This document shows positions 1 to 64,000 of a DNA stretch of 64,000 nucleotides, piece by piece (within the stretch, counting starts at the first letter, position 1; every line of letters starts with the position of its first letter). The stretch is from NCBI RefSeq assembly GCF_003634705.1, contig NZ_RBWU01000008.1:310001-374000 (forward strand). The letters are read 5' to 3'. Below the pieces are notes generated by a model. The model did not search any database, was not told the origin of the DNA, and saw only the letters and a program-made list of their open reading frames with translations. The position numbers and the translations under genes were made by a program. The DNA is from Actinomadura pelletieri DSM 43383. GTDB taxonomy: Bacteria > Actinomycetota > Actinomycetes > Streptosporangiales > Streptosporangiaceae.

Positions 1-345
1 ACCTACGGCCCGATCGCGAAGTGGTCGGACCTCGGACTCGACCGGCTACTCGTCCAGCTCCCGCTCGCCTCACTCACCCGCAGGGATCTGCCCCCACCGC
101 TGCAGAGACTGCTGGCCGTCGCGAACGGGCCCGATCTCATCACCACGCTGGAGTGCTACCTCGACAACGCCTGCGACGCGCAGGCGACCGCGCGGGAACT
201 CATGGTCCACCGCAGCACGGTGTACTACCGGCTGGACCGCATCCAGAAGATCGGCGAGATCGACCTGGGACGGGGCAGCGCCCGCCGGGAGATGCACACG
301 GCGCTGCGCGTCGCGACGCTGGCGCGCCTGCGCGGCACGCACTGA
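1..345 (+). CDS. PucR/CdaR-family transcriptional regulator, C-terminal fragment (5' end off window)
   Basis: The frame is open from base 1 to a TGA at 343-345, giving the last 114 residues of a protein that starts before the window. Residues about 54-84 (LDNACDAQATARELMVHRST followed by VYYRLDRI) form the helix-turn-helix typical of the PucR C-terminal DNA-binding domain, in which a conserved H/N-x-x-T-V-x-Y-R-L-x-R motif recurs. PucR proteins usually have an N-terminal sensory domain, which is not visible here. The gene converges on the catabolic operon at 361-6835 with 15 nt between the stops, so it may control that operon, but this is inference from position only. Confidence 0.8.
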   Translation, partial: TYGPIAKWSDLGLDRLLVQLPLASLTRRDLPPPLQRLLAVANGPDLITTLECYLDNACDAQATARELMVHRSTVYYRLDRIQKIGEIDLGRGSARREMHTALRVATLARLRGTH

Positions 346-360
346 CGGCCGTTCGTCGCC

Positions 361-1320
361 TCACTGGTGGCACAGCCGCGCGCCCACCGTGGTGAGGTGG
401 TCGGTGACCAGGGCCCGCGTGCGCTCCGCGTCGCCGGACTCGATGGCGCGATAGATCCTCTCGTGCGCCTCGATCGTACGGATCATGGACTCTCGGGTGG
501 TGCCGTTCGCGTAGTGCGCCCGCCGGGAGCGCCCGAGCGCCTGGACCGACGCGGCGACCGCGGGGTTCTCCGACGCCGCCCCCAGCGCGGTGTGGAACCG
601 CAGCGCGGACTCGGTGAACGCCTCCGGGTCGGCGGTGAGGGTGCGCGACTCCGCCAGCGAGGCGCGAAGCGCGGACAGCCCCGCCGCGGAGCGAACACGC
701 GCGGCGAGTGCGCCCGCGGCGGGTTCGAGGGCGAGCTGCGCGTCCAGGAGCCCGGTGCTGTCGAGGCCGATCAGATGCAGCTGGACCGACATCGCGTCCG
801 CGTACTGCTCGATGCGATCGACGGGCGGTGCCACGTCCAGTGTGCGGTAGTTCCCGGCCCAGTACAGCAGCGGCGCTCCGTCCCGTCCGCCCGCCGCCAC
901 CACCTCACCGATGAGGATCTTGTGGTCGCCGCCGGGCAGGATCGCGTGCAGCTTCGCGTCGAACCAGCTCAGGCAGTCGCTCACGATCGGCGCACCGGTG
1001 GTCATCGACTCCGTCGCCAGATTCGGGAACTCGCCCTCGGCCCGGCCCCGTCCGCGGGTCGCAAAGTACCGCGACACGTCCTGCTGCTGATCGGCCAGGA
1101 CGCTCACGGCGAGGCACCCCGATTCGCGCACCTCCGCGAGGAACGGGCTCTGGGAATTGACCGACACCGTCACCAGCAGCGGGTTGAGCGACAGCGACAC
1201 GAACGACGAGCAGGTGATGCCGTAGACGTGGCCGCCGTTGCGGGTCGTGACGATCGTGACGCCGGATGCGAAGTGCCCGGCGGCCTTCTTGAACCCGGTC
1301 TGCGGGTCGGTGGCGGTCAT
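361..1320 (-). CDS. Flavin reductase domain fused to FCD (FadR C-terminal) ligand-binding domain
   Basis: 319 residues. Residues 1 to about 165 form a flavin reductase/HpaC-type FMN-binding split barrel, with the family signatures FASGVTIVTT and GITCSSFVSLSLNP. Residues about 195-315 resemble the all-helical FCD effector domain of FadR/GntR regulators (for example ALRFHTALGAASENPAVAAS and IEAHERIYRAIESGDAERTR). No winged-helix DNA-binding domain is present. The ATG at 1320 overlaps the stop of the upstream aldolase gene by 4 nt, which favours this start over longer readings. The reductase domain probably supplies reduced FAD/FMN to the HpaB-type oxygenase of the same operon. The FCD part may sense a pathway metabolite or simply be structural. 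The catalytic half is sure; the role of the sensory half is inferred. Confidence 0.85.
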   Translation of the reverse strand: MTATDPQTGFKKAAGHFASGVTIVTTRNGGHVYGITCSSFVSLSLNPLLVTVSVNSQSPFLAEVRESGCLAVSVLADQQQDVSRYFATRGRGRAEGEFPNLATESMTTGAPIVSDCLSWFDAKLHAILPGGDHKILIGEVVAAGGRDGAPLLYWAGNYRTLDVAPPVDRIEQYADAMSVQLHLIGLDSTGLLDAQLALEPAAGALAARVRSAAGLSALRASLAESRTLTADPEAFTESALRFHTALGAASENPAVAASVQALGRSRRAHYANGTTRESMIRTIEAHERIYRAIESGDAERTRALVTDHLTTVGARLCHQ

Positions 1321-1943
1321 CGCGTGTTCCGCAGCGCGTAGATGTCCAGGGTCAGCTCGCCCGACCGCAGCCTGTCCATGTAGGCCTCCTCCTTCTCGAC
1401 CCGGGCCCGGGCCGCCTCGACGATGTCGTCCACGCGCTCCGCCGGCAGGACGACGATGCCGTCCTGGTCGGCGACGACGAGATCGCCACGTCGCACGGGG
1501 CGTCCCCGCACCGTGATCGGCTCGCCGACGGTCCCTCGCCACGCCTTTCTGGTGCCGCGGATCGCGATCGACGAGGAGAACGCCGCGAAACCGAGCTGCT
1601 CCAGCTGCGCGGTGTCGCGCACACCCCCGTCGATGACGAGTCCGCGCACCCCCCGGGCCTGGGCGGCGACGGACAGCACCTCGCCCCAGAACCCGCAGCG
1701 CGATCCCCCGGCGTCGACGACCAGTACGTCACCGGGTGCCGCCTGCTCCAGCGCCCAATGCAGCGGCAGGTTGTCGCCGTCGGCGGCGAGCACGGGCAAC
1801 GCGGCCCCGCACAGGCGGGCGCCGGGCCAGACCGGCCGCAGCTCGGGGTCGAGGTCGCAGTCCAGGCGGGCGGCCTCGAACAGCGTCGCGGTGCCCATCG
1901 CCAGCAGCGCGGTCTCGTCGTAGGTGGACGGGATGGTGCTCAT
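1317..1943 (-). CDS. RraA-fold 4-carboxy-4-hydroxy-2-oxoadipate aldolase-like protein
   Basis: 208 residues, the usual length of the RraA/HMG-CHA aldolase family. The class II pyruvate-aldolase signature is present: WGEVLSVAAQARGV followed by VIDGGVRD, with the Arg-Asp pair of the active site. Of the three RraA-like proteins here this one best matches true 4-hydroxy-4-methyl-2-oxoglutarate/4-carboxy-4-hydroxy-2-oxoadipate aldolases (LigK/GalC type), which release pyruvate and oxaloacetate at the end of protocatechuate 4,5-cleavage. It overlaps its upstream neighbour by 4 nt (1940-1943) and its downstream neighbour by 4 nt, so it is translationally coupled on both sides. Confidence 0.8.
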   Translation of the reverse strand: MSTIPSTYDETALLAMGTATLFEAARLDCDLDPELRPVWPGARLCGAALPVLAADGDNLPLHWALEQAAPGDVLVVDAGGSRCGFWGEVLSVAAQARGVRGLVIDGGVRDTAQLEQLGFAAFSSSIAIRGTRKAWRGTVGEPITVRGRPVRRGDLVVADQDGIVVLPAERVDDIVEAARARVEKEEAYMDRLRSGELTLDIYALRNTR

Positions 1944-2605
1944 CGTGTTCCTCGGCGCTGCAGTTCGTGGTAGCCGTGGGCGGCCCGGGCTTCGGCGATG
2001 GTGGCACCGGCGAGCGCGCCGGCGAGGATCCGCTCCTCACGCTCGGCGATCTCGACGGCGAGGCCGACGACGTCGGCGAGAGCCGTCGAGGGGATCGCGA
2101 CGGCGCCGTCCTGGTCGCCGACCAGCAGGTCGCCCGGGCATATCTGCACTCCGCCGACGGGCACCGGGCCGCCCACCTCGGCGACCTCGACCCGGTCCTT
2201 GCCGGTGCGCATGAACCGCCCGCGGCTGTAGATCGGGTAGCCGAGGCCGAGCGCGCGGTGTACGTCACGGCAGACGCCGTCGATGACGGTGCCCGCGACT
2301 CCCTTCGCGTGCGCCACGGCCGTGAGGATGTCGCCCCACACCGTGCAGTCGGTGCGCCCCTGGTTGTCGAGGACCACAACCGATCCCGGTGCGACGTCGT
2401 CGAGGTAGTCGCCGACGGTTCCGGGCGGGTTGCCCGCCGGCCGGTAGCGGACGGTGAACGCGCGTCCGACCAGGCGCTGCCCCGGCCCGAGCGGTGCGAG
2501 CCCGTGCAGGCTGCCGGGCAGTCCGAGCCTGTCCAGCGCGTCGGAGAGGGTCGCGGTCGACAGGTCCCCGAGCCGCGGGTCGACGGGGATGGCGGGCACG
2601 GTCAC
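1940..2605 (-). CDS. RraA-like family protein (second of three)
   Basis: 221 residues from a GTG at 2605 that overlaps the stop of the upstream gene in a GTGA. This coupling selects the start over an upstream reading that runs antiparallel to other sequence. The core motif is WGDILTAVAHAKGV then VIDGVCRD, keeping the Arg-Asp pair of the aldolase family, while the rest (for example STATLSDALDRLGLPGSLHG at the N-terminus) follows the dimethylmenaquinone methyltransferase-like/RraA group often found beside aromatic or sugar-acid catabolic genes. It may be an aldolase, an oxaloacetate decarboxylase-like enzyme or an accessory subunit. The exact substrate cannot be read from sequence. Confidence 0.75.
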   Translation of the reverse strand: MTVPAIPVDPRLGDLSTATLSDALDRLGLPGSLHGLAPLGPGQRLVGRAFTVRYRPAGNPPGTVGDYLDDVAPGSVVVLDNQGRTDCTVWGDILTAVAHAKGVAGTVIDGVCRDVHRALGLGYPIYSRGRFMRTGKDRVEVAEVGGPVPVGGVQICPGDLLVGDQDGAVAIPSTALADVVGLAVEIAEREERILAGALAGATIAEARAAHGYHELQRRGTR

Positions 2606-3297
2606 GGGATCTCCTCGGCGGTGGCGGCGGGAAACTGGCTGTCGTGCATGACCTCGACGATCGAGCGGCCCGCCCGCACCGCCGCCGCCATCGCGGCCTC
2701 CCGGGCGGTGATGCGTTCGGCGAGGGCGATCACCCGTTCGCCGTGCTCGGCCGCGATGAACGCCACGCCGTTGCGGTCGGCGACCACCAGGTCGCCGGAG
2801 CGGACCCGGACGCCGCGGATCTGGACGGGCACGTCCATCGCGTCCTGGACGATCCGGCCCCGGGCACTGACCGGAACGGCGGCCCTGGCGAACAACGGCA
2901 GGTCGAGACCGGCGCATTCGGGTACGTCACGGCAGGCGCCGTCCACGACGACCCCCGCGACCCCCGCGGCCGCGGCGGCTTCGGCGAGCAGCCCGCCCCA
3001 GCATGAGACGTCGGTGCGCCCACGGTTGTCGATCACGATGACGTCGTCGGGACGCGCGGAGGCGACGGCGGGGCTCGCGATGTGCGTGGTCGGACCGGCC
3101 GCCGCCCTCGGGCCCGCCTTGACGGTGCGGACCCGTCCGGCGACGGTGCCCGGGGACGGCCACATCGGGGCGAGTCCCACGGTGGCGCCGGGCAGCCCCA
3201 GGGTGTCCAGGGCGTCGGAGACGGCGCACACGTCCAGCGACCGCAGGCGCGTGATCGCATCGGACGCGGTGCCGGGTTCGTCGAGGGAATCAGTCAT
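2602..3297 (-). CDS. RraA-like family protein (third of three)
   Basis: 231 residues with the same fold signatures as the two downstream genes: AVSDALDTLGLPG near the N-terminus, WGGLLAEAAAAAGV and VVDGACRD. The position held by Glu or Asp in the other two copies (WGE/WGD) is Gly here, so its catalytic competence may differ. It overlaps the LigB-type dioxygenase gene by 8 nt (3290-3297) and the next RraA gene by 4 nt. Function probably lies in the lower part of the same aromatic pathway, as an aldolase, decarboxylase or tautomerase-like partner. Confidence 0.75.
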   Translation of the reverse strand: MTDSLDEPGTASDAITRLRSLDVCAVSDALDTLGLPGATVGLAPMWPSPGTVAGRVRTVKAGPRAAAGPTTHIASPAVASARPDDVIVIDNRGRTDVSCWGGLLAEAAAAAGVAGVVVDGACRDVPECAGLDLPLFARAAVPVSARGRIVQDAMDVPVQIRGVRVRSGDLVVADRNGVAFIAAEHGERVIALAERITAREAAMAAAVRAGRSIVEVMHDSQFPAATAEEIP

Positions 3298-4309
3298 CGG
3301 TACGGCTCCAGGTCACGAAGCCCATGGCGTTTCCAGTGCCGGCCTCGGTGCGGTAGCAGGGACGGTAAGCAGTGGAGGCGACGGTCAGCCCGGTCTCGGC
3401 CGCGATGGCGGCCACCGCGATCCAGCTGCGCAGTTCGGAGGTGCCCGAACGCAGCAGGGCCGGGTCGATGGAGGTCAGGTACCGCTCGTCGCCGGACTCC
3501 AGGGCCGCGAGGAAGCGCCGGTCGAGTTCCTCGTCGATGACGAAGTGCGACAACCCGCCGGAGGCGATCACGCCGACCCGCAGGTCCTGGGGAAAGTCCG
3601 TCAGGGCCCGGCCGAGCGCGCGGCCGAACTGGTAGCTACGCGCGGCCGATGGCGGGTTGGGCTCGTAGAAGGTGTTGATGAATACCGGGACGAACGGGAG
3701 GCGGCACTTCTCGCCGAGTATCCGCTGGTAGATGAAGCCCCACCCGTGCGGGACGCCGTGGTTGGCGTACCGGCCCGGCGGCAGCGCGCGCGACGCGGCC
3801 ACGTCGAAGCCGGACCCGCCGGCCTGTTCGATCAGATGCCGGGCCAGGTCCGGGTGACACTCCCGCACGACCGTCCGCGCGGGCACATCGCCGAGCGCGG
3901 CCTCGGCCAGTCCCGGCGCCATGGCCGCGAGCTGGGCCTCGGTGAACGGCACGTGCGCGACGTCCTCGCCCCAGTAGATCGCGAACGTGGGCAGTAGCTC
4001 GTCGCCGTAGACCTCCTTGTGGTCGCTGCTGACGATCACGAGCACGTCGACGTCGGCGGCGGCCACGTGCCGTCCCAGCCGGTCCATCGCCTCCTGCGAG
4101 GCGTCCCAGTTGGCCTGCATCGCCTCGGGTGTGCAGTGCTCGGAGAAATCCTTGCGCAGGGTCCGGAGTGACGCGAAGGAGTAGGTGCGTCCCCGGAATT
4201 CGAGGGCCTGGTTACGCCGGTCGGCCACCGCGCGCTCGGACCAGCCGGTCGGCGGCGTCTTGAGCTGGGGTCCGTGCGAGCAGCCGATCCCGGTGACTAC
4301 GGTCGCCAT
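3290..4309 (-). CDS. Class III extradiol ring-cleavage dioxygenase (LigB family)
   Basis: 339 residues. LigB-type enzymes are non-haem Fe(II) oxygenases that cleave catecholic rings such as protocatechuate or gallate next to a hydroxyl-bearing carbon. Visible family features are His12 in IGCSHGPQL, His58 in DFSEHCTPEAM (candidate iron ligands), the block NHGVPHGW (183-190), FINTFYEPNPP (210-220) and SGGLSHF (250-256, with the candidate acid-base His). The small LigA-type subunit is not present, so it may be a single-chain enzyme. The flanking LigJ-like hydratase and LigK-like aldolase support a 4,5-cleavage (meta) route; the substrate remains inferred. Confidence 0.85.
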   Translation of the reverse strand: MATVVTGIGCSHGPQLKTPPTGWSERAVADRRNQALEFRGRTYSFASLRTLRKDFSEHCTPEAMQANWDASQEAMDRLGRHVAAADVDVLVIVSSDHKEVYGDELLPTFAIYWGEDVAHVPFTEAQLAAMAPGLAEAALGDVPARTVVRECHPDLARHLIEQAGGSGFDVAASRALPPGRYANHGVPHGWGFIYQRILGEKCRLPFVPVFINTFYEPNPPSAARSYQFGRALGRALTDFPQDLRVGVIASGGLSHFVIDEELDRRFLAALESGDERYLTSIDPALLRSGTSELRSWIAVAAIAAETGLTVASTAYRPCYRTEAGTGNAMGFVTWSRTDD

Positions 4310-4319
4310 GGCGCGCCGC

Positions 4320-5348
4320 TCATGCCGTCCGCGCCGGACCGCCGGCGCCGAGGGGGAAGACCGCGCGGGCGTTGCCCTCGAACAGGGCGGTGCGGTCGGC
4401 GTCGGTGAGCCAGCCGATGTCGTTCACCAGCAGGTGGATGTCGTCGAACCAGCGGCCGTTCTCCGGATTGATCTGCGAGCCGGTTCCGGGCTTTTCGGTG
4501 CCGAACAGGCAGCGGTCGACGCCGACGGTGCGGATGAGCAGTTCGATCGCGTCCTGGGTGTACAGGCATGTGTCGAAGTACAGCCTGCGGAGCCTGTCCA
4601 GGTAGGGCGTCGCTCCGGAGCGGACGCCGGAGGGCAGGAACCGGCCCACCTGGTAGGGGATCGCGCCGCCGCCGTGCGAGACCACGATCTTCAGCTCGGG
4701 GAAGTCCCGCAGCACCGAGGAGTCGAGCAGGCTCCAGATCGCGACCGTCTCCTCCTGGATGAAGTGAAGGCTGTAGGGCTCGCGTGCCGGCGGCCGGCAT
4801 CCGGCGGCGTGGATCAGCGCCGGGACGCCGAGCTCGCACAGTGCCTCGTAGAGCGGGTACCAGTACCGATCACCGAGCGCCGGCGGCGTCGCGGTGCCCT
4901 CGAACGGGTCCGGATTGAGCATGGCCCCGACGAAGCCGAGTTCGGTGACGGCACGCCGCAACTCACGGGCCCACTGCGCCGGTTCGAGTTCCGGGCTCTG
5001 CGGCAGCCCGGCCACGCCCAGGAACCGGCCCGGGAACAGCTGGGTGGTGCGGTGGATGAGGTCGTTGTTCTCCTCGGTGAACCACTGCACCAGCTTGCCC
5101 TGCTCGCTGTGCATCATCTGGTAGGGCCGCGGCGAGATGAGCTGGACGTCGACGCCGGCGCCGTCGATGTGGTCCATGTGCGAGACGTTGCCGAAGCTGG
5201 GGTGGGGTTCGGTGTGAGCGGCCCGGAGCCGGTCGTCGCTGATGCGCGGGGCGCCGCGGCCGTGGGCCCCGCGGTGCGCCAGCAGTCCCGACTTCCAGGC
5301 GTACAGTTCGGCGGGCGCGCTCAGGTGCGCGTGCACATCGATGATCAC
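4320..5348 (-). CDS. Amidohydrolase-family 4-oxalomesaconate hydratase-like protein (LigJ type)
   Basis: 342 residues. The N-terminal HxH metal motif (DVHAHLS, His6 and His8), an ALIHAAG histidine, VVSHGGGAIPYQ and the C-terminal FGTEKPGTG mark the ACMSD-like branch of the amidohydrolase superfamily. A Glu in the last motif, followed by NPENGRWFDD, resembles LigJ, the zinc hydratase converting 4-oxalomesaconate to 4-carboxy-4-hydroxy-2-oxoadipate. In the operon it sits 10 nt upstream of the ring-cleavage dioxygenase, with LigK-like proteins further on, which fits that step. A decarboxylase acting on a related acid is the main alternative. Confidence 0.8.
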   Translation of the reverse strand: MIIDVHAHLSAPAELYAWKSGLLAHRGAHGRGAPRISDDRLRAAHTEPHPSFGNVSHMDHIDGAGVDVQLISPRPYQMMHSEQGKLVQWFTEENNDLIHRTTQLFPGRFLGVAGLPQSPELEPAQWARELRRAVTELGFVGAMLNPDPFEGTATPPALGDRYWYPLYEALCELGVPALIHAAGCRPPAREPYSLHFIQEETVAIWSLLDSSVLRDFPELKIVVSHGGGAIPYQVGRFLPSGVRSGATPYLDRLRRLYFDTCLYTQDAIELLIRTVGVDRCLFGTEKPGTGSQINPENGRWFDDIHLLVNDIGWLTDADRTALFEGNARAVFPLGAGGPARTA

Positions 5349-5380
5349 GAGTCGTCCTCTTCGGGGTTGTCGGGGCGGGC

Positions 5381-6835
5381 TCAGCCGAGCGGCGAGGAGA
5401 TCAGCCGGCGGACACGGGCGTCGGTCTCGGCGCGGTCGTAGCTGCGCAGCAGCCGGGTACGGCCCGCGCCCGGGTCACCGCGGTGCAGGTACTCGTACAG
5501 CTCCTGGCGGGCTCCGAACCCGTCGCCGACCAGTTCCCAGGCGAGCCGGAACAGGCGCGCCTTGTGGTCGGCGGCCATGCCACGGCCGCGCATGTACCGG
5601 TCGATGAAGGGGCGCAGTTCCGGACTGGCCAGGTCGGCCTCGGACGGCTGCATGACGAGCCCCGACGCCCCGATGCGGCGCACGATGCCGACGACCCGCG
5701 CCGATATCTCCGCGGACCAGAAGCCGAGGCCGTACGACGGCGCGGGCGCGAGCAGCCCGCTCGGCGTGCGCGCCGCCGTCGCCTCCGCACCCGCGATGCC
5801 CAGCCGCAGCGTCTCGGCGTAGGAGATGAGTTCGCCCAGGTCCTCCTGGATGCCGCGGAATCCGTCGACCCCGATGCCGTCGGCCAGCATGGCCGCCACG
5901 GAGATGAAGGTCCGCAACCGCTCGTGGAAGCGGATGTGGGTGCTCTGCATCGACCAGGCGTTGATCCTGGAGAGCCCCTTGAGCGCGAGCAGGCCGTCGC
6001 CGAGGAGGAACACACGCTCCCACGGGATCTCGACGTCGTCGAAGAACAGCATGGCGTCCTGCTCGTCGTAGCGCCGCGCGAGGGGGTGCGCGTGGCCGGC
6101 GCCGGAGCCGCCGAGCGGCTCACGGCACAGGGTCTTCAGCCCGGGGGTGTTCATCGGCAGCGCGAACCAGATGACGAACTCCTCGGCGCCTCGCTGCGCG
6201 GAGACGCCGTTGAGGTAGACGAGCACCTCGTGGGCGAACGGCGCCAGGGTCGCCAGTTGCTTCGCGCCGCGGATGACGACGCCCCGGTCGTTCTCCTCGA
6301 TCACCCGCAGCGCGAGGTCGGGGTCGTCCATGGGGCTGGCGCTACGGTCGATCTGCGGATCGCCGAGGGCGTGCGTGAGCACCAGATCGTGTTCGGAGGC
6401 GTAGCGGTGGTAGTCGATCACGTTGGCCCCGAAGCCGGGACGGTTCGTCTCCAGCTCCGCGTGGTAGTCGCGCAGACCGACGACGACGTTCGCCATGAAG
6501 TCGGGAGCGCGGCCGTGCTGGCCCAGGCTCTCGGCCATCCACCATTGGGAGGCCGCGAACTTGGCGCGCAGCTCCTCCGGGGTCGTGGGCAGACTGTACG
6601 AGCGGCTGACGAGGTTGCCGGACTCGGCCGACGTCGTCAGCGTGCGCTCCCGGGCGACCGGGTCCGACAGGCGCAGATCCAGCAGCCGGGCGATCTCGTC
6701 GACCGCGCCCCGCAGTTCCGGGTGCGTCGCGGCATTGCGAACCCGTTCGCCGCCCAGCCACACCTCGCGACCATCATCCAGGCTCGCCCGAAAGGTGTCA
6801 CCGGTCATGGCGCCCTTGGCGTCGCTCACATCCAT
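5381..6835 (-). CDS. 4-hydroxyphenylacetate 3-monooxygenase (HpaB)-like FADH2-dependent hydroxylase
   Basis: 484 residues from ATG 6835. A GAGGG box lies 5 nt upstream of this ATG, and an adjacent ATG at 6838 is too close to it. An internal ATG at 6808 (MTGDTFRASLDDG) fits the usual HpaB N-terminus and is an alternative. The protein has the acyl-CoA-dehydrogenase-like HpaB fold: substrate/FAD region around VVIRGAKQLATLAPF and LFFDDVEIPWERVFLLGD, then a helical C-terminal domain. Two-component HpaB enzymes ortho-hydroxylate phenols using FADH2 from a separate reductase, here plausibly the reductase-FCD fusion at the operon's end. It is the first gene of the operon. Confidence 0.85.
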   Translation of the reverse strand: MDVSDAKGAMTGDTFRASLDDGREVWLGGERVRNAATHPELRGAVDEIARLLDLRLSDPVARERTLTTSAESGNLVSRSYSLPTTPEELRAKFAASQWWMAESLGQHGRAPDFMANVVVGLRDYHAELETNRPGFGANVIDYHRYASEHDLVLTHALGDPQIDRSASPMDDPDLALRVIEENDRGVVIRGAKQLATLAPFAHEVLVYLNGVSAQRGAEEFVIWFALPMNTPGLKTLCREPLGGSGAGHAHPLARRYDEQDAMLFFDDVEIPWERVFLLGDGLLALKGLSRINAWSMQSTHIRFHERLRTFISVAAMLADGIGVDGFRGIQEDLGELISYAETLRLGIAGAEATAARTPSGLLAPAPSYGLGFWSAEISARVVGIVRRIGASGLVMQPSEADLASPELRPFIDRYMRGRGMAADHKARLFRLAWELVGDGFGARQELYEYLHRGDPGAGRTRLLRSYDRAETDARVRRLISSPLG

Positions 6836-7395
6836 CATGTCCCTCGCGTGTGTCTCATATGCAGTCCACAGATCCCGCCGAGGACGCACCTGAATGGGGC
6901 TGATCGGCTGGTACGAAAGGACGCTACGAGCGCACCGCGGCTTCACGCATGAGCGTCGTGACGGAACCGGCAGGCGCCGATTTCGACACGGTGTCGGGAT
7001 CCGTGCACGGCAGAACGGTCCTTGCCCCGTGGTCCCCGCACCGGCAGCCCAGAGAAGTGAGGTACGCGCACAAACGACGGGTCAGCCGGGACAGGCCGAG
7101 GTTTCGTTTGGATGAGGTGTGCGTGGCAGCGCCCAGAACCCGGGCGGCCTACGATCGCTCGTTTCCACGATCCCGAAACTCAACGGTGCTGCTGGACGAG
7201 GGCCAGCACTCCGGGACGGTGCTGTCCACGTCCGGGCCGTCAACTGACCCAGAAGGTTCCACACCAGGTCGCGGCGGAGGCGTTCGTGCCCGCGGCCACC
7301 CCGGCCTCCGCCGGGTACCGCCCTTCAGGCCCCCGCGCCCGTGTCCGCGTCGGCGGCGGCCACGGGTGTGACGGCGTGGGTGTGGTGGCGTGGGT
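6836..7395. other. Intergenic region upstream of the catabolic operon
   Basis: No convincing coding frame was found. The operon promoter should lie here, because the HpaB gene starts at 6835 on the minus strand. I could not pick out a clear -35/-10 pair or a confident operator palindrome. Confidence 0.4.
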
Positions 7396-7624
7396 GTGGT
7401 GACCTCCCCCGAGCCGGGCAGGTCCGCGGCGCGCAGGCTGGTGTACGCGCTCGGCGCGCTGGGCTACGACTTCGGCACCGAGGCCCGCCGTGACACCCGC
7501 TACGTGCCGCGATCGCTGGCCCCGCCTGCTCCAACAGGCCAAGGGCCTGGTCGCTCTGGACGAACTCCACGTCGCCACGAGCGGGACGCTGTGCCCTCGG
7601 CCAACCGGGCGCGGACGCGGGTGA
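7396..7624 (+). pseudogene. Frameshifted fragment resembling a PatG-like domain (cyanobactin-protease associated)
   Basis: The frame from GTG 7396 reads LVYALGALGYDFGTEARRD, a phrase I associate with the PatG-like domain of actinobacterial S8 peptidase/cyanobactin-type proteins. Around 7517 similarity to ordinary coding sequence continues in the next frame (WPRLLQQAKGLVALDELHVA) up to a stop near 7624. No intact domain or catalytic triad is present on either side. It looks like a decayed 3' remnant of a larger gene. The family link rests on memory of the motif and is tentative. Confidence 0.3.
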
Positions 7625-7845
7625 GACCGCTGGGCGCGCAGATCGGGTCGTCGTCCAAGGAAGAGCCGGTGCCGGTCGGGCGGGGCGTCCGGTGGTGCGT
7701 GCTGGATGCGGGTTGGCCTGGCGCGACGAGGCCGAGGGTCCGGTGGCCGTCGCCGGAAAGACCGACGCTCGCGGGGTCCGCGGCCCCCGGTCCGGGCCGC
7801 GGACCCCGTCTGTCGCAAATGGCGGGGACGGCGGTCAGTCCGGTG

Positions 7846-10056
7846 TCAGGCCGGGTCTCCGCCGTTGTTGATCCATGCCTGCACGCTTCCGTCCTCGAGG
7901 CTGACGGCCAGGTAATCGTCGCGGCCGTCACCGTCGATGTCGGCGAACGCGAGCATGTGGCGGTCCGGCAGGGCGCCCGAGGCGATCTGGCCGCGTTCGA
8001 TCCAGCCGGACTTGCCGTCCTGGTCGCCGCCGCGGTTCAGCCACGCCCTCACGGACCCGCCGTTGATGTCGGTCACCACATAGTCGTCGCGTAGGTCGCA
8101 GTCGATGTTGGGGAAGTACGGCCCGTGTTTGATCGACCCCACGCCGGAGGCGATCTGTCCTCGGGGGATCCAGCCGGGTTTGCCGTCCTGGTCGCCGCCG
8201 GCGTTGATCCAGGCTCTCACCACCCCGGTCCTGGGGTCGACCGCCAGGTAGTCGTCACGTCCGTCACCGTCTATCTCGGCGAACACCGGTCGCGCGATGG
8301 CGTCCGGCACGCCGGAGGCGATCTGTCCTCGGGGGATCCAGCCCGGCTTGCCGTCCTGGTCTCCGCCGATGTTGATCCATGCCCTCACCGCCCCGGACTC
8401 GGTGTCGTACACCAGATAGTCGTCGCGCCGGTCGCCGTTGATGTCGGCGAAGTCGACATCTTCCTGTTCGCCGAGCTCCACGCCGGAGGCGATCTGTCCT
8501 CGGGGGATCCAGCCGGGTTTGCCGTCCTGGTCTCCGCCCGCGTTGATCCAGGCCTTCACGACTCCGGACCGGCTGTTGACCACGAGGTAGTCGTCGCGCC
8601 GGTCGCCGTTGATGTCGGCGAACTGGACGCTCTCGTCATCGGTGTGACCGGTGCCGGAGGCGATCTTCCCGCGGGGGAGCCAGCGTCCCGGAGTGTCCTT
8701 GCAGATCCGGTCGTCGGGGTCGGCGATCCACCCCTCCTGCGCCACCGCGCGGATGGCGTCTCCGAACTCGTCGGCCATCTTGGCGTACCCGCGGTCGTTG
8801 GGGTGGAGGTAGTCGGCCAGGTCGCCGGTCGTGACCTCGTTCATGTCGACCACGGCGACGTGCTTGCCGGTCCTCGCCCGCTGGGCGACCACGCCGGGGA
8901 TCTGCTTGTTGAAGGCGTCGATCCTGGCTTGGACGGCCGCGTTCTTCGAGGGCACCAGCGTGGACACCAGGACGGTGGTGTTGGGGGCGTCCTCGATCAC
9001 CTGGTCGATCAGCGACCCCAGCGCGGCGGGCGCGCCGGCGGCGTCGCCGCGGTCCATGTCATTGGTCCCGGCGTGCAGCAGGACGAGGTTGGGTTTGTGC
9101 AGCGGGACCGCCGAGTCGGCTCTGCGCGCGATATCGTTGATCATCGCGCCGGGATGGCCCTCGTTGTCGCGGTCGGGCAGGTTTCCGGACTGCTGTGAAC
9201 CGACGAAGTCCATGCTCTGGGCCTCGGAGACCAGTCTGCGGCGTAGTTCGTCCCGATAACCGGACAATCCAGAGTGGCCGATGCCGTAGGTGATGGAATC
9301 ACCCAGTGCCATCGTCGTCAGATTCTCCCGCTGGAGCGGTTCCCACCGTGGCAATTGCCGGGTCTGCCTCCAGATCCATCCCTGGACGGCCTGCAAGGCC
9401 ACCGCGTACATGAGATCGTCATGGACGGACGTATGGACCGCCACGACCCTGCCGTCCTCGATCACCCCGGCCCCGGAGTCGCCCATGCCGGTCCGCCCAC
9501 GAACCGTGTCCGACTCAATCGCTCCTCCGGGAGGAGCCTCCTCCGGACGCGGAGGGTCGGCGTGGTTATTCAGCACGATGATCCTTGCGCTTCTGAGTTC
9601 TATCGACGGCGCGGTCCCGCCCTCCGTGGTGACTCCCCACCCGTTGACCCCGACGATGCGCCCGTTGATCGGCCTCTGGGCGTCGTCGTAGGCGATGACC
9701 GCACCGGCGTTGGTCACATCACGGTCGAGTTGGAGCAACGCGAGATCAGCGCTTCCATGTTCCCGCCGGGCGATCACGTCTCTGGTCTCCCCGAGGCCGC
9801 GCAGCCGACTGCCGATCCGTACCGTCATCGGCTGGTCCCTCAAGCAGTGCCGCGCGGTGAGGACCCAATCCCGCGCGATGAGCGATCCGGTGCACGCATA
9901 CGCTCCATCCGCGTACACCACGACTTGCCCATGCTGTAGTTCCGATTCTTGACCGTCGATGATGGCCCGTGCGGGGGGTGCCGCTGGGGCGGCCACAACG
10001 GCCGATACCGCGATCAGCACCGCGGCCAACCCCTGGGCCAGACGGCGCGACGGCAT
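7846..10056 (-). CDS. Secreted trypsin-like protease / SGNH esterase / FG-GAP repeat protein
   Basis: 736 residues from ATG 10056; a GAAGAG box lies 5 nt upstream, and an upstream ATG at 10104 is an alternative. A signal peptide (MPSRRLAQGLAAVLIAVSAV, then APPARA) is followed by a trypsin-like domain with LTARHC (His), DLALLQL (Asp) and GMGDSGAG (Ser). Next is an SGNH/GDSL hydrolase with ALGDSITYG, HAGTNDM and YLHPNDRGY. The C-terminal third holds five near-identical FG-GAP/VCBS-type repeats (FADINGDRRDDYL, then AWIN and GGDQDGKPGWIPRGQIASG). The combination suggests an extracellular enzyme acting on an ester- or peptide-bearing polymer, with the beta-propeller repeats binding it. The gene stands alone on this strand. 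Confidence 0.85.
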   Translation of the reverse strand: MPSRRLAQGLAAVLIAVSAVVAAPAAPPARAIIDGQESELQHGQVVVYADGAYACTGSLIARDWVLTARHCLRDQPMTVRIGSRLRGLGETRDVIARREHGSADLALLQLDRDVTNAGAVIAYDDAQRPINGRIVGVNGWGVTTEGGTAPSIELRSARIIVLNNHADPPRPEEAPPGGAIESDTVRGRTGMGDSGAGVIEDGRVVAVHTSVHDDLMYAVALQAVQGWIWRQTRQLPRWEPLQRENLTTMALGDSITYGIGHSGLSGYRDELRRRLVSEAQSMDFVGSQQSGNLPDRDNEGHPGAMINDIARRADSAVPLHKPNLVLLHAGTNDMDRGDAAGAPAALGSLIDQVIEDAPNTTVLVSTLVPSKNAAVQARIDAFNKQIPGVVAQRARTGKHVAVVDMNEVTTGDLADYLHPNDRGYAKMADEFGDAIRAVAQEGWIADPDDRICKDTPGRWLPRGKIASGTGHTDDESVQFADINGDRRDDYLVVNSRSGVVKAWINAGGDQDGKPGWIPRGQIASGVELGEQEDVDFADINGDRRDDYLVYDTESGAVRAWINIGGDQDGKPGWIPRGQIASGVPDAIARPVFAEIDGDGRDDYLAVDPRTGVVRAWINAGGDQDGKPGWIPRGQIASGVGSIKHGPYFPNIDCDLRDDYVVTDINGGSVRAWLNRGGDQDGKSGWIERGQIASGALPDRHMLAFADIDGDGRDDYLAVSLEDGSVQAWINNGGDPA

Positions 10057-10174
10057 CCGGGCTCTTCGGATGCCGTGGCAACCAGCTAAAATGATCTTGT
10101 CCATACCGGCAGGCTAAATTACTGGCCGGAATTAACCGATGCTCTGCCGGACGAAATGAAGGGCACTCTTATCA

Positions 10175-10396
10175 GTGCGCGAAGGCAGATTCGGATGCCT
10201 TTGCGTCCATCCGGAGCACCACCACACCAACCAGGCAATGCTCAGCGAAACAGGCCGCAAACTCGTCGTCCAAACCGTCCGGAACAAGCTCGCCGTCACC
10301 GTCACCCACCGTACCCTGGCACGCCCAGTAACCTACGACGAACACCTCTACCTCAGCGACACACCAGGCTCACCCGCACCACCGGACCTCCGCTGA
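10175..10396 (+). pseudogene. Possible cas1 C-terminal relic
   Basis: The 73-codon frame from GTG 10175 contains LSETGRKLVVQTVRNKLAV then TVTHRTLARPVTYDEHLYL. This follows the pattern of the Cas1 C-terminus, where L-x-E-x-G-R-(K/R) is followed by a helix, then T-V-x-H-x-(L/F)-x-R-x-V-(S/T)-Y and a helix starting with E and L. The preceding HPEHHHTNQAM could correspond to the short segment before it. The catalytic Glu/His/Asp region is absent, and no cas2 or cas4 follows. It lies 0.74 kb before the first CRISPR array, in the place an adaptation gene could have occupied. The assignment is by eye and uncertain. Confidence 0.3.
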
Positions 10397-11131
10397 AAAC
10401 CACCCCCACAACCCACTGGCTCCACTACCTATGACCAGCGGCTTACCCTGGGGATCCTCATCGCCCTTCCGAGGGTCCCAACTTGGGTGGTCTAAAGCCG
10501 CCGTGTGGTCAGCACCCGATCCTGGCCCTACGAGGGGTCGCGACGTGACGCCGTGCCGAATGATCGCGGGGACGGTATGGTCCTCGTCCCTACCAGAGGG
10601 AGGCGAGGCAGCGAACTGCGGATCCTGCAGGGTTGAGTTTCCTCTGATCACTCTGGAGCCTGGATTGACCCGGGATTCCAAGAACTAAGAAGGCTTCAGG
10701 CTGTCAGAAACTCGATCCGATCCAGCTTCCAACAGTTGGGCCCCGTACGCATGGTGTTCTGCATACGAGCCCGGATCGTGGTCACGAAAGTGCGCTTGGC
10801 CGGCTGGCCTACACCGGTACGCGGTAGACGTCGCCGGTCGAGGTCGTGGTCGGCCTGTGCAAGCGGTTGTGATCATCCCGCCGTACTGGACCCCAAGGTG
10901 ACGGTGCGTGGCGGTGCATCGCCGACGGTGCGCATACGGGTGATCGTCACCTGGCCGTTCGGCGCGTTGGTGATTGGCCCGCGCCCATGCTGTGTGTACC
11001 CCCTACGGAAAACCACGCGCACGGCTGCACCCACAACCCCACCACCCACCGCTGCCAACTAACAATCCCGTCCCACTTCCCAATCCCCTGACCCGCAGAT
11101 CGTGGCGCCTGGCATGCTTCGGCTTCGGAAC
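10397..11131. other. Non-coding region and candidate leader of CRISPR array 1
   Basis: No reading frame here is convincing on either strand. The degenerate repeat of array 1 lies at its right end, so the leader should be on this left side, within the few hundred bases before 11132. I see no conserved leader motif shared with the sequence before array 2. Confidence 0.4.
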
Positions 11132-11612
11132 GTGTCACCGACCCTGAGGGGTCGGTCCTCATTGCGGGGGGTGGACGCCGGGGGACCGGGCGACCGTCGT
11201 TACGGGGTGTCACCGACCCTGAGGGGTCGGTCCTCATTGCGGGAGCTTCACGCCGTGGTCGACCGCGAGGCCCTCCAGGTGTCACCGACCCTGAGGGGTC
11301 GGTCCTCATTGCGGGGCTGCAACCAACACAGCCTCAGCCCGCACGCGCACGCGTGTCACCGACCCTGAGGGGTCGGTCCTCATTGCGGGCCCGCGCTGGC
11401 GGGCAAGGACAACGAGTCGCGGTCCGGTGTCACCGACCCTGACGGGTCGGTCCTCATTGCGGGGACGTGATTCCGCTCGGCGAGGTCGAGAAGTACAAGT
11501 GTCACCGACCCTGACGGGTCGGTCCTCATTGCGGGGCCGAGGAGCTCGCGGACGAACGCGCGCAGCCCGCCGGGTGTGTCACCGGCCCTGACGGGTCGGT
11601 CCTCATTACAGG
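11132..11612 (+). CRISPR. CRISPR array 1: seven 37-nt repeats, six spacers of 35-40 nt
   Basis: Repeats start at 11132, 11207, 11279, 11353, 11427, 11499 and 11576. Each contains an 8-bp palindromic stem ACCGACCC/GGGTCGGT around a TGAG loop (copies 1-4) or TGAC loop (copies 5-7), then the 3' end CCTCATTGCGGG. The last copy has ACCGG in place of ACCGA and ends TTACAGG, so it is the decayed trailer-end repeat. That orients the array left to right, in the same direction as the cas genes starting 129 nt downstream. The repeat is related to, but distinct from, that of array 2. Confidence 0.95.
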
Positions 11613-11740
11613 GTTCCTTCGGAGGTAGTCGTGGCCGGTTTCGGTTAGTGGCCAAGTTTCTTGTTCGTTTCGCCGCGACTGTCGGTGGTTCCTCGTAGCG
11701 TCTGCGTTACGCGATGCACTCACTGTCACGGGGAGGTCTC

Positions 11741-12880
11741 ATGGAGTCGGCATTCGTTGAGCGGCTGTTGGTGGCGGTCGATGGTGAGCGGGTCGATGCG
11801 GGGGTCTCGATCCACGGTGTCTACCGGCCAGCGGGTGAGGACAAGGTGATGCCGCCGACGTTCCCGGAGGGGCCGTACCTGATGGAGGGGCGCCGGGTTG
11901 GCGGGGAGATGCGGGAGACCGTGGTGCTGGATCAGGTCCCGTCTCAGGCGAACCGGGTTGAGGAGGCGCTGCTGGCGGCGCGGGACAAGGGTCAGATCGA
12001 GCTGCCGCTGTTCGAGTTGCAGGCGCCGACGAGTCGGGGGACGGTCCGTCTTACCTCGCTGGAGTTCCCGCACCGGTACGCCGATGCCTACCTGAGGGAC
12101 AGCCTTGTCGATGGGGTTCGGTTCGACAAGAGCCAGGTCGGGAAGCGGCTGCGGCAGGTGAGTCAGAAGGATGCCCGCCCCCTGTTCGAGCTCGATCCTG
12201 GCTCTTTGATTTACGGGGCGTGGGATTCGCACCGGAAAGGGCGCTGGCCTAAGTTCGCCCGGTTCTACATTTCTTCGATGTTCGGTCTGGACCCGAGGAA
12301 GGGTGAGCGGCGCAGTATGCGGCGTGATCCGATGAACATGACCGGTGGGGTCGATGATGCAGGTAAGGCCGAGGGGGATTGGGAGTTCCGAGCAGCTGGG
12401 GAGAAGTCTCGGGGTACTCGGCTGAGTGAAATCGGGCACGGCAGCGCGTTGGCGAGAACGCCGCCGCCTGGTGGTGTGGTCATCAGTGAAGGTCGTCGGG
12501 ATGCATGGATCTCGCTGGGGGGCTTGGAGCGGGTCCGGTTCGGCGACGCTTCGGATGAGTGCGTGCGGCTGGCGCGGGCGACGCTGCTGGCACTGGCGCT
12601 GGTCGGGGATCGGCTGGCGTTCGATCGTCCTTCCGTCTGGCTTCGGTCGGGCTGCGATTTGGTGCGTGTGAGCGAGACGCTGGCGTTCGAGAAAGACGGC
12701 GGCGAGGCCGAGGAGTTCACGCTCTCGGCGGGAGAGGCGATCGAGATCTTTCACGAGCTGCGTGACCGGACGGCGGCCAGCGGACTGGTGATGGAGACCG
12801 GGACGATCGGGCTGACGCCGTTCAAGGGGTTGGCGGATGCGCTCGAGCATGCGGTGACCAAAGCCGTCGCCGAGGGCTGA
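11741..12880 (+). CDS. csb1: Type I-G CRISPR backbone protein Csb1 (Cas7 family)
   Basis: 379 residues from ATG 11741, chosen because GGGAGG lies 4 nt upstream. The protein matches the Csb1/GSU0053 (Cas7u) pattern, for example RLTSLEFPHRYADAYLRDS and a central LIYGAWDSHRKGRWPKFAR segment. Csb1 forms the multi-copy backbone that coats the crRNA spacer in the type I-G Cascade. It begins the four-gene operon csb1-csb2-cas3-csb3-like, with the csb2 GTG only 3 nt after the stop. The promoter should lie in the 128 nt between array 1 and this start. Confidence 0.85.
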   Translation: MESAFVERLLVAVDGERVDAGVSIHGVYRPAGEDKVMPPTFPEGPYLMEGRRVGGEMRETVVLDQVPSQANRVEEALLAARDKGQIELPLFELQAPTSRGTVRLTSLEFPHRYADAYLRDSLVDGVRFDKSQVGKRLRQVSQKDARPLFELDPGSLIYGAWDSHRKGRWPKFARFYISSMFGLDPRKGERRSMRRDPMNMTGGVDDAGKAEGDWEFRAAGEKSRGTRLSEIGHGSALARTPPPGGVVISEGRRDAWISLGGLERVRFGDASDECVRLARATLLALALVGDRLAFDRPSVWLRSGCDLVRVSETLAFEKDGGEAEEFTLSAGEAIEIFHELRDRTAASGLVMETGTIGLTPFKGLADALEHAVTKAVAEG

Positions 12881-12883
12881 CCG

Positions 12884-14302
12884 GTGCCGCTGTCGATTGT
12901 GGTGCGGCTCCGTGATGGTCGCTATGACGCGGGTGGGTCTGAGCAGCACCTTCCTGAATGGCCTCCTCATCCGGCCCGGGTCTTTTGCGCAATGGTCGCC
13001 TCCGTAATGGCGGAGGAAGATTGGGACGCGTTGCGGTGGTTGGAGAACGCTGGTGCACCGCAGGTGTGGGCGGCGCCGGGCTATGCCTCAAAGCGCCGTG
13101 AGGGGTTTGTGGTTACCAACGTCACCGCTGGCAAGGGGACGAGCCAGCATCAGTTGGGTCGGACTGCCCAGGCCAAGATCAGGATGAGTGCTGAGCCCGA
13201 AAGTGACGAGTTCGCTTTCGTCTGGCCGACTTCCTCCCCCGCGTCGACCACACTCAGGGTCTTGAGGAGTTTGGCGCGCCGGGTGCCTTACTTGGGGCGT
13301 TCGACATCTCCGGTGACCTTGCAGGTACTGGACGAGGTGCCACCGATGCGCGCCGAGTGGACGACGTTGGAGCCGGCGCAGCCCAGCGACCCGAACACCA
13401 TTTTGCTTCGGGCGCCTTATGGTGGCTATGTCGATCGCCTCCGTCAGATATACGCGGAAGGCGGACGGTCCTGGGAGGCGAACCTGGACTGCATTAAGCC
13501 TTACAGCTACCCCAAACAGGCTCCGACCGAGCCGCCGGCGGTCTCCCCTTTCGACGAGTTGCTGATATTCGGTTTCGAATCGGGCACGGTCAAACCTGCC
13601 GGCGAGATGTTGTTGGCGGTCACGGAGCGGTTGCGTGCCGCTGTGCTGGATCGGATTGGTACCGACGTGCCGCCGGAGGTCTCGGGTCACGGTGCTGATG
13701 CGAGCACCCATGTTGGCTATCTGGCGTTGCCGAATGTGGGTAACCGGCATGCGGACGGCAGGTTGCTGGGGGTGGCGGTGGCCGTTCCGCGGGAATTGCG
13801 GCGCCAGGCGTACGCGCGTTTGTGGGGAGCGCTGGTCGAACGGCCGTTGCAGCGTCTGACCTTGCGACGCAATCAGGTCCTGAAACTGGATTACCTACCG
13901 TCAACGGCGTTGACGTGGGGGCTGCAAGCTGAGCGGTGGACGGCTGCGGGTCGTGGTGGGAGTCCGTCCTGGGTCACGGCCACGCCGATGATGCTGGACC
14001 GTTTTCCCAAGAGGGCCAGAGGCGACGATGGGGTGATCAAGGAGGTCGGCCGGTCCTTGGTACGGGCGGGGCTACCTGAGCCGGTGGAGTGGGAGTTCTC
14101 ACCGGCGGCGATGATTCCAGGGGCGTTGCATCGACCGCGCCGCGACACGATTCCTTCGCACCGCCCCTGCAAGCCGATCGTTCATGTGCGGGTCACCTTC
14201 GACCGACCGGTCATCGGTCCCGTGCTGGCTGGGGCGATGAGATATGGGGGGTTGGGGTTGTTCGTACCTGCGGAGGAGAAACCGTATGGTCTTCACCGCT
14301 GA
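12884..14302 (+). CDS. csb2: Type I-G CRISPR protein Csb2 (Cas5-Cas6 fusion)
   Basis: 472 residues from a GTG 3 nt after csb1. Its length and N-terminal start (PLSIVVRLRDGRYDAG, then WPPHPARVFCAMVAS) match the Csb2/GSU0054 family. Members combine a Cas5-like part that caps the 5' handle with a Cas6-like endoribonuclease that cuts the repeat hairpin. A C-terminal segment IVHVRVTFDRPVIGPVLAGA and glycine-rich GGLGLFVP fit the RAMP fold. It would have to process the transcripts of both arrays, whose stems differ in sequence. The final 17 nt overlap cas3. Confidence 0.85.
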   Translation: MPLSIVVRLRDGRYDAGGSEQHLPEWPPHPARVFCAMVASVMAEEDWDALRWLENAGAPQVWAAPGYASKRREGFVVTNVTAGKGTSQHQLGRTAQAKIRMSAEPESDEFAFVWPTSSPASTTLRVLRSLARRVPYLGRSTSPVTLQVLDEVPPMRAEWTTLEPAQPSDPNTILLRAPYGGYVDRLRQIYAEGGRSWEANLDCIKPYSYPKQAPTEPPAVSPFDELLIFGFESGTVKPAGEMLLAVTERLRAAVLDRIGTDVPPEVSGHGADASTHVGYLALPNVGNRHADGRLLGVAVAVPRELRRQAYARLWGALVERPLQRLTLRRNQVLKLDYLPSTALTWGLQAERWTAAGRGGSPSWVTATPMMLDRFPKRARGDDGVIKEVGRSLVRAGLPEPVEWEFSPAAMIPGALHRPRRDTIPSHRPCKPIVHVRVTFDRPVIGPVLAGAMRYGGLGLFVPAEEKPYGLHR

Positions 14303-17090
14303 TGGGTTCGCGGAGTTCGTGTACGAGGTGCACGGGCATCGGCCGTTCCCCTGGCAGCGGGCCTTGGTCGAGCGGGTGCTGCGTGAAGGACGCTGGCCCG
14401 ATGCGTTGGACGTGCCTACCGGGTTGGGCAAGACGTCCATCATCGACGTGTTCGCGTTCGTGGCGGCGGCCCGTCCCCAGGTTGCGCGGCGCCGGTTGTT
14501 CTTCGTGGTGGACCGGCGACTCATCGTGGACGAGGCATACGACCATGCTGCCCACCTCGCCCGCGCGCTACGTGAACCGGCGGGTCCGTGGACGAGGCGG
14601 GTAGCCGAGGCGCTGCGTCAGCCCGGCGACTCGATGCCGCTTCAGGTGACACGGATGCGAGGCGGGGTGACGTGGTCCTGGCTGTGGCTCGAGCGTCCTG
14701 ATCGTTTCGCCGTCGTCGTTGGGACCATCGACCAGGTCGGAAGCCGCCTGCTGTTCCGCGGTTACGGGGTCGGTGAGCATCTCCGCTCCATCGACGCCGC
14801 CCTGGTCGGGACCAACAGCCTGATCGTTGTTGATGAGGCGCATTTGGCCGCGCCGTTCGAGGCGACTGTCCGGGCATTGCGGGCCCACGAATCCGGCGGG
14901 CCGGTCCCTACGCTGATCACGATGTCGGCCACCACGTCCGGTGCCGACGACGGCCGTGTTCACCGGATCAGCGGGGATGACGAGGCCCACGAGGTAGCGG
15001 GTCGGCGGCTTCGAGCCGACCGTCGTCTCCATCTGCTACAGCCGCGCGTGACCAAGAACAACGCCTCTTCGGCCATTCCCGGTCTGTTGGTGGCATGGGC
15101 CACCGCCCTCGCCGGTTCCGAAGGCTCGGGCGCGGTGGTCGGCGTCATTTGCAACACCGTTGCCCGGGCACGGGCGGCTTTCGAGCAGATCCCCGACTCC
15201 CGCTTCGATCGGGTGTTGCTCACCGGCCGAACCCGCCCGCTGGACGCCGCCTATCTGCTTGACCGGTACTACGACCGCATACGGGCCGGTCGCGCCCGGG
15301 GAGATGGGCGGCCCCTCATCGTGGTGGCCACCCAGACGATCGAGGTCGGCGCGAATATCGACCTTGACGTGCTGGTGACCGAATCGGCTGACCTGGCCGC
15401 GATCGTCCAGCGTTTGGGGCGCCTCAACCGGCTCGGTGACCGCGACCGTAGCCACGCTGTGGTCGTCCACGACTCCAGCACCGGGACCGAGGACCCGGTC
15501 TATGGGGCGGCTCGGCAGGCAACCTGGTCCTGGCTCTGTGAACAGACCGAACCCATCTCGCGGAATAAGCCCGGAGAACTCGGCGATGGCCTTCCCGTCC
15601 ATCCGCTGGCGCTGCGGGCCCTCACCGGTGCCCTTTCCGAGCAACGCAAGGTCACCATGCGCGCAGAGTCGAGTTACATCCCGGCACTGACCGAAGACGT
15701 GTTGGACGCCTGGACGAGGACCTCGCCGGCCCCACACCCGGACCCGCCGGTCGCTCCATATCTGCACGGCCTACGGCGAGGGCAGCCCGACGTGTCGATC
15801 GTGTGGCGCTCCGGTTTGCCCGACGATCCCTCCCGATGGGGCGAGGTGTTGCAGGCCGTCCCGCCTACAACCGAGGAGGCCGTCGACGTGCCGCTCGCCG
15901 CCATCCGTCGGTGGCTGGGCGGACAGGGGGACACGGCTGTCTCGGCGTTGGAGGGCCAATTCGACGATCTCCCACTCCCCACGGAAGAGGGCCTGATCGG
16001 CGTTCGTTACCACGGTCACGACCGCACGGTCGTTCCGGTCACGGTCCTTGACATCAACCCCGGCGACACCATCGTCGTGTCCGGTGATCGGGGCGGCTGC
16101 GACCGCTATGGTTGGCACCCCGCATCGAAAGAGCCCGTAACCGATCTCGCCGATCTCGCCGAACGACGCGGACACCCCCTCCTGCGCATTCGTCCCGAAC
16201 TCTTGGACACCTTGCGCGATTACCACCCCGATCTTTTCGCCGCCTTCGCAGACCTGATCACCTTGATCAGCGACGCCCAAGACCCCCCGCCACCGGCATC
16301 GATTCGTCGTGCACTCCCTTGCCCTGACAACGATGCCCTGCCGTTCCTTCGGAACCTGCAGACGCTGAGTGCAGGCTGCACACTGGTACCCCTCGCCGAG
16401 CTGGGGGAACGCCTCCCTGTTCTGCTTGCGGGACGAGGCGGCGGACTTCGCGGCGACGAAGGATCACTGGAATCCTCTACCGCCGCACAACAGATCGGCC
16501 TGGTCGAACATCAGGAGGCCGTAGCGGCACGCGCCGAGGAATTCGCCCGCAACCTCGGCCTTCCGGAGCCCCTCCGCGTCGTGGTCACCGCCGCCGCACG
16601 TCACCACGACGAAGGCAAGCGCGATGAGCGGTTTCAGGCCATGCTGCACCAGCGTCCGCTACGCGCCTTCTTGCCGGGCGGTCCGCTGCTGGCCAAGTCC
16701 GGGATGGACCCGGCCGACCGTGCCGCATTCCGACGGGCCCGTATCCTGGCCGAATACCCCGCAGGACTCCGCCACGAAGCCCTATCGGCCAGAATCGTCC
16801 AAGCCATTGGACCCGCCGACGACCTGCTGATCCACCTGGTCGCCGCCCACCACGGCCGTGGCCGACCCCTGCTGCCACCCACGCACGATCCAGCGCCCGG
16901 CACCGTTCGCATTGATCACAACGGCACCAAGGCCGAACTGGACGCAGACCACACCATCGACTGGGACGGCCCTCGCCGCTTCCACGAACTCAACCGCACC
17001 TACGGCCGCTGGCACCTGGCGCTCCTGGAAACCATCGTTCGACTGGCCGATATCTGGTGCTCCGAACACCCCGACGAGAACACCCCATGA
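14286..17090 (+). CDS. cas3: Type I-G Cas3 helicase-nuclease with C-terminal HD domain
   Basis: 934 residues from ATG 14286, with an AGGAG box about 9 nt upstream inside csb2. The SF2 helicase comes first: Walker A DVPTGLGKTS (about residue 43), VVDEAHLA (DEAH box about 183-186), SATTSG and the motif VI region QRLGRLNRLG. The HD nuclease lies at the C-terminus: RHHDEGKRDERFQ (His773-His774-Asp775), HEALSARI and AAHHGRGRPL. Helicase-then-HD order is characteristic of type I-G/I-U Cas3 and opposite to most type I systems. Both catalytic sites look intact, so the protein should unwind and degrade target DNA recruited by Cascade. Confidence 0.92.
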   Translation: MVFTADGFAEFVYEVHGHRPFPWQRALVERVLREGRWPDALDVPTGLGKTSIIDVFAFVAAARPQVARRRLFFVVDRRLIVDEAYDHAAHLARALREPAGPWTRRVAEALRQPGDSMPLQVTRMRGGVTWSWLWLERPDRFAVVVGTIDQVGSRLLFRGYGVGEHLRSIDAALVGTNSLIVVDEAHLAAPFEATVRALRAHESGGPVPTLITMSATTSGADDGRVHRISGDDEAHEVAGRRLRADRRLHLLQPRVTKNNASSAIPGLLVAWATALAGSEGSGAVVGVICNTVARARAAFEQIPDSRFDRVLLTGRTRPLDAAYLLDRYYDRIRAGRARGDGRPLIVVATQTIEVGANIDLDVLVTESADLAAIVQRLGRLNRLGDRDRSHAVVVHDSSTGTEDPVYGAARQATWSWLCEQTEPISRNKPGELGDGLPVHPLALRALTGALSEQRKVTMRAESSYIPALTEDVLDAWTRTSPAPHPDPPVAPYLHGLRRGQPDVSIVWRSGLPDDPSRWGEVLQAVPPTTEEAVDVPLAAIRRWLGGQGDTAVSALEGQFDDLPLPTEEGLIGVRYHGHDRTVVPVTVLDINPGDTIVVSGDRGGCDRYGWHPASKEPVTDLADLAERRGHPLLRIRPELLDTLRDYHPDLFAAFADLITLISDAQDPPPPASIRRALPCPDNDALPFLRNLQTLSAGCTLVPLAELGERLPVLLAGRGGGLRGDEGSLESSTAAQQIGLVEHQEAVAARAEEFARNLGLPEPLRVVVTAAARHHDEGKRDERFQAMLHQRPLRAFLPGGPLLAKSGMDPADRAAFRRARILAEYPAGLRHEALSARIVQAIGPADDLLIHLVAAHHGRGRPLLPPTHDPAPGTVRIDHNGTKAELDADHTIDWDGPRRFHELNRTYGRWHLALLETIVRLADIWCSEHPDENTP

Positions 17091-18034
17091 CCGCGATCGA
17101 ACTACCCGCTCTCGACGGCCGCGACCCCCTGGGCTTTCTCGCCGCCCTCGGACTCCACCGGCTCCTGACGAACGAAACAGGCACCCAAGTATCACTGAGC
17201 TTCTCCGACCGGACCGCAAAAGCCATAATCCACAGCGACATCGAATCCATCGACGCCATTACCGCGACACTGAACAACATCGTCGCCCGCGCAGGCGACG
17301 CCACCGCCATCGTCGATGTTGACGACCGGTTCCCCTTGGCCAAACCGAAAAAGTCCGCGGCCGCCAGCCAAGGAGCCGGACAGAAAGATCCCATGCGGGT
17401 GCGACGGGACGAATACCACGCGCTGGCCGACCGCATCACCGAGCTGGGTGACGAGGCCAAAGGCTGGTTCCATTGCCTCATCACCGACTTGGCAACCGAC
17501 GCCCAACAACGCGTCGCGCTCACTCCCTACTGTGCCCCTGTCGGGCAACAAAGCCTGCGCTCCTTCTTTGCAACCCCCCTCCAAGAGGTCCGCAAAGACC
17601 CCTCTTACCTGCGCGAAGCCCTCACCGCGTGGAGGCGCGTCGACAAGTTCACCGGCGAGTACCTCGATCACCGCGTCATCCGAAGCGCCGCCGACCACCC
17701 CAACGGAGTATCGACAGAGGCCGGCGTCCCCGGCGCCACCTGGCTCGCTACCCAGGCGCTCCGCCTTCTCCGCATCTCTGGCGACGGCGAGCACGTCACC
17801 GCCACCCTCTGGCACCGGCACCAACGCCGCAATCTGATGCTTTGGCCCCTGTGGACCGAACCACTCGACCTACAAGCAGTAGCGACCCTGCTCGACCACC
17901 CTGCCATCAACCCCGAACTCGATCGAACGACCCTCCACAACATGAACGTCTTCACAGTCGCCGCTGCAGAACGAACACAGCTCAGAGGCCCCAAAAGCGC
18001 CCGCGTGCTCGTACCGGCCAAAACGAACTGGTGA
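17087..18034 (+). CDS. Csb3-like / Cas3-extension-type protein of type I-G locus (candidate Cas8-like subunit)
   Basis: 315 residues; the ATG overlaps the cas3 stop as ATGA, so it is translationally coupled. The N-terminus IELPALDGRDPLGFLAALGL resembles the opening of Csb3/Csx17-type large-subunit proteins, which also begin with a short strand and then P-x-G/x-x-F-L-A-A-L-G. It matches in size the small fourth protein of actinobacterial I-G operons, annotated as Csb3 or as a Cas3-extension family. No separate Csx17 is present, so it is the best candidate for the PAM-recognition subunit. No catalytic motif is visible. The family call is moderate. Confidence 0.6.
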   Translation: MTAIELPALDGRDPLGFLAALGLHRLLTNETGTQVSLSFSDRTAKAIIHSDIESIDAITATLNNIVARAGDATAIVDVDDRFPLAKPKKSAAASQGAGQKDPMRVRRDEYHALADRITELGDEAKGWFHCLITDLATDAQQRVALTPYCAPVGQQSLRSFFATPLQEVRKDPSYLREALTAWRRVDKFTGEYLDHRVIRSAADHPNGVSTEAGVPGATWLATQALRLLRISGDGEHVTATLWHRHQRRNLMLWPLWTEPLDLQAVATLLDHPAINPELDRTTLHNMNVFTVAAAERTQLRGPKSARVLVPAKTNW

Positions 18035-18075
18035 GCCCAGCAAGCCTTCGAGTGGCAGCGGCGAGGTTCAAATCC

Positions 18076-18124
18076 CACTTCGGAACCACCAGTGCCCACA
18101 CAAACCCCGGGAGGTTCCGAAGTG
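18076..18124 (+). terminator. 12-bp inverted repeat after the cas operon, before array 2
   Basis: CACTTCGGAACC (18076-18087) is perfectly complementary to GGTTCCGAAGTG (18113-18124) across a 25-nt loop. It lies 42 nt after the csb3-like stop and 83 nt before the first repeat of array 2. It could end the cas transcript or be part of the array 2 leader. There is no U-tract, as is usual in high-GC actinomycetes. Confidence 0.5.
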
Positions 18125-18206
18125 CATAGCGTTTGTCAGGGGCACAATTCGGACAGTCACTTCGATGAAGACGGTCACTTACGGTCATCATCGCAGGTCA
18201 GTTGCC

Positions 18207-19488
18207 CAACACCGGCCCTCGTCAGCCGGTCCTCATTGCGGGATAGAGTGCGCCGGTATCGCGGCCGGGTACGACCACGCAACACCGGCCCTCGTCAGCC
18301 GGTCCTCATTGCGGGTCGGCCCGCTGCCTGCGCCGACGCAGGTGGAGGAGACAACACCGGCCCTCGTCAGCCGGTCCTCATTGCGGGCGAACATCCGGCC
18401 TGACAGCAGAACCTCGATGGCATCAACACCGGCCCTCGTCAGCCGGTCCTCATTGCGGGGAGTGGGTGGCCCGGATCGTGGCGCAGGCGCATGAAGCCAA
18501 CACCGGCTCTCGTCAGCCGGTCCTCATTGCGGGCAGGTGCTCATGGCGTGGGGAGTCGCCGCCGCCAACGCCAACACCGGCTCTCGTCAGCCGGTCCTCA
18601 TTGCGGGTTCGTCCTCCGCCCGGTCCGCTGGTACGCGATGGCGACCCAACACCGGCTCTCGTCAGCCGGTCCTCATTGGGGGGCTTTCACCCACGACGGC
18701 ACCGGCCTGCTCGTCGGCCCCAACACCGGCTCTCGTCAGCCGGTCCTCATTGCGGGGTGGTCAACACCGTCTTCAACAGCGGCATCGTGCGGCTCCAACA
18801 CCGGCCCTCGTCAGCCGGTCCTCATTGCGGTTCTGCGCGGCTGAGCCAGTGTGCGACCAGTCCGTCCAACACCGGTCCTCGTCAGCAGGTCTCATTGCGG
18901 GCTGACCAGGATGACCGAGCACGCGCCCCGTGCCCTGCCCACACCGGCCCTCGTCAGCCGGTCCTCATTGCGGGTCTTGCGCGTAGGAAAGAGGTGTGGC
19001 CTCGCTGTCCCAACACCGGCCCTCGTCAGCCGGTCCTCATTGCGGGCTGGGAACTACCAGGCGGAAAGGTCGACCCCGGCGACCAACACCGGCTCTCGTC
19101 AGCCGGTCCTCATTGCGGGTACACGGGGTACGCGCAGCGGCGGGCTGATCACCGGTGGTGCCAACACCGGCTCTCGTCAGCCGGTCCTCATTGCGGGCCC
19201 AGCGCCCGGCCCGCCTGCATCGACAGGTCCCCCCCAACACCGGCTCTCGTCAGCCGGTCCTCATTGCGGGGCGGCCGGGGGATGCGGATGCTCACGCGGC
19301 CATCACCCCAACACCGGCTCTCGTCAGCCGGTCCTCATTGCGGGTTCACCGGGCTGACCGGGATCACCTCCGCGCTCGCCCAACACCGGCCCTCGTCAGC
19401 CGGTCCTCATTGCGGGCTCTCTTCCTCCTCCCATGGAGAGTGCTGTGACATCCAACACCGACCTTTGTCGGCCGGTCCTTATTGCGAG
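18207..19488 (+). CRISPR. CRISPR array 2: eighteen 36-nt repeats, seventeen spacers
   Basis: Repeats start at 18207, 18280, 18352, 18424, 18498, 18572, 18647, 18721, 18796, 18867, 18939, 19011, 19084, 19162, 19235, 19309, 19381 and 19453. They contain ACCGGC/GCCGGT arms and the 3' end CCTCATTGCGGG shared with array 1. Position 11 is C in copies 1-4, 9, 11, 12 and 17, and T in copies 5-8 and 13-16. Copy 7 ends TTGGGG, copy 10 has lost a base, and copy 18 is degenerate (ACCGACCTTTG, TTATTGCGAG). Spacers are mostly 35-39 nt, one is 42. The decayed right end places the leader on the left, between the csb3-like gene and 18207. Confidence 0.95.
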
Positions 19489-19988
19489 TCCTGATTTCTC
19501 CATCTCCGTTGCGGGGAGGACTCCGTGCCAAAACCGGCCCTCGTTGTCCGAATTGTGGCTGGCAGCCATCTTCATGCAAAGCGACGAGCGACCTTTGCTG
19601 AGGTCCGGGTGTAGGGTGAGCCGTTCTTTGTGAAACCGTTCGTATCCTGTAGCAGCCGGTGCTTATTGCGGGGGCGTCACCGTGCCTATCGTGGCAGGTG
19701 AAGTTAGCCTGCCGATCGTAGCGTTGCGTACTCACACACGCTATTGGCGTTCATGGGCCGGCTGGCAAGTTGAAATGGCATTTAGCTTTAGCGGACCTTG
19801 TTGTCTCTTGTGTAGGCGATAGCAGTCCGAAATTGTAGAGATTGTCCTCTATGGTCTGAATAGTGTTGTAGGAAGATTTACCTTTGCCGCGCCGCGAGGT
19901 GTAGGCAGAGAGCCAGACTAGGTCTACGATCGCTCATCGTTGTGCTCGAAGCGCAACATGCGAATGATCAAGTTTGCGAAGGTGAAAC
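19489..19988 (+). repeat. Decayed CRISPR repeats beyond array 2, then non-coding sequence
   Basis: A repeat-like segment CAAAACCGGCCCTCGTTGTC starts at 19529, close to one unit (about 76 nt) after the last clear repeat, and CAGCCGGTGCTTATTGCGGG occurs at 19653-19672. These look like mutated former repeats, so the array was once longer. From about 19680 to 19988 I see no gene; the composition becomes less GC-rich, and an AAGGTG box at the end precedes the next start. Confidence 0.55.
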
Positions 19989-20540
19989 TTGTCTGGTGCT
20001 AGTACGCGAGTGGCGCATCGTTTCTGCTGGGTGGGGGTCGCGGTTGCGTCGTTGTTCTGCTCATGCTGTGGCGGTGGCCCGGATGCTGTTGCATTGCCTT
20101 CCATGACAGATTTAGGAACGCTGCCGCCGTCGTCGGCTGCGACCGAAGAGGAAATCGTAGTTGCCTCCTATGTGAAGTTCGTTGCGATGCTGGATCGAGC
20201 GGATTCTCTGCCTGCTGAGTCTCGCAAGCGGGAACTCGCTACGGTCATGGTGAATCCTCAGTTGTCGCGGGTGCTGCGGCGGGTGGATGAAATGAAGAGT
20301 CAGAATATCGCGACTTACGGTCACATTGTCGTGCACGTTAAGAGCGTACAACTCACTGCGAGTGGCGCCGCCACAGTTTACGACTGCCAAGACACCCGTA
20401 ACGCGGGGCTTCTGAACTCCGTTTCGCAGAAGAAGATAAATCGTGGAATCGAGCAGGAGCGTACCAAGGCATTGCTAGTGAAGGGTTCTGATGGGCAGTG
20501 GCGGGTCAGCAAGTCGACCACGCTCGGTGAAGGGTGCTGA
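19989..20540 (+). CDS. Putative lipoprotein upstream of the Tad cluster
   Basis: 183 residues from a TTG at 19989 with AAGGTG about 4-5 nt upstream; a GTG at 20010 is an alternative. A hydrophobic N-terminus ending ASLFCSCCGGG contains a possible lipobox cysteine. The mature part (YVKFVAMLDRADSLPAESRK through WRVSKSTTLGEGC) resembles small secreted NTF2/SnoaL-like proteins of actinomycetes, but I do not recognise a named family. It is followed after 3 nt by another exported protein and then the pilus genes, so an accessory role at the cell surface is plausible. Confidence 0.65.
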   Translation: MSGASTRVAHRFCWVGVAVASLFCSCCGGGPDAVALPSMTDLGTLPPSSAATEEEIVVASYVKFVAMLDRADSLPAESRKRELATVMVNPQLSRVLRRVDEMKSQNIATYGHIVVHVKSVQLTASGAATVYDCQDTRNAGLLNSVSQKKINRGIEQERTKALLVKGSDGQWRVSKSTTLGEGC

Positions 20541-20543
20541 CGA

Positions 20544-21296
20544 GTGGAAGTTGTTGCTCCCGTACTTGGAGCCGGGATCCTTATTTCCGTTCTCGCGTCG
20601 GCTCCGCTGGACCCTCTACCACCAGGCATGAACTCCTACGGCTACAAATATGGCGCCACTGTCGGCGGCGTACCAGCCCGTGGTGGGCAAGCTCCAGCCG
20701 CTCCGCCGAGGGGGAACGGCGTGGACACGCTTCCGGAACCGAGGCCCCGTAGTTGCCAGGAGTTGAGTGAATACGTGCAGGTGGTCTGCTCAGATGAGCC
20801 TGACAAGGGTGACGACGCGGTCTCGCCAGCCGCGCTCGCGTTGACCAAGTGGGCGAATATGCCGGTTCCGAAACCGGTGGTGCGAACGGCGCCGCCGCGC
20901 CAGAGCAGTGGCCTAGTGGGGTTGCCGGAGTGGTTCTGGGTAACCAACTGGCATCCGTTGAACGGTCGTGTCTCGGCTCGGAACGTATGGGTTGAGGTCA
21001 CTGCTCGTCCGCAGAGCATGACGATCACGCCAGGACCTGAGCCGGTTGTTCGATGCTCTGGGCCTGGTACTGCCTATGACAGGTCACGGTCGGCTGCGTC
21101 GCAGCGGACCGATTGCTCGTACACCTTTGCCCGGGCTTCGATACATGAGCCTGGCGGGGCTTATCGGGTGCGGGTGACTGTGGTGTGGGGCGGTACATGG
21201 CGGGGGTCTGATGGGTCTGGTGGTGTGCTTCCGCCGTTGAGTCGGTCGACGACTTTCCGGTTGCGGGTCGCCGAGGCGCAGGCGCTGTACGGATGA
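20544..21296 (+). CDS. Exported hypothetical protein of the Tad cluster
   Basis: 250 residues from GTG 20544, 3 nt after the preceding stop. A short hydrophobic N-terminus (LGAGILISVLASAPLDPLPP) is followed by a proline- and glycine-rich stretch and a beta-rich C-terminal region (VWVEVTARPQSMTI, RVRVTVVWGG, TTFRLRVAEAQ). It has four cysteines that could pair outside the cell. Its stop overlaps the next ATG (ATGA), so it belongs to the pilus operon. No family is recognised; similar unnamed exported proteins precede SAF-domain genes in other actinomycete Tad loci. Confidence 0.65.
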   Translation: MEVVAPVLGAGILISVLASAPLDPLPPGMNSYGYKYGATVGGVPARGGQAPAAPPRGNGVDTLPEPRPRSCQELSEYVQVVCSDEPDKGDDAVSPAALALTKWANMPVPKPVVRTAPPRQSSGLVGLPEWFWVTNWHPLNGRVSARNVWVEVTARPQSMTITPGPEPVVRCSGPGTAYDRSRSAASQRTDCSYTFARASIHEPGGAYRVRVTVVWGGTWRGSDGSGGVLPPLSRSTTFRLRVAEAQALYG

Positions 21297-22009
21297 GGGC
21301 CGGTATGAGGACCAGTGGTCGATCGTTGGCGGGAGCTGCCGTTTCGAAGGTCGGGGGCGGGGCCGGTTCTGTATCGTCCGTGCGGTTGGCGCGGCAGCGT
21401 CGCCCCGGGGTGATCGCGGCAGCGGTGATGTTGCTGGTGCTGGCCGTTGCGACCAACGTGTATCTGTTTCGCTCTTCGGGTGAACGAGTGTCGGTCGTGC
21501 GGGTTGCGCGTGATGTCGCGGTGGGGCACGAGGTCGTCTCGGCTGATCTGGACGTGGCGCGGGTTGCGGTGGCGCCGGGTGTGGCGGTGGTTCCGGGGCG
21601 GCAGCTTGGGCAGGTGGTGGGGCGGCGCGCTGCGGTGGGGTTGCGGCGGGGGACGCTGTTGGCGGCTTCGCAGTTGACGGTGGAGCAGGGTCCTCCGGTG
21701 GGGCGGGCGTTGGTGGTCGTGCCGTTGAAGTCTGGTGTGGTGCCGCCGGGGTTGGCTGCGGGGTGGGGTGTTCGTGTGGTGTTCACCTACGGCACCCAGG
21801 GGCAGGGGCCCGTGACCGGGGCGGCGCACGGGCGCGCGCAGATCACTCGCCTGCGGGATGTGGCCGCGGTGGTCGATGGGGTGGAGGGGCCGGACGCCGA
21901 GGGCGTCATGTCGGTGTCGTTGATGGTGCCCGATGCCGATAGCGGCGCGGTGGCGCGGCAGGCGGCCGCCGGGATGGTCGTTCTCGTGGTGACGGCGAGG
22001 CGGGGCTGA
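21293..22009 (+). CDS. SAF-domain protein (CpaB/RcpC-like pilus assembly)
   Basis: 238 residues. A basic N-terminus is followed by one transmembrane segment (GVIAAAVMLLVLAVATNVYL) and an external SAF domain with VVRVARDVAVGHEVVSADL and VVGRRAAVGLRRGTLL, the sequence pattern of CpaB/RcpC proteins. These periplasmic or surface proteins are thought to interact with peptidoglycan or the secretion channel in Tad pilus assembly. It is coupled by ATGA to the upstream gene and lies 2 nt before the ParA-like gene. Confidence 0.75.
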   Translation: MRAGMRTSGRSLAGAAVSKVGGGAGSVSSVRLARQRRPGVIAAAVMLLVLAVATNVYLFRSSGERVSVVRVARDVAVGHEVVSADLDVARVAVAPGVAVVPGRQLGQVVGRRAAVGLRRGTLLAASQLTVEQGPPVGRALVVVPLKSGVVPPGLAAGWGVRVVFTYGTQGQGPVTGAAHGRAQITRLRDVAAVVDGVEGPDAEGVMSVSLMVPDADSGAVARQAAAGMVVLVVTARRG

Positions 22010-22011
22010 TC

Positions 22012-22821
22012 ATGGCTTTGTACTGTGTGGTTTCGGCGGGCGGGTCGCCGGGTGTGACCACTACGGCGTTGGGCTTGGCGATGACGTGGCCGGGCAAGGT
22101 GCTGCTGGCCGAGTGCGATCCGATGGGGCGGCGTGTGCTGCCGGGCTTCTTGGCGGATCGGCTCGGTGAGGCGGTCGGTCCGGGTCTGCTTGGTTTGGCG
22201 ATGGCCGCCGAGGGCGGGGCGCAGGGTCGGCTTCCGGTTGAGGATTATGTGCTTCGTCTCCCCGGTGAGGGCTCGGTGGAGCTGTTGCACGGGGTTCGTG
22301 ATCCTCGGCACGGGATGCGTCTGGGGTCGTTGTGGGGGCGACTTGCTGAGGTGTTGGCGGAGCGGTCGGGTGATGTGATCGCCGATCTTGGGCGGATCGG
22401 TGGGCGGGACACGCCGGATGATTTGTTGAGGGCGGCGCGGGCTGTGGTGGTGGTGTTGCGGCCGACGCTGACACAGGTTGATCTCGCCGGGCCGCGTCTT
22501 GACGCCTTGGCGGGTCTGGTGGGTGATCGTGCGTCTGTCGGGTTGTGTCTGATCGCGGACGGGCCGTACAGCGCGGCGGAGGTCGAGCGTGTACTCGGGG
22601 CGCCGGTGTTGGCCGAATTGCCGTGCTCGCTTGCCGATGCTGCGGTTCTGTCCGATGGTGCTCGGCCCCGACGGTCGTTCAAGACCTCGCTGCTTCTGCG
22701 GTCGCTCACATGTCTTGGACGCCGTATCCGTTCGACCGCCGACGCGCCGTCCCCAGGTGTTGGCGGCGAAGACTTGGCGGTCCTGTCGGGTGTTGGTTCC
22801 ATCGGAAGGGGCAGACGGTGA
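22012..22821 (+). CDS. ParA/MinD-like protein (CpaE/TadZ position) with atypical Walker A
   Basis: 269 residues. The N-terminus reads AGGSPGVTTTALGLA where ParA/MinD ATPases have a deviant Walker A K-G-G-x-G-K-(T/S)-T. The signature lysines are replaced, leaving G-V-T-T-T. A later ECDPMGRRVLPG and VIADLGRIGG correspond to the switch and Walker B-like regions. In Tad systems a CpaE/TadZ protein localises the machinery to a cell site. ATP hydrolysis may be weak or absent. The gene overlaps the next start in GTGA. Confidence 0.7.
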   Translation: MALYCVVSAGGSPGVTTTALGLAMTWPGKVLLAECDPMGRRVLPGFLADRLGEAVGPGLLGLAMAAEGGAQGRLPVEDYVLRLPGEGSVELLHGVRDPRHGMRLGSLWGRLAEVLAERSGDVIADLGRIGGRDTPDDLLRAARAVVVVLRPTLTQVDLAGPRLDALAGLVGDRASVGLCLIADGPYSAAEVERVLGAPVLAELPCSLADAAVLSDGARPRRSFKTSLLLRSLTCLGRRIRSTADAPSPGVGGEDLAVLSGVGSIGRGRR

Positions 22822-24170
22822 GTGCGCCGGGATGGGCGTCCGTCAGGCCGGTGGGAGCCGCCCACGCTGATGCGGTGTCCGTGGTGGACGAAGCGCAGGT
22901 GTGGGCGGCGGTCCGTGAGGTGTCCGGGCAGCTCGTGGATGTCTTGGGCGACGGTGTCGACCGGGCTCGGGCACGGCAGTTGATCGACGCGCAGGTTCAG
23001 GCGTGGTCGCATGGGCTGTTGGCGTCCGGGCGGGTGATGTCCGGGGAGGCGTTGCGCGATGTTGCCCGGCTGGTTTTCGACCGGCGGTTCGGGCTCGGGC
23101 CGTTGCAGCCGTACCTGGACCGGTCCGATGTGGAAAACATCGTCGTCAACGGCTGTCGGCAGACCTGGATTAGTTACACCGACGGCACCAAGCGGCCGGG
23201 GCCACCGGTCGCCGAGACCGATGAGGATCTCGTTGAGTGGGTCCAACTTCTGGCGCGCCGCGGGAACACGGGACGGGAGTTCTCCCATGCCTCGCCGTTG
23301 TTGGACGTCGCGCTCTCCGATGGTGTCCGGTTGGCCGTGGTGGGTTGGGTGTCCAGGCGCCCGCATCTGGCGATTCGGGTGCATCGGCTGGTCGATGTCA
23401 CCCTGCGGCAGCTCACCGAGCTCGGCACCCTGACCGAGCCGCTGGAGGCGTTCCTAAAGGCGGCGATCCGGGCTCGGCGGAACGTGATCGTGTGCGGGGA
23501 GGTCAACACCGGTAAGACGACGTTGGTGCGTGCGTTGGCCAACGAGATTCCGCCCGAGGAGCGGGTCATCACGTTGGAGAGCGACTTCGAGTTGTTCTTG
23601 GACGATCCGCGTCTGGCGCACCGGCATTACGACGTCGTCGCCCTGGAGGCCCGGCAGGCCAACGCCGAGGGCGCGGGTGAGGTCCGATTGCAGGAGCTGG
23701 TGCCTGCGTGTCTGCGCTTGAATCCCGACCGGGTGATCGTGGGTGAGGCGCGGCACGGGGAGCTGGCGCCGATGCTGGAGGTGATGTACTCCGGGGCGCG
23801 CGGCTCGATGTGCACCCTGCACGTCCACCGGCCCGAGCACGTGTTCAGTCGGGTGGTCCAGCTTGGGCGCCGCGCCGACCTCGGTCTCGGGGCCGATGAC
23901 GTGCACCTGATGTTCGGGCTGGCCGAACCCTTGATCGTCTACCTGGAGCGGGATCAGGCGAGCAACGAGCGGTTCGTGTCGCAGGTGATGGAGATCGGGC
24001 CACCGGCCGACTCGGTGGAACCGACCCGCAATCTGATCTTCAGCCCGGGGTCGGACGGGCGAGCCACCCCCGCGGGTGGGCACATCAGCGCCGCCCTTCT
24101 GGGGGAACTCGCCGCGCAGGGGTTGGACCCGGAGTTGTTGAGGCCCGGCTCTGATGTGGGGGGCTGGTAG
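22818..24170 (+). CDS. Tad pilus secretion ATPase (TadA/CpaF family)
   Basis: 450 residues from GTG 22818 overlapping the upstream stop. An N-terminal region (FGLGPLQPYLDRSDVENIVV, YTDGTKRPG) typical of CpaF precedes the P-loop CGEVNTGKTTLVRAL at about 225-239. This is followed by the Asp/Glu box (ERVITLESDFEL), the Walker B region LNPDRVIVGEARHGEL and the His-box CTLHVHRPEHVFSR. These make it a type II/IV secretion ATPase that powers pilin extrusion. The P-loop has NT in place of the common GS, still a valid G-x(4)-GKT. Confidence 0.9.
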   Translation: MSAPGWASVRPVGAAHADAVSVVDEAQVWAAVREVSGQLVDVLGDGVDRARARQLIDAQVQAWSHGLLASGRVMSGEALRDVARLVFDRRFGLGPLQPYLDRSDVENIVVNGCRQTWISYTDGTKRPGPPVAETDEDLVEWVQLLARRGNTGREFSHASPLLDVALSDGVRLAVVGWVSRRPHLAIRVHRLVDVTLRQLTELGTLTEPLEAFLKAAIRARRNVIVCGEVNTGKTTLVRALANEIPPEERVITLESDFELFLDDPRLAHRHYDVVALEARQANAEGAGEVRLQELVPACLRLNPDRVIVGEARHGELAPMLEVMYSGARGSMCTLHVHRPEHVFSRVVQLGRRADLGLGADDVHLMFGLAEPLIVYLERDQASNERFVSQVMEIGPPADSVEPTRNLIFSPGSDGRATPAGGHISAALLGELAAQGLDPELLRPGSDVGGW

Positions 24171-24172
24171 CG

Positions 24173-25054
24173 GTGAGTGTGCTTGCGGCGCTGGCCGGCC
24201 TGTGCGCCGCCGGAGCCGTCTTGATGGTCGTCGCCGGGCTGCGCGGAACCGAGCCGGGGGAACGGCGGGTGCGTCCGCCGTCGCGGTTGCGGTTGCTTGT
24301 GCGGTCGTCGGCCTGGCCGAGGCGCCGTAATCGATTGCTCGCCGCTGCTGTGGCGGCGTTGGTGGTGCTGTTGCTGTCCGGGTGGCCGGTCGCGGCGTTG
24401 GCTATGGGGGCCGGGGTGTACGCGGTTCCGCCGATGCTGTCGGGACGGGCGGCTCAGCAGCGGATAACGCGGCTGGAGGCCCTGGCGCAGTGGTCGCGGC
24501 GGTTGGCGGAGATGATGGGCGCCAGCCGTGGTCTGGAACAGGCGCTGGCTGACAGTGCTCGTATCGCGCCCGAGGCGATTCGCGAGCCGGTGTCGGTGCT
24601 GGCGGAACGGCTGAACAATCACGCCAACACCGAGCAGGCGCTCCGGGTGTTCGCCGACGATCTGGACGACCCGATAGGTGATCTGATCGCCTGCGCGCTG
24701 GTGTTGGCCGCGCGTCGGCGTGGTCCTGGTACGCGGGAGGCGTTGCGGCTGCTGGCCGACGCGGTGGAACACGAGGTCCTCGTCCGCCGGGACGTCGAGG
24801 CCGAACGCGCCGGGTTGCGTACGATGCTGGTCGTCATCGTGGCGTCCGTGGTCGTCCTGAGCGTGCTGTTCGCCTCGTCGCAAACGTTCGCCGCCCCGTA
24901 CGGCACCGCGCTGGGGCAGATGGTACTCGCGGTGGTCGCGACGATCTACGGGGCCGGGCTTTGGTGGATGCGGCGGTTGGCCGTCCTGTCGACCGGCGCG
25001 AGGTTCCTGCACACCAACCGCCGCGCGCCCGCCGAGGAGGGGGTCGGGGCGTGA
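24173..25054 (+). CDS. TadB-like inner-membrane pilus assembly protein
   Basis: 293 residues from GTG 24173. Hydrophobic segments occur at the N-terminus, at about 40-70 (LLAAAVAALVVLLLSGWPVA) and near the C-terminus (TMLVVIVASVVVLSVLFASS, MVLAVVATIYGAGLWWM). They flank a cytoplasmic T2SF domain with SRRLAEMMGASRGLEQAL. TadB and TadC form the membrane platform below the ATPase. It overlaps the next gene by 4 nt. Confidence 0.8.
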   Translation: MSVLAALAGLCAAGAVLMVVAGLRGTEPGERRVRPPSRLRLLVRSSAWPRRRNRLLAAAVAALVVLLLSGWPVAALAMGAGVYAVPPMLSGRAAQQRITRLEALAQWSRRLAEMMGASRGLEQALADSARIAPEAIREPVSVLAERLNNHANTEQALRVFADDLDDPIGDLIACALVLAARRRGPGTREALRLLADAVEHEVLVRRDVEAERAGLRTMLVVIVASVVVLSVLFASSQTFAAPYGTALGQMVLAVVATIYGAGLWWMRRLAVLSTGARFLHTNRRAPAEEGVGA

Positions 25055-25941
25055 CCGTGCTCGCCGCTGTTGCCGGGTGCCTGGGCGCCGTGGGCGTCAT
25101 CATGCTCGTCGGCGAGCTGCGGCCCGCGCCTCCTCGTCTGGATGCCGCGTTGGCTCGCATCCAGCCCGTGCCGAACTCTCCACTGCCGGTCGAGCGGGTG
25201 AGCACACGCGACGGTGTTGGACGGTGGTTGGCCCAGCATGTCGCCCGTCCGGCGGGGCTGCTGGCGTTGCCCCGGACCGATCTGGCGTTGCTCGGACGTT
25301 CCGTCGAGCGGTTCATGCTCGACAAGCTGACCCTGTTCATCACCGGGCTCCTGGTGCCGCCGGTGTTCAGTGGCCTGGTGGCGTTGGCCGGGGGCTCACC
25401 GGCGTGGATGTTCCCGGTCGTCGCCGGGCTCGCCTTGGGGGCGATTCTGTGGCTCGTCCCGGACTGGAACGTACGGTCCCAGGCTCGTCAGCGTCGCCGC
25501 GACTTCCGGTATGCCTTCACGTCCTACCTCCAGCTCGTCGTCCTGGAACGCGAAGCGGGCGCCGCGTTGAACGCCGCACTGGAGAACCCGGCGAAGATCA
25601 CCGAGGGGTGGCCGTTCCGCCGTGTTCACGAGGCGTTGACGCGTGCCCGGCACGGACAGCAGCAGCCATGGCGGGCCCTGGCCCGGCTCGGCGAAGAGAT
25701 CGGCGTCCGTGACCTGATCGACCTCGCGCACACGGCGGAGATCGCCGGGAGCGAGGGCGCGAAAATGCATGACGTCCTGGTCGCGAAGATCACCTCCATG
25801 CGGCATGAGGCGTCCGCCGCCGCGCGGTCTGAGGCCAACTCCCGCACCACCGCCATGTGGGTGCCGACCAGCCTGCTCATGCTCGGATTCGTGATCCTGG
25901 TCGGCTTCCCGTTCTTCTCCAAGCTCCTGGCGTCCGGCTGA
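25051..25941 (+). CDS. TadC-like inner-membrane pilus assembly protein
   Basis: 296 residues from GTG 25051. It has an N-terminal membrane helix, two helices at about 100-145 (LTLFITGLLVPPVFSGLVAL and MFPVVAGLALGAILWLV) and a C-terminal one (LLMLGFVILVGFPFF). These enclose a T2SF domain with DFRYAFTSYLQLVVLEREAG and IDLAHTAEIAGSEGAKM. It is the partner of the TadB-like protein and completes the core membrane platform. Confidence 0.8.
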   Translation: MTVLAAVAGCLGAVGVIMLVGELRPAPPRLDAALARIQPVPNSPLPVERVSTRDGVGRWLAQHVARPAGLLALPRTDLALLGRSVERFMLDKLTLFITGLLVPPVFSGLVALAGGSPAWMFPVVAGLALGAILWLVPDWNVRSQARQRRRDFRYAFTSYLQLVVLEREAGAALNAALENPAKITEGWPFRRVHEALTRARHGQQQPWRALARLGEEIGVRDLIDLAHTAEIAGSEGAKMHDVLVAKITSMRHEASAAARSEANSRTTAMWVPTSLLMLGFVILVGFPFFSKLLASG

Positions 25942-25976
25942 GCGCCTGAACTTCAACACAAACGCATCGGGGGACC

Positions 25977-26201
25977 ATGAACACGCTCGATACTGCGGCG
26001 CTTCGCGTCGCGTTTGCCGTCCACGACCGAGGCCGACGGCTCGCCGCCCGTTTGCGGGGCCGGGGCGACCGGGGCTCCGGGGTCGTCGAGACAATCATCA
26101 TCGTCGCTGGCTTCGCCGGGCTGGCGTTCGTCGTGTACCTGGCGGTGTCGAGCAAGGTGCACGCCTGGATCAACAAGATTCCTGGTGCCAGCGGGCCATG
26201 A
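25977..26201 (+). CDS. Flp-type pilin-like small protein
   Basis: 74 residues. A charged leader (HDRGRRLAARLRGRGDRGSG) precedes VVETIIIVAGFAGLAFVVYL, a class III/Flp-like pilin helix with a Glu five residues after the Gly-Ser-Gly cleavage region. That layout fits the major pilin subunit of a Tad system. A tad prepilin peptidase gene is not in the window. It overlaps the next gene by 4 nt. Confidence 0.7.
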   Translation: MNTLDTAALRVAFAVHDRGRRLAARLRGRGDRGSGVVETIIIVAGFAGLAFVVYLAVSSKVHAWINKIPGASGP

Positions 26202-26593
26202 CGGCGCCCGAACGAGGTCGAAGGCGAAGCGACAAGGGGTCGGCGACCGTCGCCACGGCCATCACCTTTCCCGTCGTGGGGCTGCTTTTCCTGGCGCTCG
26301 TGCAGGCGGTGATGGTGTCAGTGGCCCGGGACGTCGCGCAGTCGGCCGCCGAGGAAGGGCTGCGCGTTGCCCGCGCCCGCCAAGGCACGTTCGCCGATGG
26401 ACGGGCCGCCGCGGCGTCCTTTGCCCGCGACGAGCCCGTCCTGCAAGGGCCCACTGTCACGGTGTCCGGCGCCAACACCGTCGTTGTGCGGGTCACCGGC
26501 CGCGCGCCGACGTTGTTGCCTGGCGTCAACATCACCGTGTCCAGGACCGTTCGCGGTGCGCGTGAACGGTTCACCACCCCAGGGTCGGCGTGA
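26198..26593 (+). CDS. TadE-like minor pilin
   Basis: 131 residues. The N-terminal KGSATVATAITFPVVGLLFL, then VQAVMVSVARDVAQSAAEEG, has the G-S-A-T-V leader boundary, a hydrophobic helix and the alanine-rich helix of TadE/TadF pseudopilins. Its C-terminal part is short and beta-rich. Coupled to both neighbours by 4-nt overlaps. Confidence 0.75.
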   Translation: MTAPERGRRRSDKGSATVATAITFPVVGLLFLALVQAVMVSVARDVAQSAAEEGLRVARARQGTFADGRAAAASFARDEPVLQGPTVTVSGANTVVVRVTGRAPTLLPGVNITVSRTVRGARERFTTPGSA

Positions 26594-27036
26594 CCGTGCG
26601 AAGGAGAACGCCCGACGGCGAGGGCCGGGACGCGGGTAACGCGGTGGTGGAGACCGCGATCCTCGCGCCGGTGTTCCTCACGTTCCTGGCGGGGTTGCTC
26701 GTGGTGATGCGGGTGACGCATGGCAGTGCCGTGGTCGCCCAGGCCGCCGCTGACGCGGCCCGGCAAGCGTCCATCGCCCGCACCGCACGTCAGGCGCGGG
26801 CCGAGGCGCACGCGAGCGCCATGTACACCTTGCGTGACCGGGGTCTGCGCTGTATGCCGTCCGTCCATCTCGATCTGTCCGGCTTCAATCGTCCGGTCGG
26901 GCAACCGGCCACGGTGTCCGCGCAGGTGACCTGCGTTATCCAGCTCAGCGACGTCGGGTTGCCTGGGATGCCCGGTACTCGGACGGTCACCAAGATTCAT
27001 CGGTCGCCGATTGATCCTTACCGGGCGGCTCGATGA
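26590..27036 (+). CDS. TadE-like pseudopilin
   Basis: 148 residues from GTG 26590. GNAVVETAILAPVFLTFLAG is a classic TadE N-terminus with the Glu after the cleavage site. An alanine-rich helix (AVVAQAAADAARQASIARTA) and a beta-rich tail with two cysteines (RCMPS, QVTCVIQL) that may form a disulfide follow. It probably sits at the pilus tip or base as a minor subunit. Confidence 0.8.
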   Translation: MTVRRRTPDGEGRDAGNAVVETAILAPVFLTFLAGLLVVMRVTHGSAVVAQAAADAARQASIARTARQARAEAHASAMYTLRDRGLRCMPSVHLDLSGFNRPVGQPATVSAQVTCVIQLSDVGLPGMPGTRTVTKIHRSPIDPYRAAR

Positions 27037-27491
27037 GCGTCGGTACGTCGATACGGCGACGCCTGCGCGTACTCCGGCGGCCGTCCGAGTGCGGAAGTGT
27101 GAGCGTCTTCGCCGTCATCATCACGTTGGTCGTCGTGGTGTTCTTTGGTGCCGTCGTCGACTTCGAGCAGGCTCTTGAAGCCCGGCAGGACGCCAACACC
27201 ATTGCCCAGGAAGCCGCCCGTGCCGGTGCCGGACACGTCGACCGGGACCGTGCCTACAGCCGCGGGCAATTCGTCGTGGACCAGGAGTCTGCGGTTCGAG
27301 CGGCGCGGTCCTATCTGCGGGCCAGTGGCCACAGCGGCACCGTGACCACGGTTGGACGACGCACTATTCGCGTCCACGTCTCCATTACTCGACCTGCGCG
27401 GTTCTTGCCGGTGATCGGGATATCCACCCTTCACGCCGAGGGCACCGCGACCGCGATCCTGACCACCGGAATTGAAGGACCCCCGCCGTGA
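27033..27491 (+). CDS. TadE/TadG-like pilus assembly protein
   Basis: 152 residues. The N-terminal CGSVSVFAVIITLVVVVFFG followed by VDFEQALEARQDANTIAQEA resembles the TadG/TadE-type membrane-anchored pseudopilins (Flp pilus assembly TadE/G-like). The remainder is a short external domain. It has ATGA coupling upstream and overlaps the next GTG start by 4 nt. Confidence 0.7.
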   Translation: MSVGTSIRRRLRVLRRPSECGSVSVFAVIITLVVVVFFGAVVDFEQALEARQDANTIAQEAARAGAGHVDRDRAYSRGQFVVDQESAVRAARSYLRASGHSGTVTTVGRRTIRVHVSITRPARFLPVIGISTLHAEGTATAILTTGIEGPPP

Positions 27492-30211
27492 CCGACACCG
27501 GGCGCCGTTGCTTCATCGACTTCCTGCGCGGACTCAGCGCACTCGTGGCCTTCGTGTTCCTCCTGATCGGGTTCCCGGTCGCCATGTACGCCATGGGTGG
27601 TTCCCCCATCCCAGACCGTGTTCCGTCATGGGAGGAGATCAGCGCGACTCTAATGCGGCAGGACACCGACCAGAGCGTCTTCCTCACCACGATCATGTAC
27701 GTCGGCTGGGGAGCGTGGTGCCTGTTCATCGTCACCGTCTGCGCCGAGGTGATGAACTATCTGGCCGGACGATCCAGGTCCCCAATGCCGCGACCGGTCC
27801 GGCCGGTGCAGCAACTGGTCCGAGACCTGATCGCCACGGCAGCGCTCACCTTCACCGCCGCCGCGTCCCTCGCCACCTCTGCCTCCGCGGTGCCGCACGC
27901 GCAGGCCGCCACCGGCGTCCATGTCGCAGAACCGGAACCGGGTGCTCGGCAACGTCCGGTGCCGGGTGAAGGCACGCCTTCGCAGGGACCGGCCGCACCC
28001 AATTGGACTCCGCTGTTGGCCGACGAGCCCCCGCCCACCCCGAAGCATGACCCGCGCCATAGGCGAGACCACATCGTCAAACGTGGCGAAACCCTCTGGA
28101 GTCTTGCCCGTCGTACCTACGGTTCGGGCGCCCTCTACCTCAAGATCTTCAAGAGCAGTCGGGGCATCGATCAACCCGCCGGAGTGCCCGCCCTCACCGA
28201 TCCCGACGTTCTCTACCCCGGCCAGCGCATACGGCTTCCGCGAACAAACTCACCCGCCGACGGGCGCACACCGTCGCGAACGGCCTCGTCCCGTCCGGGA
28301 GATGCCGAAGACTCGACCGGGCGGGACGAGGCGAGCGATACCCGAGCACCAACCACGCCCGGATCGACGTCCAAGAGGGCCACGGCATCGGAGGTGCCGA
28401 GCCCGATCGTGGCACCGCCCGTCGACCCGACACCAGGCAGCCAAGGCGAACCAGACTCGCCATTGGCGATTCCCCTTTCGCCGGGCTCCCGTATCGGTCT
28501 CGGGCTCGCCGCTGCGCTCAGCGTGGCCGTGGCAGCCACCCGCCTGCACCGGCGCCGCCGACGCCTACCCGACACCGATCCAGACCCCTCCCAGCGCACC
28601 CCCGAATCCCCAATCGCGGTCCCGGTACTCAAAGCCCGGAAGGCGCACCTGGACGACACGGACGCCCGCGAGGCGCCCATCCCGTCCGACGAGGAACTCG
28701 TCCGCAAGGATTTGGTGGCCACACAACCGGACGACCTCGTCGTCGGCACCGGCGATGGCCAGGCCATCTCCGTCACCCTGCCGGGCCTCAGCCTGGGCCT
28801 GTCCGGAGACGGCGCGCACGCCGCCGCCCGCGCCATCACCGTCGAACTCCTGGCCAAGGCTCACCGCGACCGGGCGGCGGTCCTCATCCCGCAGGCCGAT
28901 GCACAGGCCCTCTTCCCGGGCGACGACATCACTCACCTGTCCACGGCACTCGAGGGCTTGATCATCACACCAACCTTGGACGAGGCCATCGGCCATCTGG
29001 AGACGGAGCTACTGCGCCGCGGCCGGGTGCTGGAGATGACCGACCAGCCCGACGTGCCCACGTTGCGCACCAACGATCCAGCCGAACCCCTGCCGACCAT
29101 GCTGCTGGTTGCGTCAGTCCCCCCGAACAAACCCACCGTGCAGGCCCTCGCGGGACTCGGCCGCCGACACTGCATCGGCGTCCTCTCCCTCGGTTTCTGG
29201 CCGTCCGGCACGAGCGTGGAACTCTCCGCCGACGCGACCGTTACGGACGCTCACGGCCCCGACGCCGAGCGTTTCACCGGAACCCAGCTCTTCGAACTGA
29301 CCACGGCCGACGCCGCAGGAATGTTGCGAACCATCCGAACCGCCACCGGCAGCGAACCGGACGTCGTTCCCTCGCCATCAACAACGGACGCCGCCCCCGA
29401 ACCGGAAATGCGCGCCACCTCACCCATCGTCCCGCCCCCACGCCCCTCGGACGAGTCCGTGCGTCCACCGGTCCGCCTCAACGTGCTCGGACACGTCGGC
29501 CTGCACACCAAGGACGGTCCGATCAGCACCGGGCTACGCCAGCGCGCCCGCGAGCTGCTCACTTACCTTGCCTTGCACCCGGACGGCGTGACCCGCGACC
29601 GGGCGAGCGCCGATCTGTGGCCGGATGACAGCCCTGAGACCGTCGTCGCGAAGTTCAACACCGCCGTCGGGAACATCCGCAGCGTCCTCCGCGCCGCTAC
29701 CGGCCTGACTGAGCCCATGTACGTCATCCACAACGCAGGCCGCTACCACCTCGATCCAGATCTCATTGACATCGACCTCTGGCAACTGACCGCCGCCCTC
29801 ACCGAGGTCCGGCATGCCGCGGACGACACCGCTCGAATCAAAGCGCTCACGCTCGTCACCGACCGCTACACCGACGAGTTCGCCAGCGGCCTCACCCAAC
29901 AGTGGGCCGAAGCCCATCGCGAATACCTCCGCCATACGGCCAGCGCCGCCGCCAGTGACCTCGCACGCCACATCCAGGAGGACCACCCGGAGCAAGCGCT
30001 CACGGTGCTCGAACAGGCCATCATCTACGACCCCTACTCCGAGCCCCTCTACCAGTCCCTCATGCGGATACAAGCCCGCCTCGACCGTCCTGAAGCCGTC
30101 CGCCGTACTTACCAACTCCTCGCGGCACGCCTGGACGACATCGACGCCGAACCCGATGACGAAACTCGTAAGCTCGTGAATCTCCCAACACCCACGTCCA
30201 AACGAAACTGA
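27488..30211 (+). CDS. Membrane LysM-BTAD protein ending the Tad operon
   Basis: 907 residues. Three hydrophobic segments lie in the first about 135 residues. A LysM domain follows at about 195-255 (IVKRGETLWSLARRTYG, then DVLYPGQRIRLP), then a low-complexity linker, another hydrophobic stretch near residue 340 (IGLGLAAALSVAVAATRLH) and a large middle region without a recognised fold. The C-terminal about 245 residues hold an OmpR-like winged helix (LRQRARELLTYLALHPDGVT) and a bacterial transcriptional activation domain (DIDLWQLTAALTEVR onward, with TPR-like helices). The layout suggests coupling of cell-wall binding to a regulator-type domain; whether it binds DNA is unknown. It is translationally coupled to the pilus genes. 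Confidence 0.8.
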   Translation: MTDTGRRCFIDFLRGLSALVAFVFLLIGFPVAMYAMGGSPIPDRVPSWEEISATLMRQDTDQSVFLTTIMYVGWGAWCLFIVTVCAEVMNYLAGRSRSPMPRPVRPVQQLVRDLIATAALTFTAAASLATSASAVPHAQAATGVHVAEPEPGARQRPVPGEGTPSQGPAAPNWTPLLADEPPPTPKHDPRHRRDHIVKRGETLWSLARRTYGSGALYLKIFKSSRGIDQPAGVPALTDPDVLYPGQRIRLPRTNSPADGRTPSRTASSRPGDAEDSTGRDEASDTRAPTTPGSTSKRATASEVPSPIVAPPVDPTPGSQGEPDSPLAIPLSPGSRIGLGLAAALSVAVAATRLHRRRRRLPDTDPDPSQRTPESPIAVPVLKARKAHLDDTDAREAPIPSDEELVRKDLVATQPDDLVVGTGDGQAISVTLPGLSLGLSGDGAHAAARAITVELLAKAHRDRAAVLIPQADAQALFPGDDITHLSTALEGLIITPTLDEAIGHLETELLRRGRVLEMTDQPDVPTLRTNDPAEPLPTMLLVASVPPNKPTVQALAGLGRRHCIGVLSLGFWPSGTSVELSADATVTDAHGPDAERFTGTQLFELTTADAAGMLRTIRTATGSEPDVVPSPSTTDAAPEPEMRATSPIVPPPRPSDESVRPPVRLNVLGHVGLHTKDGPISTGLRQRARELLTYLALHPDGVTRDRASADLWPDDSPETVVAKFNTAVGNIRSVLRAATGLTEPMYVIHNAGRYHLDPDLIDIDLWQLTAALTEVRHAADDTARIKALTLVTDRYTDEFASGLTQQWAEAHREYLRHTASAAASDLARHIQEDHPEQALTVLEQAIIYDPYSEPLYQSLMRIQARLDRPEAVRRTYQLLAARLDDIDAEPDDETRKLVNLPTPTSKRN

Positions 30212-30327
30212 CGACAAGGGCCGGCGCACATCGAACGCGTGAACGGCGGCTCCGCGCCATCACCCGGCCGACTCTCGGACCACGAAGGCGCGTTGTCACG
30301 ACAGAAGGGATGTGATCGGGTATCGGC

Positions 30328-33300
30328 GTGGACGTCGACCAGTTCTTCAGCTACGGGCCGCGCGCTCCATTCGAAGTACGGAATGTCTTCACTGACCGGG
30401 AAGCCCAGATCAGGGACTTTCGTGACCGGTTCGCCCGCCTGACCGAACGGTCGTGGACTGTCGATGAGCTGCTCGACTTCCAACGTCCGGCGTCCAACAT
30501 CATCACCTTGTGCGGTGAGGGCGGGATCGGTAAGTCCACGCTGGCCAGGCACGTCGCGGGCCTGGCAGTAGGCGGCGAGTTGGAGGGCCTGCCGCGCCAT
30601 GGCGCGCACGCGGTACTGGACTTCGCCGACCCTGCCAGTTCGAGCTTCGAGGCTGTCTTGCTGCGGCTTCGCGCGGCATTGGCGCCGCTGGCCAGGTCAT
30701 GGCCCGCGTTCGATGTCGCGTTGGCGGTGTACTGGCAGCGCAAGCACCCCGGCGAGTCGCTAACAGCCTTCCTGCGCAAGGACAACACGGCGGATTCCCT
30801 CGGGGTCGCCGACCAGGTCGGCACCGCCGTGGATCAACTCCTTGGCGGGTTCGGCGCGCTGTCGGTGGCGTATCGGGCGCTGAACCTCCTGGGCCGGACA
30901 GCCACGCAGAAGGCACGGTTGAAACGTCTGCGGGCCGACCTGCCCGCACTCGATCCGATCTTGTCCGAACAGGACCCCGATCGGATGCTCGGCTACATGC
31001 CGGTCCTCCTGGCCGCCGACCTGGAGCGGGCGCGTCGTAAGCGTCCAGCGCTGGCGTTGTGCGTGCTGGACACCTTCGAGAACGTTCAGCGCCTTCCCGC
31101 CGAACGCGGCGGTCTGGAGGACCTGGTGTCGCGGCTGGTGTACCTGATGCCGAACGTCGTCTTCGTAGCGGCCGGACGGTTGGCGGTGCGCTGGCACGAA
31201 GAGGCCAAGGCCGTCGCGCTCACCTATGGCGGCGAACGCCGCTGGCCGGGCCTGGCTGGACACGACCAGCTCGGCCTGGACGGTTTCGACCGCGCATCGG
31301 CCGAGGCGTACCTGACCGCGCGACTAACCGTGGACGGGACTCCCGCGATCGGGCCCGGCATCCGAGAACGCATCGTCGCGGGATCCGGTGGATCTCCGCT
31401 CTACCTCGATCTGTCGGCCGGGCTGTTCGGGCAGTACCTCGCACGCGGGGAAGCACCGCCCGCCGAGGCGTTCGGGCTCGGGTTCCCCGAGCTGGTGTTG
31501 CGAACAATGCGGGACCTCTCGGCCCCCGACCGTGACCTGCTGCGGGCGGCGGCGCTGCTGGAGGCGTTCGACGAAGACGTCCTGCACGCGGTACTACCCC
31601 AGATGCGGCTCCGGCAGATCGAACGATTCGTACAGCGTCCGTTCGTCCGCCAAGACGAGACGGTGTGGCCGCCGTACCGGCTGCACGAGAACCTGCGCCG
31701 CAGCGTGGCCGAATGCGACGCCGACACCGACGACGGCTGGACACCGGCCGAACGCGCGCACAACGCCGAACGAGCCATCGAGCACCTGGCACGCGCCGCG
31801 TTGACGGTCTGGGACGACGACGCCGACCATCCGGTTCCGTTGGGGGTGCGGAGCAGGCGATGCGTGGCGGCGTTCCTACTCGTCCTGCACGCCGCCCACG
31901 AGCACCGGCTGACACCGCGAACGTTGGGCGATCTCGCCTACAGCCTCACCGTGCTCGGCCATTGGCAGGTGCTGGTGTCCCTGCCTGAACTACCAGACTC
32001 CCCGGAACTGAATCGGCTGACCGCGGTCGCGCGACTCACGGCACGCGCGGACGTCAACGCCGAGGACCGCTACCAGGCGCTACGCGAGCTGATCGGTGAA
32101 CCGGAAGGCCCGTACGCCGACTACTACCGGCACGAGCTGGCCAGCCGCGCGCACATCATCGGCAAGGTCGAGGAGGCAGCCGCCCACCTGTCCGGAATCG
32201 AGCCCGCGTCCCTGATCGGTGCAAGCGGCCGCTTCGGGCTGGCCGACAACGCGCTACGCCGCAGCGACTACCGCTCAGTCGCGCGGCTGATGGACGGCGC
32301 CTCACAAGCGGGCCTCGATCAGGTACGCGCCGCTGACCTGCTCGGCCACACCCACCTGCACAACGCCCGTTTCGCCGAAGCGGCCCAATTCTTCGAGACG
32401 ACCCTGGACGCGGCCCGCGAAGCCAACGCCCCACTATGGGAAGCGCGCGCACTACGACACCTCCTACTGGCGCTGATGTGGTACGACCCGGACCGCACCA
32501 TGTCACTGCTCGGCCGGGCCCGGGAGCTGAACGGTTCGGCCGGGGAACCGATCGGCCTCGCCCAGTGCGACATGGCCGAGGCGATGGCCAGCGCCCTTCG
32601 CGGCGAGCACCGCGCGGCCGCCGCCCTCCTAGAAGCAGCGGCACGCCGGTTCGGCGAACTCGGCGCCTCCCGTGAGCTACTGCCCGTCGAGGCGCTTCAA
32701 GTCCTCCTGGACGCCTCCGGCGGCCGAATGGCGGAAGCCACCCGCACGGCACGAAGCCTGACCGACGACTGCCTCCCCGTGTGGGCACCGGTGACCCGCG
32801 CGTGGGCCGGGCTGGACGCCGACTTCACCGCCATCGCCTGGCTGGACGACCCGGACGCGGCCCGGCGCCGCTGGTCACAGGCCCTGACACGGCTACGGAA
32901 ACGGAGCTGCGGGCCGCTGGACGTCGGCGACCACCGCGCCTTGATCCCAACCGGCCGGGTGCCCGACGCGCTCGTCGAGACGGCGATCCGCGATGCCCTG
33001 CGAAGCCCCGCATTCGACGGCCCACGCGAGCCGGTCGACGCGGTGGGGACGCTCGGCACCGACGGTGTCGTGTCGGGCGAGCGGACGGTGGTGAAGGTGC
33101 GTCGACGGATGCACGAACGGCTGGAGACCGTCCGCAACTTCGACAAGCTGCGCGCCACGACAGGCATTAAGGCCCCACGACTTCTGGACGCGGGAGCCGC
33201 GGGAGAAGCGTGGTGGGCGGTCCTGGAACGCCTCCCCGGCACGCCCGCAGATCACCCCACCCCCGCGCGCCAACGCCAGCTCGGCCGCCAACTGCGCCAA

Positions 33301-33789
33301 TGGCACTCGCAACCTCCCGGCGACGGTCTGCGCCTGGACGACCCCGGTGCCTTGGGCGTCCTTCTGGGCTGGGCCCGATCGACCACCCCAGACACCTACC
33401 CCGCCCTCGCCGAGCACATCGCCGCGGCCTGCCGAGGACTCCCCATGACCGCGATCCACGGCGACGTCGCGGTCTGCCACAACACCCTGTTCGACGGCGA
33501 GACCCTCACCGGACTACTCGACCCGGGCGCAACCGAGGCCGGGCCGCCGATGCTCGACCTCGCCTGGGCCCTGGCCGTCGACATGCCACGTGGCGCCCAG
33601 CCCGGCCCGCTGATCGACGGCTACGGCAGCGACGCCGTCGACCACGACGCCCTGGCCGCGCTGCTGCCACTGATGATGCTGCGACGCCTCATCGACGCCC
33701 CGTCCCTGGGCCTCGCCGACACCGACGGCGCATGGCTCACACGATGGCTCCGCGACCACCATCCCGACCTGCTCACCCTGGCCCAATAA
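30328..33789 (+). CDS. STAND-type ATPase fused to a C-terminal aminoglycoside-phosphotransferase-like kinase
   Basis: 1153 residues from GTG 30328. The P-loop GEGGIGKST is at residues 63-71, and a Walker B-like LALCVLDTFEN at about 238-248. A sensor-like VVFVAAGRLAV and a winged-helix-like region follow, then a long helical TPR-type section (about 480-850) rich in A-x-x-x-L-L repeats. From about residue 905 the protein is an APH/choline-kinase-like domain: VVKVRRR (candidate ATP-binding Lys), ERLPG hinge, HGDVAVCHN at 1044-1052 (catalytic-loop pattern H-x-D-x(4)-N) and GLLDPG at about 1062 (metal-binding Asp). NTPase-TPR-effector layouts are typical of STAND signalling proteins. The substrate of the kinase is unknown. 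Confidence 0.8.
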   Translation: MDVDQFFSYGPRAPFEVRNVFTDREAQIRDFRDRFARLTERSWTVDELLDFQRPASNIITLCGEGGIGKSTLARHVAGLAVGGELEGLPRHGAHAVLDFADPASSSFEAVLLRLRAALAPLARSWPAFDVALAVYWQRKHPGESLTAFLRKDNTADSLGVADQVGTAVDQLLGGFGALSVAYRALNLLGRTATQKARLKRLRADLPALDPILSEQDPDRMLGYMPVLLAADLERARRKRPALALCVLDTFENVQRLPAERGGLEDLVSRLVYLMPNVVFVAAGRLAVRWHEEAKAVALTYGGERRWPGLAGHDQLGLDGFDRASAEAYLTARLTVDGTPAIGPGIRERIVAGSGGSPLYLDLSAGLFGQYLARGEAPPAEAFGLGFPELVLRTMRDLSAPDRDLLRAAALLEAFDEDVLHAVLPQMRLRQIERFVQRPFVRQDETVWPPYRLHENLRRSVAECDADTDDGWTPAERAHNAERAIEHLARAALTVWDDDADHPVPLGVRSRRCVAAFLLVLHAAHEHRLTPRTLGDLAYSLTVLGHWQVLVSLPELPDSPELNRLTAVARLTARADVNAEDRYQALRELIGEPEGPYADYYRHELASRAHIIGKVEEAAAHLSGIEPASLIGASGRFGLADNALRRSDYRSVARLMDGASQAGLDQVRAADLLGHTHLHNARFAEAAQFFETTLDAAREANAPLWEARALRHLLLALMWYDPDRTMSLLGRARELNGSAGEPIGLAQCDMAEAMASALRGEHRAAAALLEAAARRFGELGASRELLPVEALQVLLDASGGRMAEATRTARSLTDDCLPVWAPVTRAWAGLDADFTAIAWLDDPDAARRRWSQALTRLRKRSCGPLDVGDHRALIPTGRVPDALVETAIRDALRSPAFDGPREPVDAVGTLGTDGVVSGERTVVKVRRRMHERLETVRNFDKLRATTGIKAPRLLDAGAAGEAWWAVLERLPGTPADHPTPARQRQLGRQLRQWHSQPPGDGLRLDDPGALGVLLGWARSTTPDTYPALAEHIAAACRGLPMTAIHGDVAVCHNTLFDGETLTGLLDPGATEAGPPMLDLAWALAVDMPRGAQPGPLIDGYGSDAVDHDALAALLPLMMLRRLIDAPSLGLADTDGAWLTRWLRDHHPDLLTLAQ

Positions 33790-34522
33790 GCCCGGCCCGA
33801 CGGGCACACGCGTACGGAATGTAGTTGTCCAGCACATTCGCGGGCACAGAAAGCCGCCCGCGAAGCTCGTCCTCGTCGTCGCGGGCGTAGAAGCGGTTGA
33901 GGCCGTCAAACAGCGCCACCTTGTATCCGGCCGCCAGAACGAGCGGCTCCCACTCCTGGTGACTCGGCTGCGTGGTCAATGGAACGGTCGCCTCAACCAC
34001 GATCACCCGCGGCCGCCAAACCCTCAGATCGGCCGACCGCAACACGGCGGCCTCCGCCCCCTCCACGTCAACCTTCAACAGGTCGAACCCCGGTTCGGCA
34101 TACGCGTTCAGAACCGCCTCCAAGGTGACGACCTCGACGCGCAACTCCTCATACCGCCAACCGTCCGCCAGATGCCCCTCCAGAACATCCCTGCGCAACG
34201 TGCTAAGCCCACCACCACCAGCCATCCCCGCACCCGGAACGACGCGGAAGAACGACGCGTAACCCGGCTCGTCTCCCACAGCCACACGCAGGTTCACATC
34301 ACCCGGCCGAGCCCGCTCAAGACGTGCGTGGCGCTCGGGCAACGGATCGATGTTGACACCCCGCCACCCAAGACCGTCCACCAGGTTCTTGGTCAGCGAC
34401 CCCCTGACCGGCTCGCCGGCCCCAACATCCACAAAGAACCCGCCCCGCTGGCCAGCGAAGGCGCGCATCAGCACAACATCCTCCGCATTCCCCGCGTACG
34501 CGATCAAGTCATACCCACTCAC
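33773..34522 (-). CDS. FkbM-family SAM-dependent methyltransferase
   Basis: 249 residues from a GTG at 34522. VDVGAGEPVRGSLTKNLVD is motif I, with VNIDPLPERHARL after it, and FDLLKVDVEGAEAAVLR is the hallmark FkbM segment. FkbM enzymes O-methylate sugars, polyketides or lipids. The gene converges on the STAND-kinase gene with a 17-nt overlap of their 3' ends (33773-33789). The acceptor substrate cannot be inferred, as no glycan or secondary-metabolite cluster lies nearby. Confidence 0.85.
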   Translation of the reverse strand: MSGYDLIAYAGNAEDVVLMRAFAGQRGGFFVDVGAGEPVRGSLTKNLVDGLGWRGVNIDPLPERHARLERARPGDVNLRVAVGDEPGYASFFRVVPGAGMAGGGGLSTLRRDVLEGHLADGWRYEELRVEVVTLEAVLNAYAEPGFDLLKVDVEGAEAAVLRSADLRVWRPRVIVVEATVPLTTQPSHQEWEPLVLAAGYKVALFDGLNRFYARDDEDELRGRLSVPANVLDNYIPYACARRAGLIGPG

Positions 34523-34932
34523 CCCGCCAATCTACGGGCCACCTCGCCCCACCCACGAAGAAGCCCAAAGGGCAACGACGAGGTCAACACTCCCGGCGCC
34601 TAGTCAAGGGCCATCGGCGGGGGATCAGATAACTCTGGCTCGGACTCAATCGGATTCGTAGCGTCAGTGCTGGTCAACGATTCGAGCAGAAGTTCGGACG
34701 TTAAGTCGATTGCCCGGGTTTACGTCTACTCATGGCCTGATCCGGCCAGACCATGACTTCCCATGTCGTCTTGGGTGACAAGTTTAGTAAAAATTCTTCA
34801 ATCGACTGAGGTGTTGATCAACTTTCGAATGTTTCCTAGCGTCGGTGGCGCGGAGATTCGCTTCGCCGCTCTGTTCAGGAGCGACTTTTGCCGTCCGGTA
34901 GTGCTCCGGTCGGCCGCTCCAGGAGGAAACAC
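34523..34932. other. Divergent intergenic region
   Basis: About 410 nt between the FkbM gene (minus) and the I36-like gene (plus), less GC-rich than its surroundings. A TTGATC hexamer near 34815 may be a -35 element for the downstream secreted-protein genes, but I cannot fix a partner -10. AGGAGG at 34921-34926 is the strong ribosome-binding site of the next gene. Confidence 0.4.
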
Positions 34933-35448
34933 ATGTCAGACCGAAAGTTCCCTCTCGCTGCCACATCCGTCGTGTTCGTCGCGGCAGCCGCCACGGCGGT
35001 GGTCGGCAGCACGGTGTCAACAGTCAGCGCCGCCCCTAGTTCTCTCCAGAATCAGATCGACGCCCAGCTCACGGCGCATCCGGGTGGGGTGCAGACCGCA
35101 CCGAACGAAATTAGCTATCAGGGTGGGAAAGTCACGCTCACCTTTCCCCAGCCCGGTCACACATCTGCCAACCCATGTGCCAAGGGTGCGTACTGCTTCT
35201 ACGACGGCGCCAACTTCACCGGCCGCAAGCTCACGTTCCGCGACTGCGACAGCACTCAGTTCTTAACCGACTACGGGTTCGGGGACAAGACCTCCTCCTG
35301 GACGAACGCCACCAAGCACACCATCGAGGTCTACGACCAAAACGTGCAGCCGTGGAAGTTGTTGTGGACCCAGTATGCGGGTGCGGCGTCGGTAAACGTG
35401 GGCAGCGCCGCTGACAACAAGGCGGACTTCTTCAACACCACCTGCTGA
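34933..35448 (+). CDS. Secreted peptidase inhibitor I36-family protein
   Basis: 171 residues from ATG 34933, 6 nt after AGGAGG. A signal peptide (FPLAATSVVFVAAAATAVVG, then STVSTVSAAPS) is followed by a beta/gamma-crystallin-like domain with GAYCFYDGANFTGRKLTF and a closing cysteine, the pattern of the I36 (SMPI-like metalloprotease inhibitor) family. The conserved cysteines suggest disulfides. It lies 15 nt before a secreted nuclease-like gene, so the two are probably co-transcribed. Confidence 0.8.
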   Translation: MSDRKFPLAATSVVFVAAAATAVVGSTVSTVSAAPSSLQNQIDAQLTAHPGGVQTAPNEISYQGGKVTLTFPQPGHTSANPCAKGAYCFYDGANFTGRKLTFRDCDSTQFLTDYGFGDKTSSWTNATKHTIEVYDQNVQPWKLLWTQYAGAASVNVGSAADNKADFFNTTC

Positions 35449-35463
35449 GCGGGGGTCCCTGGA

Positions 35464-36933
35464 ATGAAGTTCACCATGTCGTTGGCGACAGCAGTCGCCT
35501 GTGTCACGGCGGTTGCCGCCTTCGCCGCGCCCGCCTCCGCCTCGGCCTCCGATGGCGACTACGCTGCTTACCGAACGCACTTCGCGAAGCTCGCGAACGT
35601 GCAAGGTGGCGAAGCTCCGACTCCGTCGATCGCTGAGATGCTCGCACGGGAACGCACCCATACCTATGGGGTGGACATGTCCACCGTGGCCCAGCGCGAC
35701 CCTCGGCTGCCGCGCGCGCAGAGCTGGCGCGACGAGTGCCTTAAAACCAAGATCGAAGATACCAAGGTGGGGGAGGTCAAAGACCGTTCGCACTATTGCA
35801 ACCACGGCCGCTACTTCCTGTCCACGCTGGACACTCCCGACGGCAAGCCCGGCGTGGTCTGGTTCGACTGGCTGGTCTACGGCGAAGGCAGTGTCGGCGG
35901 CGGAAGTCAGCGCATCATCGCCCTCCACCAAGAGCTGATGAACATGCGCTCCGACCCGGACTTCCCGTGGCCGAGGCACAAGGTGATCACTGCATCGATC
36001 GGCTGCGACGTGCAGGTTCCCAAGGGCATCGACCCCAACAAGGCATGCCAGGGCACCTGGTTCGCCACCCGCACGCTTTCGGAGTGGCAGTCCAACCCCT
36101 ACGCGAATACCAAACTTTGGTCGGACGAAAAGGAGCTGGCCGACCCGAAGTGGGAGCCGCAGGTCGGAGAGGAAAAGGTGATGATGGCGGCATTCCAGCC
36201 GAAGGTCACCAGTATCGTTCCCTCCCTCAAACCGGGTCCGCAAGCAAAAGTCGACCCCCCACCGGACATCATTAATACGGTGTCGGTAAATGGCTACGCC
36301 CGCTTCGACTCGGCGAAGTACCTGTCCACCAGACAAGGCGCCATCTTCCGTGGCGTCGTGCCGCACATCAGTTACGATCCCAGCAAGCCCCGCTGGAAGG
36401 AACTCGCTGAGCATATCCGCGACGCCTGCGACAAAGATGGAAACAAGAACACCTATCCGCCGACGACGCAAGCAAAAGACATCCCCGGATGTGACATCGA
36501 TCATCTCATTCACCGGGTCGCCCAGTCGAAGGTGGGTTGGCCTAAGCCGCAGCCGGGCGCAAATAGCCGACACAAAGAGCGGTACAGAGCCAACAGTAAC
36601 GCCAAGGACCGCGCCTGCAACGCAAGCACCCCGCAAACCTCTACACCTGGAGCCAAGCAGTGCGACGAATTCCCGTTCGCATCCACCTATGAGGGTGCAG
36701 CGCGTTCGGAGTTCCCCACCAGCGAGTTCGCAGGGCTGAAGGGTACGGGAATCGGTAACCAGTTCTCCGTCCGTAAGATCAACGCTCAGCAGAACAACTG
36801 GGGAGGAAGTGACCTATCGACCTGGTACAGCAATGACCGCATTCTCGACTGGGCGACCGGTGGGTCAAGTTCCACCAGCGCCAGCGGCCTGATGCGGGAC
36901 GGCTTCTGGGTACGGATTGGGTCAGTCGACTAG
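35464..36933 (+). CDS. Secreted protein with C-terminal NucA/NucB-type nuclease domain
   Basis: 489 residues. A signal peptide (MKFTMSLATAVACVTAVAAF, then AAPASASA) leads into about 300 residues of unassigned, cysteine-containing region. The C-terminal part from about residue 398 has CDEFPFASTYEGAA, FSVRKINAQQNNWGGSDLST and WYSNDRILDW. These match the NucA/NucB sporulation-type DNase family, whose Asp-Glu and adjacent Glu are thought to form the active site. An upstream CDIDHLIHRVAQ (about 343) belongs to the same region. Likely an extracellular DNase or a nuclease toxin; no export signal other than Sec is visible. Confidence 0.75.
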   Translation: MKFTMSLATAVACVTAVAAFAAPASASASDGDYAAYRTHFAKLANVQGGEAPTPSIAEMLARERTHTYGVDMSTVAQRDPRLPRAQSWRDECLKTKIEDTKVGEVKDRSHYCNHGRYFLSTLDTPDGKPGVVWFDWLVYGEGSVGGGSQRIIALHQELMNMRSDPDFPWPRHKVITASIGCDVQVPKGIDPNKACQGTWFATRTLSEWQSNPYANTKLWSDEKELADPKWEPQVGEEKVMMAAFQPKVTSIVPSLKPGPQAKVDPPPDIINTVSVNGYARFDSAKYLSTRQGAIFRGVVPHISYDPSKPRWKELAEHIRDACDKDGNKNTYPPTTQAKDIPGCDIDHLIHRVAQSKVGWPKPQPGANSRHKERYRANSNAKDRACNASTPQTSTPGAKQCDEFPFASTYEGAARSEFPTSEFAGLKGTGIGNQFSVRKINAQQNNWGGSDLSTWYSNDRILDWATGGSSSTSASGLMRDGFWVRIGSVD

Positions 36934-36948
36934 CCCGTCAAGCAAGCC

Positions 36949-36981
36949 CCCAGGGTGAGCCCTTCCAGGGCTCGCCCTGGG
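36949..36981 (+). terminator. Intrinsic terminator-like hairpin
   Basis: CCCAGGGTGAGCCC pairs with GGGCTCGCCCTGGG (one central T-G pair) around a TTCCA loop, 16 nt after the nuclease stop. This separates the I36-nuclease pair from the next gene, which has its own ribosome-binding site. Confidence 0.75.
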
Positions 36982-37006
36982 CGTTTCCAATTAACAAAGG
37001 GAAGAA

Positions 37007-37501
37007 ATGAACCAGCTATTAAAGATCGCCAGTTTGCTCACCGGCGCCGACCACTACATGTTCGGGTTCGAGGACGAGCAAACCATCGGCTCGTCGGAGC
37101 TGCTGCCCGATGAGGGCTCATGGATCGGCTGGGGAGACCATGGCTTGATGATCTCGGTCATCACCGAATTGCCAGAGAAAGAGGTTCGCCTCGAATACTG
37201 GGATGGGCCACCTCCCAACCCGGATGGCCATGAGGTGACCGAAACTTCCACGGTGGCTCTACCAACCGGTTCGATCAGCCACTCCATGCTTGCCGGCGGG
37301 ATCGAGCACGACATCTTTCAAATCCCCCAAGGCCGCTACTTGGTGCGCGTATCGGCATGGGATCGTCAAGCCACCGCTGACGAGTACCGGCAGGCCGGTG
37401 AGCGTAGCGACTTCGACCGCACCGATCCCGACTTCGTTGCCGCTTACCAGCGACTCACCGGCAAGGAGAGGTATCTGATCCAGTTCTGGCCGGAGACCTG
37501 A
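37007..37501 (+). CDS. Hypothetical protein, 164 residues
   Basis: ATG 37007 is preceded by AAAGGGAAG. The protein is acidic and soluble, without signal peptide or membrane segment. Aromatic-rich beta-like stretches (MISVITELPEKEVRLEYWDG, YLIQFWPE) suggest a compact beta fold. Its position just after a secreted NucA/NucB-type protein would suit an immunity or partner protein, but a strong hairpin separates the two genes and no immunity family is recognised. The stop overlaps the next ATG (TGATG). Confidence 0.6.
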   Translation: MNQLLKIASLLTGADHYMFGFEDEQTIGSSELLPDEGSWIGWGDHGLMISVITELPEKEVRLEYWDGPPPNPDGHEVTETSTVALPTGSISHSMLAGGIEHDIFQIPQGRYLVRVSAWDRQATADEYRQAGERSDFDRTDPDFVAAYQRLTGKERYLIQFWPET

Positions 37502-37704
37502 TGCCGCGGGCCGCTGCCATCGTCCGTAAGCTCCTCATCGCGCTGGTCGGCCTGGCGCTCGCGATCTTCTTGTTGGGGCTCCTGACCAGCTACCCCGGCT
37601 GGTTCTTCTTCGTCTTCGCCTTGGCTGTCGTGTCTGGAGCGCCTTATCTGTGGTTCAAGCGCAAGTCTGACTCATCGGAGGGAGAACGCGCACCAAGGGG
37701 ATGA
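37501..37704 (+). CDS. Small two-helix membrane protein
   Basis: 67 residues, starting within the upstream stop (TGATG). Two hydrophobic segments, LLIALVGLALAIFLLGLL and FFFVFALAVVSGAPYLWF, separated by a short SYPGW turn, predict a helical hairpin with a basic, charged C-terminus. It is coupled to the preceding hypothetical gene and may anchor or partner it. Confidence 0.6.
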   Translation: MPRAAAIVRKLLIALVGLALAIFLLGLLTSYPGWFFFVFALAVVSGAPYLWFKRKSDSSEGERAPRG

Positions 37705-37741
37705 AGTAGCACCAGGTACCTTAGTGCCTGTACTCGGACCG

Positions 37742-38140
37742 TTGGGGCGGGCCATACAGATGGACTCCATGGCTTCCAGGACTTGCGCTAGGAGCCCATC
37801 GAGGAGCACGACGGGCGAATGCGTGATCGGCCGGTTCGGCGACCGTTCCGCCGGGGCTCGCGGTGCAGGTCGCCGCATCGTCCCGATTCGACGGCGTGTT
37901 GGCGGGCCCACCTGATCGTGGAGTCGACCTCCGCATCCCAGGCGATCAACCCGGCGCGGGCGTGTAGGGCAGGCAGGTTCTATGCTCAGGCGCCGTGCGC
38001 TGCCAGCTGCGCGCCAGTCCATAGACGCACGCCAGGAACCGTAACACTCGGTCGCGTCCACCACAGCCCGCCAGTGGCTGTAGTAGGTGGGTTGCCGTAT
38101 GGGTCCGCTCTGACAAGTCGGCTCAGGCGCCGGAAACAGG
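37742..38140 (-). pseudogene. Decayed IS5-like transposase fragment
   Basis: Minus-strand reading frames, shifted relative to each other, give VVDATECYG-like sequence near 38060, then AGLIAWDAEVDSTIRWARQH in the middle, then GGTVAEPADHAFARRAPR in a third frame. These are the order and wording of DDE transposases of the IS5 group (V-D-S-T-x-x-R-A-H-Q-H-A, then E-P-A-D-H-A). Frameshifts interrupt it and no terminal inverted repeats are evident. It marks a boundary of insertion activity between the secreted-nuclease region and the regulatory genes. Confidence 0.5.
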
Positions 38141-38459
38141 TAAAAGTGGCCATAGAAACGCCCATTGCCCGTCGGTCAGGTTGTTAGCCACCGGGTCTCC
38201 GGTTGTGGGTCAACCTTCGTCGGTAAATCATCCATCGGAGATCTGCCGTAGCTGCTTTCGTGATCGCGCTCGCCGCAAACATGCATATGTACTTCTCGGT
38301 TCAGGCGGCGGACTCATCGAACGAACTGATTCGGCGTCCGAGTGTTAGCGGGCTTGACGAACTTATGCGAGGTGTTCCTTAATGGCGGTCGGTCCGCCGC
38401 GCTAATTCGCCGCTAATGGAAACGCGGCGGCGGGGCGGCCGGTCAGGAGGATCCAAGGA

Positions 38460-38948
38460 ATGGCGACACTCGATCTCAAATCCGCGGGCCCGCTGCGTTG
38501 CGCGTCGATGTCCTGGCGGCGCGCATTTCCGGGGCGGGTGGACCAGATTCCGATGGCGCGACAGTTCGCGATGTTCCTGTTCGCTGAGACCTCGATCGTC
38601 TCGGACGTGGGCTTCGTGGTGACCGAGCTGTCTTCGAACGCCGTCCGCCACACCCGGTCGGGCGAGCGCGGGGGCTGGTTCACGGTCGAGCTGGTGGTCG
38701 GCGGCCTGGCCTATGTCGGTGTCAGCGACCTCGGCGGCGGCGGATACCCCACGGTGCGGTACGACCCGATCGACGGCCCCCTCGACAATGAGGGCGGTCG
38801 GGGCCTACGGGCGGTCTCGCAGGTGGCCGCAACGATGGGTGTCCACGGAAGCCCGAGCACAGGGCACATCGTCTGGGCGGACCTGATCTGTACCGACAAC
38901 CGGCCGGAGGAACCGGCGCTGGTCACGCCGAAGACCCCGGCTGCGTAG
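38460..38948 (+). CDS. RsbW-like ATP-binding protein (HATPase domain)
   Basis: 162 residues, ATG preceded by AGGAGG 8 nt upstream. The GHKL ATP-binding motifs are present: FVVTELSSNAVRHTRSG (N box), VSDLGGGGYP (G1-like) and EGGRGLRAV (G2). Such stand-alone kinases act as anti-sigma factors or ATP-binding regulators; actinomycetes have dozens, often beside XRE/DUF397 pairs. No anti-anti-sigma gene is adjacent. A 12-bp perfect hairpin follows directly. Confidence 0.8.
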   Translation: MATLDLKSAGPLRCASMSWRRAFPGRVDQIPMARQFAMFLFAETSIVSDVGFVVTELSSNAVRHTRSGERGGWFTVELVVGGLAYVGVSDLGGGGYPTVRYDPIDGPLDNEGGRGLRAVSQVAATMGVHGSPSTGHIVWADLICTDNRPEEPALVTPKTPAA

Positions 38949-38950
38949 GC

Positions 38951-38981
38951 GGGACCAGCCTGTCCTTACCAGGCTGGTCCC
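38951..38981 (+). terminator. Perfect 12-bp hairpin terminator
   Basis: GGGACCAGCCTG and CAGGCTGGTCCC are exactly complementary around a 7-nt loop, starting 2 nt after the stop of the ATP-binding protein gene. Confidence 0.75.
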
Positions 38982-39005
38982 ACACTCAGCTTAAGGGCCA
39001 AGCCC

Positions 39006-39045
39006 AGACCCCGCCCGCACACCGAGTCAAACGCGGGCGGGGTCT
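39006..39045. terminator. Second 13-bp hairpin
   Basis: AGACCCCGCCCGC pairs perfectly with GCGGGCGGGGTCT around a 14-nt loop, 24 nt after the previous hairpin. It may back up the first terminator or act on transcripts from the other side. Confidence 0.6.
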
Positions 39046-39632
39046 TGCTCACTCACGGTTCCGTGGACGGACGAGGCGACCGGGGGTGTGATCGGGGGAG
39101 GGACCGGGGGGTTGTCTATGGACGCCCCTGTCTCACACCGGTATCTACGCAGGTCATGGCGCTGATCGGGTGGGGCGACGGTGCGCCCGGATATCCCCCA
39201 AAGGGGGCATGGATAGGTGTGGTCGCTCGCCGGGCTGAGACTTCGTCGATCCCCCAAAAAGCAATTCCCTTTCCGCTCCCAAGCCAACCACCAAACCACA
39301 CCGCACACAGGCCGTCCCCGCGTCGCATCAAGGCGCGGCGACAAGGCGGCCCCGCACCGGGTCGAGGTGACATCCCAAAAGGCCGAGGCCGAAACGCGCG
39401 AGCCCGGCGTCGCCAAATTCCGTGATAGGTGCCGGGGTTGGGTGCGCACGCCGGGGCGGCCCGAACCATTAAAACATTGTTTACTTAGGTAAGCCTCTCC
39501 AGCCGTTCCGGCTACCAAATTCGTCGGCGCTCCGTGTTGCATTCGCCGCGTCATCGAGAAATGGTCGTCATGGCGGACGACGCCGGGCGGGAAAGTCCCG
39601 CCGAATCGGCCGTCATTTCAGGAGGCAAAACA
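39046..39632. other. Non-coding region before the winged-helix gene
   Basis: No convincing gene in 587 nt. A small CCCCC-AAA-GGGGG hairpin lies near 39198. An AT-rich segment with a TTAC/GTAA palindrome at 39481-39492 may carry the promoter for the gene at 39633, which has its own AGGAGG at 39620-39625. Confidence 0.4.
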
Positions 39633-40586
39633 ATGGCGAACATCAACACCACCGCGACCCCGGACACGGCCACCACCGCCCCGGCGAACGGCACGGCGGA
39701 CGGACGGCCGGGCGGCGCGTCCGGGGCCGTCTGGGACGCGCTGAACGCCGCGCCGGACGGTGCGACCGTGGCGGCGTTGGCCGTCGCGTCCGGAACCAGC
39801 CGCGCAACCGTAACCAAGGCACTGACGGCGTTCGCGGACGCCGGACTCGCCACCCGGACGCCTGGTCAGGGCACCGGACGGGGCCGCACCCCGGACGTGT
39901 GGGCCCCGGTCCCCACCACGGCCGCCACCAGGGCCGCTGACCCCGCCACGGCCGTCCCGACGAACGACACGGCAGGCACCGACGCCCCTACCACGCCGGA
40001 CGCCACCGGGACGGGCGTCATCTCACCGGACACCCTCGCGAACGCCATGCAGGTGCTGTCAGATGAGGCCGACCGGCGCGCGGCGGCGGCTGAGTCACTG
40101 CGCAAGGCGCAGAAAGAGGAGGCCGAACGGCGCGCGCGGGTCGACGCCGAACTTCGTAAGGCCGAACAGCGCGAAACCGCCCGGGTCATCCTGACCGACC
40201 TTCTGAGCACGGTCACCACCACCCTCGCCGCGATAGCGGCCGACGACGAGGAGCGCATCACGCGCGGCATGGAAGACATAGCGCGCTACGCCGGTAGCGT
40301 CCGCCGCACCAATCGCGCCACCACCGGGACGCGGACGCCACGCGCGACCGGCGACCGTAGCGCGCCGTCACCGTTGCGCCCCCTCGTCGCCGAGCACCTG
40401 ATCGCCTACCCGGACAAGGAATTCACGCCCGGTGAGATCGCCAAGGTCCTGGACCGGTCATCCGGTGCGGTCGCCAATGCTCTCGACACCCTCGTCTCGC
40501 GTGGCGAGGCGGTCCTGACCTGTGAAAGTCCGCGCCGCTTCCGTGCCGCTGCTAGCGCCGACGCGGACAGCGCGAACACCCCGTGA
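39633..40586 (+). CDS. Protein with two winged-helix-like domains joined by a coiled coil
   Basis: 317 residues from ATG 39633, 7 nt after AGGAGG. An N-terminal MarR-like helix-turn-helix (about 35-70: AALAVASGTSRATVTKALTA) is followed by a Thr/Ala/Pro linker and a charged helix (about 145-195: RKAQKEEAERRARVDAELRK). A second winged-helix-like segment lies at about 258-305 (EFTPGEIAKVLDRSSGAVAN, with a final CESPRRFRAA). The duplicated layout suggests a DNA-bridging or plasmid-type regulatory protein. I do not recognise a named family. A strong hairpin follows the gene. Confidence 0.65.
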   Translation: MANINTTATPDTATTAPANGTADGRPGGASGAVWDALNAAPDGATVAALAVASGTSRATVTKALTAFADAGLATRTPGQGTGRGRTPDVWAPVPTTAATRAADPATAVPTNDTAGTDAPTTPDATGTGVISPDTLANAMQVLSDEADRRAAAAESLRKAQKEEAERRARVDAELRKAEQRETARVILTDLLSTVTTTLAAIAADDEERITRGMEDIARYAGSVRRTNRATTGTRTPRATGDRSAPSPLRPLVAEHLIAYPDKEFTPGEIAKVLDRSSGAVANALDTLVSRGEAVLTCESPRRFRAAASADADSANTP

Positions 40587-40595
40587 ACCGTAGGC

Positions 40596-40625
40596 GGGGC
40601 GGACGGGTAGCGGCCCGTCCGCCCC
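40596..40625 (+). terminator. Perfect 12-bp hairpin after the winged-helix gene
   Basis: GGGGCGGACGGG and CCCGTCCGCCCC are exactly complementary around a TAGCGG loop, 9 nt after the stop. Confidence 0.75.
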
Positions 40626-40692
40626 GTCATGACCCGGGTCTCACGACCCCACCCCAATGCGAAAGAGGCTGTCATGACGAAGGAGACGCTAC

Positions 40693-41082
40693 ATGTCCGG
40701 TGACGGGACCGGCACGACCTCGCACGACACGGAACACGACGCTTACGACCAGGTGTTCGTCCTGCTCGGTTGGGCGTGGGACGTCGCAACCGCCGCGCGG
40801 GCGTCCACCCGCTACACGGTCACGCACGCGCCCGTGTCAACAATCGGCGCGCTCGGCGCACTTATACGCATCGACGCCGATTACGCGGCAACGGTGGACC
40901 TGTCCCGACCGCTGTTGGCCGTACCGCTTCCCGGATCGGGAACGCCCCTAGTGATCGACGGATGGCACCGCATACACAAGGCGCAGCGAACCGGCGTCAC
41001 CGAACTGCCGGTCATCCTCCTGAACGCCGACGACGAACGCGCATGCCGTCTCATGGGCGGCAGTGTCAGGCGCCGCTGGTAG
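40693..41082 (+). CDS. ParB-like nuclease-fold small protein
   Basis: 129 residues from ATG 40693 with AAGGAG 7-8 nt upstream. The C-terminal half contains PLVIDGWHRIHKAQRTGVTE then LPVILLNADDE, the G-x-H-R motif and following helix of ParB/Srx-fold proteins. It lacks the DNA-binding domains of true ParB. Proteins of this type occur on mobile elements near winged-helix genes like the one upstream. The role is unknown. Confidence 0.65.
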   Translation: MSGDGTGTTSHDTEHDAYDQVFVLLGWAWDVATAARASTRYTVTHAPVSTIGALGALIRIDADYAATVDLSRPLLAVPLPGSGTPLVIDGWHRIHKAQRTGVTELPVILLNADDERACRLMGGSVRRRW

Positions 41083-41150
41083 ACCGGCAGGGACGGCACA
41101 CACCGCGCCACGCGCGACAAGGGGCCCGGGTAGGCGGAACGCCACCCGGG

Positions 41151-41368
41151 CCCCGCACGCGCCGCCGTGGGCGCGGCCCCGCACGCGCCGCCGTGGGCGC
41201 GGCCCCGCACGCGCCGCCGTGGGCGCGGCCCCGCACGCGCCGCCGTGGGCGCGGCCCCGCACGCGCCGCCGTGGGCGCGGCCCCGCACGCGCCGCCGTGG
41301 GCGCGGCCCCGCACGCGCCGCCGTGGGCGCGGCCCCGCACGCGCCGCCGTGGGCGCGGCCCCGCACGC
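41151..41368. repeat. 26-nt tandem repeat, eight full copies plus 10 nt
   Basis: Identical units beginning CCCCGCACGCGCCGCCGTGG repeat every 26 nt from 41151 to 41358, with a further 10 nt to 41368. Because 26 is not a multiple of three, the array is not a coding repeat of fixed period, and the open frames across it on both strands are compositional. It starts 68 nt after the ParB-like gene. Confidence 0.9.
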
Positions 41369-41374
41369 ATCAGA

Positions 41375-41552
41375 GAACCCCCTGATCTTCGCCGCGCGCC
41401 TTCTAGCGAAGATCAGGGGGTTCGAATGTGGCCCCGTCCCTCGCTCGAGTGGGGGAGGAGGGACGGGGCTGAGTTGAAGCAGGACCCATGACTCCCCTCC
41501 ATGGGTCGACTGCCTCAACTCGGGAGAGGGAGGGCCTGTCACCCCGACAGGC
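41375..41552. other. Cluster of four consecutive hairpins between convergent genes
   Basis: Hairpin 1 is a perfect 18-bp stem (41375-41392 with 41406-41423). Hairpin 2 is a perfect 12-bp stem (41431-41442 with 41458-41469). Hairpin 3 is an imperfect stem of about 20 bp (41471-41490 with 41500-41521). Hairpin 4 is a 7-bp stem (41534-41540 with 41546-41552). They follow the tandem repeat directly and fill the gap before the minus-strand gene ending at 41571. They could be bidirectional terminators, a structured RNA, or a replication or transfer site of the element. Confidence 0.8.
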
Positions 41553-41570
41553 GCCGTCCCTCGTTTGGTC

Positions 41571-41972
41571 TCACCAGGCGTTGCCTGGAAACATCCTGTG
41601 TTTGAGCAGCTTGTCGGTCTGGTCGGCCGCCGCCTTCACGTCTCCGCACGGTGAGAGGTAGCCGAACCTTCCGCGCTGGGCCTCGTGGTAGGCCCACATT
41701 CCGCCCGAAACGGCTCGGGCGCTCACGATGGTTCCCACGTGCTTGTGCTGGCCAGGGACGTACACCCAGAGGAACGGCTCCCAGAGTGCGGGCAGGGCGA
41801 CCGGGACCGGGAACTCTTCAGGACGGTAGAGCCGGATAGCGCGGTAACCCAAGGGTTTGAGTGCCGTGCTGAGCAAGTCCAGGTACTGCACGGCCGTCGA
41901 TCGTCCGAGGTGCGTGCGCAGCCGTAGCACGCGCCGCTCAACTCGGACGCTCAGCGGTCGAGTTTGGCCCAT
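41571..41972 (-). CDS. Hypothetical protein co-transcribed with an RsbW-like ATP-binding protein
   Basis: 133 residues, overlapping the upstream ATP-binding protein gene by 22 nt. No signal peptide or membrane helix. Sequence (RLRTHLGRSTAVQYLDLLST, WVYVPGQHKHVGTIVSARAV) resembles small actinomycete proteins of unknown function commonly found beside HATPase and XRE/DUF397 genes, but no family is named. Co-transcription suggests it modulates the ATP-binding protein. Confidence 0.65.
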   Translation of the reverse strand: MGQTRPLSVRVERRVLRLRTHLGRSTAVQYLDLLSTALKPLGYRAIRLYRPEEFPVPVALPALWEPFLWVYVPGQHKHVGTIVSARAVSGGMWAYHEAQRGRFGYLSPCGDVKAAADQTDKLLKHRMFPGNAW

Positions 41973-42349
41973 ACGATCTTTCCCCCTTTGCTAATCGGTT
42001 GCACGCCCCACTCACGGACTAGAAGTGCCATCATGAGAAGGCCGCGTCCCGACTCCGCGGTTTCCTCAGCCTCCTGAATGACCGGCATATTGGGCCCCTG
42101 ATCCCAGACGGCCACGACCACTGAGCCGTCATACTCTTCCTCGAAGATCCAGACTACAATTTGTCCGGTTCTGGTGTGTTCGTAGGCGTTAGTTACCAAT
42201 TCGTTGACGACTGTCCGCCCCACGTAGTCGTCCTCGATTCCGCGGTCGCTGAAGCACTTCGCGAGGAAGTCTCTGGAGTGCCGTGGTGCGTGGAAGTTGG
42301 AATCTACGACTAGCTCGTTTACCACGACCCTCCTCCCTGCATCGATCAT
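41951..42349 (-). CDS. RsbW-like ATP-binding protein (HATPase domain)
   Basis: 132 residues. TVVNELVTNAYEHTRTG is the N box, VWDQGPNMP the G1 box and ESGRGLLMMALLV the G2 box of GHKL ATPases. The start at 42349 is the first ATG; the upstream region is shared with the divergent XRE gene. It is similar in plan to the protein at 38460 but not a close copy. Likely an anti-sigma-like kinase in a regulatory island. Confidence 0.8.
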   Translation of the reverse strand: MIDAGRRVVVNELVVDSNFHAPRHSRDFLAKCFSDRGIEDDYVGRTVVNELVTNAYEHTRTGQIVVWIFEEEYDGSVVVAVWDQGPNMPVIQEAEETAESGRGLLMMALLVREWGVQPISKGGKIVWAKLDR

Positions 42350-42439
42350 GGCCAGTCGCCTCCGGGCTCGATTGCGCGCGCTTGGTTGGATTGCGCCGTA
42401 ACGGCTAGTCGAATCATTGCCGCTGTGGCACGCTGAGTG

Positions 42440-42452
42440 GTGAAGTGTTCAC
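42440..42452. promoter_or_regulatory. Palindromic operator candidate
   Basis: GTGAAGTGTTCAC is a 5-bp inverted repeat with a 3-nt spacer, located between the divergent ATP-binding and XRE genes, about 90 nt before each start. A suitable HTH dimer site, but the binding protein is not known. Confidence 0.35.
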
Positions 42453-42488
42453 GATGACCAGCCAAACGCGGGCCGTTCTCCAGAATGG

Positions 42489-42528
42489 GCTAGCCGTCAC
42501 TGGTCATCGCTAGCCATCACTGGCCATC
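42489..42528 (+). promoter_or_regulatory. Two 20-nt tandem direct repeats before the XRE gene
   Basis: GCTAGCCGTCACTGGTCATC is followed immediately by a copy with two changes (G to A at position 8 and T to C at position 16). They end 14 nt before the GTG start at 42543. The spacing of about two helical turns suits co-operative binding by the XRE protein itself or another regulator. Confidence 0.5.
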
Positions 42529-42542
42529 AGAAGCCGAGACGC

Positions 42543-43364
42543 GTGGAAAGCGAGCGTGGAAAGATGCCGCAGCGACCGAGAGATCTCCACCCGTGGGAGT
42601 CGCCGGAAGCCCTGTTCGGAAGTGAACTGCGGTACTACCGGGAGGCGGCGAAGATGTCCTGCGCACAACTCGCCAACAAGATCCCGTTCTCGAAGAGCAC
42701 GATAAGCGCGGTAGAGCGGGCCGAACTCCGGTGCGACCGCAGCCTCGCGGTCGCGGCCGATCCGGTTCTCGACACAGGGAACGCCCTCACCCGTCTCTGG
42801 GACGGACTCTTCAAAGGATCTGGAGCAGTGCCCATCTGGTTCTCAGACTGGTATAAGCACGAGCCTGATTCGACACACATCCGCAGCTACCAGCCGCTCG
42901 TCGTGGACGGTCTACTTCAGACCCCCGCCTACGCCCGTGCGTTGCTCGACGGAAACGAGGCGGCTGTGGAAACCCGCATGTCGCGGCAGGAGATCCTGGC
43001 GCGAGACAACGCTCCTACCCTGCTGTGTGTGATCGACGCATCCGTCCTGTACCGCGATGTCGGTGGATCAGAGACCATGCACGAGCAGCTCATGCACCTC
43101 ATCGAGGTGTCATCATCCAAGGTGAGAATCCAGGTCGTCCCCAGCATTCAGCACGGCGGTCTCGCGGGTGGCTTTGTTATCGGTACGCTGGCCAATGGTA
43201 GCGAGATAGCATATCGAGAGGGTATCCTTCGGGGCGAAACGACCACCGACCGCGGAGACATCACAAGCCTCACGGAGACCTTTGCTCTCATCCAGGCACA
43301 TGCGTACCCCCTAAGTCAATCCGCGGCTCTGATTGAGAAAGTGGCGAAAGCGAAATGGACCTAA
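42543..43364 (+). CDS. XRE-family regulator with DUF5753 (Scr1-like)
   Basis: 273 residues from a GTG at 42543. The N-terminal helix-turn-helix (ELRYYREAAKMSCAQLANKI, then PFSKSTISAVERAE) is followed by the DUF5753 region with YQPLVVDGLLQTPAYARALL and IQVVPSIQHGGLAGGFVIG. This is the standard layout of the large actinomycete XRE family in which the partner DUF397 gene follows. It overlaps that partner by 10 nt (43355-43364). Known members regulate development or act as toxin-antitoxin-like pairs. Confidence 0.88.
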   Translation: MESERGKMPQRPRDLHPWESPEALFGSELRYYREAAKMSCAQLANKIPFSKSTISAVERAELRCDRSLAVAADPVLDTGNALTRLWDGLFKGSGAVPIWFSDWYKHEPDSTHIRSYQPLVVDGLLQTPAYARALLDGNEAAVETRMSRQEILARDNAPTLLCVIDASVLYRDVGGSETMHEQLMHLIEVSSSKVRIQVVPSIQHGGLAGGFVIGTLANGSEIAYREGILRGETTTDRGDITSLTETFALIQAHAYPLSQSAALIEKVAKAKWT

Positions 43365-43540
43365 TCGACGCCAACTGGCGCAAGGCTTCTCGTAGCGCTG
43401 ACAACGGTGGCCACTGTGTCGAGGTTGCGAGTGGTGCGAATGCAGTGGCAATTCGCGACAGCAAGGACCCTCATGGCCCCAAGATTCTTGTAAGCCGTGA
43501 GAACTTTCGGCGTTTTGCTGAGGCCCTCAAGAATATCTAG
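43355..43540 (+). CDS. DUF397 protein (Scr2-like partner)
   Basis: 61 residues. ANWRKASRSADNGGHCVEVA followed by VAIRDSKDPHGPKILVSREN is the entire DUF397 signature. It overlaps the XRE gene and is the usual second member of the pair. Confidence 0.92.
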   Translation: MDLIDANWRKASRSADNGGHCVEVASGANAVAIRDSKDPHGPKILVSRENFRRFAEALKNI

Positions 43541-43882
43541 TTTGTATGGAGGCCCGAAGCGACGCCGGGAGCCTCATGGTCACGTGTTCGGGCCCGACCC
43601 GGCTAAGAAGATCAGATGCCCGGCCGGTCGAAATTTTTGAACGGCACGGGCTGTTCGACTTGCGGTGGTTGGTAGCAAGCCGGATCATGAAGTCCACTGG
43701 GTTCATGTCCCGAAACCCGTAACACCACCGTGGGACAGGCTTCGGAGGGCATCCTGTACTTAGAATCCGCCACGTCGTACCCGTGCTCGCCGACCCCGCT
43801 AAGCCGTCCACTAGTCCGCCGACCCTCTCTTGATCTTGGCGGCGCCCACGGTGCCGAGCGCCTCGAGCTACATCCATGAGTA
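43541..43882. other. Non-coding region between convergent gene groups
   Basis: About 340 nt between the DUF397 stop and the stop of the conjugation gene cluster. No reading frame here looks real. I see no tRNA-like sequence or strong hairpin. Confidence 0.4.
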
Positions 43883-44869
43883 TTAGGTGTGGTTGTTGTG
43901 GCCTTGGCTGATTCGTAGGAGGGGGCGGGTGGTGCCGGTCCAGTCGGGGCGGTTGTAGGGCTCTACGCCGATGGCTGGGCGGCAGGTGGAGCAGCGGGCG
44001 GCGATCATTCGGCCGTGTCCGATGACGAGGCCGACGTGGCCGGGGCGGTTGGTGGAGGTGCCGGGGCCGGAGTTGAAGAAGACGAGGTCGCCGGGTTGGG
44101 CTTGGTTGTTGGGTACGCGGACGCCGAAGGGCCATTGGGTGAAGGTGGTGCGTGGGATGGTGATGCCTGCGGCTTTGTAGGCGGCTTGGACGAGGCTGGA
44201 GCAGTCCCAGGCGTTGGGGCCGGTGGCGCCGAAGACGTAGGGCTTGCCGCGTTGGGCCATGGCGAAGGCGATGATTTTCGCGATGGTCTCGTTGGGTGCG
44301 GTGATGGCGGCGGCTTCGGCGCACTCGGCGGGTGGGCTGGTCTCGGTCGGTGTGTTGGTGGTGGGTGTGGTCTTGTACTTGTGGGCGCGGCTGAGGACGT
44401 TGTCGACGTAGGTGTTGCTGTGGTTGTAGGCGAAGAGGGCTGTGCGCATCTTGGTTGGTGCGCCGTTGTGGCGGAGGTAGTTGGCGGCTGCGGGGATGGC
44501 GTCGGCGGGGTCGTAGCGGTCTTTTCTGCCGTCGTGGTTTCCGTCGACGCCGAAGGCGGTCCAGGTGGCGGGTAGGAACTGCATGGGGCCACCGGCTCCT
44601 GCGTGGTTCGCGCCGGAACGGACGCCCGGTGCGGTCGAACGTCCGTGATCGGACTCGACGGACCCGATGGCGGCGAGGATCTCCCAAGGGATGCCGTAGT
44701 CGGCTGCGGCTTTGCGGTAGAGGGCAAGGTAGTTGGCGGGTATCCCGGCGACTGGTGGCCCCATGGCTTGCGGCGCGCAAGCGTCGGATGTGGGCGCGAG
44801 GCTGGTGATGGCGCCGATGAAGACGACCGCTAGAAGCACGACGGCGATGATGAGTGCGATTACTGGCAA
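43883..44869 (-). CDS. Membrane-anchored lytic transglycosylase-NlpC/P60 peptidase
   Basis: 328 residues from a TTG at 44869, chosen because GGAGGAG lies 5 nt upstream; it overlaps the previous stop by 10 nt. A membrane helix LPVIALIIAVVLLAVVFIGA is followed by a transglycosylase domain with AAIGSVESDHG (catalytic Glu) and GPMQFLPATWTAFG. An NlpC/P60 domain follows: AWDCSSLVQAAY (catalytic Cys) and GHVGLVIGHGR (His). In conjugative type IV secretion it is the VirB1-like peptidoglycan hydrolase that opens the cell wall for the channel. Last gene of the transfer operon. Confidence 0.88.
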   Translation of the reverse strand: MPVIALIIAVVLLAVVFIGAITSLAPTSDACAPQAMGPPVAGIPANYLALYRKAAADYGIPWEILAAIGSVESDHGRSTAPGVRSGANHAGAGGPMQFLPATWTAFGVDGNHDGRKDRYDPADAIPAAANYLRHNGAPTKMRTALFAYNHSNTYVDNVLSRAHKYKTTPTTNTPTETSPPAECAEAAAITAPNETIAKIIAFAMAQRGKPYVFGATGPNAWDCSSLVQAAYKAAGITIPRTTFTQWPFGVRVPNNQAQPGDLVFFNSGPGTSTNRPGHVGLVIGHGRMIAARCSTCRPAIGVEPYNRPDWTGTTRPLLRISQGHNNHT

Positions 44870-45780
44870 CCCGGCTCCTCCGTCTGGGCGGGATGGGTTT
44901 CCGGTGATGGCGGTGCGAGCTTGAGGTCGGTCAGTCGGCTGCGGGGGCCGTCCTTTCCCGCTGGGAGCCATACCGGTCCAGCGGGGCCCTCGGTTGTGGT
45001 GTTGGCGGAAGTGTGGACGGCCGTGGCGACCGGGATCGGCGGTGTTCCCAGTAGGACGCGCAGATGGGCTTCGCGGCGGGCGTTGGGAAGCCAGAACAGG
45101 ACTGGTGTCGTTATGCCGGTGGCCTCGGTGAGGGCCTCGTAGCCGTTGAGTTTGGCGGCGACTTTGGCGAGGGTGACGCTGCCGGTGTCGTGTTCGAGGA
45201 AGAAGTCGATGGTTGTTGGGCTCTTGTCGTCTTGGGTGGTGTCGGTCCATCGGCCGTAGGCGTCTGGGCGGGCGAGGTCTCCCCATAGTTGGGTGCAGCG
45301 GCGTTCGGGCCACCATTTGTCGAGGTGCGCGTCAGGTGTTCGGCGGGCGTGGGCGTGGAGTTGGGTGAAGAACTCGTTGACGCCGACCTGGTGGGCCAGG
45401 TGCCGGGAATGGCTGATCTGTAGGACGGTGGCGCGGCGGTAGCCGAGTCCGGCAAGGGTGGTGTCGTGATGGGCCGCCAGGTGCTGGGCGCCTAGGGGGC
45501 CGATGAGCCAGTGGTAGGGCGCCGCTCCCACGGGCACCCAGGGTTGGAATCGTTCGAGGGCCTTGAGGTGGAAGAGTTTCAAGAGGCGGTCGCGGGCCTT
45601 GCCGGGTGTGGTGAAGAAGATGGCGGCGAGTTGGTGCGTGGTGAGGACGCGGTGTTCCCAGACCAGTTCCAATAGTGCCCGGTCTCGGTCGGTGAGGCGT
45701 GCGCGGAGTTCGAGGAAGAGTTCAGGTGTTGCCCGGAGGGGCGTGCTGGGTGTTCGGCGGTGACGGATCGTCTTCTTCAC
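44860..45780 (-). CDS. Replication-relaxation family protein
   Basis: 306 residues from GTG 45780, overlapping the VirD4 stop by 4 nt. A winged-helix N-terminus (DRDRALLELVWEHRVLTTHQ then LAAIFFTTPGKARDRL) precedes a nuclease-like region (HQVGVNEFFTQLHAHA, WPERRC, and PTTIDFFLEHDTGSVTLAKV). These are hallmarks of the replication-relaxation family of actinomycete and firmicute mobile elements. It may take part in processing or replication of the transferred DNA and is the only relaxase candidate seen in the cluster. Confidence 0.8.
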   Translation of the reverse strand: MKKTIRHRRTPSTPLRATPELFLELRARLTDRDRALLELVWEHRVLTTHQLAAIFFTTPGKARDRLLKLFHLKALERFQPWVPVGAAPYHWLIGPLGAQHLAAHHDTTLAGLGYRRATVLQISHSRHLAHQVGVNEFFTQLHAHARRTPDAHLDKWWPERRCTQLWGDLARPDAYGRWTDTTQDDKSPTTIDFFLEHDTGSVTLAKVAAKLNGYEALTEATGITTPVLFWLPNARREAHLRVLLGTPPIPVATAVHTSANTTTEGPAGPVWLPAGKDGPRSRLTDLKLAPPSPETHPAQTEEPGCQ

Positions 45781-48239
45781 TGTGGCCGGCCCTCCGTGGC
45801 GGTCGGGTGCTCGGTGCGCGGGTCGCCTGAGAGTGGTTTGGTCTTGCCGGTGGTGGGCCTGGAAGTCGTCATGCGTGGGGTGAAGCGGTCGCGTGAGGCG
45901 GCGCGGATCTGGTCGGCGCGGTCCTGGATCGGGGCGCTGAGTGGACGAGTTCGGAAGGTGAATGCCTGGGTGGGGTGGCCCGCCGCGGTGACGAGGCGTC
46001 CGGTGGCCTGGTAGGCGCCGAGGTGGGCGAGGTCGTGTGCGGACAGGACGGGGCCGACGTGGCGGGCAAGGTCTGTGGCGTCCTCGGGCGAGGCCGCGAA
46101 GTAGATCTTGTTGCGGGCGTCCGCGGAGACGGCGTCGCGTAGGTCCTTGGGCAGTTGGGACAGGTGCTGGTGGGCTAGAACGAGTGAGAGCCGGTAACCG
46201 CGGGCCTCGGCGAGGATGTCGCTCACCGAGCCGGGCAGGTTGAGGAAGTTGTGGCATTCGTCGATGTAGGCGGACGAGTCCGGGCGCTGGTGTTCGGGCA
46301 GCGCGGCGCGGCGGGTGATGCCCTGCCAGGTGTGCGCGAGGAGGAGCGAGCCCATGAGGCGGGCGGCGTCCTCGCCGAGAACGCCTTTGGGGAGGCGGGC
46401 CAGGACGAGGCCGCCGTTGTCGATGTGGCGGGCCAGGTCGACGGTCGAGCCGGTTGCCGAAAGGGCTTGATGGACGAACGGGCGTAGCAGGACGGCGCGG
46501 AGCTTGTTCATCACGGGGCCGATTGCTGCGGCTCGTCCGGCCGGTGACAGTTCGTCGTATCCAGCCCAGAAGCCGCGTAGAAGATCGTCGGAGAGGCGCC
46601 CGACCACACGGGCACGGAAAGCCGAGTCGGTGAGGAGTTGCGGGATCTGGGCGAGGGTGGCTCGGGAGCCGTGGGCGCGCATGAGGCTCAGGCAGGCTGA
46701 GCGCAACAGGTCGTCCAGCCGCGGCCCCCAGGAGGACCGGAAACAGCGGTGGAAGATCGACACGACCGAGTCGACGGCGAATGCAGGGTCTGGGCCGGAC
46801 AGGATTCCGACCGAGGGCGGCGGCGCCGGGTCGGACGGGTCGAACACGACCGTTCGGCCTGCCATGCGGTTCGGGAGCCGGTCTAGGACGTCGGCGATCA
46901 GGTCGCCTTTGGGATCGATGACCAGGGCGCCTCGTCCGTCGTGTGCGTCGGCTAGGACGAGAGAGGCGAGAAGGGTGGATTTGCCGACGCCGGTCTGCCC
47001 GAGGACGTGGACGTGTTGCCGGGCCCCGGTGACCGGTAGCGCGACGGGGCGCGGGTGGCCCGCGTCGGCGTCGCCGAGTGGTCGTGCGGGCCCGGTGATG
47101 GCGTTCGGGCCGGTGGGCACGTTCGGCGACGGCGCGACCGGTTGAGCGCCCGCGCGGACGATCGCGGGCGCGTCCGCGTCCAAGGGCAGATGAGCGAGTG
47201 CCGCCAGCTCGTCGGCGCCGAGCAGGTAGCCGCGTCCTAGCCGCCGCTCGTGCAGGGTGAAGGCGGGGTCTCGTAGTCTCCGGCGGCGTAGGTGCTGGTG
47301 GCCGGAGGCGTACAGTGCGGCGACCGCGGCGACGGCGTGGGCTCGTCCGCGCAGCCACTTGCGCGAGCGTTCGGTGTCGGGCGCGGCGACGGCGTATCGG
47401 ATGTCGACCGCGAAGCGTGGTTGCGCCGCCTTGGCGAGGATCGCTCGGACCTGCTCTGCGCGTTCCGGGTGCGCGCTGGCCTGGAGGTGGTGGGCCGGGT
47501 AGCCGGGTGAGCTGGTGCGGGCCCCGGGTGTGATGAGGTCGAAGAAGAAGGCCCGTGAGGACGCGGGGCTTCCGCCCTTGAGAGAGGCCGCGACGCGGTG
47601 GGCCCGTGCGAGGCGGCGGCCGGTGACGGGGCGGGCGAGGATCTGGACGGCGGCGTACTGGCCTTCGTCCAGCCCGGACACCGCGCCGAGGAGCGAGCGG
47701 ATCGGGTCGGTGTGGTGATCGGTCTTCAGTGGGTGCGAGTCGTCCCGTGCCAGCACGAGACGGCCTCCGACCGCCGGACGCTCCAACGGGATGGGCGACG
47801 TTGCGGGGCCGGTCGTGGTGGTGGCTCCTGGCCAGGCGGCCCGGATGGTCTCCTCGACCATCCCGGGCGGCACCGTGCCGGGAACCCAGATCTGGACGCG
47901 GACCCCGGCGGCGTCGGCGATGTACTCGAAGACCAGGTGCGGTTGGCCGAACAGCCAGCGTTTCCAGGCCGGGACGAGTAGGCCGGTCTGGTGGGCCCAC
48001 CATGCGGGCGCGCTCGCCGGGTCGACCTGCGGTGGCACCGACACGGTGATCAGGCGGGCGTCGGGTTCGAGTCGCCGGGCTTGCCAGCGCCACAGCATTG
48101 CACGCGCGACCCGGAACGCCAGGACGACGACTCCTGTCCCGAACGCGAGGGCCGGCCCGTAGTGCGCGACGAGTGCCGGGATGCGCTCGGTCTTGTCGAA
48201 GATGTGCGTCCAGTTCGGGACGTCGTTGAGCGTGATCAC
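45777..48239 (-). CDS. VirD4/TraG-type coupling ATPase
   Basis: 820 residues from GTG 48239, overlapping the virB4-like stop. Hydrophobic segment at about 28-45, then P-loop GQTGVGKST (414-422), ALVIDPKGDLIADVLDRL, and SSAYIDECHNFL (Walker B, about 640-650) with LAHQHLSQLPKDLRDAV after it. Coupling proteins bring the relaxosome to the mating channel. The long region between the membrane segment and the P-loop is typical of actinobacterial versions. Confidence 0.85.
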   Translation of the reverse strand: MITLNDVPNWTHIFDKTERIPALVAHYGPALAFGTGVVVLAFRVARAMLWRWQARRLEPDARLITVSVPPQVDPASAPAWWAHQTGLLVPAWKRWLFGQPHLVFEYIADAAGVRVQIWVPGTVPPGMVEETIRAAWPGATTTTGPATSPIPLERPAVGGRLVLARDDSHPLKTDHHTDPIRSLLGAVSGLDEGQYAAVQILARPVTGRRLARAHRVAASLKGGSPASSRAFFFDLITPGARTSSPGYPAHHLQASAHPERAEQVRAILAKAAQPRFAVDIRYAVAAPDTERSRKWLRGRAHAVAAVAALYASGHQHLRRRRLRDPAFTLHERRLGRGYLLGADELAALAHLPLDADAPAIVRAGAQPVAPSPNVPTGPNAITGPARPLGDADAGHPRPVALPVTGARQHVHVLGQTGVGKSTLLASLVLADAHDGRGALVIDPKGDLIADVLDRLPNRMAGRTVVFDPSDPAPPPSVGILSGPDPAFAVDSVVSIFHRCFRSSWGPRLDDLLRSACLSLMRAHGSRATLAQIPQLLTDSAFRARVVGRLSDDLLRGFWAGYDELSPAGRAAAIGPVMNKLRAVLLRPFVHQALSATGSTVDLARHIDNGGLVLARLPKGVLGEDAARLMGSLLLAHTWQGITRRAALPEHQRPDSSAYIDECHNFLNLPGSVSDILAEARGYRLSLVLAHQHLSQLPKDLRDAVSADARNKIYFAASPEDATDLARHVGPVLSAHDLAHLGAYQATGRLVTAAGHPTQAFTFRTRPLSAPIQDRADQIRAASRDRFTPRMTTSRPTTGKTKPLSGDPRTEHPTATEGRPQ

Positions 48240-50062
48240 AGCGGGTCGCCCTCTCCGTCGTAGTGGTCGAGTAGCTCGGCGGGATCTGTGGTGATGACCT
48301 GGTGTTCGGCGGGTGAGGAGATGGCGGCGAAGGCGGCCCGATCACTGGCGTTTCCGCCGCAGAGGAGGCCCTCGCCCCTTTCCGCGGACAACAGGAACGA
48401 CCGCTCGCCTTCGGAGAGGCCGAACGCGTCGCCTACGGCGGTGATGGCCTGGGGTGCCTGGCGGAGCAGGATCTGAGTCGCGGAGTTGGCGACCACGGCA
48501 CGGCCGAGGTCGGAGGCGAGCAGGTCGGCGGCGTCCTGGGTGACGACGGTCAGCCCGGCCCAGTGTTTGCGGGCGGACTTGGCGAGCCGGTAGAGGAAGC
48601 GGGCGCCTTCGGCCTCCTTCATCAGCATCCACGCCTCGTCAACGATGACCAGGCGGGGACGGCGGTCGGCGGGGTTGGCGACCTTGCGCCAGATCGCGTC
48701 CAGTGCCAACAGGACGCCGACCGACTTGATCTCCTCGGGTAGGTCCCGGAGTGAGAACACCACTAGGTGCCCGTCCGGCCGTGTCGTCGTGGCCTGTGAG
48801 AAGAGTTCCTTGTAGGAGCCGGAGACGTACGGGATGAGGCGGTCGGCGATCGCCGCGCCCTCGGGGTGTGAAGCGGCCGAGAGGTGTTCCACGAGGTCGG
48901 CCAGGAGAGGCGCCGGGCGTGACCATGTCGCCGGGGCGGAGTTGATGCCTCGGGCGGCGTAGGCGGCGAGTACGGCACGGTCGAGGACGGCCCGTGCGGA
49001 CGGTTTCAGCGGTTCGCCGAGCATGGCGGCGACGAGTGTCTGGGTGAACAGTGCCCGTCGAATCAGGGTGTCGTCACCTTGGTCGGTGGGCAGGTCGAAC
49101 GGGTTGAACGCGACCCCTTGGGCGCCGAGACCGAGGTGGGCGCCGCCGGTGGTTTCGGCCAGGGCGCGGTATTCGTCTTCGGGGTCGATCACCGATATCT
49201 CGACCCCGTGGTAGAGCAGCCGCAGCACTTCGAGCTTGGTGAAGTAGCTCTTGCCCGCGCCGGACCGTGCCAGGACGACGGAGTTGTGGTTGTCCTGGGC
49301 GAACCGGTCCCAGAGCACGACCCCGGAGCTGGCGACGTTGACGCCGTAGAGGACGCCGGTCGGTCCTGCGGGGGCGTTGAGGTCGGGTGAGGCGAACGGG
49401 AACGAGGCGGCCAACGCCTGGGTGTCGAAGGTGCGGCGTTGCCGGATCGCGTCGGCGCCGAGAGGGAGACTGGTCGTCCAGCCTTGGAGGGTGCGGAAGG
49501 TGGTGGGTTGGGCGTCCAACAGCAGCGACGCGGCCAAGGCCCGCACCTGTTGGACCTCGGCCTCCAGTTCCGCGGCGTCCAGCGCATGGACGGTTAGATA
49601 CAGCCCGACACGGAACAGGCGACCGTGACCGCGCGCCAGCGAGGAGGCCAACTCGGCGGCGTCATCGGCGGCGGCCTCGGCGTTGAAATCGGCCAAGCGT
49701 CCCGCCTCGGCATTCGCGCGGGCGCCCGACTCCAGCCGCGCCAACTGCCGCCGGAGCCGCTGCGCAGCGACCATGGGTGGAATCGGCTCGACGTGCAACG
49801 AGACGTCCAGGCGGCCGGGGTAGGTGAGCAGCGGCTCCAGCCAGCCCGCGCCGACCTCGCGCGGGTATCCGGCGATCGCGAACGACGCACAGCACCCGTC
49901 CGGCAGATCCAACGACGAGGCGTTGATTCGCAGCGCGGACGGCCCGAGCAGGTCACCCAATTCAGTGGAACCCTCTTCGCCGGTGACTCGGCGGGGTCGC
50001 GCAGCGGTGCCGGTGATCCGGGACCACACCGTGCGGACCAGCGAAGGATGAGCGGCGGTCAT
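48236..50062 (-). CDS. VirB4-type secretion ATPase
   Basis: 608 residues. P-loop ARSGAGKSYFT (GAGKS at 268-272), ISVIDPEDEYRALAE, LVIVDEAWMLMKEAEGARFL (Walker B, about 473) and VVTQDAADLLAS are the full VirB4/TraC set. The ATG overlaps the stop of a tiny upstream gene. It should energise assembly of the conjugation channel together with the VirD4-like protein. Confidence 0.88.
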   Translation of the reverse strand: MTAAHPSLVRTVWSRITGTAARPRRVTGEEGSTELGDLLGPSALRINASSLDLPDGCCASFAIAGYPREVGAGWLEPLLTYPGRLDVSLHVEPIPPMVAAQRLRRQLARLESGARANAEAGRLADFNAEAAADDAAELASSLARGHGRLFRVGLYLTVHALDAAELEAEVQQVRALAASLLLDAQPTTFRTLQGWTTSLPLGADAIRQRRTFDTQALAASFPFASPDLNAPAGPTGVLYGVNVASSGVVLWDRFAQDNHNSVVLARSGAGKSYFTKLEVLRLLYHGVEISVIDPEDEYRALAETTGGAHLGLGAQGVAFNPFDLPTDQGDDTLIRRALFTQTLVAAMLGEPLKPSARAVLDRAVLAAYAARGINSAPATWSRPAPLLADLVEHLSAASHPEGAAIADRLIPYVSGSYKELFSQATTTRPDGHLVVFSLRDLPEEIKSVGVLLALDAIWRKVANPADRRPRLVIVDEAWMLMKEAEGARFLYRLAKSARKHWAGLTVVTQDAADLLASDLGRAVVANSATQILLRQAPQAITAVGDAFGLSEGERSFLLSAERGEGLLCGGNASDRAAFAAISSPAEHQVITTDPAELLDHYDGEGDPL

Positions 50063-50166
50063 CGGATCTCCCCGCGGGCGTCGTCCGCGATGAGGACCTT
50101 TGGGAGGGCGCCGCGGTCGAGGCTGATCAGGTCGGCCTGCGGGAATTGGCGGCGGGGCCGGGTCAT
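50059..50166 (-). CDS. 35-residue microprotein between the prgI-like and virB4-like genes
   Basis: The frame starts with an ATG inside the stop of the PrgI-family gene (ATGA at 50163-50166) and ends in a TGA overlapping the VirB4 start (ATGA at 50059-50062). The product begins MTRPRRQFPQADLISLDRGA and ends with an acidic-basic tail. Coupling at both ends in a tight operon argues for real translation. No membrane segment; a short basic N-terminus. It may be a small channel accessory or simply link translation of its neighbours. Confidence 0.6.
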   Translation of the reverse strand: MTRPRRQFPQADLISLDRGALPKVLIADDARGEIR

Positions 50167-51140
50167 GTCTGGGATCCTTCGGTCGTGTGGTCGCCGGTCA
50201 CGGGCTGGTCGAGATCAGCGGCTGGGAAAGGGCGCGTCTGGCTGGGCGAGAACGCCTCGGACAGGACACGAACGCACCCGTCCGCGTCCAGGGCTTGGGC
50301 GGTGACCCCGAAACCGGTCAGTGCGCGGACGGTGTCGAGGGCGCGGCGCGCGACGATCACGGCGCTGGCCTGCCGTGCTTTGCCCCGTCCTCGACGTCCC
50401 GTGCCAGGCGTTGCGGGCTGGTCGCGCAGGACGATCAGCACCTCACGCACCAGCAGATTCCGGGACGTGCCCAGCTCGGCGAGGTAGGCGGCGTGTCCCT
50501 CGGCGGCCTGCCGTAAGGCGGGATGCGGCAACCTGGACGCGGCCTCCATGACCCGGTCGGTGAGCTCGGACAGATCCACCGGACGCGCCTGCACAACAAT
50601 CTGCACCGGAGATTCCAGGGAGTTGAGCCACCGTCCGAAGAACCCGACGAGCGCGGTCTGCTCAGCGGCGGTACGAAGCCCGAGCGAGATGGTTCCCGCC
50701 CGGACGAGCGCGGCGGTTCCACCCCCGTCCAGTTCCATGACGCCGTCCTGTCGGATGGCGCGAACCGGGAACCGCAGCGGTCCGGGGAGTCTGCCGCGTA
50801 CCTGGCACCACGCCGGAGGTTCCAACACTCCTTCGGGCGCGCAGACCAGCGTCCGGCGACGGCGCAAATGCTCCAGGGCGGCGAGCGCGAACCTGTCCAG
50901 GCTCATGCCGTCGCGACGGCCGAGCGCCAACGAGCATCCGGCTGCCACCAGCGGAAAGCACAGTCCGACGACGATCGGGACCGGCAGGACCGGCGCCGCC
51001 GCCATGAAGACCGACACCGTGACCACGGCGGTCGTGCCGAGGATGGCGACCTGGCGGCCGGTGAGCCCGTACATGATCTTGTCGGGTTGTTCGATGTCGG
51101 CGGGGATGCGCGCCGACAAGGGCTCGTGGGCGTCGTTCAT
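50163..51140 (-). CDS. PrgI-family / VirB3-like conjugation protein
   Basis: 325 residues. The N-terminus ARIPADIEQPDKIMYGLTGR, then QVAILGTTAVVTV, and a second hydrophobic stretch (VLPVPIVVGLCFPLVAAGCS) are the PrgI/SCO6880 signature. This is followed by a soluble domain of about 210 residues that VirB3 of Gram-negatives lacks. PrgI proteins sit beside VirB4 in Gram-positive type IV systems. It is coupled to the TrbL-like gene upstream by 4 nt. Confidence 0.8.
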   Translation of the reverse strand: MNDAHEPLSARIPADIEQPDKIMYGLTGRQVAILGTTAVVTVSVFMAAAPVLPVPIVVGLCFPLVAAGCSLALGRRDGMSLDRFALAALEHLRRRRTLVCAPEGVLEPPAWCQVRGRLPGPLRFPVRAIRQDGVMELDGGGTAALVRAGTISLGLRTAAEQTALVGFFGRWLNSLESPVQIVVQARPVDLSELTDRVMEAASRLPHPALRQAAEGHAAYLAELGTSRNLLVREVLIVLRDQPATPGTGRRGRGKARQASAVIVARRALDTVRALTGFGVTAQALDADGCVRVLSEAFSPSQTRPFPAADLDQPVTGDHTTEGSQT

Positions 51141-52861
51141 CGGTGTCTCCTGGCGTGACGGCGCTGTTGCGGTGGATCCAGACGCACGAACGTGCGCGGT
51201 GCCGGACGGTGCGGGTTGCCGGTTCGCCGGTTGGGGCGGGCGGGTTGGTGCGGTGGGACAGGCGGCCGTGGGCGTCCGTCGCCGGTGGGGCGGCCGGGCC
51301 CGGATAGGCCGGACGGGCGGGGCCGTGGGATGGCCTGTGACGCGGCGTCGTGGCCGGGCCTATGGGGCGCGCCGGTGCCCGTGCGTTCTGCCGTGTGCTG
51401 ACCGTTGCGGGGCGGCGGAATGGCCGCGTGACGTGCCCGGTTCTGATGGTCGGGGCTGTGCCGTTCACCGGAACGGCCACCTTGGGCACCGGCCCGATCG
51501 GGTTGGGGACCGGGCCCGCCGTTTGGTCCGCCGTTCGGGCTGCCCTGCGGCCCGCCGCGCCCGTGACCTCGCCCACCTGGCCCCGGGCCGGGGCGAGGGC
51601 GCCCGGCTCCCGCGTTCCTGGTCGAGGGCCGCGGCCCCTTCCCGCCGTGAGTGGCTCGGCGGGTCGCGCGGGTGACGGCGCCGACCGCCTTATAGAGGAC
51701 GAGCGTTTTGACGAGTTGGCGGAGCGTGCGCGATTGCGTGGACTGCCACACGGTGCGCGCGACCCAACGCGGGATGCGAATCAAGATGAACAGCAGCGCG
51801 ATGATCAACAGGAGGTCGACCAGCTCGGCCTGATTGGTCGGAAGCCCGACGAAGAACTGTTCGCTGTCGCTTTCCTGGGATAGCAGCAGTTGCAGCGCGG
51901 TGATGAACACGAACGATTGACAGACCTGGATCGCCAGCGTCCCGGAGATACCTCGCCACCACAGCCGAGCCAATCCATCGGTGAGAGGTAGGACGTGGAA
52001 CATCAGCGCGATCGGAGCCAGCGCGATCAAGACCATGGTGATCGCCAGGCGCGTCACGTACTGGAACAGCAGAATCGCCGCGAGGACCACCACGATCAGC
52101 GAAACGATGGTGTAAAACGCGCCGCCGGTGTTGATGGAGGCTTCGATGCCTCCGGCGAGCGCCGCTCCGGCCTGGTCGGGGTCGATCCTGTCGGTGCCGT
52201 TCATCAAGATCGCTGAGGCGAGACCGTTGGCGAGCCGGATGCCGTAGCCGATCCAGATGAGGCTGGTGTTCATCGCGATGAACGCCAGCACCAGACGCGG
52301 GACGACCTGGCTCGGTGACGTCTCGCCCGCGAAGGTCTGACCGGTCATCAACAGCACACCGGCGAAGGTCACCAGGAGTACGAAGCAGGTGTCGGCGATC
52401 GCCAGCGATGTGGTCCAGATCTGTTCGGTCCGCTGCATCGGCCCCGAGCCGATCTCCGGCGTGGCGAACTGAGTCGCGGCTAGCGTCCCCATCACCGGCT
52501 CCAAAGCGGCGCTGGCCAGCGTCTGGAACCAACCCGTGATCGCCTGCTTGGCCTTGCAACCGAAATCGGCCCAGCCGCAATCGTCGTCGCCTTCCCCAGC
52601 CGGGGTTCCCTCACCGGTGTCACCACCGCTCGGCGCCGTGGAGGGCGCCTCGGACGGTGTGGTGGACGGTGCTTCGGTCGCAGGAACCGAGGGCGTTACC
52701 GGCGGTGTGGGAGGCGAGGTCACGCTCGGCGCTGGGGACGGCGACGGTGGTGGCGCGGCGGCGTCCGCGTGCCGGACCAGGCCCAGCACGCAGCCACCCG
52801 CCACCAACACGACCCCGAAGGCGACCGCCACGCGCGAACCCTTCGGCGGGAAGGCACGCAC
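51137..52861 (-). CDS. VirB6/TrbL-like polytopic channel protein
   Basis: 574 residues from GTG 52861. A signal-like N-terminus and a Pro/Ser/Thr-rich external stretch are followed by at least six hydrophobic helices between about 145 and 370 (for example LAIADTCFVLLVTFAGVLLM, IVSLIVVVLAAILLFQYV, LLLIIALLFILIRIP). The last 170 residues are a disordered, Gly/Pro/Arg-rich cytoplasmic tail. This is the VirB6/TrbL layout of Gram-positive mating channels. Confidence 0.8.
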   Translation of the reverse strand: MRAFPPKGSRVAVAFGVVLVAGGCVLGLVRHADAAAPPPSPSPAPSVTSPPTPPVTPSVPATEAPSTTPSEAPSTAPSGGDTGEGTPAGEGDDDCGWADFGCKAKQAITGWFQTLASAALEPVMGTLAATQFATPEIGSGPMQRTEQIWTTSLAIADTCFVLLVTFAGVLLMTGQTFAGETSPSQVVPRLVLAFIAMNTSLIWIGYGIRLANGLASAILMNGTDRIDPDQAGAALAGGIEASINTGGAFYTIVSLIVVVLAAILLFQYVTRLAITMVLIALAPIALMFHVLPLTDGLARLWWRGISGTLAIQVCQSFVFITALQLLLSQESDSEQFFVGLPTNQAELVDLLLIIALLFILIRIPRWVARTVWQSTQSRTLRQLVKTLVLYKAVGAVTRATRRATHGGKGPRPSTRNAGAGRPRPGPGPGGRGHGRGGPQGSPNGGPNGGPGPQPDRAGAQGGRSGERHSPDHQNRARHAAIPPPRNGQHTAERTGTGAPHRPGHDAASQAIPRPRPSGLSGPGRPTGDGRPRPPVPPHQPARPNRRTGNPHRPAPRTFVRLDPPQQRRHARRHR

Positions 52862-52863
52862 GG

Positions 52864-53286
52864 TCAGATACCGACGACGTATTGCAGGATCTGCACCAGC
52901 ACGGGAGCCAAGGCCGCGATGCCGTACCCGATCGCCGCGTTGCGGAGGGTGCGCTTACCCGCCTCGGCCTCGCCAGGGTCACCCCCGGCCAGCAGGTAAC
53001 GGACACCGCCGATCGTGGCGAACAGCGTCGCCAGCGCGACCAGCAGACCGACGATGACGTTGCGGAGATTCCCGATGACCTGCTCAAGCCGGGCGTTGTC
53101 CGCCAGAACGACGGGACCGCCTCCGGCCTGGGCCGCCGAGTTCAGCGTGACCGCCACCACCGCGGTGGACAGCAGCAGACCGATACAGCCGACCAGGACG
53201 GCGGCGGCAACACGGGTCTTGCTCACGCGGACGAGACAGGACCGAGAGCGGGACGGGAGAAGCCAGGACGGTGGACGGATGCTCAA
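52864..53286 (-). CDS. VirB2/TrbC-like small membrane protein
   Basis: 140 residues from a TTG at 53286 with GGAGGG 7 nt upstream; a GTG at 53226 is an alternative giving a shorter signal peptide. Hydrophobic segment VAAAVLVGCIGLLLSTAVVA ends near NSAAQAGGG. Two further helices (LRNVIVGLLVALATLFATIG and AIGYGIAALAPVLVQILQYV) enclose RYLLAGGDPGEAEAGKRTLR, typical of TrbC/VirB2-like pilin subunits of actinobacterial elements. It is the first gene of the channel operon, 2 nt before the VirB6-like gene. Confidence 0.75.
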   Translation of the reverse strand: MSIRPPSWLLPSRSRSCLVRVSKTRVAAAVLVGCIGLLLSTAVVAVTLNSAAQAGGGPVVLADNARLEQVIGNLRNVIVGLLVALATLFATIGGVRYLLAGGDPGEAEAGKRTLRNAAIGYGIAALAPVLVQILQYVVGI

Positions 53287-53529
53287 CTGAGAGCCCTCCA
53301 AGCACGAGCATGACGCGGCGGACGGTGACGGCGAACGCGGAGCACGAATCAAGGTGTGGACGGCGATGTCGTCCGGTGAGAGGAGCCTCAGGGGAAGGCG
53401 GGACCAGGGCCTTGCGGGTGTCCTCCTTCAAGGGCACTCGGCGGATGGTCGGACGGTGGGGACCGGGTGAACATCCGGCCCCGGCGCCTGCCTCGCCCCT
53501 GGGGCTCCTCTCGTAAAGGAAGAGACCGT
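53287..53529. other. Gap between transfer operon and sigma-like gene
   Basis: 243 nt without a convincing gene. The transfer-operon promoter may lie here. A near-palindromic GCCCCTGGGGC occurs close to 53497. Confidence 0.4.
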
Positions 53530-54423
53530 TCAGACCCCGGTTGTGGACATCAGGTACTCGTAGTCGTCCCGTAGACCGTCGTCGCGGCGCATCGCTGCGA
53601 CCAGCCGCATCTCGGCCCGGCGACGGCGCTTCATCAACGCCTCGTAGGACGTCCCCGAGCGCTCGGCCAGGACGGCCGGGGGCACGCGCTCCAACCGGGT
53701 CACCGCGATGAGCTCGGCCTCCTCCGCAGTGATCACGCCTTGGCGGGCCGCCGCGTCCAGCAACATTTCGGGGTGCCCACTGGTCGAGTTCGCCGCGGGT
53801 TCCAGCGCGGCCATGACGGACGGGTCGACGCGCACCGTCCGCACATGGGCCTGGTCGGCGCGCACCACGGCCTTGACCGACCGTGACACCAGCCGCTGGG
53901 CGATCCTCGGCCGGTCCAGATCGATGCGCGGCAACGCGTGGAAGAACGCCGCCAGCAGATCACCCGCGACCCTCCCGGTCCCGGCCTCCGCGCCGGTGTC
54001 CAGATGGGCCAGGTGGTCACGCACGGCCGCCTTCAACCCCGGCAAGGCGACGCCGACGCACCCGACGACCCAGGCCGGGCCGTGGCGGCGGGCGCGCGTG
54101 ACCAGGTCCCTCCACACCAGGTCGCGGGTCTCGGGCGTGGTCGCCGGGTGCAGCAGGATCGCCCGCAGCTCATCGAGCCCGATCAGACGCGCGGGCAACC
54201 CGTGCCCGAGCGCTGCGCCGTCCACCGTCAACGGCGCCGGGCCCCGCGTCAACGCCGCGAATCCCCTCTCCGCCACGTCCAGGACGTGCGGGATCTCGGC
54301 ACCGGCGCGGCCGGGACGCTCCTCGACGGTGCGGAAGGAGTGGCCACGAGAACGCGGTCCCTGGCTGGTGCCTGGGCGGCCGGTCAGACGGACAGCGCCG
54401 CCGGAGCGAGTGGTGGTGTGCAT
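53530..54423 (-). CDS. Sigma-factor-like / helix-turn-helix protein of the mobile element
   Basis: 297 residues from ATG 54423, with AGGGGG close upstream. Helical throughout. The C-terminal EEAELIAVTRLERVPPAVLA followed by ERSGTSYEALMKRRRRAEMR is a region-4-like helix-turn-helix, as in sigma-70 proteins. A central segment (RARRHGPAWVVGCVGVALPG) recalls sigma-like proteins found upstream of actinobacterial transfer genes. It likely regulates the transfer operon; whether it binds RNA polymerase is unknown. Confidence 0.6.
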   Translation of the reverse strand: MHTTTRSGGAVRLTGRPGTSQGPRSRGHSFRTVEERPGRAGAEIPHVLDVAERGFAALTRGPAPLTVDGAALGHGLPARLIGLDELRAILLHPATTPETRDLVWRDLVTRARRHGPAWVVGCVGVALPGLKAAVRDHLAHLDTGAEAGTGRVAGDLLAAFFHALPRIDLDRPRIAQRLVSRSVKAVVRADQAHVRTVRVDPSVMAALEPAANSTSGHPEMLLDAAARQGVITAEEAELIAVTRLERVPPAVLAERSGTSYEALMKRRRRAEMRLVAAMRRDDGLRDDYEYLMSTTGV

Positions 54424-54942
54424 GTGGACCCCCTGAGTGGTCGGCTTGCGGATCGGACGCCGACATCTCCTCAGAGGCCATGTGCAGATCATGAGCACCA
54501 ACCGGGTCGACGCCTTGCACAGCCCCACACCCGAACCGGCCTCGGACCTGCTCACGATCTGCACAAAATCGCGGTGACCAGCCAGAACACGAGGTGTTCA
54601 CCATGAGCACGCCGGAGGTACCCTCCGCAGGTCAAGTCGCGGCAACTGCTTAAAATCGCGCTGACCTGCATGAACATAGGGCCAGAGTGTGAGCTGCAAA
54701 GGAGATTCAAAACCCTGAATCGCCTCCTTGCGGCACCCACCCGGCCGAGGCGACCGCCCCCAGAACGCTGTGACTAGGGCCCTTTGGTTGCTCGCTGTCG
54801 CCCCTTGCTCCGTACCCCCCTTCACCTGGTGCGGTGTGGCCCGGCGGGGGCGGTCGGAGACGTTCGTTGTCCAAGTCCCAGGCGTGGTGGGTCTGTTCCT
54901 TAGTGAGACAGGGGACCGGGCGACCATCACGGGTCACCCATC
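54424..54942. promoter_or_regulatory. Divergent control region with 15-nt direct repeats
   Basis: The 519 nt between the divergent sigma-like and methylase-like genes hold AAAATCGCGGTGACC at 54565-54579 and AAAATCGCGCTGACC at 54652-54666, 87 nt apart. The flanking bases are also similar (CTGC before, GAACA after). They may be iterons, operators or part of a transfer origin. No gene is visible in the region. Confidence 0.5.
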
Positions 54943-55854
54943 ATGAACAGCACCAACGGACCGACTCCGACACCCGCCACCCCCGCGCGGCAGCTCCTGC
55001 CGCTGACCGTCTGGCTGTGCCCCGACGACACCACCGACCAGCCCACCAAACCCAGCGGCCAGCCATGCCAGAGACCGGCCCACCACGCCGCACCCACCAG
55101 AATCTGCGACCGGCACCGCGCGAGCATCAGCACCGCGCTGGCCCGCCACATCATCAACGCCGCCACCCGCGAAGGCGAGGTGATCGCCGAGGCGTTCACC
55201 CCCAACCACGCCACCCTGACCGCTGCCGCGCAACTGGGCCGCAGGGCCGTCGCCTGCGTCCCGCACCCCCCGATGGCCCGGCACATCGGCACGCAACTCC
55301 GCGCGACACTTCCCCGTGAACGGCTGGGCCGGGTAGCGATGCGGCCGTGCCGCGCCGACCAGATGCACCGTGGCGTCGCCGACCACCTCGGCCAGGTCGC
55401 GCTCGTGATCGCCACCCCACCGGTATCCGGAACGAGCGCCCAAGACCGCACCAGAACCAGGAGAGCCCCCGGCGGGTGCCCGGCGTGCTTGTCCGACGTC
55501 CTGGCGGGCAGCGCCTTCCAGGCCCGCTCATTCCTGCCCGCAGCGTTCCGCCTCCTGCGGCCGGGCGGGCACTTGGCGGTCGTCACCACAGCCAGACACC
55601 ACCACGGCCGTCTCGTTGACCCGGCACCGGAGATCATTCGGCAGGCCCGCGTGGCCGGGTTCCGTTACAGCCAGCACGCCATCGCCGTCCGCGTGCCCGT
55701 CGAAGGCGACACCCTCCTGGTCCAGGCCACACCCGGTGGCCTGGGTCAGCTCCGCGACGTCCGCTCCCGTGCCCTGCCGCCCGCGGCGCGGGTGCACGCC
55801 GACGTCTGCTTGCTCACTCGACCCGGCACCAGCGGCCAGGAGGAGGGCCGATGA
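54943..55854 (+). CDS. DNA methyltransferase-like protein with degenerate catalytic motif
   Basis: 303 residues. The second half reads like a DNA methylase: LVIATPPVSG in the place of (D/N/S)PP(Y/F), AFRLLRPGGHLAVVTTARHH and QARVAGFRYSQHAIAVRVPV. The aromatic residue after PP is Val, and no clear D-x-F-x-G-x-G SAM motif precedes it. The N-terminal part has cysteines that may bind zinc (WLCPD, QPCQRP, RICDRH). It overlaps the intact methylase gene downstream by 4 nt, so it may be a non-catalytic specificity or regulatory partner. Confidence 0.65.
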   Translation: MNSTNGPTPTPATPARQLLPLTVWLCPDDTTDQPTKPSGQPCQRPAHHAAPTRICDRHRASISTALARHIINAATREGEVIAEAFTPNHATLTAAAQLGRRAVACVPHPPMARHIGTQLRATLPRERLGRVAMRPCRADQMHRGVADHLGQVALVIATPPVSGTSAQDRTRTRRAPGGCPACLSDVLAGSAFQARSFLPAAFRLLRPGGHLAVVTTARHHHGRLVDPAPEIIRQARVAGFRYSQHAIAVRVPVEGDTLLVQATPGGLGQLRDVRSRALPPAARVHADVCLLTRPGTSGQEEGR

Positions 55855-56750
55855 ACACGAACATGAACATGAACAGCCGCACCTGGCCTGGCGTGTTCAC
55901 GTCCGTGCTGTGCACCGGTCAGCGTCCCTCACGGCTGCAGCGCAAGGGCCGGTATACGCCTGAGTCGATGGCGCATCCGGCCAAAATGCTGCCCGCGATC
56001 GCCGCCCAGGTCATCGCCGCCTACACCGAACCCGACGACCTGGTCATCGACCCCATGTGCGGGATCGGAACCACCCTGGTCGAAGCCGTCCACCAAGGGC
56101 GCCCCGCGATCGGGGTGGAGTATGAGGCCCGCTTCGCGCGGATGGCCGCCGGTAACCTCCGCCACGCCCGCACCCAAGGCGCCAGCGCCGCGAGCGAGGT
56201 CATCCACGGCGACGCCCGCACGATCACCACCGCCCTACCCGACCTTGCCGGTACCGCCGCGCTCATCTTGACCTCTCCGCCCTACGGGGCGGCCACGCAC
56301 GGGCAGGTGCGCACCGGCCGAGACAACAGCGGCGGAAAGATCGACAAGTTCCATGGCCGCTACTCCACCGACCGCGCCAACCTCGCCCACCGCCCGACCG
56401 CCGAACTCCTCGCCGGGTTCGCGCAGATCCTCAACGGATGCGCCACGCTGCTGTGCCCTGGCGGCGTCATCGCCGTCACCGCCCGGCCCTTCCGTGTGGC
56501 TGGGGAACTGGTCGACCTGCCCGGCCAGATCGTCACCACCGCCGAAGACCACGGGCTGGTCCTGGTCGACCGGCTCGCCGCGCTGCTGTGCGGCCTTCGC
56601 GACGGGCATCTGGTCACTCGCGCCTCGTTCTTCCAGATGGTCGAGGCTCGCCGTCTGCGTGAACACGGCATCCCCGCGATGGCCGTCGCCCACGAGGACC
56701 TGTTGGTGTTCCGACCAGCGTCCAGCCTCGGTGATGGAGGGGGGCGTTGA
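55851..56750 (+). CDS. DNA N4/N6 methyltransferase
   Basis: 299 residues. SAM motif IDPMCGIGTTLVEA (DPMCGIGTT at 67-75), GVEYEARFARMA, and catalytic motif TSPPYG (141-146) are all intact; TSPPY is most common in N4-cytosine methylases. The C-terminal half (LLCPGGVIAVTARPFRVAGE) completes the fold. No restriction endonuclease gene is adjacent, so it is an orphan modification enzyme, probably protecting the element from host restriction or marking its DNA. Coupled to genes on both sides. Confidence 0.85.
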   Translation: MNTNMNMNSRTWPGVFTSVLCTGQRPSRLQRKGRYTPESMAHPAKMLPAIAAQVIAAYTEPDDLVIDPMCGIGTTLVEAVHQGRPAIGVEYEARFARMAAGNLRHARTQGASAASEVIHGDARTITTALPDLAGTAALILTSPPYGAATHGQVRTGRDNSGGKIDKFHGRYSTDRANLAHRPTAELLAGFAQILNGCATLLCPGGVIAVTARPFRVAGELVDLPGQIVTTAEDHGLVLVDRLAALLCGLRDGHLVTRASFFQMVEARRLREHGIPAMAVAHEDLLVFRPASSLGDGGGR

Positions 56751-57013
56751 GCGGTCCCGGCCTTGACTGGGACGGACGAGACGAGCGTCCATGTCGTCGT
56801 TCCGCAACCGGGACGGCGGGCCGGTCAGCGGCCGGTAGCCGTCCCGGTTTGGCGTGGACGATCGTCACCGCCGAGGGTGACGTGGCCGCACACCTGGAGC
56901 GCGCGCAGGCGCTCGCGATCAAGGAGGTACTGCAATGGTGGACCAGACACGTAGCCCAATCCCGCTCGACGTCTTCACCCAAGGAACCCACAGCAGCCGA
57001 TCCGCAGGACTGA
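56747..57013 (+). CDS. Small protein upstream of the integrase
   Basis: 88 residues from a TTG overlapping the methylase stop; the 3' end overlaps the integrase start by 79 nt in another frame. The segment LAWTIVTAEGDVAAHLERAQ, then ALAIKEVLQWWTRH, is an amphipathic helix seen in small genes preceding actinobacterial serine integrases. It might be a recombination directionality factor or only an accessory gene. The overlap and weak start keep confidence moderate. Confidence 0.5.
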   Translation: MSGPGLDWDGRDERPCRRSATGTAGRSAAGSRPGLAWTIVTAEGDVAAHLERAQALAIKEVLQWWTRHVAQSRSTSSPKEPTAADPQD

Positions 57014-58821
57014 CCGGACCCGGCGGAGGAGTCCGGTCGGATGGTCCGCTACGAGTGGCGTTCGCGGGCCGTACCTCGACCGAGGACAAGCAGGACCCGA
57101 CCCTGTCGCTGCCGCGTCAGCTCGCCAACAGCCAGACTGCCCTGCACACGGCCCTTCCGGGCCGGGCGGTGATCGTCGCGCACTTCTATGACATCGAGTC
57201 TGGGCGCAAGGACCTGGCCGCTCGCGGGTTCGGGCGCGGGCACGAGCGGTTCACCATTCCGATTCCGCGTGACGGCGGCATTCAGGACCTGCTGCTGGAG
57301 GCGGCCCAGGCCGATCGGCGGTTCGACGCAGTGATCTGCGAGTCGGTCGACCGGATCGCGCGCCGGACCTACGTCGGTACCCAGATCGAGAACACCCTGG
57401 AGAAGCTCGGCATCCCGTTGTGGGCGTCCGATGAGCCGATCGCTCTGAACGGGAAACGCTCGTCTCAGGTGTTGACGCGGCGGGTGAAGCAGGGGGTTGC
57501 CGAGTGGTATGTGCTGGAGATGCTGGAGAAGGCGTGGGGCGGGTTCGAGGTCCACACCGAGCAGGGCTTCAACGTTGGGCGGCCTCCGTACGGGTATCTG
57601 GCGCAGAAGGTTCCGCACCCGGTCGCCGCTCGCCGTGAGCAGGGAGCCACCAAGCATGTGCTGGCGCCTGACCCGGTACGCGGCCCGGTCGTGGCGACCG
57701 TCTTCGAGATCCGCGCCGGTGAGCGTCTCGGTTATCAGGCCATCGCCGACCGGCTCAACCGTGATCTGGATCGGTACCCGCCGCCCGTCGCGACCGCGAA
57801 GCACAGAAGTGTGGGCCGGTGGACCTATTCCTCGGTGCGGGAGGTGCTGACTAACCCGAAGTACACCGGTTACATGGTGTGGAACCGTAAGGCCACCACC
57901 TCGGCCAGGGGCCGCAACAACCCGCCCGAGGCGTGGGTCTGGTCCAGTGCACCCACTCATCCCGCTCTGGTGAGCGTCGAGACCTTTACCGACGCGCAGA
58001 AGGTGGCGCGTGACCGGGAGGGGTCACGTAGCCGTCCGGGGCCCAACACCGCGCAGACCGGCGCCCGTCGTTCCTACGCGCTGCGCTCGTACATGGTCTG
58101 TGGGTTGTGCGGGCGGCGGATGTTCGGCAAGGAGAGCCGGGGGCGGATCTACTACATCTGCCGTCCCGCTCGCGCCTACCGTCCCGAAGGGCACCCGGCG
58201 AGTATCTGGGTTCGTGAGGAGCCCCTCATGGCGGGTCTGACCGAGTTCTTCAACCGTGAAATCTTTGGCCCGCACCGTCGTGAACGGTTGCATGTCCTGC
58301 TCGCCCGGCTGGATGACAGCCACCTTCATGAGCACCGGGAACGGCTGGCGGCGGTCGAGGGGCAGATCGTGGAACTCAAGCGCCGTAAGGAACGTGTCCT
58401 GGACTCGTTGGAGGCCGCTGATGAGCCCTCGCCTGCGTTCGTCAATTCCATCAACGAACGCACGACGCGGATCGGTGCGGAGTTGGAGGGTAAGCAGGCG
58501 GTTCTGCGGGAGTTGCGGGAGGCGGTTCCGGTGGCGCCGTGTCCTGAGTTGTTGGATCGCTGCCCGACCGGGACGGTCGATCTCGGGTTGTTGCCGGAGG
58601 TGACTCTGCGGCGACTGTTGGACGCCTTCGCCGTCCAGATGCGTCACGACCCGGAGGGTGACCTGGTCGCCGTTCAGGTCACGATCACGCCCGAAACGGC
58701 GGACACCCAACTACGGGCGGCGCACGCGGCGATTGCGGGGGATGGTGACGGGGCGGATGGCGATCATGCAGCCGTGCGCGTGGTACCCCCTACCGGATTC
58801 GAACCGGCGCTACCGCCTTGA
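56935..58821 (+). CDS. Large serine recombinase (element integrase)
   Basis: 628 residues from ATG 56935 with AAGGAGG 7 nt upstream. A resolvase domain contains FAGRTSTED with catalytic Ser48 and SLPRQ. The recombinase domain (FNVGRPPYGYLAQKV, VREVLTNPKYTGYMVWNRKA) and a zinc ribbon (VCGLCGRRMFGKESRGRIYY, IC) follow. A coiled-coil stretch lies at about 470-530. The last about 12 codons (PPTGFEPALPP) are the reverse complement of the tRNA-Glu T-arm. This shows integration at the tRNA 3' end with the integrase next to the attachment site. Confidence 0.93.
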   Translation: MVDQTRSPIPLDVFTQGTHSSRSAGLTGPGGGVRSDGPLRVAFAGRTSTEDKQDPTLSLPRQLANSQTALHTALPGRAVIVAHFYDIESGRKDLAARGFGRGHERFTIPIPRDGGIQDLLLEAAQADRRFDAVICESVDRIARRTYVGTQIENTLEKLGIPLWASDEPIALNGKRSSQVLTRRVKQGVAEWYVLEMLEKAWGGFEVHTEQGFNVGRPPYGYLAQKVPHPVAARREQGATKHVLAPDPVRGPVVATVFEIRAGERLGYQAIADRLNRDLDRYPPPVATAKHRSVGRWTYSSVREVLTNPKYTGYMVWNRKATTSARGRNNPPEAWVWSSAPTHPALVSVETFTDAQKVARDREGSRSRPGPNTAQTGARRSYALRSYMVCGLCGRRMFGKESRGRIYYICRPARAYRPEGHPASIWVREEPLMAGLTEFFNREIFGPHRRERLHVLLARLDDSHLHEHRERLAAVEGQIVELKRRKERVLDSLEAADEPSPAFVNSINERTTRIGAELEGKQAVLRELREAVPVAPCPELLDRCPTGTVDLGLLPEVTLRRLLDAFAVQMRHDPEGDLVAVQVTITPETADTQLRAAHAAIAGDGDGADGDHAAVRVVPPTGFEPALPP

Positions 58822-58856
58822 AAGGGCGGCGTCCTAGGCCGCTAGACGAAGGGGGC
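58784..58856 (-). tRNA. tRNA-Glu (UUC)
   Basis: 73 nt on the minus strand. The acceptor GCCCCCT pairs with AGGGGGT (one G-U), the anticodon stem-loop is CCGCC-CTTTCAA-GGCGG with anticodon TTC, and the T-arm is GCCGG-TTCGAAT-CCGGT. The discriminator A is followed by an encoded CCA (58781-58783). The integrase frame overlaps its 3' half, so the tRNA 3' end is the element's attachment site; the gene remains intact. Confidence 0.95.
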
Positions 58857-58928
58857 CCGGTGGTGGCGGAGATGGTCGCCACTCGACCTGGTCAGTGTAG
58901 AGGACGTTGTGGGGAGGCGCGCAAACCG

Positions 58929-60527
58929 TTAGCGGGGAGTGGGGGTTCGGGTGGTGGGGGTGGGGGTGCGGGACGGCCAGTCGGAGGGGAATTCGGAGGG
59001 GAAGGGGGAGGTGGGGGACGGTGGGGTGGACGGGGGGCGGGGTTTGAGGGGGCGGTCGGGGTCGGGTTCGAGGTGGCGTTCTATCTGGGCGGAGGTGAGG
59101 CCCAGGCCGCCGAGGCGGAGGTCGTCCCAGCCCTGGAGGCGGTGGGTGGCGCGGCTGAAGTAGAGGACGGAGAGTTCGATGGGGGTGGGTTTTTCGTGTT
59201 CGAGGCCGCGGAGGCCGGCGCCGCCGGTGGAGCCCTGGACGAAGAGGCGGGTGCCGGTGGGGAGGAGTTTGGTGGAGCGGGCGTGGGCGTGGCCGGAGAG
59301 GATGAGGGGGGTCAGGCCGGAGAAGGCTTCGCCTTCGGCGGGGTCGTGGACGACGACGAGGTCGGGGGTGGTGCGGGAGGCGCGGAGTCTCTCGGCGAGG
59401 ACGATGCCCTCGGCGCGCATCTGGTCGGCGCCGACGAAGTCGTCGCGGGTGCTCTTGTCGGGGGTGAAGCGGGGGTCGCCGACGCCGTAGATGTTGAGGC
59501 CCTCGACCTGGCGGGTGTCGTCGTCGAGGACGATGGCGTTCTTCTGGCGGTCGACGGCCTTCTGGGTGTTTCTGGAGTCGTGGTTGCCGCGGACGTAGAC
59601 GTAGGGGACCTTCAGGTCGGCGATGGCGTCGGCGAAGCGGTTCTCGGCCTTGCTGCCGTGGTCCATGAGGTCGCCGCTGTCGATGATGAGGTCGACCTTG
59701 AACTGGGTGGTGACGGACTTTATTACGTTCCAGGCGGCGGGGTTGAGGTGGATGTCGGAGACGTGCAGGACGCGGAGGGTGGACGGGTCCGGTTCGTAGG
59801 TGGGGAGGGTGGAGGTGGTGGCGTACAGCTCGGAGACGTTGCCGACGAGGTGGGCGAGTTGGGCGCGGTAGGCGGAGAAGCGTTCGACGAGGCTGCGGGT
59901 GTCGCCGACGATCTGGGGGGCGTTGGCGAGGAGGCCGGTGTAGCGGGGTTCGGCGATGGACTGGGGGTTGAAGGTCGTCCAGGTGAGGAGGGTCAGGGCG
60001 ACGAGGCCGAGGGCGGTGGAGGCGAGGCCGAGGAGGGCGTGGCGGAGGGAGCGGAAGAGGACGAGGGCGGCGACGAAGCCGGTGAGAAGGGCGAGGAGGG
60101 TGGCGCGGAGGAGGAGGGTGGTCACGCCGCCGGCGATCTGGTCGGCGATCTGGTCGGTGAGGCGGTCGACCTCGGCGTCGTTCTCGATGAGGTTCTGGGC
60201 CTGTTCGGGGCGGACGTCGGTGAGGCTCGCCTCCAGGGCGACGGGGCCCCAGTGGGTGTCGAGGCGGAGGGAGCCGAGGGGTGGGAGTTCGAGGGTCGTT
60301 CCGCCGTGCAGGGACGGGCGGAGGGCGAGTTGGACGTCGGTGGGGCCGACGGCGGTGACGACGTGGCCGCCGAGGAGGAGGCCCGCGTAGCCGGCGGCGA
60401 GGCCGATGGCGGCGGTGAGGGCGAGCCGTGTCCAGCGGCTGGTGACGATGGTTCGGGCGTGGGCCGTGAGTCTCGGCGGGATGCGCGTCGTGATGGCTTC
60501 GGTCAACGCGGCGCGGACCTGGCGCAC
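58929..60527 (-). CDS. Membrane-associated metallophosphoesterase
   Basis: 532 residues from GTG 60527, preceded by GGAAGGGG. Hydrophobic helices at about 33-55 and about 155-200 precede a calcineurin-like phosphoesterase domain: HVSDIHLNP, DSGDLMDHG, VRGNHDS and LSGHAHARS hold the metal ligands. The last about 60 residues are Pro/Ser/Thr-rich and probably disordered. The catalytic domain would be cytoplasmic or external depending on topology. Substrate unknown. First chromosomal gene right of the tRNA. Confidence 0.85.
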   Translation of the reverse strand: MRQVRAALTEAITTRIPPRLTAHARTIVTSRWTRLALTAAIGLAAGYAGLLLGGHVVTAVGPTDVQLALRPSLHGGTTLELPPLGSLRLDTHWGPVALEASLTDVRPEQAQNLIENDAEVDRLTDQIADQIAGGVTTLLLRATLLALLTGFVAALVLFRSLRHALLGLASTALGLVALTLLTWTTFNPQSIAEPRYTGLLANAPQIVGDTRSLVERFSAYRAQLAHLVGNVSELYATTSTLPTYEPDPSTLRVLHVSDIHLNPAAWNVIKSVTTQFKVDLIIDSGDLMDHGSKAENRFADAIADLKVPYVYVRGNHDSRNTQKAVDRQKNAIVLDDDTRQVEGLNIYGVGDPRFTPDKSTRDDFVGADQMRAEGIVLAERLRASRTTPDLVVVHDPAEGEAFSGLTPLILSGHAHARSTKLLPTGTRLFVQGSTGGAGLRGLEHEKPTPIELSVLYFSRATHRLQGWDDLRLGGLGLTSAQIERHLEPDPDRPLKPRPPSTPPSPTSPFPSEFPSDWPSRTPTPTTRTPTPR

Positions 60528-60559
60528 GTGTTCCCCTTCCGTCGAGCAGAATTGTCGGC

Positions 60560-60901
60560 GTGATGGAGTTGTCGCGCGATGAGTTCGAGGACCTCGTGGC
60601 CGAGGCCCTCGACACCATCCCCGTTGAGTTGACCGCGCACATGCGCAACGTCGTCATCGTCGTCGAGGACGATGCGCCCGAGCGCGGACTACTCGGTTTG
60701 TACCAGGGCGTACCCCTTACCGAACGTGGGGACTGGTACGGCGGCGTCCTGCCCGATCACATTTCCATCTACCGTCATGAGATTCTCGAAATTTGCGACA
60801 CCCCGGACGACGTGGTGGAAGAGGTGAGGATCACCGTGGTCCACGAGATCGCCCACCATTTCGGGATCGATGACCAGCGGTTGCACGAGCTCGGTTACTG
60901 A
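60560..60901 (+). CDS. Zincin-like metallopeptidase family protein
   Basis: 113 residues; GTG 60560 or ATG 60563 may start it. EEVRITVVHEIAHHFGIDD carries the HExxH zinc motif with downstream Asp residues, and EDLVAEALDTIPVELTAHMR is the family N-terminus. It is the size of the small actinobacterial metallopeptidase family (formerly DUF1025). Divergent from the phosphoesterase with about 32 nt between starts. Confidence 0.88.
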   Translation: MMELSRDEFEDLVAEALDTIPVELTAHMRNVVIVVEDDAPERGLLGLYQGVPLTERGDWYGGVLPDHISIYRHEILEICDTPDDVVEEVRITVVHEIAHHFGIDDQRLHELGY

Positions 60902-60989
60902 GTCCTCGAATTGTGCACTGTAGGTCACCTGCACGCCACGCAGCGTGAGTTAATGGGGAGGCTGTTGAAAGGGCCGAACTGGAGCGTGT

Positions 60990-62318
60990 GTGGCGGGAAG
61001 GCAGACCGGCAGGCATCGGCGTCCGCCGGAGCGGCAGGCGACCTACCGTGAGGTGTTCGCGGTGGGCGAGTTCCGCGCCCTGTGGTCGGCGCAGGCGCTG
61101 TCGTTCGTCGGCGACCAGTTGGCGCAGGTCGCGCTGGCCGTGCTCGTGTACGACCGGACGAAGTCGGCGCTGCTGACGGCGCTGGTGTACGCGTTGACGT
61201 ATCTTCCGCCGATCGTGGGCGGGCCGGTGCTGTCCGGGCTGGCGGACCTGTTCCCCCGGCGCACCGTCATGATCGTGTGCGATGTGCTGCGGGCGGGGCT
61301 GGTCGCGCTGATGGCGGTCGTCGCGCTGCCCATCGGTGGGCTGTCTGCGCTGGTGTTCCTGACGGTGCTGTTGGGCGCGCCGTTCTCCGCGGCGCGTGCG
61401 GCTGTTTTGCCGGACGTGCTGGAGGGCGATCGGTATGTCGCCGGGTCGGCGATCACCAACATCACGCATCAGGCCACGCAGATGCTCGGTTTCCTCGCGG
61501 GCGGCGCGATCGTCGCCGTCGTCGGGACGCGGGAGGCGCTCGCCCTGGACGCGCTGACGTTCGGTGCCTCGGCCGTGATCCTGCTGGTCGGGCTGCGGGG
61601 GAGGGAAGCCCCGGGACGGCGGGAACGCGCGTCGTTCGGGCTGTGGCGCGGGACGCGGGACGGTGCGCGGCTCGTGTTCGGCGACCCGGTGCTGCGGTCG
61701 CTGGTGCTGTTCGCGTGGCTGTGCGCGTTCTACGTGATCCCCGAGGGCCTGGCCGCGCCGTACGCTGCGACGTTCGGTGGCGGCGCGGCCACGGTGGGCC
61801 TGCTGCTGTCGGCGATGCCGACGGGGATGGTCGTCGGCGCGTTCCTGTTCAGCCGGTTCGTCCGTCCCGCGAACCGGCTGCACGCGATGGGGTGGATGTC
61901 GATGCTGGCCTGCCTGCCGCTGGTCGGCGCGAGCCTGCATCCGCCGCTGTGGGCGGTGGTGGGGCTGTGGGCGCTGTCGGGCGTCGGCAGCGCCTACCAA
62001 CTCGCGGCGAACGCCGCGTTCGTGGCCGCGGTGCCGCCGTCCGGACGGGGACGCGCGTTCGGCCTGGCCCAGTCCGGCATCCTCGCCGGGCAGGGCGTCG
62101 GCATCCTCGTCGGGGGCGCCGCGGCGCAGGTGCTCGGGCCCGAGACGGTGGTGGCGCTCGCGGGCGCGCTCGGGCTGTCGGTGTCCGCGATGCTCACGTT
62201 CGGCTGGAACCAGGTCCGCGGCGGCGTCATCGCCCGGACGCGGGAGCGCGTCGAGCCGGTCGTCGTCTCCCCGGCGGGGGACGACGAGCTGTCGGGGGTC
62301 GGCCGCCCCGCGCCCTGA
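60990..62318 (+). CDS. MFS transporter
   Basis: 442 residues from GTG 60990. Twelve hydrophobic segments can be traced, with FRALWSAQALSFVGDQLAQV at the start and SGLADLFPRRTVMI as the loop 2-3 motif (G-x-L-A-D-x-x-x-R-R). It resembles the EntS/macrolide-type exporters of actinobacteria (DHA3-like). Its stop abuts that of the PspC gene (TGATCA). The substrate is unknown. Confidence 0.85.
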   Translation: MAGRQTGRHRRPPERQATYREVFAVGEFRALWSAQALSFVGDQLAQVALAVLVYDRTKSALLTALVYALTYLPPIVGGPVLSGLADLFPRRTVMIVCDVLRAGLVALMAVVALPIGGLSALVFLTVLLGAPFSAARAAVLPDVLEGDRYVAGSAITNITHQATQMLGFLAGGAIVAVVGTREALALDALTFGASAVILLVGLRGREAPGRRERASFGLWRGTRDGARLVFGDPVLRSLVLFAWLCAFYVIPEGLAAPYAATFGGGAATVGLLLSAMPTGMVVGAFLFSRFVRPANRLHAMGWMSMLACLPLVGASLHPPLWAVVGLWALSGVGSAYQLAANAAFVAAVPPSGRGRAFGLAQSGILAGQGVGILVGGAAAQVLGPETVVALAGALGLSVSAMLTFGWNQVRGGVIARTRERVEPVVVSPAGDDELSGVGRPAP

Positions 62319-62642
62319 TCAGGCGTGCGTGCGCGGCTTGTTGAAGGCGTCCCGGGTCTTCTGGACGGCGTCCTGGAAGGCCGGGGAGTCGCTCGCCTTC
62401 TTGATCATGTCTTCGGCGATGGCCTTCTCGGCGCCCTCCTCGGGGATCAACACCCAGCCGATCACGTAGAGCGCGATCCCGGCGCCGCCGAACACGGTGA
62501 ACACCGCGAGGGCGATCCTAATGATATTGGCGTCGACGTCGAAGAAGCGCGCGGCGCCCGAGCAGACACCGGCGACGACGCGGTCGTCGCGGGTGCGGCG
62601 GAGCTTCTTCTGGGTGGTCGTGGTGTCCTTGTTCATGTCCAT
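62319..62642 (-). CDS. PspC-domain membrane protein
   Basis: 107 residues. KLRRTRDDRVVAGVCSGAAR, FFDVDANIIRIALAVFTVFG and ALYVIGWVLIPEE are the complete PspC domain with one to two membrane helices. A basic N-terminus and helical C-terminal tail (DMIKKASDSPAFQDAVQKTR) flank it. PspC proteins sense envelope stress. Convergent with the MFS gene. Confidence 0.9.
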   Translation of the reverse strand: MDMNKDTTTTQKKLRRTRDDRVVAGVCSGAARFFDVDANIIRIALAVFTVFGGAGIALYVIGWVLIPEEGAEKAIAEDMIKKASDSPAFQDAVQKTRDAFNKPRTHA

Positions 62643-62776
62643 GCCCTAGATACTGCCCAGTGGCGCGGTGGTATGACATCCGGATTCGCCCTGAGATGTC
62701 CCTGAGCGCACCCTGGCCCGCCGCGGGGAGGGGCCCCGACGTACGCTCGGGGGCGAAACCGCGGGAGGAGATCCGG

Positions 62777-63928
62777 ATGGACGTGCTGCGCGTCGACGAT
62801 CAGCTCACCGGCGAGGAACGGATGGTGCGCGATACCGTCCGGGAGTTCGTGACGGAGCACGTCGTGCCGCACGTGGCCGGCTGGTTCGAGGACGGCACGT
62901 TCCCCGTCAAGGAACTGGCCCCCGAACTGGGACGGCTCGGGCTGCTCGGCATGCATCTGGACGGGTACGGCTGCGCCGGGACGAGCGCCGTCGCCTACGG
63001 GGTGGCGTGCCGCGAACTGGAGGCCGCCGACTCGGGGCTGCGTAGCTTCGTGTCGGTGCAGGGGTCGCTGGCGATGGTGGCCGTCCACAAGTACGGGACG
63101 GAGGAGCAGAAGTCCGCGTGGCTGCCGAGAATGGCGGCCGGGGAGGCGCTCGGCTGCTTCGGCCTGACCGAGCCCGACCGGGGCTCGGACCCGGGCGACA
63201 TGCTGACCCGGGCCCGGCGGGACGGCTCCGACTGGGTCCTGACCGGCTCCAAGATGTGGATCACCAACGGGTCGCTCGCGGACGTCGCCGTGGTGTGGGC
63301 GCAGACCGACGACGGGATACGCGGGTTCCTCGTCGAGCGGGGCACGCCCGGGTTCATGGCCCGTGACATCCACCGGAAGATGTCGCTGCGGGCGTCCGTC
63401 ACGTCCGAACTCGTCCTGGACGACGTCAGGGTTCCCGCGGACGCGATGCTGCCCGGTGTGCGGGGCCTGAAGGGGCCGCTCGGCTGCCTGTCGGAGGCCC
63501 GGTACGGCATCGTGTGGGGCGCGATCGGCGCGGGACGGGCCTGCTACGAGGCGGCCGTCGGGTACGCCAAGACCCGTGAGCAGTTCGGCAGGCCCATCGG
63601 GTCGTTCCAGCTCACCCAGGAGAAACTGGCCTGGATGGAGGTCGCGCTGGGCCAGGCGGGCCTGGTCGCGCTGCACATCGGCCGCCGCAAGGACGAGGGG
63701 AACGTCACGCCGCAGCAGGTGTCGTTCGGGAAGCTGGCGAACGTCCGTGCGGCCCTGGACGTCGCGCGGGAGGCCCGTACGATCCTCGGCGCCAACGGGA
63801 TCACGCTCGACTATCCGGTGATCCGGCATATGAACAACCTGGAGAGCGTCCTGACCTATGAGGGGACGCAGGAGGTTCACCTGCTCACGCTCGGTAAGGC
63901 CGTGACCGGCCTGGACGCGTTCCGTTAA
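62777..63928 (+). CDS. Acyl-CoA dehydrogenase, glutaryl-CoA dehydrogenase-like
   Basis: 383 residues from ATG 62777, preceded by GGGAGGAG. LGCFGLTEPDRGSDPGDM and WVLTGSKMWITNGSLADVAV are the FAD-binding signatures; ARYGIVWGAIGAGRACYEAA and TREQFGRPIGSFQLTQEKLA match glutaryl-CoA dehydrogenases. The catalytic Glu is in LTYEGTQEVHLLTLGKAVTG. Likely converts glutaryl-CoA to crotonyl-CoA in lysine/tryptophan catabolism; other short-chain acyl-CoAs are possible. Confidence 0.88.
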   Translation: MDVLRVDDQLTGEERMVRDTVREFVTEHVVPHVAGWFEDGTFPVKELAPELGRLGLLGMHLDGYGCAGTSAVAYGVACRELEAADSGLRSFVSVQGSLAMVAVHKYGTEEQKSAWLPRMAAGEALGCFGLTEPDRGSDPGDMLTRARRDGSDWVLTGSKMWITNGSLADVAVVWAQTDDGIRGFLVERGTPGFMARDIHRKMSLRASVTSELVLDDVRVPADAMLPGVRGLKGPLGCLSEARYGIVWGAIGAGRACYEAAVGYAKTREQFGRPIGSFQLTQEKLAWMEVALGQAGLVALHIGRRKDEGNVTPQQVSFGKLANVRAALDVAREARTILGANGITLDYPVIRHMNNLESVLTYEGTQEVHLLTLGKAVTGLDAFR

Positions 63929-64000
63929 GGAGCGCTTGAACCTGTTGCGTAGGGTTATTCACTGGACGACCTGTACGGCCTGGGTGACACTCCCCGGGTC

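What the first reader, a model, noticed from the sequence alone, without database searches (positions are those of the whole stretch)
10175..19680. Effector-only type I-G CRISPR locus between two arrays with different repeats
The operon has csb1, csb2, cas3 and a csb3-like gene, but no intact cas1, cas2 or cas4, while arrays of 7 and 18 repeats lie on both sides. Type I-G loci usually carry a cas4-cas1 fusion and cas2. Either adaptation comes from elsewhere or the arrays are frozen. Decay at the right end of both arrays and mutated repeats inside array 2 favour reduced turnover.
Basis: partly seen in the sequence, partly recalled or inferred. Interest (0 to 1): 0.65.

Follow-up and report, generated by a model that had tools for sequence, protein, structure and literature searches.

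The report
CRISPR effector with borrowed spacer integrase
A bacterial immune system that has lost its own memory-writing genes, as most of its relatives have, carries memory arrays whose layout matches the writing machinery of a different CRISPR type, which suggests that its memories were written by another system.

Summary
In detail: a complete type I-G effector operon (cas7g, csb2, cas3g, cas8g) lies between arrays of 7 and 18 repeats, without cas4-cas1 or cas2. The only cas1 trace (10224-10354) belongs to a dead I-B remnant. The genome has three other Cas1 sets (I-B, I-E, RT-Cas1), none with matching repeats. Lack of Cas1 is ordinary here: a cas4-cas1 fusion lies beside 4 of 41 I-G loci examined, and 10 of 43 I-G genomes have no Cas1 match. 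Effector-only I-U/I-G loci were published in 2014. Right-end decay is trailer decay and says nothing about turnover. New: arrays beside an own cas4-cas1 have 36-nt repeats and the leader word GNTCA 22 nt away (4 of 5); arrays without cas1 mostly have 37-nt repeats and that word exactly 6 nt away (44 of 57, or 44 of 66 with chains first left out). Type I-C arrays of the family share this layout (12 of 14). So the cas1-less arrays were probably written by a non-cognate, I-C-type integrase. Array 2 keeps the word one base closer, and its three newest units shifted by exactly one base; array 1 lacks it. No I-C Cas1 is found in this genome, so growth is probably halted or rare.

The parts
10224..10354 (+). 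relic of the 3' end of a type I-B cas1 gene
   Evidence: 92% over 131 nt to L008 1101-1231, the I-B cas1 on C1
10350..10482 (+). relic of a type I-B leader with a decayed I-B repeat
   Evidence: 81% over 135 nt to both I-B leaders of the genome; further decayed I-B-like repeats near 10524 and 10578 seen by eye
11132..11612 (+). CRISPR array 1: 7 repeats of 37 nt, 6 spacers; leader without the GNTCA anchor
11714..12880 (+). csb1 / cas7g
   Evidence: PF09617 9e-39, TIGR02570 1e-15
12884..14302 (+). csb2 (Cas5-Cas6, crRNA processing)
   Evidence: TIGR02165 4.8e-81, PF09609 3.7e-17
14244..17090 (+). cas3g helicase-nuclease
   Evidence: TIGR02621 5e-231, with helicase and C-terminal HD matches
   Evidence: NF049934 1.7e-88, PADLOC Cas8g 6e-31
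18196..18200 (+). leader anchor GGTCA of array 2, 5 nt before the old 37-nt repeat, 6 nt before the 36-nt unit of the newest duplications
   Evidence: sequence; comparison of leaders
18206..19488 (+). CRISPR array 2: 18 repeats, 17 spacers; repeats 2-4 with 36-nt register, 5-18 with 37-nt register
19525..19680 (+). possible decayed repeat remnants beyond the trailer end
   Evidence: (19653-19679)

Best explanation
It is a complete type I-G interference module (Csb2 cuts the array transcript, Cas7g/Csb2/Cas8g carry the crRNA, Cas3g destroys the target) in a lineage that has repeatedly lost the cognate Cas4-Cas1/Cas2. Its arrays were extended not by the cognate I-G integrase but by a non-cognate Cas1-Cas2(-Cas4), most likely of type I-C, that recognises a GNTC(A/G) anchor and cuts 6 nt further on. 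Array 1 has no such anchor and is probably closed. Array 2 kept it and took at least three spacers after the leader lost one base. With no I-C Cas1 found in this genome now, growth is probably halted or very rare, while the stored spacers still fit phages and integrated elements of the genus. Shown by sequence: gene content, repeat lengths, anchor positions, register shift, protospacer candidates. Inferred: the identity of the integrase, present inactivity, expression and interference.
For: Repeat length: position -37 is variable (0.55-0.71) in all 5 arrays beside an own cas4-cas1, and conserved (at least 0.75) in 48 of 54 arrays without it. Anchor GNTC(A/G): exactly 22 nt before the repeat in 4 of 5 own-cas4-cas1 arrays (the fifth has GGCCA there) and in 3 of 3 RT-Cas1 arrays, this genome's included; none in the last 45 nt of 7 I-B leaders from 6 genomes; exactly 6 nt before the repeat in 44 of 57 arrays without cas1 (28 of 31 loci have at least one) and in 12 of 14 I-C arrays; at any of 43 other offsets at most 2 of 57. 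Leader profile similarity of I-C and cas1-less I-G peaks at equal phase (98.8; next 17.5 within 10 nt). On the Cas3g tree the own-cas4-cas1 label needs at least 4 changes. Array 2: the base before CAACACC is C in 14 of 14 old repeats, G/A/T in repeats 2-4, as the 6-nt rule predicts from a leader gap one base shorter than in G286. Protospacer candidates A2.3 and A2.8 (TTC), A1.6 (GTC), A2.6 (TAC); A1.6 and A2.8 lie in one prophage. I-C Cas1 is more frequent in genomes with I-G: 8 of 43 against 20 of 295, p 0.016.
Against: No I-C Cas1 was found in G000, nor in most cas1-less I-G genomes. Repeat homogeneity does not follow I-C: G312 1.00 and G128 0.96 but G298 0.70, G229 0.79; it is high in I-B genomes G000, G320, G267, G037, G291. 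The anchor word also occurs at 22 nt in cognate I-G and RT leaders, so it may be a general signal with a movable distance. For 5 of the 44 anchored arrays (G128 twice, G012, G005, array 2 of the window) the 36-nt start was used because -37 is variable there; at a strict 37-nt start 39 of 57 remain. Nine further chains of 8 or more repeats (L097, L099, L100, L102, L104: distant or split variants, fragmentary calls) were left out of the first count and all lack the anchor: 44 of 66 with them. Including the doubtful I-C locus L206, I-C is 12 of 15. G128 has 36-nt repeats without cas1. The PAM does not discriminate: TTC suits both types, and no I-C protospacer was found. Only 5 own-cas4-cas1 arrays were compared.
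Confidence: 0.58

Rival explanations
1. Plain loss: the cognate cas4-cas1-cas2 were lost, and the arrays are leftovers that only decay. No other integrase ever served them.
For: No cognate integrase found in the genome. Relatives without any Cas1 match have drifted repeats (0.73-0.90, 5 genomes). Array 1 has no anchor.
Against: Repeats in cas1-less loci are mostly 37 nt where cognate arrays are 36 nt, with another anchor distance; leftovers of a cognate system would keep its layout. Array 2 gained three units after a leader change. G312 without own cas1 has 23 identical repeats.
Confidence: 0.2
2. The I-B Cas4-Cas1-Cas2 of this genome serves the I-G arrays in trans.
For: Genomes with I-B Cas1 mostly have homogeneous I-G arrays (G000, G320, G267, G037, G291). 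An I-B cassette once sat beside array 1, and I-B leaders adjoin I-G arrays in G000 and G320. The I-B arrays themselves are intact, 7 of 7 and 4 of 4 repeats identical.
Against: I-B repeats are 30 nt and 7 of 7 I-B leaders lack the anchor. G229 has I-B but drifted I-G arrays. The I-B PAM could not be read (one weak hit).
Confidence: 0.12
3. An own integrase of another clade, with 37-nt duplication and the 6-nt anchor, once belonged to these I-G operons and was lost many times; no trans action is involved.
For: Would explain the layout without I-C in most genomes.
Against: No such operon was seen among 41 loci (searched with three Cas1 proteins only); the layout equals that of living I-C systems in phase and repeat length.
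Confidence: 0.1

Closest known systems
Type I-G (formerly I-U) CRISPR-Cas; Thioalkalivibrio effector (PMC9638904, passages read)
   Same: cas7g, csb2, cas3g, cas8g; repeat hairpin; a TTN-type flank in 2 of 4 protospacer candidates
   Different: no Cas4-Cas1 fusion, no Cas2; Cas8g of 325 aa, where the paper says the one it studied is the largest of three variants; two flanking arrays
I-U_Sa and I-U_csx17 of Salinispora, lacking cas1 (PMC4223832, passages read)
   Same: effector-only I-U/I-G loci in an actinomycete; the paper already gives 37 nt as the average repeat of both I-C and I-U; prophage-matching spacers in I-U_Sa arrays
   Different: that paper took them as potentially unable to add spacers; no leader comparison appears in the passages read
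Trans adaptation of VI-B by II-C Cas1 in Flavobacterium columnare (PMC8092290, outline and section 11 read)
   Same: effector locus without cas1/cas2 served by another type; equal repeat length used as argument
   Different: there tested with a cas1 deletion mutant (section titles); here inferred from leaders, and the presumed donor is not found in this genome
Type VII loci (PMC12669027, passages read)
   Same: no adaptation module, repeats with multiple substitutions, as in the drifting arrays of relatives here
   Different: other effector; the window's own arrays are fairly uniform
Type I-C CRISPR-Cas (cas3-cas5-cas8c-cas7-cas4-cas1-cas2; neighbour names by eye, Cas1 by TIGR03640)
   Same: 37-nt repeats and GNTC(A/G)-N6 leader end, as in the cas1-less I-G arrays of the same family
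   Different: other effector genes and another 3' repeat handle

Membership tests
type I-G effector module | csb2 (Cas5-Cas6) gene | tested here: met
   TIGR02165 273 bits, cut-off 45
type I-G effector module | cas3g, cas7g and cas8g in the same operon | tested here: met
   TIGR02621, TIGR02570, NF049934 over cut-off
complete type I-G locus | Cas4-Cas1 fusion and cas2 | tested here: not met
   absent from locus; none of the three Cas1 frames of the genome reads as a Cas4-Cas1 fusion
type I-G | TTN PAM | tested here: inconclusive
   four protospacer candidates: TTC, TTC, GTC, TAC; one of the TTC has 7 mismatches
trans adaptation by a type I-C module | same repeat length and leader anchor as I-C | tested here: met
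   family-wide: 44 of 57 (44 of 66 with omitted chains) against 12 of 14; in the window: anchor in array 2 yes, array 1 no
trans adaptation by a type I-C module | I-C Cas1 present in the same genome | tested here: not met
   TIGR03640 no match in G000 at 1e-80; its three Cas1 were read and are I-B, RT-linked and I-E
trans adaptation by a type I-C module | loss of spacer uptake when the donor cas1 is deleted | not testable with these tools
   needs bench work

The most novel reading that the evidence does not exclude
Leader capture: I-G loci of this family repeatedly discarded their own integrase and their arrays came to use the leader anchor and 37-nt ruler of type I-C, so that I-C integrases that come and go by gene transfer write their memories. 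Between such visits the arrays drift, yet the repeat hairpin is kept in at least some of them by compensatory changes because the stored crRNAs stay useful.
Probability: 0.4. Interest if true: 0.8.

Novelty: new variant of a known kind. Interest (0 to 1): 0.6.

Why it matters
How effector-only CRISPR loci get spacers is an open question; the one tested case met in this work is II-C serving VI-B. If leader capture is right, the integrase that wrote an array can be read from its leader and repeat length, modules of type I systems are more exchangeable than operon maps suggest, and drifting arrays offer a clock for how long stored immunity lasts without updating.

Tried and rejected
Spacer matches in the phage collection: none for array 2, one chance-level hit (E 0.5) for array 1. 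I-B PAM: 1675 of 3096 nt of I-B spacers were sent (the pasted query was cut short), one 90% hit, no PAM. I-C PAM from 29 G265 spacers: no I-C protospacer. A2.12 matches a Nudix-like motif in many chromosomes (motif name recalled); taken as a conserved gene, not counted for the PAM. Shared spacers as proof of frozen arrays: only a few cross-genome pairs, at other positions. Compensatory stem changes: column shuffles (500) were seldom or never reached in G307, G109, G065, G096 array a, G088 and G062; under the slid-partner control the excess is clear only in G307 (30 against at most 3) and G096 array a (8 against at most 3), slight in G088 and G062, absent in G065, G109, G107 and the second G096 array. 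Plasmid-borne I-G Cas4-Cas1 as controls: R. marinus array unclear, Cereibacter with a 36-nt repeat and GTTCA 19 nt off rather than 22 or 6, Alicyclobacillus is type V. The run pattern of the C/T variant inside array 2 was looked at only by eye. My first reading of the RT anchor distance (about 25 nt) was wrong; the recount gives 22. Rows dropped: G063, G378, G522, G633 from array statistics (no array found or another variant); I-G loci of G021, G331, G337, G338 were not fetched; split-cas3 and distant variants are in the leader count only in part (nine omitted chains, all without anchor) and not in the homogeneity test; 14 of 29 I-C loci scanned had no repeat in the held stretch and one (L206) was dropped because its first repeat was doubtful.
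Full report
What is there. The window is bases 310001-374000 of contig C8 of a 7.53-Mb, 15-contig genome. The genus is Actinomadura by inference: G286, classed 'same genus', has its I-G locus on a contig of 87,242 bases, and the named record of Actinomadura violacea LCR2-06 with the closest I-G locus found has the same length. All frames are open. The arrays lie on the same strand; the conserved 3' handle (TCATTGCGGG) puts both leaders on the left, so the decayed right ends are trailers.

Adaptation genes. Pfam Cas1 finds three places in the genome: C8:287791 (an RT gene, a TAG, cas1 and cas2, with a short decayed array), C1:122341 (cas3-cas4-cas1-cas2 of I-B kind, arrays of 7 and 4 repeats, each set identical) and C8:60491 (I-E by its neighbours and repeat) (gene names other than Cas1 and Cas2 by eye). 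Cas2 matches sit beside the first two. None of the three reads as a Cas4-Cas1 fusion, and no other place in the genome matched the I-G repeat pattern. Upstream of array 1 lies the wreck of an I-B cassette: the end of cas1, no cas2, the leader, and a decayed repeat. That explains the cas1-like sequence within the finding.

How common is it. Cas3g over the curated cut-off occurs in 43 of 341 genomes of the family. Of the 40 loci fetched plus the window, a Cas4-Cas1 like that of G049 lies in 4 of 41 (L080, L085, L095, L096; several stretches end at contig ends). Of 27 loci with the same four genes as the window, 2 have it. Ten of the 43 genomes have no Cas1 match, some of them nearly closed. At least 20 of the 40 fetched loci have arrays on both sides of the operon. 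So the locus is ordinary for its family, and cas1-less I-U/I-G loci were described in Salinispora in 2014 (PMC4223832, passages).

Turnover. Repeats within an array were compared. Mean pairwise identity per genome: own cas4-cas1 0.976-0.986 (3 genomes); a strong Cas1 of another type elsewhere 0.70-1.00, mean 0.916 (10 genomes, the window's 0.952); only weak or I-E-type Cas1 matches, mean 0.848 (11); none, mean 0.837 (5). Other-type against the last two groups: Mann-Whitney p 0.022; at least 0.93 in 7 of 10 against 1 of 16, p 0.0013. These are species, not independent events, and the cut at 0.93 was chosen after seeing the data. Loops diverge more than stems in several drifting arrays. Compensatory changes beyond the slid-partner control are clear in G307 and one G096 array only.

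Two integrase layouts. Aligning arrays at the 3' handle showed that the five arrays beside an own cas4-cas1 have 36-nt repeats: the base at -37 is as variable as spacer. Of 54 arrays without it, 48 have -37 conserved (at least 0.75), so mostly 37 nt. The leaders differ too. In own-cas4-cas1 arrays GNTCA stands exactly 22 nt before the repeat in 4 of 5; the same 22 nt hold in 3 of 3 RT-Cas1 arrays, this genome's included. In arrays without cas1 the word stands exactly 6 nt before the repeat in 44 of 57; 5 of these use a 36-nt start, and nine omitted chains of distant or split variants all lack it, giving 44 of 66. The I-C systems of the family (28 of 338 genomes over cut-off; gene order seen in L119 and L110) have 37-nt repeats and the word at the same 6 nt in 12 of 14 readable leaders. 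Seven I-B leaders have none. On a Cas3g tree (31 rows, short search, one long-branched outgroup) the own-cas4-cas1 label needs at least four changes, so the layout without cas1 is not one clade's accident.

The window's arrays under this view. Array 2 has GGTCA five bases before the 37-nt repeat, one fewer than in its nearest relative G286. A fixed 6-nt step would now cut one base inside the old repeat and duplicate 36 nt. Repeats 5-18 all begin with C (14 of 14); repeats 2-4 have G, A and T there. So at least three spacers were taken up after the leader change, by an enzyme that measures from this anchor. The genome's RT-Cas1 works, by its own leader, at 22 nt and its I-B leaders have no anchor, so neither fits. 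Array 1 has no anchor.

Targets. Against 338 family genomes (only the top candidates of each were scored) spacers A1.6 (4 mismatches of 40) and A2.8 (7 of 38) fall in tail and tape-measure genes (named by size and position) of one prophage in G288, A2.6 (3 of 38) in an element of G274, A2.3 (3 of 35) near an integrase-like gene in G272; flanks GTC, TTC, TAC, TTC. The listed matches to the own genome all lie in the two arrays. Spacers of G286, which has no Cas1 match, also match genus elements with TTC, those of G252 with TCC and GGC, those of G265 with TTC and TTT. The known I-G PAM is TTN (PMC9638904, passages), with TTC and TAC also listed for I-G and TTC called canonical for I-C (PMC8482600, passages).

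Judgement. The loss of adaptation genes is ordinary and already in print for I-U/I-G, and equal average repeat lengths of I-C and I-U were in print too. What seems new is that arrays of cas1-less I-G loci carry the leader geometry and repeat length of I-C rather than of cognate I-G. The listings of searches and the passages read showed no paper on this; they cover only open-licence papers. The weak point is the donor: this genome and most like it lack I-C now, and homogeneity follows I-B at least as well. I therefore hold 'non-cognate integrase of I-C type' at 0.58 and the stronger 'leader capture with supply in trans' at 0.4.

Noticed in passing
L001 / G000:C8:286291-290139: RT gene and cas1 lie in one frame separated by a single TAG, followed by cas2 and a short array whose repeats decay quickly; a Cas6-like frame (judged by eye) runs the other way. 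It sits 36 kb upstream of cas3g and its leader has the 22-nt anchor of cognate I-G arrays.
   Followed up: partly
L071 14204-14334 (G320): An I-B type leader and repeats adjoin the second I-G array, as the dead I-B relic adjoins array 1 in the window.
   Followed up: partly
L076/L137 (G307), L094/L140 (G096): Arrays of 48-54 repeats in genomes without Cas1 or with only a weak, I-E-type match; in G307 repeats fall into interleaved variant types with matched stem changes, in G096 the loops are hypervariable.
   Followed up: partly
L178 (G243), L179 (G272), L180 (G266): The oldest (or nearly oldest) spacers of arrays in G252 and G286, genomes without a Cas1 match, hit the same short stretch of one sequence in opposite orientation.
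   Followed up: no
L224 (G261:C2:780606): The oldest array 1 spacer of G265 matches (3 of 37) a sequence close to the I-G locus of G261, with a TTC flank.
   Followed up: no
window 18206-19416: The C/T repeat variant in array 2 comes in blocks of about four (C4, T4, C-like 4, T4, C), which polarised growth alone would need several back-mutations to make.
   Followed up: no
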